Shown here piece after piece: positions 1 to 64,000 of a stretch of 64,000 nucleotides of DNA. Each line of letters opens with the position of its first letter. The first letter of the stretch is position 1. This DNA is from Neelides folsomi (taxonomy: Eukaryota; Arthropoda; Collembola; Neelipleona; Neelidae), in the NCBI GenBank assembly GCA_034687125.1, contig JAQGBZ010000058.1, positions 181,413 through 245,412 on the forward strand. Direction: 5' to 3'. The notes beneath the pieces are model-generated. The model ran no database searches, was not told the DNA's origin, and saw only the letters and a program-made list of their open reading frames with translations. The position numbers and the translations under genes were made by a program.

Positions 1-2305
1 TATTAAATGAACATTTCCAAGTGTCGGAAATCCTCAAGGGCTTTTTATTCCAATTTTCACAACATTTTCCGCCGTGCTAGATAATTATTCAATCTATTCA
101 GTAGGGAACCAAAGAAAACATAAATACAAAAACAAGCGGATTGGAACTTTAAGAATATTATTATTAAACAACTTTAGAAATCTCCCCCTTCCTCGTAAAA
201 CGTGATGCCAATTTTTGGGATATTAAGGTTTATAATAATATTTTATGCCATATAGTATGTATATTAGACATAAAATTAACATGGGTAAAAGGAAAATATC
301 TTTAATGTGGGATCAATTTATAAAGAATCGCCTTATTTAAAATAATATTATTAACATTAGATTATGAGTAGTTTTATCTTATCAAGCTCGTATTTCGTAT
401 TTCATTTGTATAGGATATATATTATATACTTAACTTAATATGCTCAGGTATATTGGTAAATTTTTAAGCATTAGAGTCTTTAAAAGTAATTGGTATTAAG
501 GAGCTGTGAAAGTCAAGAGCCAAAACTTTACAGAACAGCGGCGATGGGCACATATACAAGTGATTTACATGTGTAATTTTCTGTCCTCATCGTGTTTACA
601 AGATATCACATTGTTTACTTTCTTTTCAAATCTTTACCTTCATTACAAACTTTTAACATTTATTGTCATACTGAATGATAGATGAACAAACATTTGATAG
701 TAAGATCAAGTGGTTATTCTTTGCTATTCTTCACATTAAGAAATATCTATATATGCCAAACATATCTATAGCTATGTGTTTAAGACTTGTGTTCACTATT
801 AAAATATAATATGCACATTTTTGTAATAAGTACCAATACGCTTAATTCTTCACTTTGATTACTTTTCTGAAGAGGCGCGGAACATTTTATGGAGGCCAAT
901 GCCCCAAAGGAATGGGTTTTCTATTACCATATAATTATTACGTATTTCATAAATTTTTTAATGGCATCAACAAAGTAGTAATTATCCTTTGTACTAAACG
1001 TTAATCATGTAATTAAAAATCGATCTTCAATTCCCTATCGACCAATGGCTTTCATCTCCCAAATTTCAAGACATTCCTTGAGAAAGTTGAGAATTTTGAG
1101 AAATGATGAATTGGAATTTATTTGAGTAGGAAAATGAGAGAGAACTTAAGGAAAATAAAGGGAATAATAGAAGGAGGTGAAGAGCTATTTTAATAAGAAC
1201 GGTTTCCCTTCTTTGACTTCAAACCAAAAGCATTCAAAGGGAAGTCAGTTGTCATTAACCAAACAGAAACAGTGAAAAGGAGAAGTATATTAAGTAAATT
1301 GGATTTTCTACATATTAAATTACATCCTTTCAACACCTCATCAATCTTATTCAATGAATTGATCGTCTTTCATTCATATCAATACCAAACTGGGAATGCT
1401 TTTCACTTATGAAATCGAACCCTTGAGGACTGGGCTTATTTACTTATTATTACATTCATCATTCATTTTTTATTTTATTCTTCATCCATAAATAAATTTT
1501 GAGGCATTTTCAAGATTGTTGGAAATTCATTTTCCAATCAAACGATTCGAAAACTTAGAAATATTTATATATGTAGTCTATAATTAGATACTATACTTAA
1601 TATTTATACTTATTACATAAATATTAATCTAATTAAATAACAAATTTATAATTGATTATTCTAAGAAATATTTGTTAATGTTAGATTCAATCTTCTATGT
1701 GTTAATAAATATTATTCTAAATATTGGATACCAATTAAGGACCCAGTTAAATAAATAACTTTCCCAGGATAAAAAAAGTAAATTTTCCAGTTGATACCTT
1801 TACCAGGATGATCAGTAAAAGTTCCCAGTATAAAATTGTAACATTGCCAGTCAGTAAAGTAAAATGTCACAGTATGTATTTTATTATAAAATAATAACGT
1901 TTATATACATATCAGGATGATATGATAAGATAAATCACGAGATATACATTGACACGCCTTAATAATATTTTTTAAATCGCATTGAATTCCTGCTAAAAAA
2001 GCTCTGCTTGTTCAATAATTATATAATTCAGTTAATTTTTTAAAATATTAAACATAATGTTTAATTAATTTAATAAAATATTTTTTATTATAACTGCTGG
2101 CAACAATAATTTATTAACTGGTAAAAAATATTTGTTAACTGGTATTTTTTAAATATCATACTGGGAAGATTACATGGAAAAAGTAATCTATTCTGGGATA
2201 GTTATTAGACTGGGAGAATAATATAAACCCATATTAATTTATTACATGTATTCATACCATACATTTTATAATTTCGATTAAAGTTTGGAAATTAAATTTG
2301 TACAG
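1..2305. other. AT-rich intergenic or intronic DNA
   Basis: No exon, RNA gene or transposase fragment could be recognised here. The sequence is AT-rich with short homopolymer runs. If the receptor exon at 2306 belongs to a functional gene, this stretch is its upstream intron: that exon opens mid-codon, so at least one earlier coding exon must exist. I looked for an exon carrying the expected Gly-Pro-x-Cys motif and did not find one, so it probably lies upstream of the window. Confidence 0.5.
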
Positions 2306-5185
2306 CTCCAGTGGCTAGATTATTGAGGTTTTGGAATACTCCGCTTTTGACCGCAGGAGCCATGACGTCCGACTACAATCTCAACAAGACCACCAATGAA
2401 ACTCAATATTTCTTGACGACGAGAACCGGAGTGAGTTTCAAAGACATGACGGGCTTCATACTCGACCTCTTTCAAAAGTGAGTCCCGGAATAATAACATA
2501 AATCCAATTGAGCGAGTTGAAATAGACCGAGTGACCAGACACAACCTTAATCGAGTCACGAGTGTTCGAAACAAATAAGAGAACGATCTATAGATATTGA
2601 GGTGGGAGTCAGCCCATGTTTCCTACTCACCAAATCTCTTTATGATCCCTTGTAATTGAAAAAGTTGAGCTCAGGGACCGACATAAACTTCTCAAACTCA
2701 ACATTAATTAAATTCTTATTTAAAAATGAAGACTTTTTCAAAACTATCGTTATTGCTCAAGGGCCCTTTGTATGATGTGAATACCATTTAGAGGATACTA
2801 ATGGGACATGATTTTATTATTTAAGTTAATATACACTGTTTGTTATACATATATGAAATACCTACCTTGTGCAAATAATCTAAGTATAAATAAATACATG
2901 GATTAAGGGATGCTAATCCATGCTAAAATTTGGTCTAAATTAACATTGTATTAAATATGCGTATTATATCGTATTGGAATAACTAGCTCTATAAGTTTTG
3001 TAGTCTTAAAGTATTGACTATACTTCGAATTGATTTTATGCTCCATCCACAATAATATGGTCTCATATTAAATAGTTACTTGTTGTAAATATTATAATAT
3101 AATAGTTAAAACTTTGAGAAGCAAACTATTTTTGTAAATAGCAAAGTTTTCAAATTATTGGGTATGAAAGAAAAGTTTTCCGTAAGAAAATATTAACCAT
3201 AAGTTGTAAAATTTTGTAACTCAAAGCTTTATATTGTTTATATGAAAATTTAATTAGTTAATTTATTAGCAACTACAAATATCGCATTATTTTGTTTAAC
3301 CCCTTTAACAAATTCTATGGCCTTAACTATCCTACTCTACATCTACAACATTAATAGGGATTAGTTTTTGTCAAAGGTCTATATAGACAATGAAACAGCA
3401 GGCGCACATAAATTAACCCATTAACTAACTCCATATTAAGATATACTACATAATATTATATAGTAAATCTCGAAGCAGTAATCAATTTTATACAAAAATT
3501 CATGAGTAAATTATTAATGGTATTTTTTTTTAAATTATTAAAATTATTATTATTCCACTTTTGTTCATGTTGACTACTTTAGACATACTATTGTAGTACA
3601 TATTTGTAAGCTTGTTACCTATAAGTTATTTAATTACAATAACTTATACACACTCTACATTAAACATGAAATTGGTTAAACAGGCTTTGTAAGTTAATTC
3701 TTTATACCTTGTATCATTTTACAAGAATGTATAATACACTACATATTTAGATACATATCAGTATATTGCTTTTTACAATACTAGTAAACTAGTATATAAT
3801 AAATATACTAAAATATTCGAGTTTGATTAATACAGTGGCACTCGGATACAATGAACTCGGTTATAATGGAATCTCGGTTATAACGAACAGGGGGAACTAC
3901 CCCTGGCATATAGATAGGCCATGTAATGTATTTGACTCTTCTTATAATGAGCTCGGCTATAACGAACAAATAATTATTAGTGCTTCTAACATTTTTTATA
4001 GCGAACTCCCAATCTAGTTACATTTTCATTATTTCAATATGTACTCAAAATATATTCCTCATATGAAAATCTCAATATCTAGACAAAAAGGACTCGTGTA
4101 TCCCTTCAAACAATATTGACAAACAATTTTCATTAAAATGTATTACCTTTATGCCTAATATATGTACCTATATATTCTTTAATCCATATGATTGTAATTG
4201 CCTATCATGAAATTATATACCTCGGCTACAACGAACCTCGGATATAACGAACCAAATTCATTGGTCCCTTCAAGTTCACTGTATCCGAGTTGCACTGTAA
4301 TGTACATAGGTACACATGTGAGCACTTTTGTTTAAGTTTTTCCAGCATTAAAAGGATTGAAAGAGCCATGAGGGGACTTCAAGTTCTTTCGGGCTTTATG
4401 ACTAGAAGAAAGTTTGAAATTGACATTTGACACTTCTTAGAAATTCAACCACTTTTCACATTATTTACACTAAAAGGAATGATTCAAATGTCTATCAAAT
4501 ACCCTTTCAGAATCAATCATATACAAAACTTGAACTCAACATCATTTTAAGATTTTTCTTTTTCATATTATTTTTTAATCTATCTTTTCAAATACAAATA
4601 AATGCAGGCCACTTTTCAAAATTGGAAATTCAATCAATAATTACAAATTTTTATGTACCAAGCAGATATACCTACATACATAATAGTGATAGAAGGATTC
4701 TGAAGTGTTGTTTATTTTGAAATTATTTAAAAAAAGACATAAACGAGTGTTTAATTATTTCAATTTGTCGGTTTAAATATACGTTTACATATAATAAATA
4801 TACTCGATATTTAATATATCAAGATAAAATATCAATAATTCTATGTTGACAAAAACGAAGCGTAAACCACATGGCGATCGACACATTTCGTGTACATGGG
4901 AATATTTAAACGTGCTGAATACATTATTCATTTTATACTTTTTTTATATTTTGACATTGATGTTAATCAAAACTGTTTTTAGATTCGGTTGGCGTAAAGT
5001 GATGTTAATATACGAGAAAGATGGAATGCATGAAGTATCCGGAGAACACACGTGCAAATTTATAATGTCCTCAATGGTTGAAGCATTGAGGGGATTGTCG
5101 TATGGAACATTTGATCTTGAAACAAACAATGTCAACGCATCCATTCAAGAAAACTTGGCAAAAGAACTTGGAACCAAGTATTCAA
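2306..5185 (+). CDS. Partial receptor: two exons of an NPR-type ligand-binding domain
   Basis: Two exons, 2306-2477 and 4983-5185. They join cleanly: exon one ends in phase 2 (AA) before a GTGAGT donor, and exon two starts after a TTTTTAG acceptor and completes a Lys codon. The joined peptide begins A-PVARLLRFWNTPLLTAG, continues through TRTGVSFKDM and FGWRKVMLIYEKDG, and ends GTKYS before a GTAAGT donor (phase 1). Family knowledge: this order (APVAR, W-x-x-P-LLT-x-GA, LTR, GW, LxY) is the N-lobe of natriuretic-peptide-receptor/guanylate-cyclase ectodomains, and it matches exon 2 of the cyclase at 17.7 kb at roughly a third of positions by eye. Asn-x-Thr/Ser glycosylation sequons are present. 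No start codon, earlier exon or later exon (rest of ectodomain, membrane, kinase, cyclase) was recognised between 5.2 and 17.6 kb. It could be a second receptor gene, alternative 5' exons of the downstream gene, or a truncated copy. Confidence 0.75.
3833..4300. mobile_element. pogo/Tigger-like non-autonomous element with TA target sites
   Basis: The two ends are inverted copies: the left begins CAGTGGCACTCGGATACAAT and the right, read on the minus strand, begins CAGTGCAACTCGGATACAGT. Both are flanked by TA. Inside each end, variants of a CTCGG-TATAA-GAAC unit repeat, as in subterminal repeats of pogo-type elements. No transposase is encoded; a 64-codon open frame over the left half only reads through the repeats. 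It sits inside the intron between the two orphan receptor exons. The family name is inferred from the end sequence. Confidence 0.65.
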
Positions 5186-6355
5186 GTAAGTGATCCAAAC
5201 TCCCCTAATTTGATCAATAGATTACTAGAGTACTTATGGACAGCTTTAATTGTCTCTTTTGTTCATTGCCGCTTTTGCAGAATTTGGGGGTATCAGTAAA
5301 TATAAAAATAGCATAGCAAGCATTCACATATAAATATTTTTTATATGTATTTATATTGAAATTTAGGAATCTTCTCTTAAGTTGAAATATTCTTATGATT
5401 ATGCAATAGTGCAATATTAGAATTCTTGGTAATAAAATCGTTTTTGAATGACTATATCTAAGATATTGCTGGTGATGTGTAATACTATACCACATTATTA
5501 AACTGATGGGTTCATAAATGAATATGCCTACTAAACTACCATTAAGTGTGAATATTATATTATTATCATCGAATTTATAATACATATATTTATATTATAT
5601 TCAGGAGTTACAAGATTCTAGGTATTAAGCGTTTATAGAATGACACAATTCATGAGATTGAATATCCAACCCTGGCATTGATTAATGATCTTTAATTAGA
5701 GAGTTTGTATAAACTAAAATAAATGGCTAAAAAGACTTGGGTTATAAATAATTCTTTCATCATCTTCCTCTAGTTTATTAAAGTTTTCAGATTACTTATT
5801 GAGTCCGAAGTTATATTTGTATATTAAGAACAAATCCAATAATAAATTGTTTTCCTGGGATTTTATATTTTAGTCCACGTACATTATGTACGTATCTACA
5901 TATGTAATTACAATGTATTATTTATTTTAGCAAATATTTTGTATACATGTGAATTATTTTATTATATACTTATATGATTGTAGAATGACAAAAGCTTACA
6001 TCTAAAGTATAGGTATTAGGTTTATATTGTACTATGTACATATAATACATAAATACATACCTATATGGTAATACTAGTATATCTTAAATTTATTTTATTG
6101 TATCCTCCAATTTCATATCATGATTCAATTTGAAGTGTATTTATTCACTAAATCTGAGGATTTGATATAACATAAAAGCCTTGCTGCTCTGTAAGTGCCA
6201 ACGATCTTATTGTATAGATGAAATATGACTTCGGGATAAGAACATGAAAAAACTTTTAGGTTTGTTGGTCTATTTTAATCATGCATAAAGACTTCACGTA
6301 GTACAATATTAATATTTTTTGGATTTAAATCACAATTTTTAAACGTGTACTGTGT
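5186..6355. other. Non-coding AT-rich stretch after the orphan exon
   Basis: The homologue of cyclase exon 3 (VVLCAS followed by GEYVFFN) should follow here if the orphan gene continued normally. Nothing matching was seen. The frames are full of stops and the sequence is simple AT-rich DNA with TACATA-type tracts. Confidence 0.45.
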
Positions 6356-6359
6356 ATGT

Positions 6360-6840
6360 ACAGGGTGGGCTTCTAAGTTTTGAGCATTTACAATTGACTC
6401 TAATTTTTATGTTTATGAACGAATATTTATCAAAATTTAATGATACACTCTTTAAATATCATGTTATAAGAGGCTAAATTTTATTTTAAGATTTGGTCTC
6501 CGTTGACCTCAATGCAGCGCAATATCGGAAAATTCGAAATATTTAAGTAGATGAATTTCTATAAATTTCAATGGTAGCAAACGCTTCATTGATTCTTTAA
6601 CTTAACCCAAACGCTATCTGGATCCTGGAATACAATCTCTGAACAATCGCTGATTGCGAATTAAACAATGAAAGTTGAAGCATTTGAGGAAATTCCCTTC
6701 GAAACGCGTAAAATGCATGTAAAGTTGAGTTTTCGCTGTTGCACTGGATTGAGGTCAACAGAGGTTAAGTCATAAAATACAATTTAACTTTCAATAACAT
6801 GTTATATAAAGAACATGCCAGCATAAATTTATGAATATGT
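6360..6840. mobile_element. Non-autonomous element with ~100-bp imperfect inverted repeats
   Basis: The left arm (about 6421-6528) and the minus-strand reading of the right arm (about 6733-6836) share ordered blocks: a GTTGACCTCAAT core with GCAG/CCAG after it, an AATTTTATTTTA/AATTGTATTTTA block, and an ATCATGTTAT/AACATGTTAT block. The left side is preceded by TACAGGGTGG, the usual start of a Tc1/mariner-type terminus. The matching CCACCCTG right end is missing, so the right end looks truncated or diverged. No transposase reading frame is present. Confidence 0.55.
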
Positions 6841-9375
6841 CTAGTTATATAAATATTATATTTTTATTATATAGCATTCTGTGCTGAGACCCGCTATGCG
6901 TTTAATGTCTATTAAAGGGATCTCTCTAAATTGCAATTCCGTTCTGCTCCTTCTTTTGCCATCTATGAGATGGAGAAAATATGAAGTGAAAGTCGCTTTC
7001 ACTTATTTTCCCCATTCCCTGTAAGTGGGAGTCGCAGAGGCAGAAATATTCGCAAAACCACTTTTGCTCTTTTCCACAAAACAGCCTTAAATGATAGAAC
7101 TATTATACAATATTTAAATTATTTTTCATGAATACGTATTTATAAAAGTAAATACCAACACACGTTTATAATAGATTTATTAAATAACTAAAGTACTTGA
7201 GTAAAGTAAAGTGAAAACTAAAATATTAATTAAGACTAAAACTGGTTTGGATCCATTTTACTTAAATGAGGCCACAGCTCCTTTTTCTTTTGGTCAGGCA
7301 CAGCACAATTTAAACGTTTGGGGCTGTATACGATTAGCGTATTTGCAAATGGGGTTGTTCATCAGTTAAGTGTAATTAAAAGATTTTCCTTTATTTTACT
7401 TTACTACTGCATTTATCAAAATTTAATTTGGGATGGTTTTAATTTAGGCATTTGTTGGTTAATTTTGATAGTTTTCCTTGATAATTAATTAATGAATCTG
7501 AGCATTTCACCATATATCAATGCATTGACTTTCATCCGTTCATTAAAACAATTCAATAAACCCTAGAGATCAATTTGCGTAAATTAAACGGAAAGTTTGG
7601 TTGCTTCTAAACCAACAAAACAAAGGGGTTGTTTGACTGAAAGTTTCAACTAAAACAACCTGCAAAATACTACTACACACATTACATAGCTTGTTATACT
7701 TACATTTAATAAGAATATCTAATAAGTTGTTTTGTTGAAATTGATATATTTACAACGTGACTCCTTTAATTAACCACTGAATTTACTTGTAATACATATA
7801 GTAAAATAGATTAATTTAATCGAACTCTTGGATTAAATGTTCATTTTTAAATGCAGAGTGGGCCATTTAATTAAATTTTTAAAAATTAACAAACTATTTC
7901 TTAAGTTTACCATTGAATTTTTGTAAGAATTCACAATAAGTACAAATATAGGTAGTATAATATTGTATTTATATAGATTATTAAACAAGGATATCTATGT
8001 AATATAAATGTTTATACCTTACTTAATTACAAATTCGAGTAAATGGAATGTGTAATTAAATCGAATCGAAATTAAATTTAAATATGCCTCTACTATGTTT
8101 TTGAATAGAAATACTAAAGAATATTGAATAAATTGAACATTCTTAAAGTTCTTCTCAATAAGATTTGGATTGAATGAAAAGTTAAAGTTGAACTTTGGAA
8201 TTATCCAACCTTTTAAGGGAAAGTTCCGCTAGTTTAAAACAAACTTTTACTAGCTAATATTAATATGAAATTGAATGAATGTGTGGAGAGGCTTTCAACA
8301 CATCACGCTAGTATTTAGAGTAAATACTTCATCACGATTTGTGTCATTCGAGTGAAAATCTTTTGAAATCTAAGTCTCCAAAAATTTATTTCTCGTATTT
8401 TTCATCTTAGTATTTTACACCCGTGCACAAATGTTTCCCATATACTCTCATCACTATAAGTGCAACAAGGACATTTGCATCATATATTTCAAGCTTTTAC
8501 AAATGATATGGATGAGGAGCAACGCACTCGTATGCAAATAAGTAAAAATAAGAATATGTGACTATGCCACAAAAGTGTTGTTATATCATATATCGTGAGT
8601 ATTCTTTTATTCTCTTTGCTACGTGTTCAGAGTTCCTAAGTTCTGATTTTCATACAGATATTCTCGTTTTCATTCATAACTCTACTACATTTGCGTATAA
8701 TATATTAAATATATTACACCACGTAAATCACTGATATCCCCAAATCATTCAATTTACTCCTCTTGCCACTTTTAAAACCATTTTACTATTCTAACTTGAA
8801 ATACAACCCAATTTGTCCCAATAATAGTTTGAAAAGATTTCCAAACAAAATTTTTGCCCGATTCGTTCTACAAAATGGCATTCTATAAAATGATACAGAT
8901 ATGGTTTGAATTCAAAATCTAATTTTTTTATTTCTTGAGGGTATAAAAGATAAAGTTAATAACAAGAAGGAAAATGTCGTATCTCTGATAATATTCAAAG
9001 TTTTCAAAGCTTGGCAACATTATTTGGGCATCATGAATGAGTGATAATAGAGTAATAGTAATAACGACGCCTCCCACACATTTTGAATATCCATCCTTAT
9101 TCATAACTTTCCCCATTTAACAAAATGTAATTCTATGCATAAGTTGAAGCGGACTCTGTTCATAATAAATCACTTTTTGAAAAGGTGGAGAAATGAGAAG
9201 CAGATTATTCATTCCTTAATATTGAATTACCATATTAATGCCCGGCATTACAAATCATTACTTTGAGTCTCCCAAGGATGAAAAAAGCGTTTTGAAAGGG
9301 AGAGCCGGGTCAAATGTGAAGTTGTCTAAGGGAATTAATGAACAAACGCATGCGTTTGTTCTCATTCTCCCGAAA
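6841..9375. other. Non-coding stretch, nothing recognised
   Basis: AT-rich DNA without a recognisable exon, transposase or RNA gene. A 62-codon minus-strand frame near 8.9-9.1 kb has no familiar motif, poor codon structure and no splice context, so it is not called. Confidence 0.4.
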
Positions 9376-9411
9376 TTTAAAGGAGAAAGTTGAAGCAGAT
9401 TGAGTCTCAGT
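9376..9411 (+). promoter_or_regulatory. Possible core promoter: TTTAAA box and TCAGT initiator
   Basis: TTTAAA at 9376-9381 lies 33 to 28 bases before the A (9409) of a TCAGT arthropod-type initiator at 9407-9411. That is the canonical TATA-to-start spacing. GC content rises sharply just downstream. It points towards the receptor cyclase on the plus strand. Both motifs occur by chance in AT-rich DNA, so this is a prediction only. Confidence 0.35.
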
Positions 9412-9539
9412 CGGAGTGGGAAACGGCGAGTGTCAAAAGAGAATGAGTCGCTGGTGAGCTCCAGGAAATCTCACGTGTGCGTCTCGAGCCGTCTTACTTC
9501 TCATCACCGACATCGGAACTATAAGTATAAACCTCAAGT
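9409..9539 (+). other. Possible non-coding 5' leader exon
   Basis: Downstream of the initiator there is about 130 bp of GC-richer, low-repeat sequence ending at a consensus donor (CAA followed by GTAAGC, with GT at 9540). This is what a 5' untranslated exon looks like. The first coding exon of the receptor cyclase starts at 17,698 on the same strand and could be its splice partner, leaving an ~8 kb leader intron. The long open frame here (from 9400) has no familiar protein motif and is probably accidental. Confidence 0.3.
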
Positions 9540-9719
9540 AAGCTCCTTAGTTAGGTTTAGGCTTCTTGTCTCATCGGAACGAAGTTTAGAAAACATTGAA
9601 AGCCGGTTGGTAAACACTTTTCTTAATAGCCCAAGGCTTCCAAATCATTCCACTCTCATCCTCTTGCTCAACAACCGCTATCGAATATTCATGTACTTAT
9701 GTACTTAATATGCATACGT

Positions 9720-11857
9720 TAACTATGTACCATTAAGTATACGTATATGTAATACATACATATTATATTATGTACATATGTGATATATTCATATATGAAT
9801 AAGTATTTATACGTATAGGTAATGAAATGGCTTGTGAAAGAACTAAATTTTCTCAATACAATTTTTTATCGTTTAACTCTCGAATCTTGACTTAAGAGAA
9901 CCAGAAGAGATGCAGATGAAGGGAAAAGATTACAGATTTAAGAAATTCAAATTGAGAATTTTTTTGTTTCATTTTATCCATTTAACATAACTATCAGTAA
10001 ATATACAAAATGTATCTGTATACACACTACATATACCTACCATATTTTTATAATAAAATAGAAAATATTATATGAAGGTATATTAAGTAAATGGGAGATT
10101 TGAAGTCTTCCATTTTAGTTCCATTATTTATGTAACTCGTATGTAGGAAAAATGTTTTATTTTTTTTCAAGAATTGCTATAGAAGGATGGAACAGTCCTT
10201 TTATATAAGTAATAGAATATCAAAGTATATAATGTGTTATAATGTAAACATACACCAGGGTATGTATGTTTATGATTGCTATTTAATGTAATTTAGTAAT
10301 GGAGAAGTCTCTGTTTTTGACAGCCTGAAACATGGTTGCATTTTGATGATGAATCGTAGGGAAAAATTAATTTGTTGCCACAAAGAAGATTCATGTAATG
10401 GGGGAAATTGAAAAATTCCTCGAGTCTTTACCAAAATGACTTGAAGGAAAAGGTGAAAGGGAAATGTACACGTGGAATTCCTCCTGTAATGGGAGAGAAT
10501 CTGGAAATTGAATTTGAGCTGTGTCGGATGGAAAATCATAAACCATATTTCCTCTTAATGGGGAAAATATGTGAGAGATCTTTTCCTGGAGGAATAAACT
10601 TCCCACTCATGTTAAGAAACGACTCCCTGATCAATTTTGATATCGAATGTCTCCTTGGTCACCCGCGAGACTAAGGAAATTATATAACCCAGTTATTCTC
10701 TCAGAGAAAGAAAAACATTAGGACCTGACCTGAGTAAAGAGGAGCCATATCAAGTGGATGGTTCCCAATTACAATTTTATCAAGTCCAGTAAGTAAACAA
10801 GAGAAAGTTTAAGGAAAGACGATCCTTCTCATTACTCCCATACATAAGAATGGAGGGATGGAAGTAATTTGAACAAGTAGACACATCCGCTTTGACTCTC
10901 ATATTCCTCGTTAAATAAGCGGATTAACTTTCACGTCCAAATCTCTTGGAGGAAAATAAGAAGCAAATAAGGTGGAGGAGGAAACGATTAGGAATGGATC
11001 ATAATGTGCAAGAAGCTTTGTATATTTTTTGTTTATCTCTTGGTATGGGAGAGATGGGGAAAGACCATTATTCCCCTTTTCATGCAAATCTCATTTTTCA
11101 AAGTGGTGGAATTGAAAGGCCTTCCTTTTAGACCATTTAACTACGATCGCTTATCTTGACCATGGCGTGGAGAAATGGCTCATTTCTTACATGCGTTTTT
11201 GGTCACATGCTTCAATTTCACAATAAATTGATATTTGGCCTATACACAAGCTAATTCGAGTTAAGAAATATTCCTTTATGCCTATCGTTTTTATTCCTAT
11301 CATGCTACTTTTACAAATGCAATAAATAAAATATGTGCATTCGTTGAAACTACCAATGTACTTACACATGTATGCAAGTACATATTTAAGTACATAAATA
11401 TAGCATACTTAAGTATGCATAATTATGGAACATACCATACTAAATACGTAGGTATAGTACTATGTATGTATGTGTTATAGTTATATACATACCTACATAT
11501 TACCTACATGATAGTAAATGTTAATGGCTAATTTACCACATTTACTACCACTACAGATACATACAGATATTTTATATTTAAGCTATTATGTATCTATTAT
11601 AATACCAAAACACGGTACTTCAGGATGTATCCTTATGGATACTTACTATCTAGGATGCATACCTATTAGAGTACTTATGTATTTATGTACATATACCTAT
11701 ATATTATATAGGTACATACATACCTAAATACCATGTTGGAATAATAATGGAGTATATTGTAAATACAGGACCCAATTTATCCCAACTTTATGGAGAAAGC
11801 TAAGTTTGATAATTTAGTGAAGAACGTAATTTAATTACTTAAAGAAACAAATGTCAG
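9720..11857. other. Intergenic/intronic DNA with TACATA-rich tracts
   Basis: Two tracts, around 9715-9830 and 11,340-11,720, are dense in TACATA, GTATAC and CATATG-type words, a simple-sequence class scattered over the whole window. Between them (10.3-11.1 kb) the DNA is purine-rich. Several overlapping frames of 60-90 codons on both strands there show no protein family motif and no consistent splice signals. Nothing else was seen. Confidence 0.4.
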
Positions 11858-11938
11858 CCAAGCCAATTATAAAGAACATTTAAATTTTTGCCGCGATTAT
11901 TTACAAAATAATTTATATGTTCTTTATAATTGGCTTGG
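11858..11938. ncRNA. microRNA-precursor-like hairpin (candidate)
   Basis: An 81-nt fold-back: arms 11858-11889 and 11907-11938 pair over 32 positions with two mismatches, and the outer 22 bp are perfect. The loop is about 17 nt. Arm and loop sizes suit a pre-miRNA, and the stem does not continue outside. The seed does not match any microRNA I can name. Alternatives are a hairpin left by a short inverted duplication or a very small transposable-element relic. The strand cannot be decided from the sequence. Confidence 0.35.
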
Positions 11939-12780
11939 ATTTCTTTATAATTATCTTGTTTCAACTTATTTAACTACCTATATACGAACTTTTGTATTCT
12001 TTAACGTTTTCTTGAATTTTGTAAAAATTGGTTCAGATTATCAAGAATTATTTTTCATTGCAAAATGAATTTTTTGCTCAAAAATTGTTGTTGAAATGAA
12101 TGAAAAGTTAATGGGATTAAGGGAAGTTGATTGTAGACGTGTGTTATTAGGAGTCGTATGATGGTGAACCTATAGTTGAGTCGTTATATTATATCTATTC
12201 CTATCTCGAGATTCCTCCTCGTTCGTAACGCAGAGTGAACGTGATCGAAATATTTAAGAAGGAACGGAGTCTTTTAAAAGTTTAACAATATTCATTTGTT
12301 CGAATCCTCCAGTTGAAGATTAGAAATACATATAAGGCCTTTGAAACCCCAAATCCTAGCTATTGGTTTCTTTGAGGGGAATTGAGAGGTCGGGGAGAAT
12401 TAGCTATTTCCCTTGACATGAAATGAAAGAGAATCTTTTGCTAATTTCCCTCCATCATTTCCTAGCCAAACCTTTGAAGAAAATGATGGTAAGGACAGGT
12501 TCCCTGGAGCTTCGCTACTTCTCCAAATTAATCTCCCCTCCTCACTCAAATCACAAATGGAAGACCAAAAGAGTATAGTGAATAAAAGATCTCCTTTAAT
12601 CCGCTCTTTCTTCTTGGAAAAGAAATAATTTTCGCGAGGAAACTCGAGCTGACTATTTGACTATTATGATTGGGGCTGACACGACGTGTTTCCCACTTTG
12701 CCTTCTTACATATAGTATTTACACACATGACATTATTATAAATGTAACATTATCCTCTATACAGATATAATGAATTCAAG
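11939..12780. other. Non-coding spacer
   Basis: Mixed AT-rich and purine-rich DNA without recognisable coding or RNA features. It separates the hairpin from the opposed mariner pair. Confidence 0.4.
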
Positions 12781-12783
12781 GTA

Positions 12784-13637
12784 GGGCGCCCAAAGTGTCC
12801 GACTTACCCTTTGGCTTTCGCGCCGGCTCCCCGCCGCCCCCTTTATGGGGAAGGCTCGCCACGACGTGCCGCCCATCCCCCCTACCTGCGCCACTTTTAC
12901 TAAACGCCAGAAATCAAAAGCGCGACGTAATTCAAACTTCAATTCAAAATTTTCAAGCTTAATGATTTTTACAATTGAAGCGCACTTTAATAAGCAAAAC
13001 GATAAAATTTACGCAAAATCTACCAATGACATTCCAAAATCAATGATAAAAGTTACTCGTCAGCATCATCCAGCGTCGGTAATGGATTGGGTTGGGGTAA
13101 GCTGGAGAAGGAAGACCAAACTTCCCTTTGTCGAGCTGGGTGTGAAGATTCGTACAACGAATTACCAGTTCGATATCCTGAACCGATTGTTCTTCCGCTC
13201 AAAAAAGGCCTTTTTGAAGATAAAAACTGGGCATTCTTGCAGTCTGCGCCATCCCATCAAGCAAAGCAGACTCAGGAATGGTTGAAAAACAACGTTCCCA
13301 ATTTCATTTCTAAGGGAGATTGGCCCTCGGCGTCTCCAGATTTGAACCCATTGGACTACATCTGGATTAAGTTGGAGTTAGATGCCTGCTCAAAGAGTCA
13401 TACAAGTTTGGAAAACCAAAGCGTGGAAGAAATATCCAATCGTTCAAATTCGTTCTGCGATTGACAAGTGGATCACGCGTCTTAAGGATTGTGTCAAGCA
13501 CCAAGGAGGAATTTTCGAATAAGTGATATGGTGTTTTAATCGTCACATATTAAGCTTCAATTTGATACATAATTCTTGGAAAAAATAGTTTTTTAAAAAA
13601 TCGAATATTACTGTCGGAAATTTGGGTCGCACCGCCC
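12784..13637 (+). mobile_element. Mariner-like element, internally deleted, copy 1
   Basis: TA dinucleotides flank both ends (12782-12783 and 13638-13639). The termini are related inverted repeats: the left starts GGGCGCCCAAAGTGTCCGAC and the right, on the minus strand, GGGCGGTGCGACCCAAATTTCC. The internal frame from 12845 carries transposase motifs: FTIEAHFNKQNDKIYAKS, then HPASVM. After a frameshift near 13,090-13,290 come WLKNNVPNFIS and SPDLNPLDY (the third catalytic Asp, kept). The amino-terminal helix-turn-helix and the first catalytic Asp are missing, and the second Asp is lost (QSAPSH where QDSAPSH is expected). At about 0.85 kb against ~1.3 kb for an intact element it is dead. The first ~110 bp are unusually GC-rich. 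Confidence 0.85.
12845..13522 (+). pseudogene. Decayed mariner transposase, copy 1
   Basis: Coding remnant of copy 1, spread over two overlapping frames, ending near TAA at 13520-13522. It retains the HFNKQND, HPASVM, NNVPNFIS and SPDLNPLDY blocks and a short C-terminal part. It has at least one frameshift, a deleted amino terminus and only one of the three catalytic acidic residues. It is not expected to be active. The 61-codon minus-strand frame over its GC-rich 5' end is a shadow. Confidence 0.8.
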
Positions 13638-13965
13638 TAGTATACTACATACATACATAATGTTAATAAGTAGGTAATGCCTTATTTCATTTCTAAAATA
13701 TATTATACCATACATATCATATATTTATTATAAATTATTAGTAATATATTAGATATGTATGCATTAGAAACATATCAGAATAGTCTAAAACTTTTAAGAT
13801 ATATAATTTAATATATATTTTGGTATATCTAATACACTATAATATTTATAGGTATATGTATATTATAATATCTTACAATTAGTACCGTATACCAGTAGTA
13901 GTATAAGTAGTACTGTGATAATATATGGTACATGCACTAGTCCTATCCTAATATTACATATACCT

Positions 13966-14917
13966 AGTGATCAAGTATAAAAGGTCCACCTATATTTTTC
14001 GATTTTCAAGGAAACTAAGAACTTTTATTTAAAGAGTAATATACCAAATTGAAGCTTAATATATGACAATTAAAACACAATATCAATTATTCGAAAATTC
14101 CTCCTTGGTGCTTGACACACTCCTTAGGACGTGGGATCCAATTGTCAATCGCAGAACGAATTCGTTCCATGGGGTATTTCTTTGGTCAAATCTTTTTTAA
14201 GATTTCCAAACTTGTATGACGCTTTGAGCAGGCCTCTAACTCCAACTTACTCCAGATGTCGTAGTCCAAGGGATTTAATTCTGACGATGCGGCTGCCCAT
14301 TATTCATGGGAAATGAAATCCGGAACGTTATTTTTCAGCAATGTTTAGGTCATCTTTGCGCGATGGGATGGTACCGAATCTTGTTGAAAGGACTAATTTG
14401 TGCCTTTAAAAAGTCCGTTGTTAAGTGGCAGAACTGTTGGCTCAAAAATGTCGGACACAATTCTTTGCACGAAGTTTGACACCTTGCTCAACGAATCGAA
14501 GCTTTGTATTCCCTTTCTAACTAACACTTACCCACACCATTACTGAAGTTGGATGATGTTGCCGAGACACATTTCTCTTTGATTTGGAAATATCTTGCGA
14601 TTTTGCGTAGATTCGGTCATTTTGTTTATTGAAATGAGCTTCAACTGTAAAAATCTTCTCGTCAGTAAACATCATGTTCTTGTAGCGTCCATAAGCGAAG
14701 CGTCTGAGGAGTTTGTCACAACGGATTCTTCTATTGTCCTTTTGCTTTTGAGTGAAAATAACTCATCTTGAACGGCTTTAAACCAAGATCTTGTTTTATG
14801 GCAACGGACATGGTTTGGGACGAAACGCACATTTGTCTTGCTGGCTTTCTTTGAGAGCGACGAGGATTTCTTTGAAAGCGGGCTTTCAAATTTTGAATAA
14901 AGTTTTTTGTTCTCACC
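13966..14917 (-). mobile_element. Mariner-like element, copy 2, opposite orientation
   Basis: On the minus strand the sequence reads as the same transposase family as copy 1. It starts in RTKNFIQNLKARF, passes through a helix-turn-helix-like block ending LGLKPFKM, then FTDEKIFTVEAHFNKQND, then QQDSVPSHRAK, NNVPDFIS and SSELNPLDY. The first two catalytic Asp are present, while the third is replaced in SSELN. Several stops and frameshifts interrupt it. Past the stop, the 3' flank tracks copy 1 until both diverge near an AAAATCGAA block. Its own end probably lies near the TA before GTGATCAAGTATAAAAGG (about 13,966). The 5' end abuts another transposase remnant without a clear terminal repeat, so it is truncated. 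Confidence 0.8.
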
Positions 14918-14938
14918 TGAATTAATTTTTTTTCAATT

Positions 14939-15830
14939 TTAATATGTTGTTAAGATATTTAACTTTACTAAAGTCAAGTTTTCGAACCATTCTGTAAATT
15001 TCTCAGTGTTCATTTCTTGGTTATAGTCTTCATACCCGTTCTTCGAAATGAAAATTTCTAATGCTTCGGAAATAAACCCTTGATCACAACCACCATGAGT
15101 TACAATTAGACGTTTTCCTTTGCCAATGTTCGATTTCGGAATTGATTTCATGGTTTTATCAGTCCAAATAAATTCAGCTTGGTGGTTAGCATTCACCCAA
15201 GTTTCATCAATAAAATAAAACTTTGCTCCCGCTTTATCGTACTTTCTCTTTGATCTATATATACATTAAAATGCATAAATTGATAAAATTTTAATAGCTT
15301 TTGTATTATATTTAATTAAAGTACCTTAAATATTGAGTTCTCATTATTACAATATGTGATTGTTCCATTAATCGTGTCCTGTAGTCGCGTTTTGAATATT
15401 TAAAACCCAATTTTCGTATTAGTTTGTAGAAAAAGGAAATTGAACAATTTTTTTGAGCGAATTCAGGAATTCTCGCATTGGTTTCATTCAAAATATTTTT
15501 TGTCGTCACATGCTCTTTTAAAAAAATCATTGATAAAATGTATTTTTATTTTTAAAGAGTTTGCATTAGTTTTCCATCATAATAAAAAGAATTTTAATTT
15601 TATATTAAGTGCATACTTTTTGCCATTTTATCATAAATGATATTTCTTATGATATTGGCGTCAAAATTATCGATATTTGTAACTGTTGCCTTTCATGTTT
15701 TGAGGGCTCTTGAAAAAGGATATCCCGATTTTCCTGATTTACTTTAAATCTGCGTAATCTCCTGTGAATTGTTCTTTCAGATAATCCGCACATTTGTGAA
15801 AGCATTTTAGAAAGCTACAATATTATATCA
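14939..15830 (-). pseudogene. Decayed DDE transposase with FIDETWVNA motif
   Basis: Minus-strand segments, in order: a helix-turn-helix-like piece (SERTIHRRLRRFKVNQENRD, about 15,680-15,830), a middle piece (KEHVTTKNIL to LIRKLGFKYSKRDYRTRLME, 15,312-15,530), then KFYFIDETWVNANHQAEFIW and GKGKRLIVTHGGCDQGFISE down to 14,939. The ETWVN block and the GKGKR-I-HGG block are typical of a Tc1-related DDE superfamily endonuclease common in arthropod and cnidarian genomes; the Asp of FIDETW is the first catalytic residue. Stops and shifts occur between the pieces, and the part with the second Asp (DNAPYH-type) is absent where mariner copy 2 begins. It appears to have been cut by that insertion. Confidence 0.75.
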
Positions 15831-15869
15831 ATTAAAAGCTGATTTGATTTTATTAAACATATTTATATT

Positions 15870-17555
15870 GTATGAAGTAGGTATACATAATATTTCTAAT
15901 TACATTTGGAGCATTGGATTTGTAAATGAAGAGTTTCCTTCTTTGGCACTTTTCATAAAATTGTAAATGCAATATAGCATTTCTTGACATGACACGGAAT
16001 TTTTTTGTTTCTTTTTACGTTGAATTAATTTATCATTTGTTGGAGTAAAATATTCATATTAAAAGTTAGCGTAAAATATAATTATAATGCTTAAATGCAA
16101 TTAAAGCAAGCAAAAAGATTATCCATCTATGTTTATCCCTATTACAGTTTATGATTTTAGTGGGGTTGTAGTGGAGGAGGAGGTTGGGCCGAGTAATATT
16201 CCAAGGGAGCTCAGAGAATTCAAAATCACGGACATTATAAAATATTTCGAGTATAGGTATACATATTATATATAAAAATAATGTACATGTATTAAACGGT
16301 AATACCTATGTACATACAAACATAATAATACCAATGGTACTAATGTTGTACTAATATTGGTCAATTAAACTACCTGTATGTATATCTAGGTAATTAATTT
16401 CCTTTCTCATTATACATAGAAAAAGTAACTTTTCAATCATGAATATGTATGTATATAGGTACATGTTACTTTTTAATATAAGCTCTTATACTATTTTATC
16501 ATTAGCATTCCGTATTGGAATGTGAACACTACTATAAATTACATATGTACTTAAGATGGTTAACAAGTATACCTAGTATGTAAATAAATCATACAGATAC
16601 ATGTGGTTAAATACTAATTAGAATAGACTATCGTAAATAATGTACTATAAGTACCAATAATACATACATAAATAGTCATGTACATATTTGTATGTATATA
16701 AATATGTGTAAGAGTTTAAGTACGGGGAAGTATTTATTGAAAGCAGAAAGGCTTTTCAAAAAAGTTTCCTTTCACAAAAGTAAGTTTCCCTTTGGAACCC
16801 TTAGGAATCTCTCACTGGTCAAAGTTAAAATAAAAGAGGTGAGTTTGGGTTGGAAAGTTGAGAGTTTCACTCTTGATTGAATCAACCCTTCACAATTCCA
16901 AAATTATTCATGAAATCCTCTTATGCACTCCCAATCGAATTGATTTCATTTTTAATTTCTCTCTCATGACGGGAATTTATACGGAAGGAAATGTTTAATG
17001 AAAGTCTTCTGATCCCTCTTCTAATAAAAGCGAATATCATATTGCAATATAATGTGTATAAAGCATGGAAGAGATAGAAGAACTATTTTGTAATCCTTTC
17101 CATTTGCTCAATGAGATGAGAACGAGCTCCCTTTCTTTGTGTCACTCAACATGAAATGAAGGGGAATTATTTATTCGCAGAAGGAAGCCAATAAGCGAAA
17201 TTTGATTAGGAGCGTAGCGTGAAACATAAAATTCATTTACATTAATTAGCAAGGGAAGTTTCCCGAGTCGGGGAAGTTTAATTTCTGAGATGGAATTTGT
17301 CCGTGGACGGCGTTGATGGGAACGGTTCCCTCAAGGTACAAGAGAAATGAAAACTTTTTTATGCAGATGTGCTTTCTTAATATTTTCTTCAATTCGACGA
17401 GAGTCATAAACGGTATCAAAATCCTCAATACGAACTTCCGTCCAACTCCTGAAATTCTTATTTGAAATTATGACTTTTCCTTCCTCTATTTATTTATTCA
17501 ATTTGCGGTCTCATTGAAGTTGCAAGAGGAATGAGAATGGGATGAATACCCGGGT
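15870..17555. other. Non-coding stretch upstream of the receptor cyclase
   Basis: The first half (16.2-16.7 kb) is dominated by TACATA/GTATAC-like simple sequence. The second half is mixed purine-rich DNA. No exon or mobile element was recognised. The 5' untranslated region of the receptor cyclase may lie at its right-hand end. Confidence 0.4.
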
Positions 17556-17558
17556 ATT

Positions 17559-17564
17559 TATAAA
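17559..17564 (+). promoter_or_regulatory. TATAAA box candidate before the cyclase start
   Basis: A TATAAA lies 134 bases before the ATG of the receptor cyclase. A transcript starting about 30 bp downstream would have a leader of roughly 110 nt with no extra intron. There is no strong initiator at the expected place, so this competes with the more distant candidate at 9.4 kb. Confidence 0.25.
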
Positions 17565-17697
17565 TCATTTGAGCTAACTTCTCCCATGATAGGTGAAGGG
17601 CGATATGGTCCTCCTATAAGTAGTTAAACAAGAAGAATGGAATGAGGGGAACTTTGGGATTTGGACTAATATCCAATTCACAACTCTTTGAGTCACG

Positions 17698-43671
<25,974 letters not shown>

Positions 43672-43899
43672 GATGAAGCGAGTTTTCTGAGTCTCACGTT
43701 GATTGCCATCATCACGGACGGAGACAAGACCTTTTTCTCCCTCACGTCAGGTCCGATGGCTTCTCTTTCAGTTTTGATTTCGAGAACCAGACGAAGTCAT
43801 TCCCATCATTCCCGAAACTTCTCACCCAAACAACTCACAAAACCATGTCTGGTCTACAAATTCAAATCAACCAAGTAAAATGTTAAATTTATTTATAAA

Positions 43900-43905
43900 A
43901 ATAAA
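43900..43905 (+). terminator. Poly(A) signal AATAAA of the receptor cyclase
   Basis: First AATAAA after the cyclase stop codon (229 bp downstream), in an abruptly AT-rich context. It is the likely cleavage signal for the plus-strand transcript. Confidence 0.5.
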
Positions 43906-43929
43906 TACATAATATGAATTATGTAATAC

Positions 43930-45005
43930 TTAAGATATTTTTTAGGAAAAACGAAATTATATGTACAATATTATCTAAATATTAATAATTACCAAACTAG
44001 TTATAAATATACATAATATGTATCGGTATACATAGTAGATAGGTTTTACGCATGTGGAATATTAAAGTTCACAAATCAGTATTTATTGGCTTAGATTAAT
44101 AATATGAAATGTAATTATATTTGTAGCTAAATACATATAAAATTAATATAATTGTTGCAACTCAGGTCGACTAGTATTACTATTACCGATTTATTGCTAA
44201 AGATTTAATTACTATATCGGTTCACTCACAGCCAAAGAGTTTGTATACAGCCTATTATACTATTTGAAAAATATACTAAAGATTATATATTACTTATTAC
44301 AACTTTATACTTATACTTTTACACATAAATTTGAGAAGACAACATTATATGGATTATTGATGGTAAAAATATGTAGTTAATGACTAATATAATTAGACAA
44401 AATAAAATATATTGTATGCTATAAATAATCAAATTAAAGGTAAGATTCACGTAATGAAGTTTCATGGGTAGAACTTCCATCATGAGTAGCACAGTAGTTA
44501 CCTAAATATGTATATATTGACAATTTCCATAGTTTATATTAATCCTGTGGTTGCAATTGTAAAGTTTTCCTAAGCTAAGGTTATAATCATACTTCAATCC
44601 TCGTACTCTGTTTCCTTTTTATGTTTATACTATGCATACAGTTTTAGAATAAATAAATTAATAATGAAATGTCAATTAAATTAGAGATGTTCTGGCAGTA
44701 TTGAGGCAATCAATATATTTATATTCTTTACAAATTATTACAAATCAAGTAAAACAATGTTAATTTTTTATTGGTAAGAATATGCCAAAAATATTTCTTA
44801 AAATGAACTTTGAATATAGTTGTAATTAAAAAAAAGTTATGGATGTCTTGAACTAGTGATGCATATGAGATGTGAATTCCCCAATCCTACTTTACGATTA
44901 GATTATAAACTTGTTGTTGTGAATTGTTTGATAATGTTGTTTAAAAATGTAATTGGATATATATATATATAAGTCAAAATAAAATACCGTTCAACAAAAC
45001 ATTTT
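43930..45005. other. Convergent intergenic spacer
   Basis: About 1 kb of AT-rich DNA between the 3' ends of the plus-strand cyclase and the minus-strand AP-3 sigma gene. It has a short TA run near 44,958. No gene was recognised. Confidence 0.6.
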
Positions 45006-45007
45006 GA

Positions 45008-45013
45008 TTTATT
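45008..45013 (-). terminator. Poly(A) signal AATAAA of AP-3 sigma
   Basis: Minus-strand AATAAA 66 bp beyond the stop codon at 45,079. The position fits a short 3' UTR. Confidence 0.55.
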
Positions 45014-45078
45014 TTACCAACCTTGTAATTAATAAAAAATGGGATGCACGTATAACAAGCCAAGAGCAACGAGAGCGT

Positions 45079-46082
45079 TTAAAATTTTAAATCTTTAATG
45101 GCTTGAGGAAGATCGGGAAGTTTGATGTCTTTGATTTGCTGAGAAATGTTCATATTTTTCACAGCTGAGACAGCTCTGGAAGGAGCTGCAGAGATCCCAG
45201 CCTGGAATAGATTAACAATTATATTAATATTACACAATCTTCTCCTCTATCAAAGTAGTTATCTAATATAAAATGTAATCAATCAGTTTAGACCATTAAG
45301 AATATAAAGGAAAATAAATTCACCTCTTGTCGCTCGAGCTTATTTTGTTCATCGATTCGGGTAAATATTTCTGTCATGTTGGTTTCAAGAACCATTCCAC
45401 CCATAACAAGCTCATTGAGAATGTAATGAACCTAAAGTAAAATATAAATCATTGGATTAACTTAAATCAAACATGTGTGAATTTAATGAAAATGTTGCAA
45501 TTTAAAGAGCTCACTTTGTCTACATGAAAGATCAAATCTAATTCGCAGACGTTCTCAAAACACTTGTCGAGTGTTTCAACAAAAACTTGGATGAGATCTA
45601 AAATCCCGAGTTCTGACTCCGATGAATCCACGCAAAATACAAAATACAAAGTTGCATAGTGGCGATAAATTAATTTGTAATCAGCTCCTCCAATTAAGCT
45701 AGAAATAAGAAACATCCCATCAACTCATTACAATTATATCATTATGATCAGATTACAAATGAAATGATACTAACTGAAATAATTCAATAATAACATATAC
45801 CCTATGTATAAAAAACATTTTAAATACCTTCCACCTTCTAGGAAATTGCACACATTATCATCTCGTTTTGACACCAAATGGAATGTTTCCTTGATAATCT
45901 GCTGCTGCATCTCCTCATTCTGGAATAAAATAAATATATGATTAAAAATGAATATGATTAAACCATGCAATTTACCATTATCATCGTGTGTTTATACATT
46001 GAAATTAACTTACAATATGTACGTAAAACTTTGAAAGTCTTGGTTTCCCATGATTGTTGAAAACTAAGATCGCTTTTATCAT
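45079..46082 (-). CDS. AP3S1: AP-3 adaptor complex subunit sigma
   Basis: Small subunit of the AP-3 tetramer, which sorts cargo from endosomes to lysosomes and lysosome-related organelles such as pigment granules. Five exons, in transcript order: 46082-46014, 45919-45828, 45698-45515, 45431-45324, 45201-45079. Together they give 576 nt, 191 residues plus stop (vertebrate sigma-3 about 193). The start MIKAILVFNNHGKPRLSKFY is the hallmark of sigma adaptins. It continues through ETFHLVSKRD, VCNFLEGGSLIGGADYKLIY, RHYATLYFVFCVDSSESELG, LDLIQVFVETLDKCFENVCE and LVMGGMVLETNM. The SSESELG stretch and the C-terminal extension (RAVSAVKNMN then KLPDLP) single out sigma-3 rather than sigma-1 or sigma-2. 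Splice sites and phases agree at every junction. Vertebrates have two paralogues (AP3S1/AP3S2); arthropods normally have one (orange in Drosophila), so the symbol stands for the family. Confidence 0.97.
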
Positions 46083-47035
46083 TGTATCTTTTGCTAAATG
46101 TTAAATCTAATTGAAAAATAAATATAAATGGAATCTTTTAAAATGAGGAAACTACAAATTAAACAAAAATCAAATTGTATTTAAATAAAATAGAAAAATA
46201 AATGATTGATACGTGCGAGTGCGAGCCGCACGTCATATGTGGAGAATTGTATGTTAAAAGGAATATCCCAACATTATCGCAAGACGCAACCGCATATCAA
46301 CATTTGTCTCAAAATTCTTTCAATTGCCAATAAAAGATAATTCTCATTCTATTCTTAATGATTCATTAAGAATGAGTCTCTAAATGCAAAATATTTTAGC
46401 GAATGAAAAGTATTGGTATTTTAAAAAGGTTCCAGGTAAGTCGAGATTTGAATCCTAAATGAACATGTAACAGTTGTATCAAAGTATTTACTTCCGACAT
46501 GAAAGAAAATGGGTTGCAAGTTCTTGAGTAATGAAAATACATTTAATTAAAAAATAAAACATTCAATATTTATACTTTATTTGTAATATTATAATTCGAT
46601 GAAACGGCAATCTGATTGATCACATATCAAGAGATATGAGATCATTATAATATAAATAATAAAGTTCTTAGTTGATTCATTTGTTTAAACAAATTTATTT
46701 TCCCAGTTTTGGTAGTTTAATTAATAAGAAACTATCTGAATGAAATATATAATTAGCTAAATTAATGTTTATATATATATAAACATTTCCAACATAACTT
46801 CCACAAAACACGATTATATTTTTCTAACTTATAAAATTTAGTTAATACACATTACTATATGTAGTATTACGGAAAGTCCTCGAACCGCTTTAAGAATAAA
46901 AGCATGGCAATTAACAATTTTGGACATTTATGACACTTGATTGAGTACAAAGAGTAATATTTATATTTACAAACATTTATATTTTAATCATATACAATAT
47001 TAATTACATGTATTATATATTGTTAATTATTATTA
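46083..47035. other. Spacer between AP-3 sigma and GIT; AP-3 sigma promoter region
   Basis: AT-rich, no coding signal. About 130 bp upstream of the AP-3 sigma start there is a GC-richer island with a perfect inverted pair ACGTGCG / CGCACGT (46,211-46,217 and 46,227-46,233). The promoter of AP-3 sigma must lie in this block, but I cannot fix a start site. Confidence 0.5.
46211..46233. promoter_or_regulatory. ACGTGCG/CGCACGT inverted motif upstream of AP-3 sigma
   Basis: A 7-bp perfect inverted pair with a 9-bp spacer, in the only GC-rich patch of the spacer. The ACGTG core is that of E-box-like or bHLH-PAS sites. A regulatory role is inference from position. Confidence 0.25.
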
Positions 47036-47041
47036 TTTATT
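47036..47041 (-). terminator. Possible poly(A) signal of GIT
   Basis: Minus-strand AATAAA 150 bp past the GIT stop codon at 47,191. The surrounding DNA is AT-rich, so a chance match is possible. Confidence 0.35.
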
Positions 47042-47190
47042 ACAAGTTATCACGCTATTTATGGTTCTTAACTAGTTTGAGAAAATATGTAGCTGCCTTC
47101 GTCATTATAGGTAATTGATTATCAGTAAAAGAAAGTGTCTTTTTGCAGTTTTAGCAGTTTTTAAATTTAATCTATACATGGCATTGATTG

Positions 47191-50100
47191 TTAAGTTAAA
47201 GGAGCTTGAGTATTTGAAACAAGTTGCTTCATGGCTGCACCAACATCAAAACAAATTTGTTTAACTTTTTGTACGACTGTTTTCATTTCTTTGAACGGTT
47301 CCTTTTCGTTCTTTCGTTTCGGGATGAGGAAATCATTCGCAATGGCCCTAATCTCAATCTTCATTTTTAAAACTTGAAAAAGAACATTCTCCACACTTTT
47401 CTTTGACTCCTCATGAGTCTCCTGTTGGAAAATAAAGTTACAATAAAGCTCAAAGTTTGGGTAATAACAGTAATGAGAAACAATAGACTCAATATGATAC
47501 ATATACAATTGCGTTAAAATCGGATGGTGTGCATACCATTGCGAGAAGGGTAAGTGCCATTTCATTGGCCGTTTCATACAATTTGCTCGAGCTGAGAAGG
47601 ACTCCTTGGAGATCATTAGTTTGAGCGTATTCAATAATAAGTTTGATCATTTCCACCACTTTCCTCGTTGTTTCTTGGATTAAATTCACACGATGAGTTC
47701 CGCTATTTCGCAAAAATACTTCTGTAGTGCTTGGACGGATGGGGAGATTTTCCTCCTATGAAAAAAACAAAATGTAAAACAGATTGCAACTTGATTAAAA
47801 AATCTCTAACCTAACTAATGGCTAATTAATAGGCATTGAAGTAATATTAAAATAGCCTGTGATGTAATTCAAAATATTAATTAAAAAATTAAACAAACTC
47901 ACTTCTTTAGATTCAGGTTTAGGTTCAAACATGGACACGGGCCTTGAGGTTCGATACTTAAACGGCGGTTTTGAAACGCTGCCCAGCAGTGGATTATTCC
48001 CATTGACAATTGGTGGTAATTTGGGCAGGATGGTCGTTTGGCCATTTTGCCGCTTTTGGCTTTCCAAATGCTTCAAGTTCTCATGAATGAGGCAACCAAT
48101 CTAAAAGTAATTCCTTCGTTAATTATTTGAATATTTCCATTTTTCAATTCATTCATTTTTTGTAAAACACCAGAAAACAACGAGAACAGATATTAAATAT
48201 AATTATTAGAAGGTTAAATAATGAAATATATTAGTGTTTGAATTTTGAAACGCTTGCCTTTGATAGATTTGTAAATGGTTCACCTGTTGAAGTACGTAGT
48301 AGATAGAAAAAGAAGGAAGAGTTTAAATTAGAAAGTTAATTGATAGGAAGAGGATAGTTGACGTTCACAATTGTAGCATAGATTTGTAAGTAATTAAGTA
48401 AGATTTTCTTAAATAGCATAATGTTAAATTGCTTATCAATTAGAAAACCATTATCCACAAACTACTAACTAATAGTAGTAAAAAACAATAAATTGATATG
48501 CTAACCATTCGCTGCAAAACAATGATTTCCGACTTTAAATCCAGATTTGAATCCTGAAGTTCCTGGATTTTCGCTTCAGATTCGGTGAGTTTCAAAGCCA
48601 AAGTTTCATTTTCTTTTGAATTGTTTATATTGGAAGCTTGTTGGATATTGGAGCTGTTCGTACTCAAAGCTGACTTTTCTTCAATTGCCGCTCTCTGAAA
48701 AGGAATAAATTATTTTGCTTTAACATTCCACCAACCTCCATTTTAATAGAAATTAAATAATTGTACTTGTTGAGCCAAAAGAGTTTGTTTTTCCGTATAA
48801 ACTAAATCTTCATCTGATGCAACAATGTCATAAAGAGGATAATCATCGTCTTCTGCCGGTTGTTCAATCGAGCTTTTTGAAGAATTATTGGCTGGTTTAA
48901 TGGTGAAAATGTCTTTTTCAGATTCGATGCTAGGAAGGCCATTGCAATGTCTTCGCTTAGCTTCCAAAAGCGAGGCTGTGATTAAAATTGAAAGTTCTTC
49001 GTCAGTCAGCCTCGCCAGCTTTTGTCGATTTTGATTCCTGATTGGAGAAAATTTTGGGTCTACTGGTAAAAACTCAATTGTCCATTTTTGATTCTCCGTT
49101 CCAGCACTTAAGGATAAAGCTAGAAAACAAAAATTTAAATTCTTATGATCACTATTCTTAATAATTATGTTATGTTATTATATAATTATGTTATGCTTAA
49201 TCGGGTTTATCTAATTTTGAAATTACCTTTTTCAGTATGTCTTCTGTCTATTTCGTCATAAATATCCGAGATGTTTTGCTCAAATGCTAACGAATTCATC
49301 TTAAATGATTTAGAACAGATTACAAATTTAACCTGGTCTGAATAGTTAAATATCTAATAGATTAAATTAATCTATTAGATCTTTATAATTCTATTAATCT
49401 AATTAATCTGATTAATTATTAGTATTAAAAGTAATGGTTTACATTTCTGATAATTCCTTCGGTTTGATTAATCGTTTTATTTTCAATGTTCGGAATTAAA
49501 ATATGTTTTCCCAACAAATGATCTGGTAACTCGGAGCAAGCAAAGTAGGATAATTGATCTGTTAGTTGAAATCGAAGTTCAATCAACCGATGTGCCAAAT
49601 CCTTATAACCAGCAGATCTGTAAAATAAACAATTCATAGTGAAATATCGTCATATAAGATTTGTTATCTTTGTGTAATTTAATTATTAAGAATGAAAAGT
49701 TAAATTCTTACAAAGCATGTTCAACAGGCGTCTGACCAAGATAGTCAGGAGCGTCCGTTTGAGCTCCGTGAATGAATAATAACTCCACTTGTAGGAATTG
49801 ACCAGTACGAGCTGCCACATGTAATGGACGTGTTCCTTTAGCCTTAATTGAAATAATAATTTACATTACTCAACATGCCAAATACATTAAGAATGGAATA
49901 ATATAAAAACATTAAGTAAAAGAGGGAATAAAGAATATTAAAAAAACTCACTGGATGGAAAAAATTGGGATCGGCACCAGAAGCCAATAGCCTCAATGTG
50001 GTTCCAATGTCTGATGTCCTAACCGTTGAATGAAGCTCCTCACTCCGTTCAGCAAAAGTTTCAATTTTTTGCTTCAAAACAAACTTGAACTGATTGTGTT

Positions 50101-50665
50101 TCATTAAAATAAACTTCTTTTTCCTGAACAAACAAAGAACAAGTTAAGTTATAACTTTGACGCTTGTAATTTGTAATGAAACTTATTATTACTCGGCGAA
50201 CGAATCTTTTGGTCCGATTTTTTTAATTTGTTGCTCAGTCTTAATATTTGGATCCAAGAGTGCGTGCTCCCAGATGTTATTGGCAGAACCTGAGGCTAAA
50301 TTGGCAACCATCTAAAAAGATCCGTTATAATTACCATCTTTTCTTATAATAGAAAATAAATATATGACTAATAAAATTTAACTATACATTTCTTAGGGAT
50401 GTGTTCCATTGCGATTGGGCAATTGATTTAATTCGAGAGTAACTCGGTCCTAAACTTCTATGAATGAAACAACACTCTTGGCAAAGAAGAATTCCACGAT
50501 TCAATGAAGTCCACTGCGGATCTAATTAATAAATAGTAAATTTCAATTATAATTTATGACTAGTCAGTTGTCCGTCGTAATTGTGCAATATGTAAATGAA
50601 TATTAAATACCAAGTCCGCCACAGTCCCCGCATTTAATTCCTTCAAAAATAGTTTTCGTGTCCAT
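47191..50665 (-). CDS. GIT1: ARF GTPase-activating scaffold protein GIT
   Basis: Stimulates GTP hydrolysis on Arf proteins and scaffolds PIX/PAK, FAK and paxillin at focal adhesions, synapses and endosomes. Twelve exons in transcript order: 50665-50611, 50521-50388, 50311-50193, 50123-49952, 49842-49712, 49617-49443, 49299-49227, 49119-48767, 48694-48506, 48100-47903, 47755-47537, 47421-47191. Total 2,049 nt, 682 residues; phases agree at all eleven junctions. ArfGAP zinc finger Cys12-x2-Cys15-x16-Cys32-x2-Cys35 with Arg40 in HRSLG. Ankyrin repeats about 130-225 (GTRPLHVAARTGQFLQVELL). Spa2-homology part with YDEIDRR, FLPVDPKFSPIRNQNRQKLA and LYDIVASDED. Coiled coil about 405-467. RPVSMFEP is conserved, and the C-terminal four-helix paxillin-binding domain (about 540-675) closes the protein. 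Slightly shorter than vertebrate GIT1/GIT2 (about 760), mainly in the variable linker. Arthropods usually have one GIT, so the symbol stands for the family. Confidence 0.96.
49352..49380. repeat. 29-bp palindrome inside GIT intron 6
   Basis: ATCTAATAGATTAA and its exact reverse complement are separated by one A. The whole intron (49,300-49,442) is only 143 bp, so the palindrome takes a fifth of it. It may be a simple-sequence accident or a structured intron element. Confidence 0.6.
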
Positions 50666-51872
50666 GATCTAGAAAATAATATAGAACAATTGAAAGACTT
50701 ATAATAATTTACTATGCAAAATATGATTTACTTTTAATGTATTGTCATGATGTACCTGTTACACTTTTGTGGAATTTATTTTATTTACTAACATGAGTTT
50801 ATTAAAGTTTTGGCCATATTTAACTAAATTCCAACCTACTTAAAAGAATTATTCTTTTATAAATAAAAAGTTTTGTAAATGCTATTCCCGTTGTTGATCT
50901 TCCTAATTGGTATTATGTTAATAAAATATTAATCAGAGTTATCAAAATATAAGTTTACAAAAGGTGGGCGTGAGTGAGGGAGTTAAATAGAAAGTAAAAT
51001 AATTTGATAACCTAACATGGGTTTTATCGAAGAAGGTGGGATTGTGGAATATGTAAGCGCAGGGTATAAACGGATATGATCTTACTTTTACAAAAAAACT
51101 GTTTAAAAATTACGAATGAAATGCATGTATGTACATGTATGTAGATACATAGTTAGATAGCAGACATGTGTGGATGTTTATGAAGGATTTCACACTTAAT
51201 TTATAATTTAGAGAATGTCATGTCACATAAAATTATTTTTGAAAATTAAAAGTTAATAAATATTATTGTTAATATTTAATAATACTACATATATGTTGGT
51301 GTATGATACGAATAACATAGGTAAGTATTATCGTGCAATGAAAGGTGTGCGTTAGGCTTTGAAAATTAACGGGGTTGACCCAATAAGACAAATTTAATAC
51401 ATTTAACATACTGTAAAGTATGCCAAATGTCATGCAATCCAAAAAGGATGAATAAAGTATTGGATGTGTAATTTTTATAGAATTCATCGTTTATTTCTTA
51501 TATATATATATACTATATGGCAAAAATATATTTTATTAATCAATATACACAAAAACATTATTTTAAATAAAAAGTTGATGTTCTTAGAATCTAACATTAT
51601 CGTAAGATATAACCGACATTTCCTAATCCTAAACCATTGTTCCCTTTTGAATCACGTGTACAAACAATTTAACAATTATAAATAAGATCAAATCAAAAAT
51701 TTATTTGAAATATGCCTTGTGTAGGCGAATTTTCTCTTTGGCATTTCCCAACTATTTCAAGTTCAAAAGTATAAAAAACTTAAATTAGTCGTTGCATTAA
51801 CAATTTAAGTACCTGTATGCACATAATATATTAACTTATATGGATATACTATTATAATAAGAGTAATAATTG

Positions 51873-51912
<40 letters not shown>

Positions 51913-52290
51913 TCAAGTAATATCTATTACGTATATTATTCCATACAAATAAATTGTATCAATTGTAGTAAGGAAGCATAGTTGTTAAAGAAAGATCAAG
52001 AAATTGAAATTTCCTAAATAAAACTAGGTATATTACGTAGTTATGTACATTCTTTTAAATAAAGATATAATTAAGTATTTAAGACAGCAAATAAATCAAT
52101 ACTATTCAAAACAATAATGATAAAATCTCAATGATATTTTTGTTGATTAGAATCGAAATTGTAGGAAATCCGATAAGCATGTTGGCCTATCTTTGCATTA
52201 CATTTAAAGGAAATGAGGAAAGAAGAAGTAAAATGGAATACAAGTTGATATCATTTTTATAGTTTTTTAAGTTCTTAAAATGTTAGTAGT
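50666..52290. other. Spacer between GIT and the GH27 gene; GIT promoter region
   Basis: No gene recognised. AT-rich with small frames lacking motifs. The GIT promoter should lie just above 50,665. A pure TA repeat sits at 51,874-51,909. Confidence 0.5.
51874..51909. repeat. (TA)18 microsatellite
   Basis: Uninterrupted 36-bp TA dinucleotide run, the longest perfect simple repeat noticed in the window. Confidence 0.9.
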
Positions 52291-52295
52291 TTTAG

Positions 52296-52301
52296 TTTAT
52301 T
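52296..52301 (-). terminator. Poly(A) signal AATAAA of the GH27 gene
   Basis: Minus-strand AATAAA 118 bp past the stop codon at 52,419. Confidence 0.4.
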
Positions 52302-52418
52302 TTACTTGTTACCAATATCTGTTTTGAATTACACTCACACATACATATTATATTGGTATATATCAATGATCCATTGATGGCATTTTGCTAGTTTTATATA
52401 TACAATATTTTAAATATT

Positions 52419-55400
52419 TTAAATTCCCCCAGTCTGATAATTGAAGGCCCTTGCGAGTTGTGGGAATCTATTTAGCCATTGAAGTCTCTGAAGAGGAAAG
52501 GTTTTCTGGTCTTGGTTGGATGGTAAGCTGTAGAGATTAACTTGATTGCTGAACGGGTGATGAATAGGCTTTTGATACGCGCTTGCGACGGTAAATCTCA
52601 AGATCACACATCCTACAAGGAACACAAGAAGTTAAGAAGGGTTGTTGAAGATCGGAAGCCCGATTTCCACATGGAAATTAATTAATACTTCCGAGGTATT
52701 GAATGGAGTAAGAGAGATTGAATAAGAAAGCGTGGCTTACCGGAAGGATTTACATCTACGGTGATTTTATCATCAGGTGACAGAACTCCGTAATCTTTGT
52801 TCGTGTAGAGATCCTCGACTCGGTAGCCGGCCTCATGGGTCAGTCCGAGTTCGCGGTTGATCACAGATACTTCAGAAGGAGTCCCGTCCGTACGTCGGTT
52901 GAGGAATAAAATTCCATAAGAGAAATCTGATCGCACGACGGGGGTCACGGGCCTCGCCCAAATCTCAATTCCACGGTCCTGCAAAAATACAATTCCAATC
53001 TTCATTGTGCTTCTAGTAACCTCTTTAACTCAATTTAAACCCTTCTTTAATGGTTGTTATAATGTGAAAATAATAATGTTTATATGTATGTGATGTACTA
53101 TATAGGTATTTGCATTCAAAATACCTTGTAGATTCTCCTTCCTTGGATGCCCAAAATGTCTTGGTTGAGGGCGATGATCTTCCTATTTTGCAGAATCGCT
53201 TTGTAGTCGGGTTTGATCGTCCTTAAGTCAACAGACATGAGAAGTGGAGAAGCCCAAATTGCCCAAAGAGCCATTTGAGATTTACTTTGTTCGTAGCTCA
53301 ATCCAAAGTTTCCAACAATCAACTGTAAAGAAATACAAATTTCCAATTTACTCCAATTCAACAACTCCGCAAAAACCTATCTTTAATACAAATATTTATT
53401 TAAATGTTTCGAATGTCAATATCAGATATGTAAGTATAGGATGCTTAAAGTTCAACCAATAGTACAATGGAATTTAAAGTGAAGCATGAATTTAAAGATG
53501 TATATAATAACAAAAATAACAATAACATACAATATCTCCGTAAATGGCAATATATTATAAAAAGTATTTCTATTAAATTTATATCTAGTATATAAATCTT
53601 ATATATTATATATAAGAAATCTCACCATATCTGGATCATTCCAATGACCAGGTCCAGCATTAGGAACAATCACATCTTGGTTGTCTCCGTAATAATCAAT
53701 GATTGTTTGGATGCTCTGCCATGAATCTTGAATGTCATCAAAGTTCCTCCATAAATTGCACGAACTTTTGATCGCCGTGTAGTTGGGCTGTTGAAGATAG
53801 AAAAGAATGTTTTTACACACGAAGAATCATAGCATTTCTCCTTTCACTCACATCACGTTCCTCACATTCATTCTCAGCCCAACCCAATATTTTACTCATT
53901 TTCCTCACAACGACTTTAAAAGTTAAACGTGAAGCATATGGATGAAATAGTGCGTGGAACGCACGAAGTCACAACTTCTACCTTCAGAAATGAAGGACTC
54001 CGTTTTTCCTACTTTTTTCAACGATTGTTCAAACCCTTTCAATTTTTGACTTCATTTCACTTCATTTAGCATTTCTATTTATTAAATTGACCAAATTCAT
54101 CCAATGGGTTTTCATACAATTATGCCCATTATATTTAATCATTCGATTCCTTATAGGAGTCTTTATATAAAATTTCTCTCGTTTCTCCTTGTAATCTTAA
54201 TGGCCAATTGCCCTCAATTTAAACAATCAGAATATTGAATCTAGCAGAACAAAATATTACGAAATAATGGACAAAGGAATGTTTTTTAATTCTATTAATT
54301 CGAAGAAAATGTTTGTAAGTTTATAATTTTTCTATGAGCACTTTGAAGAATATTTATAATTATGTAAAACTTGCCGTGATTGCCGATTTTTATAAAGAAA
54401 ATTGAAAGAAAAATTGTATTACATAGTTTTTATCTTCGAAATCATGCGTGGGAAACAAATATTAAAAAGTAAATTTTGAGTAAAAAACTCAATCGAGATG
54501 CCTTCATTAATTAATGAACTCCTTGGCACCTGTTGAAATGTGGAAGTGAAGTGACAGCGAGTCAAAAACACCAAAAAACGAAATTACAGATACAAGCCCT
54601 TTCTGATGAGCGGACAACAGACACAATAGTTATAAGAAAAGAAATCATTTCCTCTCGTTTGCTAAAAAAAAGTCGTTTAAATCACAAAAAATATTTTACC
54701 TCAATTCCGCTGTAGATTTGATAGACAGGCCAAGAACAGGAATAAATCATAGCACGGCCAGTTCGATTTAAATAAAATCCAAATTCCGGGTATCCTTAAG
54801 AAAATAAAAAAGTGCTTAATTTAATAAATTACAATATTTAAACTCTGCTTAAGTAAATTTGAATATTTATCCTACAGTTCTTCAAATTGAACAATTGTGA
54901 GTTAATCGTGGGTTTATATTGGAAATTTTGCAAAGGATCTTTTCTAACCCATAAAGGGAAGTGCTGGAGTGAACGACCCTATTCAATTTACATTTAATCT
55001 GCATAATTTAGAGCAGAATGGGATATTTAGTGAGTGAAAAGAAGAGAGATGTAACGAGTGTTTAACTACATGTGTAATCTTTTGTAATTGATACAAAGTG
55101 AATTGTAATAACAAGAAAGTTGGTTTGATTCTGCTGTGACATTTTGAGAAATGAAGGGACAAAGGAGGAAAAGAAATTGGGAGAGACCAAATAAGAATTG
55201 GAGTTGGAAAATGAAAAGACTTTCAATTTCTACTTCAATCGAACGAGAAGACAAAAACTCTACGTGAGGTTGAATGGTGAAGAGGTTTGAAGGCTCGTGG
55301 TCTGGGAACCATTATTCCTTATTAATTAACGTGTCACAACAACTCACCTCGGTCCATGTCCACAGGGTGAGAATAGCACCCGTCCAATTTCACGTAATCG

Positions 55401-56259
55401 ACGTCCCATTCAGCAAAAGTGTTCGCGTCCGTCTCCAAGTACCCCAAGATCCCAGGATACCCCGCACATGTGTAATTTCCATAGTCCTCGTAGATCCCAA
55501 ACTTGAGGCCTTTGGAGTGAACCTGTTAAAAGAATTAAATTGTAATTAGACTTTCTCCCCAACACCCACTTGACGATAAAATGAACAAACGTTTAATTTC
55601 GGAAAAAACTTAACATGAGTAGTAAAAAGGTAAAGTAAAGGAATTTAGAAAATTTTGTAAAAGAATTAAATGAATTTACATAATCAGCCAAAGCTTTTAT
55701 TCCACTTGGGAATCTTTCTGGATCAGCTTGGAGTCTTCCGGAACTATCTCTTGTTTTTGCAAGCCAACAATCGTCAACATTAATGTGATCATATCCTGCT
55801 GCAGCATATCCCTCACTCACTAGCAAATCTGACATTTGCATGAAAAGTCGTTCACTAGTAAAAAAGAAAATGAAATGAAATCATTATTAATATAAACAAA
55901 CGCGATGATAATACTATAATACATTTAAACACTATATTTGTAAATCTATATTATAATCTGTGAAAACATTTTATATCAATTATGTTTAATAAATTAATAA
56001 ATCTACTTTTATAAGTTGTACATATGTAATAATATTATTGTTATATATAGGTATTCAACAGGTGGATGAAAATAAAGAGTATTTACCTTATGCAATTATC
56101 TGGATCATTGACACAATCAGTGTTACACCGAAATCTTTCCCAAGCGAGCCAACCCATTGGCGGCGTTCTTGCCAGTCCATTTTCTAAACAGGAACCGAAA
56201 ATCGGGAGAAGGAGGAAGACAAGGCTCTTGAGAGACCTTTCACAGCTTCGCCGTGTCAT
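52419..56259 (-). CDS. NAGA: Alpha-N-acetylgalactosaminidase / alpha-galactosidase (GH27)
   Basis: Lysosomal or secreted glycosidase that removes terminal alpha-linked N-acetylgalactosamine or galactose from glycoconjugates. Eight exons in transcript order: 56259-56087, 55854-55680, 55522-55348, 54794-54700, 53787-53626, 53322-53125, 52978-52741, 52612-52419; 1,410 nt, 469 residues, all phases consistent. Signal peptide [15 protein letters not shown], then the GH27 start [25 protein letters not shown] at 84-88; nucleophile Asp163 in YVKLDGC; acid/base Asp224 in [10 protein letters not shown], 61 residues on as in human NAGA and GLA. The specificity pair is Ser195 and Val198 in CSWPVY (human NAGA Ser/Ala, GLA Glu/Leu), which favours the GalNAc-accepting type. 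The start is the Met at 56,259: a TACAG just upstream looks like the acceptor of a 5'-leader intron, so the earlier in-frame Met at 56,289 is probably intronic. The last exon adds about 45 residues beyond the usual end. Confidence 0.96.
52740..56086 (-). other. Introns of the GH27 gene
   Basis: The two largest introns are 53,788-54,699 and 54,795-55,347. They hold AT-rich DNA without a recognisable element. Small plus-strand frames (for example 54.5-54.7 and 55.3-55.5 kb) are shadows or noise. Confidence 0.7.
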
Positions 56260-56389
56260 CTTAAGATTCACCCTGTAATGAATGCACAATTGTCAAGAAC
56301 TTCACTTTCGCAACCCACAATCACTTATCGATACATAAAATGGGAAAGGCTGAGAGACACGCCGACCTTATTCTTCGACTCCTCAACAG

Positions 56390-56400
56390 TGACTGAGTCT
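56390..56400 (-). promoter_or_regulatory. Initiator-like TCAGTCA upstream of the GH27 gene
   Basis: On the minus strand a TCAGT initiator (A at 56,394) lies 135 bp before the start codon, in a GC-richer stretch. No TATA box stands 25-33 bp upstream. Transcription could start here with a small leader intron ending at the TACAG before the coding exon. Weak evidence. Confidence 0.25.
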
Positions 56401-59400
56401 TTCTTTGGGCCTCAGCTCTGGTCGACTCGTAGAGAGATCTTTCAATCTCCCCCACCACCTTTCAAGTTTACCATTTTTCATCTGTGGAAACTCTTTCACC
56501 GTGAACATTCCCTCGCACAATCCCAAACCTTTCCGAAACATTATGGCAGAGTGAACACATGAAAACCCCAATAGCTCCCCAGTTCTCAAATCTCTCAAAG
56601 AGTCGTAAGATTTTATAGATGGGTTTAAGAACGGAGGGCAAAGTATGTTAAGTATAAGAATTGGATTTATTCCCCAGGCTCCAAAACTTCCATTCTAATG
56701 CTTGCATTTGGTTGAAGTCTAATTAACTTTAAGATCCTCATTTGAAACAATGTGGGTGGTGTAAAAGTGTAAGTTTTTAATGTGACCATTATTATTAAGT
56801 GTCAATATGAATGTCTGTCTATGTGCTAAGATCGTAAGTTGGTTTAAACATTAATGATCCTCAGTTTGATAAAAAGGCACAACAGGTGAAAATAAAATGT
56901 AGCACAGACATTAAATGTATTGAACCCTTTATATATGCAAACATATTCTTAGCGCATTTGTACTTATATTATACTGCATTAGGCATATCGTATAACAGCT
57001 ATGACTGAGAGTTCTTCCACCAAATCTTTAAACATGGATTTATCTACATGCGTATTAACCTGATTAATTAACAGTAAAACTTGCTGGTTCGTAAAAGAGA
57101 TAAAAAATTATTTATGAAAGTGAAAGAATAATTGCAGAGTTCTGTCCATTTAATTTACTACAATGTAGTGAAAAGAGTTTTTCAATCGTTAAAATGAAAT
57201 TTAAGGACATTTTTTCTAGTGGTGCTATCAATTTCAAATGCTTCTTAAAAGCCATTCACCCGTCAAATGAAATATTCAAAGTGCGTATTTTTTACAATAA
57301 GAGCAAACTCATCATCAGTAGGTATGTATATTAAATGTACAGGTAATTTTGAGTATATTAATATTTATGCATTCTTAAATATCCTCTACTTCTATTCCCT
57401 ATGTGATATACAGCAAACAATAAGTTATTATTAAATAACAGTTATAACGCGCTTTATTCAGCTTCAAACAGATGTTCAATAGTGTGTTTTTTATTTTTTG
57501 TATCAGTTTGTTTAATGGTATATTAAGTATACCGAAACCTCTAGGCCCAAAGGTTTGAATTTAATATGAGAATATTTAATGATAAATGAAAATTATCGCA
57601 CTATTTATGTAATGTCTATATTTATCAAAAGCTTCCGTGATTCGATCCCACTGCATGGCGTTCATATTTTTATGTCTCGATGGTATGAATTCTCAAATTC
57701 AAATTAAATGTCAATAGTAATGAAAGTTGGATTGTTCGAGTCACATCGGTAGTAATTAATGACATGCTGCATGTGTTTATTTATCTCCAATCTCACTTCC
57801 AGGTTCTTTTCAAATCAACAAGGAAATGACGTAAAAATCCCAATGAAAAATTGTCAAAGAAGCGAGGGCTCAAATTAAATACATGATAGTTTAAATTAAA
57901 AACTTGGCACGCGATTCTTAGGCGTTGTTCCTTAATTCACAAGTAATGTGCTAAGCTTAAACAAAGTATCATGTAAATTCGTTTAATTTTATAATCTCAG
58001 ATTAGCGGGACAAGGTTTAAGGGAAAGAGATCTTTAACTCTCAAATTGTTCAAGAAGGAAACTCGTGTAAGTGGCATGAAAAACCTTGGGAAGGCAAATG
58101 GATTGAAGATAGCGATAAGGAAGGGTTAATTGTGAAGAGAAAAACACAAAAGGAATTAAATACACAATAAATAGAAAATGTGAGATAATTGGTTCTTTGT
58201 AGACGCGAAAGAGAGGCAAAGATTGGATTTGGCATTAGAAGGGGCAAGGGAGAGGAACGCAACATTTTGTGGCAAAACTCGTGTAGTAATTGAGGCAAAA
58301 GTGGAATAAAAGTAAGAAGGTAAAAGTCAAGTGGACGCTTACCAACTTTCAAGTGTGGTTTAAATACGTTGACAGTCTAATGATGAGGTTCGAAAGAGGT
58401 TGAAATGATTCCACTACTCTCCTTCCCTCTCCACCACTCCTTTTTATTGAGATGGTTGAGCAAACAACGGAGGATTTGCCCATATCTTCTGTCCACACTA
58501 CTTGTCTCCTTTTTAATTGTGGATTTAAATAGGGAATGTTTTGACCTCAGTGATGAATTGATAACCTCAATTATTGGTTCAAAATTCATGTTAGAAAAAT
58601 ATCGAGAGAGTCAAATGTTAACAACCTGCCAAAATTCCTTGTTGTGTAAAACTTTAATATCGGGAAATATTAACTATTAATTCAAATATGCGCTTACATA
58701 ACATGAGGATCATAATATTAAAAATACACTAGAAACTATTAATGCGTATTTTTCTGTATATACTCGACCAGATTAATAAATTTAATGATAATGACTAGAA
58801 AAAAATGCAAAGTTGTAAAACTGTTTAGTAAAAAGTAAACTTTGACCATCGATGATAAGTTATATTAAAGTTATGTTAAATGTTATGATGTATATTGTGT
58901 CTACCAATGATGAAATGATCATGATTAGAATATATACATACTGTACATAGAGTAATCAAAAATATTATTAGTCTTGTGTTTATGGATCGATTGAAGCTAT
59001 TAGTTATAATTTATAAACATCCCATGATCAACTGATCAGTATTCAGTAAAATTGTTCATGTCGTGACATGTAAATATAAATAAACTACAGTATCAACCAT
59101 TTACCATATAAAGTAAATACACTTTTTTATAATCAAGTCAACATGTATGACATAATACATTATGAAATATTATAATTAGTTGCATATAAAGGTTAAATGT
59201 ATGTTCGTCTAACAGAGTATAAAATTAATTTCTTGGCTAGATATCTAATCGATTGGTATAGTAGCATATCAAAAATAAAATGATCAAATTTAAAACAATG
59301 CATTCTATAATCGTAATGATTGCAAAAACTAATAATGAAAATCTGTGTATATTTTATTAATCAGTTTCGATATAATTATAATAAAAAGCAATCCCTACTT

Positions 59401-59999
59401 ATTATTTGCTACATATTATAATACCTATTTATCAGGAGGTACATTAAGTCCTAATTTTGATTTTGGTAAATGTATGCACGTGTAATGTTCATCAATAACT
59501 TCGTAGCTCTTGGGCAGGTATTTTGACAATTAACTATTAAATATTATATCTCATTAATGGCTTTAAAAAGGCGGATTAATAAGTGAACTTTCGAGTGATT
59601 TCGAAAGTCTTGATATTATTTATCAAATCAATATATGATTAATGATATCAAAGATGTGTGGCATATAGTTGCATGTAAGCCAACGTACATTCTCGTGATT
59701 AGAATGATCAAATGATATAGCTCAATATTCAGCACGAATGAAATAATTCCTAACTTTGGGTATCCTTTAAGATTTGATTGGTTGGTGGCTAGAATGTAAA
59801 TGTATGGCTGGTCTTATTCGATCAGGTAAATTTGATTAGTTAAAAACAAAAGTAGAATCGGGACACAAAAGTACTTATTTGTAAAAACAAAGATAGTTAA
59901 ATAAAACAATTTTGTCTCTGTACATTTTGAATTGAAAGTTATCAAACAATAATTTGGCAAGATGTCCAATGTCTATTGAACAAATGATATCAAATAATT
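56401..59999. other. Intergenic DNA, one possible transposase scrap
   Basis: AT-rich without a recognisable gene. A plus-strand frame around 57,110-57,332, lacking a start codon, reads CSEKSFSIVKMKFKDI and resembles the C-terminal dimerisation block of hAT transposases. It is too short to assign with confidence. The other frames (for example 58.0-58.7 kb on both strands) show no motif. Confidence 0.4.
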
Positions 60000-62900
60000 C
60001 TCCTCGGGTTCATTTTTGTTTGGAAGAACGTAGCAACTTTTTCCACGTTTGAAATGATGTCAAGCACGAAGAGATAAAATTCTATTTTCATTAATAATAA
60101 AAAGAGAGCAAATAATTCCACGGCAAGTTCGGAATGTGTGCTTTGAACAAATTGAGATCATGTGAAATTTAGTCAGGGGAAACTAATCGATTAAAATCCA
60201 TGTGGACTATTAACCCTCAACACTTTACATTATTACCATTCCCAATGTCTAATACCTGACAGACATTTAATAATATCATGGGAGTGTGAGCTTTGACACC
60301 TTTAGAGTAAAATACACTTTTTTATATATAAAATTACAAGAATAAGCATCACAAGTTTTTGCCCAAGATTAAAGGGACCTTTAACTAAAAGGAAATTTCT
60401 GTGAGTGGATTTTATGAAAACAAGTTATTGGAAGTTATTGGGTCAATTAATCCTCATTACGCCATTTATGAATAAATCTCTCATCCTTGTCAAATGCTCA
60501 TTATTCATAAATATGTATAAAAAATAAAACGGTAATGTTTGAATCCTGTTTAAGTTTAGAAAAATGGCCCTCCTAAAATTTACCCTGAGACAATAGAATT
60601 CTCTAAAAGACTTCACAACTAACAACTTAAGACCTAGCCCTTTTCAACATCACACACCTGTGTTTATGAACGGAATGCGAAAACACATCCCTTTCAAATA
60701 TTTCATGACTCCATGCGGTTCACTTCAGCTTAGAATAAAAGATGAAAAATCCATCTGCCCTTAATTTAGAGTTGAAAGCCTCACCTTGACCTTGAGTCTA
60801 AATTAAGGTAGCATTTGAAATAAACATATTTTGGGCCACAATTCCTATTAAGGAAAAGGACCTCTATTTAATTCTTTTCAAGAGCGTTATCTATTTCCGA
60901 AAGGTTCCGAACATTTCCCCATAATTGATTGCCGACAGCTTGGGTATTCCATAGGAAAATATGTAGCAAATTGAAAAGAGGCTGAAAAGGGTGTTTGAAG
61001 ATTTATTATGGAGGTCGAGGGATTTGAAGGATGAATTAAAAGAAGGCACATTTGGTAAATGAACCGAACAAAATCCCCAATTTAAAACAATGCTTGCGGT
61101 TAGAATTGAAGATCAAATGTGTCATGTGTAGAAGGAAGAAAAAAGTGAAAAAGTCAAACCTTCTGAAAGCACCAGCCGTCTTTGCAATTTGTCGGTCTTC
61201 AGATCGGAAATTTGACAATGATTTGGTTTTTTCCAAATGGTAACTCCTCGTGTGTGTATTATTTCATCCCGCGAGAAATTTATTGATTTGATTCGTCTCT
61301 TCTTTTATTCTCCTCTTTGGTTTTCCTCCCGTGGATTTGATTGCAGCCGAATGGAAGAGGGAATGAACCTTCCTTAATTGAGCTGAGAAATGAAACTGAA
61401 TGAGCCAAGTCGGCTCAGGAGACTTGGGATGATGAGACAAATGAGAATTGTGTTACGCTTATTTGCTCCTTGTTTGAACCTCCTCTCAATTTCTCATTTC
61501 GCGAATCTTGTTTCACCGGTTTCCACACTGTGTCATGGGGCCACGTAGGAAACCGGGCTAAACTAAACCAAAAGATCCTTCCTATCTCACCTGCCTTAAT
61601 ATTTATGTAGGGAAAAGAGCACACTTTCGACTCTTGGTCCAGAGGCTGATGAAGATGTTTACACATTAACTACGATTTGGGAGGAGAATCCGGTCGGACA
61701 TTGGGTTTTTTCTCTCTTCCAAAACCTCATCATCGAGAGTTTGTAATGCAATTAAATGAATAACCTCTTTCATATTCTCAAACCACATTACTTTAACATT
61801 ACATACCCAATAGCATCATACAAGCTTGGAGCTTTACGTAGCATCATTATAATATTCACGGATTATTGATGGAGCACAAATGGTAATACCTTTGATGTGT
61901 GCACAAATGTGCCGTGCTTTCTAGTTTTGTTTTGACCATACACTCAATGTCGATCCATATACCTAGGTAATATGTTAATACTAGTTATATGGGTTTAAAG
62001 AGCTTTAGCTTCAACACACGGATTAATTCACATTCACCCTGCTGAACCTTCCTCGCATCACGGCGCTTCATCTAACGATTTATTTATCATGCAAAAGATT
62101 ATCTGTTGATTGCAAGCCTATTACATCCATGTAACAATAAATCTCAATCTTAAATAAAATATTAGGCAATTAGAAATAAGCATCATATATATACGCTCCT
62201 TTTTTCATCTCTCCCCTTTATGAATCTCATTATACTTGTTATATGATTTCAACGTCGTTGGTTCAAAAACCCTCGAGGCTCCCAGAGTTCCAAATCCGCG
62301 TCTTTCTCTCAATCCATTAATTATGAATTATAACAATTCTCACATTTTAGTATTCGGAACGATCCCCACGTAAATTATAAACAGTGAATTAAAAAGTGTA
62401 TCAAATTGGAAAAGTGTAATACCAACAGGCCATCATTATATGAAATAATAGTTCTAATGCGTAAGTTTTTTTTCTATGTCGTGATCCCATTGCGAATACC
62501 AATTGGTTTAGGTGTATACCATTTATACGTCTTTTAGGCCTTTATAATCGAAAAATATCTCATTTCAGTCACGATCATTTATACCAACAAAAGGCATTAA
62601 TTTAGATTGGCTTTAATTGGTTTCTTTCACCACATTTTTACTCTTACTCATCTTTACAGTTAAGGTATACATTTATACCATATACATGATTTACAGCCCC
62701 AATAAAGAACCTCCATATTTCATTCATGTAATAAGCACTGAAGTTTCCCTTTTGATCCTTTGGATTCCTTGAATGTGGAAGTCATTTACGGGAAGGAAAT
62801 AATCAGCGATTCAATGCGAGGAAGAAAATGAGAAAGAACGAGTCAGGAGATTTTTATTTTAGTGTAAAAACAGACACACATCCTGAGATAAGATCGTGTA

Positions 62901-64000
62901 CAATTTCCGCTAACTCCCTGTTTGACTCGCTATAAGGCTCCCAAGTTGGTGAAGGTTTAAAAGAGAGTAAAAAGTGAGAAAACGACCCTCGTTCCTACAT
63001 TACCTGTTGAGTGTAAAAGTTGTCATTTGTAATCTCTCTACTTTTGTTTACACTCATTTTCTTAAATAGACTATGCAAGAAATTACAATGATGGTATGAC
63101 TACTTGCACCAGATGATGGACATGATCACAAAGACATTTAGATCACAAACATATTTAGATGTACAAACGCGTTCACATCATGAGTTCGGGATTGGATCAC
63201 TCAAAGATGTTTTGAGAAACCAGACGAGCCTCAAATCAAGTCATTCCACCCTGTGAGGCAAAATTCACTTTACTTACCTACTTTATGAAGTTTCAATTCC
63301 TGCATCTACTTTACCTAATTATTTACTTTTTATCACCTACTTGTCCTCCCATTATATTACTTGTATTATACACGAGTCCTTCACCCACAGCAGACACGGG
63401 TGTGTATATGTATGATGCACATGAATAAATACGGAATAAGTGTAATACTCTCAGGTACCAGATCAGTCTAGATTCAACTTTAAAAATGGCGAATGTAGAT
63501 TCTCTGTCGGCTCACTCATTCTTAATTTGATTGATTTGAATATGAATCGTGAGGTTAAGGTCGTAAACGAAGGAGGCCAAGCAATAGCAATGCCACTGTA
63601 TATAACAACTCACAAATCATTCAGATGATCCAAGATTGGATGAAGTAAGGACCAGAAGTTGGAAAGACTTGGGGGAAAGGAAGATGCACCCAACAGGAAG
63701 CCTCTTTCCCTACTTAGACCTCAAAACTTAAATGAAATCAATAGTGACCTGAGCAAGGAATTCTTTCGAGTGGAATTCAAATTGAGTTCATTCAGAATTA
63801 GAACCATTAGAATGAAAATTATTTTGTCTGTTTAGTATAACAATTAAATATGCATTACATAAATCTACGCTATAGTTTATGTATGTATTAGTAGTATGTA
63901 CCTGTATAAATAATAAATATTACAATATACACAGTGATGTCACGAATTTTGATACCTTCCAATATTAATTTAATTTTCTATTAAACACAAAGATGTATAA
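60000..64000. other. Intergenic DNA, nothing recognised
   Basis: Mixed AT-rich and purine-rich DNA. Frames of 60-83 codons on both strands near 60.5, 61.1 and 61.5 kb overlap each other, lack family motifs and have no convincing splice context. No RNA gene, mobile element or regulatory element could be supported. Distal promoter or enhancer sequence for the GH27 gene or for a gene beyond the window is possible. Confidence 0.4.

Follow-up and report, generated by a model that had tools for sequence, protein, structure and literature searches.

A second natriuretic-receptor-type N-lobe upstream of a receptor guanylyl cyclase in Neelides folsomi: a possible alternative ligand-binding half for one cyclase

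In the genome of Neelides folsomi, a five-exon unit predicted to encode a second ligand-binding N-lobe of natriuretic-receptor type, complete and with its leader, lies upstream of a full receptor guanylyl cyclase gene. We tentatively favor, with confidence a little short of even, the reading that this unit shares the cyclase from its exon 3 onward by alternative splicing, over the truncation of a tandem paralogue or the loss of sequence from the assembly. Sharing is slightly the best of several readings, and its main splice argument reduces to family inheritance. The window is the 64,000-nucleotide stretch of contig JAQGBZ010000058.1 (C58) from position 181413 to 245412, the right edge of which is the contig end; with the 80 kb to its left (segments L004-L011), it makes up the 144 of the contig's 245 kb that were examined closely.

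The first-pass annotation had described two orphan exons, A and B, encoding the N-lobe of an NPR-type ligand-binding domain. Their identity stood up, since the two exons joined match Pfam ANF_receptor at E 6.6e-10 and carry consensus splice ends; the same join matches NPR-A and NPR-C chains at 4.9e-7 to 1.5e-6. The orphan status held in part: no C-lobe belonging to them was recognized in the 144 kb, but exon A is not the start of the gene, because three 5' exons, including the ATG, lie 2.8 to 3.6 kb to the left of the window edge. The orphan appearance is thus partly caused by the window edge cutting off exons 1 to 3. Exon A begins mid-domain, at a phase 1 acceptor, and its first codon combines the last base of unit exon 3 with its own first two bases (G/CT, Ala; a slash within nucleotides marks a splice boundary). 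The splice between exons A and B is phase 2 (AA/A, Lys). Spliced in frame, the five exons encode 246 amino acids with zero stops, and no stop, frameshift or splice loss was found over their 739 bp and nine splice sites. Exon B ends exactly at the N-lobe/C-lobe boundary, and reading through its donor adds only SK (...KYSSK) before a stop at 5191-5193. The downstream gene possesses a full ectodomain, a kinase-like region and a cyclase domain, which make it an NPR-type receptor guanylyl cyclase; its spliced ectodomain matches NPR-A at 3.4e-66, with one more cyclase exon at about 42.6 kb. The coordinates are collected in Table 1.

Table 1. Positions of the N-lobe unit, the gap and the downstream receptor cyclase (window coordinates unless a segment is named)
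Feature	Position	Strand	Remarks
Unit exon 1 (left of window)	L011:6441-6602	+	ATG, hydrophobic leader, ...LNVTILLPFDST
Unit exon 2 (left of window)	L011:6732-6866	+	YMPSVMRAGQG...SLVYSMV
Unit exon 3 (left of window)	L011:7102-7168	+	EGIHSLMNKVNVFFGPSCELAV+G
Exon A (fourth exon of the unit)	2306-2477	+	PVARLLRFWN...DLFQ; acceptor TTGTACAG (CAG), donor GTGAGT; phase 1 in, 2 out
Exon B (fifth exon of the unit)	4983-5185	+	K/FGWRK...GTKYS; acceptor TAG, donor CAA/GTAAGT; ends in phase 1
Gap without recognized receptor exon	5186-17690	+	Transposase remnants; one GC-rich patch
Receptor cyclase exon 1 (start codon, leader, N-lobe part 1)	17698-18001	+	Ends in phase 1
Receptor cyclase exon 2 (N-lobe part 2)	18630-19019	+	Acceptor phase 1, end phase 1
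Receptor cyclase exon 3 (first C-lobe exon; proposed shared acceptor)	20219-20333	+	IVVLCASP...; pyrimidine fraction 0.62
Other C-lobe exons of the cyclase	20487-21198	+	Starting points 20487, 20856, 21066; final end placed by eye
Kinase-like, linker and part of the cyclase-domain exons	30724-38881	+	First and last recognized open frames

Assignment of the unit to this domain family gains from the addition of the upstream exons. The five-exon product scores 5.2e-19 against ANF_receptor, compared with 6.6e-10 before exons 1 to 3 were added, and this climb of the domain score is the best support for treating the five exons as one gene. Its best match among solved structures is NPR-C (1.8e-14). 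Taken singly, exon A reached only E 0.06 against Pfam, and exon B gave no Pfam match up to E 1. A first scan of the 144 kb with N-lobe profiles had included the unit's own rows and was rerun without them; the reduced profiles recovered exon A at 2.5e-4 and exon B at 3.5e-5, unit exon 3 weakly (0.03) and exon 2 unconvincingly (0.9). On these single-exon scores (3.5e-5 to 0.9), chance is ruled out for the exon set as a whole and not exon by exon. A third N-lobe unit was also sought with N-lobe profiles across the 144 kb, where only this unit and the cyclase's own N-lobe were recognized. A whole-genome Pfam search returned 50 rows, of which 4 were on C58, all of them in the cyclase; because it overlooked exons A and B, this search must be considered weak for short exons.

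The N-lobe of the unit shares 23.7% identity with that of the cyclase (194 positions) and about 30% with NPR-A and NPR-C (130 and 161 positions, respectively). It is interrupted by four introns, none coincident with the single N-lobe intron of the cyclase. Judged on these comparisons, the N-lobe of the unit is old and not a fresh copy of its neighbor. Its branch in a tree of N-lobes is long (1.51), and the tree, built from 6 rows with C14 left out and the NPR rows partial, gave no settled placement of the unit. The unit alone carries an ANF_receptor-type N-lobe, and searches for a C-lobe and for kinase-like and cyclase exons belonging to it found none; by itself, it is not a member of the NPR-type receptor guanylyl cyclase family, a membership that calls for a C-lobe and a catalytic tail.

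The cysteine of exon B (TCKF) aligns with the NPR cysteine in HCFF/NCYF, and cyclase exon 3 holds a cysteine at the aligned partner position, a point in favor of sharing. From NPR structures, we take the disulphide partner of the aligned cysteine to sit in the next exon. The arrangement also bears on the possibility of solitary expression, in which the unit would yield a short secreted N-lobe that serves as a decoy or a dominant-negative partner. The leader and N-lobe are intact, the read-through stop directly behind exon B would end such a product, and non-functional splice isoforms of NPR-A, reported to hamper cGMP synthesis by the normal receptor, offer a precedent (PMC10665444). On the other hand, exon B ends in a perfect consensus donor (GTAAGT), and half a domain with one cysteine, the usual partner of which lies in the C-lobe, would be unlikely to fold well. 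We regard a solitary N-lobe as the least probable of the explanations weighed here, and a highly improbable one.

The unit might instead continue into exons of its own within the 12.5-kb gap that separates exon B from the cyclase. The gap was searched by ungapped block scores, by block profiles and by a coding-potential scan for exons, and only transposase-like reading frames attracted notice. Three C-lobe block profiles, built from the cyclase, its paralogues and NPR-A, found only the cyclase exons across the 144 kb. These exons scored 60 to 162 bits (E 2e-18 to 5e-50), a recovery that is no independent control with the cyclase rows in the profile; the best score in the gap was 8.1 bits (E 0.09), and other stretches reached at most 8.8 bits. 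Once the cyclase rows were removed, the cyclase exons were still recovered (2.2e-8; 5.4e-33; 5.4e-10 and 6.4e-4), the best value in the gap was E 0.22, and the second and third blocks found nothing in the gap better than 0.44. C-lobe exons of the paralogous receptor cyclases served as further controls. Those of C46, held out of one block and absent from another, were found at 3.6e-14, 1e-5, 2.5e-9 and 8.1e-6; those of C14 at 4.2e-9, 2.2e-4 and, in one case, merely 0.52; and those of C328 at 2.4e-5, 3.4e-5 and 0.002.

The power of this search differs between blocks. The second and third blocks gave nine paralogue exon matches at 0.002 or below in C46, C14 and C328, against nothing comparable in the gap. 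The first block is weak, as the held-out C46 exon scored 0.38 and the held-out C328 exon was not listed, so a lone first C-lobe exon could go unseen in the gap. A whole C-lobe could hardly have escaped detection there. Furthermore, neither kinase-like nor cyclase matches occurred between 5186 and 17690, which bears out the earlier statement that no such exons were recognized before the cyclase gene at 17.7 kb.

The coding-potential scan, trained on 766 cyclase codons, was headed in the gap by a transposase-like open reading frame (15.8), which matches DDE_3 at 1.4e-4, under the curated cut-off. An adjoining GC-rich stretch scored 11.1, and the remaining printed segments were below 6. On the N-lobe unit, the scan gave 4.0 to 18.5 for exons 1 to 3 and A, and did not list exon B, which makes it weak for single exons. 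It is also the only method that bears on a membrane segment, and there too the gap is led by transposase-like frames and the scan skipped even exon B. These failings, with those of the first C-lobe block and of the whole-genome Pfam search, leave some room for gap exons too diverged or too short to be recognized. The performance of the second and third blocks argues against them, and we consider this continuation very unlikely, if slightly less so than a solitary N-lobe.

The main argument of the first-pass annotation for an exchange of N-lobes lay in the splice junction. It had noted that the exon B donor has the phase of the end of cyclase exon 2 (phase 1, at 19019) at the same homologous position, and that joining 5185 to 20219 would create a seamless isoleucine codon from A and TT. 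Both observations were borne out, and the computed join (A/TT) contains no stop. Their use as an argument for swapping was weakened by comparison with two of the three paralogues (C46 and C328; C14 was left out), whose exon ends were read by eye. The same junction reads GCTAGA A/GTAATT ... TTACAG/TTGTTATT in the C46 receptor cyclase and ACAAGA A/GTAAGC ... TTTCAG/TTTACGTA in that of C328. The phase 1 A/TT junction, common to both compared paralogues, most likely represents an inherited family intron. Since any paralogue would be expected to fit, the compatibility of exon B with exon 3 is not specific evidence of swapping.

Moreover, exon B can be joined in an open frame to cyclase exon 2 (18630), which is nearer; the product would be a meaningless double N-lobe. 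As the exon 2 acceptor is likewise in phase 1, the sharing model needs exon 2 to be skipped. Of the nine acceptors compared, those of cyclase exons 2 and 4 share the lowest upstream pyrimidine fraction (0.38), whereas exon 3 has 0.62. The acceptor triplets point the other way: the AAG of exon 3 is inferior to the CAG of exon 2. Overall, the acceptor comparison only mildly favors exon 3; the GTAAGT donor of exon B also counts for sharing. A hybrid ectodomain made of the N-lobe of the unit and the C-lobe of the cyclase is read as one continuous domain of 189.9 bits over profile positions 19-352, compared with 206.8 bits for the native cyclase ectodomain, values that mostly reflect the homology of each half and show a fitting boundary without implying that the hybrid is produced.

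Regarding start sites, an initiator-like TCAGTC occurs once in the 941 bp before the ATG of the unit; this site, at window position -4218, falls within a GC-rich patch whose GC reaches 0.60. Two such sites occur in the 8.9 kb before the ATG of the cyclase; the one at 9407 also lies in a GC-rich patch and has a GTAAGC donor 3' of it at 9538. These TCAGTC sites and GC-rich patches are weak promoter-like hints of two start sites.

The unit could also be what is left of a tandem paralogue from which deletion or transposon activity recently removed the C-lobe, membrane, kinase and cyclase exons, so that the N-lobe, though still readable, is dead or dying. The 3' exons were not found, and the gap contains transposase remains and an inverted repeat pair (13427-13585 and 14024-14182). 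Third-codon GC is 0.54 for the unit overall, against a GC of 0.28 to 0.37 in its introns, a contrast that speaks for sharing; exon B stands lower at 0.38, compared with 0.55 to 0.62 in the other four exons. This low value and the long N-lobe branch are compatible with relaxed constraint, which counts in favor of truncation and against sharing. Against truncation stands the freedom of all five exons from lesions, in agreement with the earlier argument that intact frames and splice sites speak mildly against a pseudogene. A rough neutral model with an assumed indel rate and AT bias gives a probability of 0.34 that the unit would remain intact at 1% divergence, 0.005 at 5% and 2e-5 at 10%; the loss would thus have to be very recent, under about 5% divergence. 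If the unit were such a fresh truncation, the locus would illustrate ordinary gene decay. We consider this explanation unlikely, although it is the most serious competitor of the sharing model.

Loss in the assembly, by which the C-lobe and catalytic exons belonging to exon B were dropped or misjoined in the contig, has to be weighed as well, and a tail located elsewhere would count against sharing. The assembly (75.1 Mb, 840 contigs) looks incomplete. The Cpn60/TCP1 family was found on six contigs only (23 matches); eight CCT genes and one HSP60 give an expectation of about nine. The repeats within the gap might have caused misassembly, and contig C77 carries a lone cyclase-domain fragment close to its end. 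Conversely, the 144 kb contain no undetermined base (N), and direct repeats of at least 70 bp were absent from window positions 1-48000. Nor was a receptor cyclase tail lacking an N-lobe recognized elsewhere in the genome, the cyclases of C58, C46, C14 and C328 all having N-lobe sequence. In that search, 14 of 30 rows of one listing lay on other contigs and were assumed to represent ordinary kinases, and the cyclase query for tails gave 8 matches and did not reach the C-lobe of C328. An assembly fault appears improbable, and is placed just behind truncation.

The earlier proposal of one cyclase with two alternative N-lobes therefore fares unevenly. What stands is an intact unit with a start codon and leader that ends at the lobe boundary, has no recognized C-lobe of its own and is followed by a cyclase on the same strand. 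What is weakened is the splice compatibility as evidence, as it is most likely inherited, and the proposal carries the added need to skip exon 2. In terms of alternative 5' exons, two intact 5' units precede a single 3' set in the same orientation, and a phase-compatible junction with the shared exon is present, though non-specific. Sharing remains the leading reading because an old N-lobe without a C-lobe should have decayed, yet its 246 codons are free of lesions.

Under the sharing model, transcription would begin at a promoter of the unit's own, upstream of unit exon 1, and the transcript would continue through the cyclase gene. Cyclase exons 1 and 2 would be skipped, the latter having a weak acceptor, and exon B would be spliced to cyclase exon 3. 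A single cyclase would then carry either of two N-lobes, and two ligand specificities would probably follow. In its fullest form, to which we give marginally less credence than to the sharing of exons itself, the model holds that one cyclase gene may yield two receptors by promoter choice, each of two anciently diverged N-lobes, with its own leader, being spliced at the ancestral N-lobe/C-lobe intron to the one C-lobe and the membrane, kinase-like and cyclase parts that follow it. If this is true, half of the ligand pocket would be exchanged while the signaling output is kept, and the N-lobe/C-lobe intron, common to three receptor cyclases of this genome, would act as a module boundary. Searches that assume one ligand per gene would then overlook a receptor, and exon-by-exon annotation would call the unit an orphan fragment.

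Compared with known NPR-type receptor guanylyl cyclases such as NPR-A, the unit has the same ANF_receptor N-lobe and aligned cysteine positions, and it differs in lacking recognizable C-lobe, kinase-like and cyclase exons; the downstream gene is a full member. The insect kin of these cyclases include the eclosion-hormone receptor CG10738, and a 2009 paper on the eclosion-hormone receptor reportedly describes receptor isoforms. NPR-C, the closest solved structure to the five-exon product, combines a membrane segment with an ectodomain that has both lobes, whereas the unit has the N-lobe only; the higher NPR-C score spans a longer N-terminal match and does not imply orthology with NPR-C. The question of ligand specificity is of general interest, as the ligand is unknown for many arthropod receptor cyclases: in a 2013 survey, ligands had been found for two dipteran clades out of six (PMC3863949).

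Among the matches listed in our literature search, no title or displayed abstract dealt with receptor cyclases of copepods or with a receptor cyclase that has alternative N-lobes. Splice isoforms of NPR-A have been described that produce no cGMP themselves and interfere with the normal receptor (PMC10665444). They resemble the present proposal in that one natriuretic-type cyclase gene gives several receptor forms by splicing; the abstract names no N-lobe exchange, and these isoforms are instead a precedent for a decoy (PMC10665444). In Gr39a, four large 5' exons (a fifth is described) are spliced to three small conserved exons (PMC2204066). The Gr39a alternatives are single large exons, whereas the alternatives here would be multi-exon units, so that an internal acceptor must be skipped, and sharing at the present locus is putative. 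With that difference, Gr39a resembles the N-lobe locus in having alternative, markedly diverged receptor 5' parts and one shared 3' part (PMC2204066).

Between exon B of the orphan N-lobe unit and the downstream receptor guanylyl cyclase gene lie two Mariner-like transposase remains. The frame at window 13030-13461 matches DDE_3 in Pfam below the cut-off (1.4e-4), and inverted arms at 13427-13585 and 14024-14182 are 86% complementary. A 108-aa open frame resembles, by eye, a further DDE transposase; its only Pfam match is to Fringe and is likewise sub-threshold (7.2e-4). Within the intron separating exons A and B, a stretch whose termini, CAGTGGCACTCGGATACA and TGTATCCGAGTTGCACTG, resemble inverted terminal repeats on a by-eye reading is probably a small mobile element.

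Features of the window, its left flank and contig C77 (window positions unless stated)
Feature	Position	Strand or orientation	Remarks
Probable small mobile element	3833-4297		A-B intron; by eye
GC-rich and CpG-rich patch	9361-9537		TCAGTC at 9407; GTAAGC donor at 9538
Mariner-like transposase remains	12770-13600 and 14020-14930	opposite	two
108-aa open frame	14942-15265	minus	DDE transposase-like by eye
Lone cyclase-domain fragment	C77:220757-220903	minus	close to contig end
Neighbouring gene, long coding exons	C58 left flank, between about 18.5 and 11 kb from the window		coding-potential scan

The GC-rich patch lies 8 kb upstream of the cyclase ATG and may serve the cyclase gene as promoter and non-coding first exon. 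Left of the window, one 90-aa piece of the neighbouring gene, which we take to be perhaps a JADE-type chromatin gene, gave a weak match to EPL1 (enhancer of polycomb-like) below the cut-off (5.6e-5).

Elsewhere in this genome, any 5' exons of the lone cyclase-domain fragment on C77 would fall towards or past the contig end. The A/TT split codon at the intron between N-lobe and C-lobe is common to three receptor cyclases of this genome, namely those on contigs C328 and C46 and the one in the window (19019/20219), and this intron therefore looks like an old one of the family.
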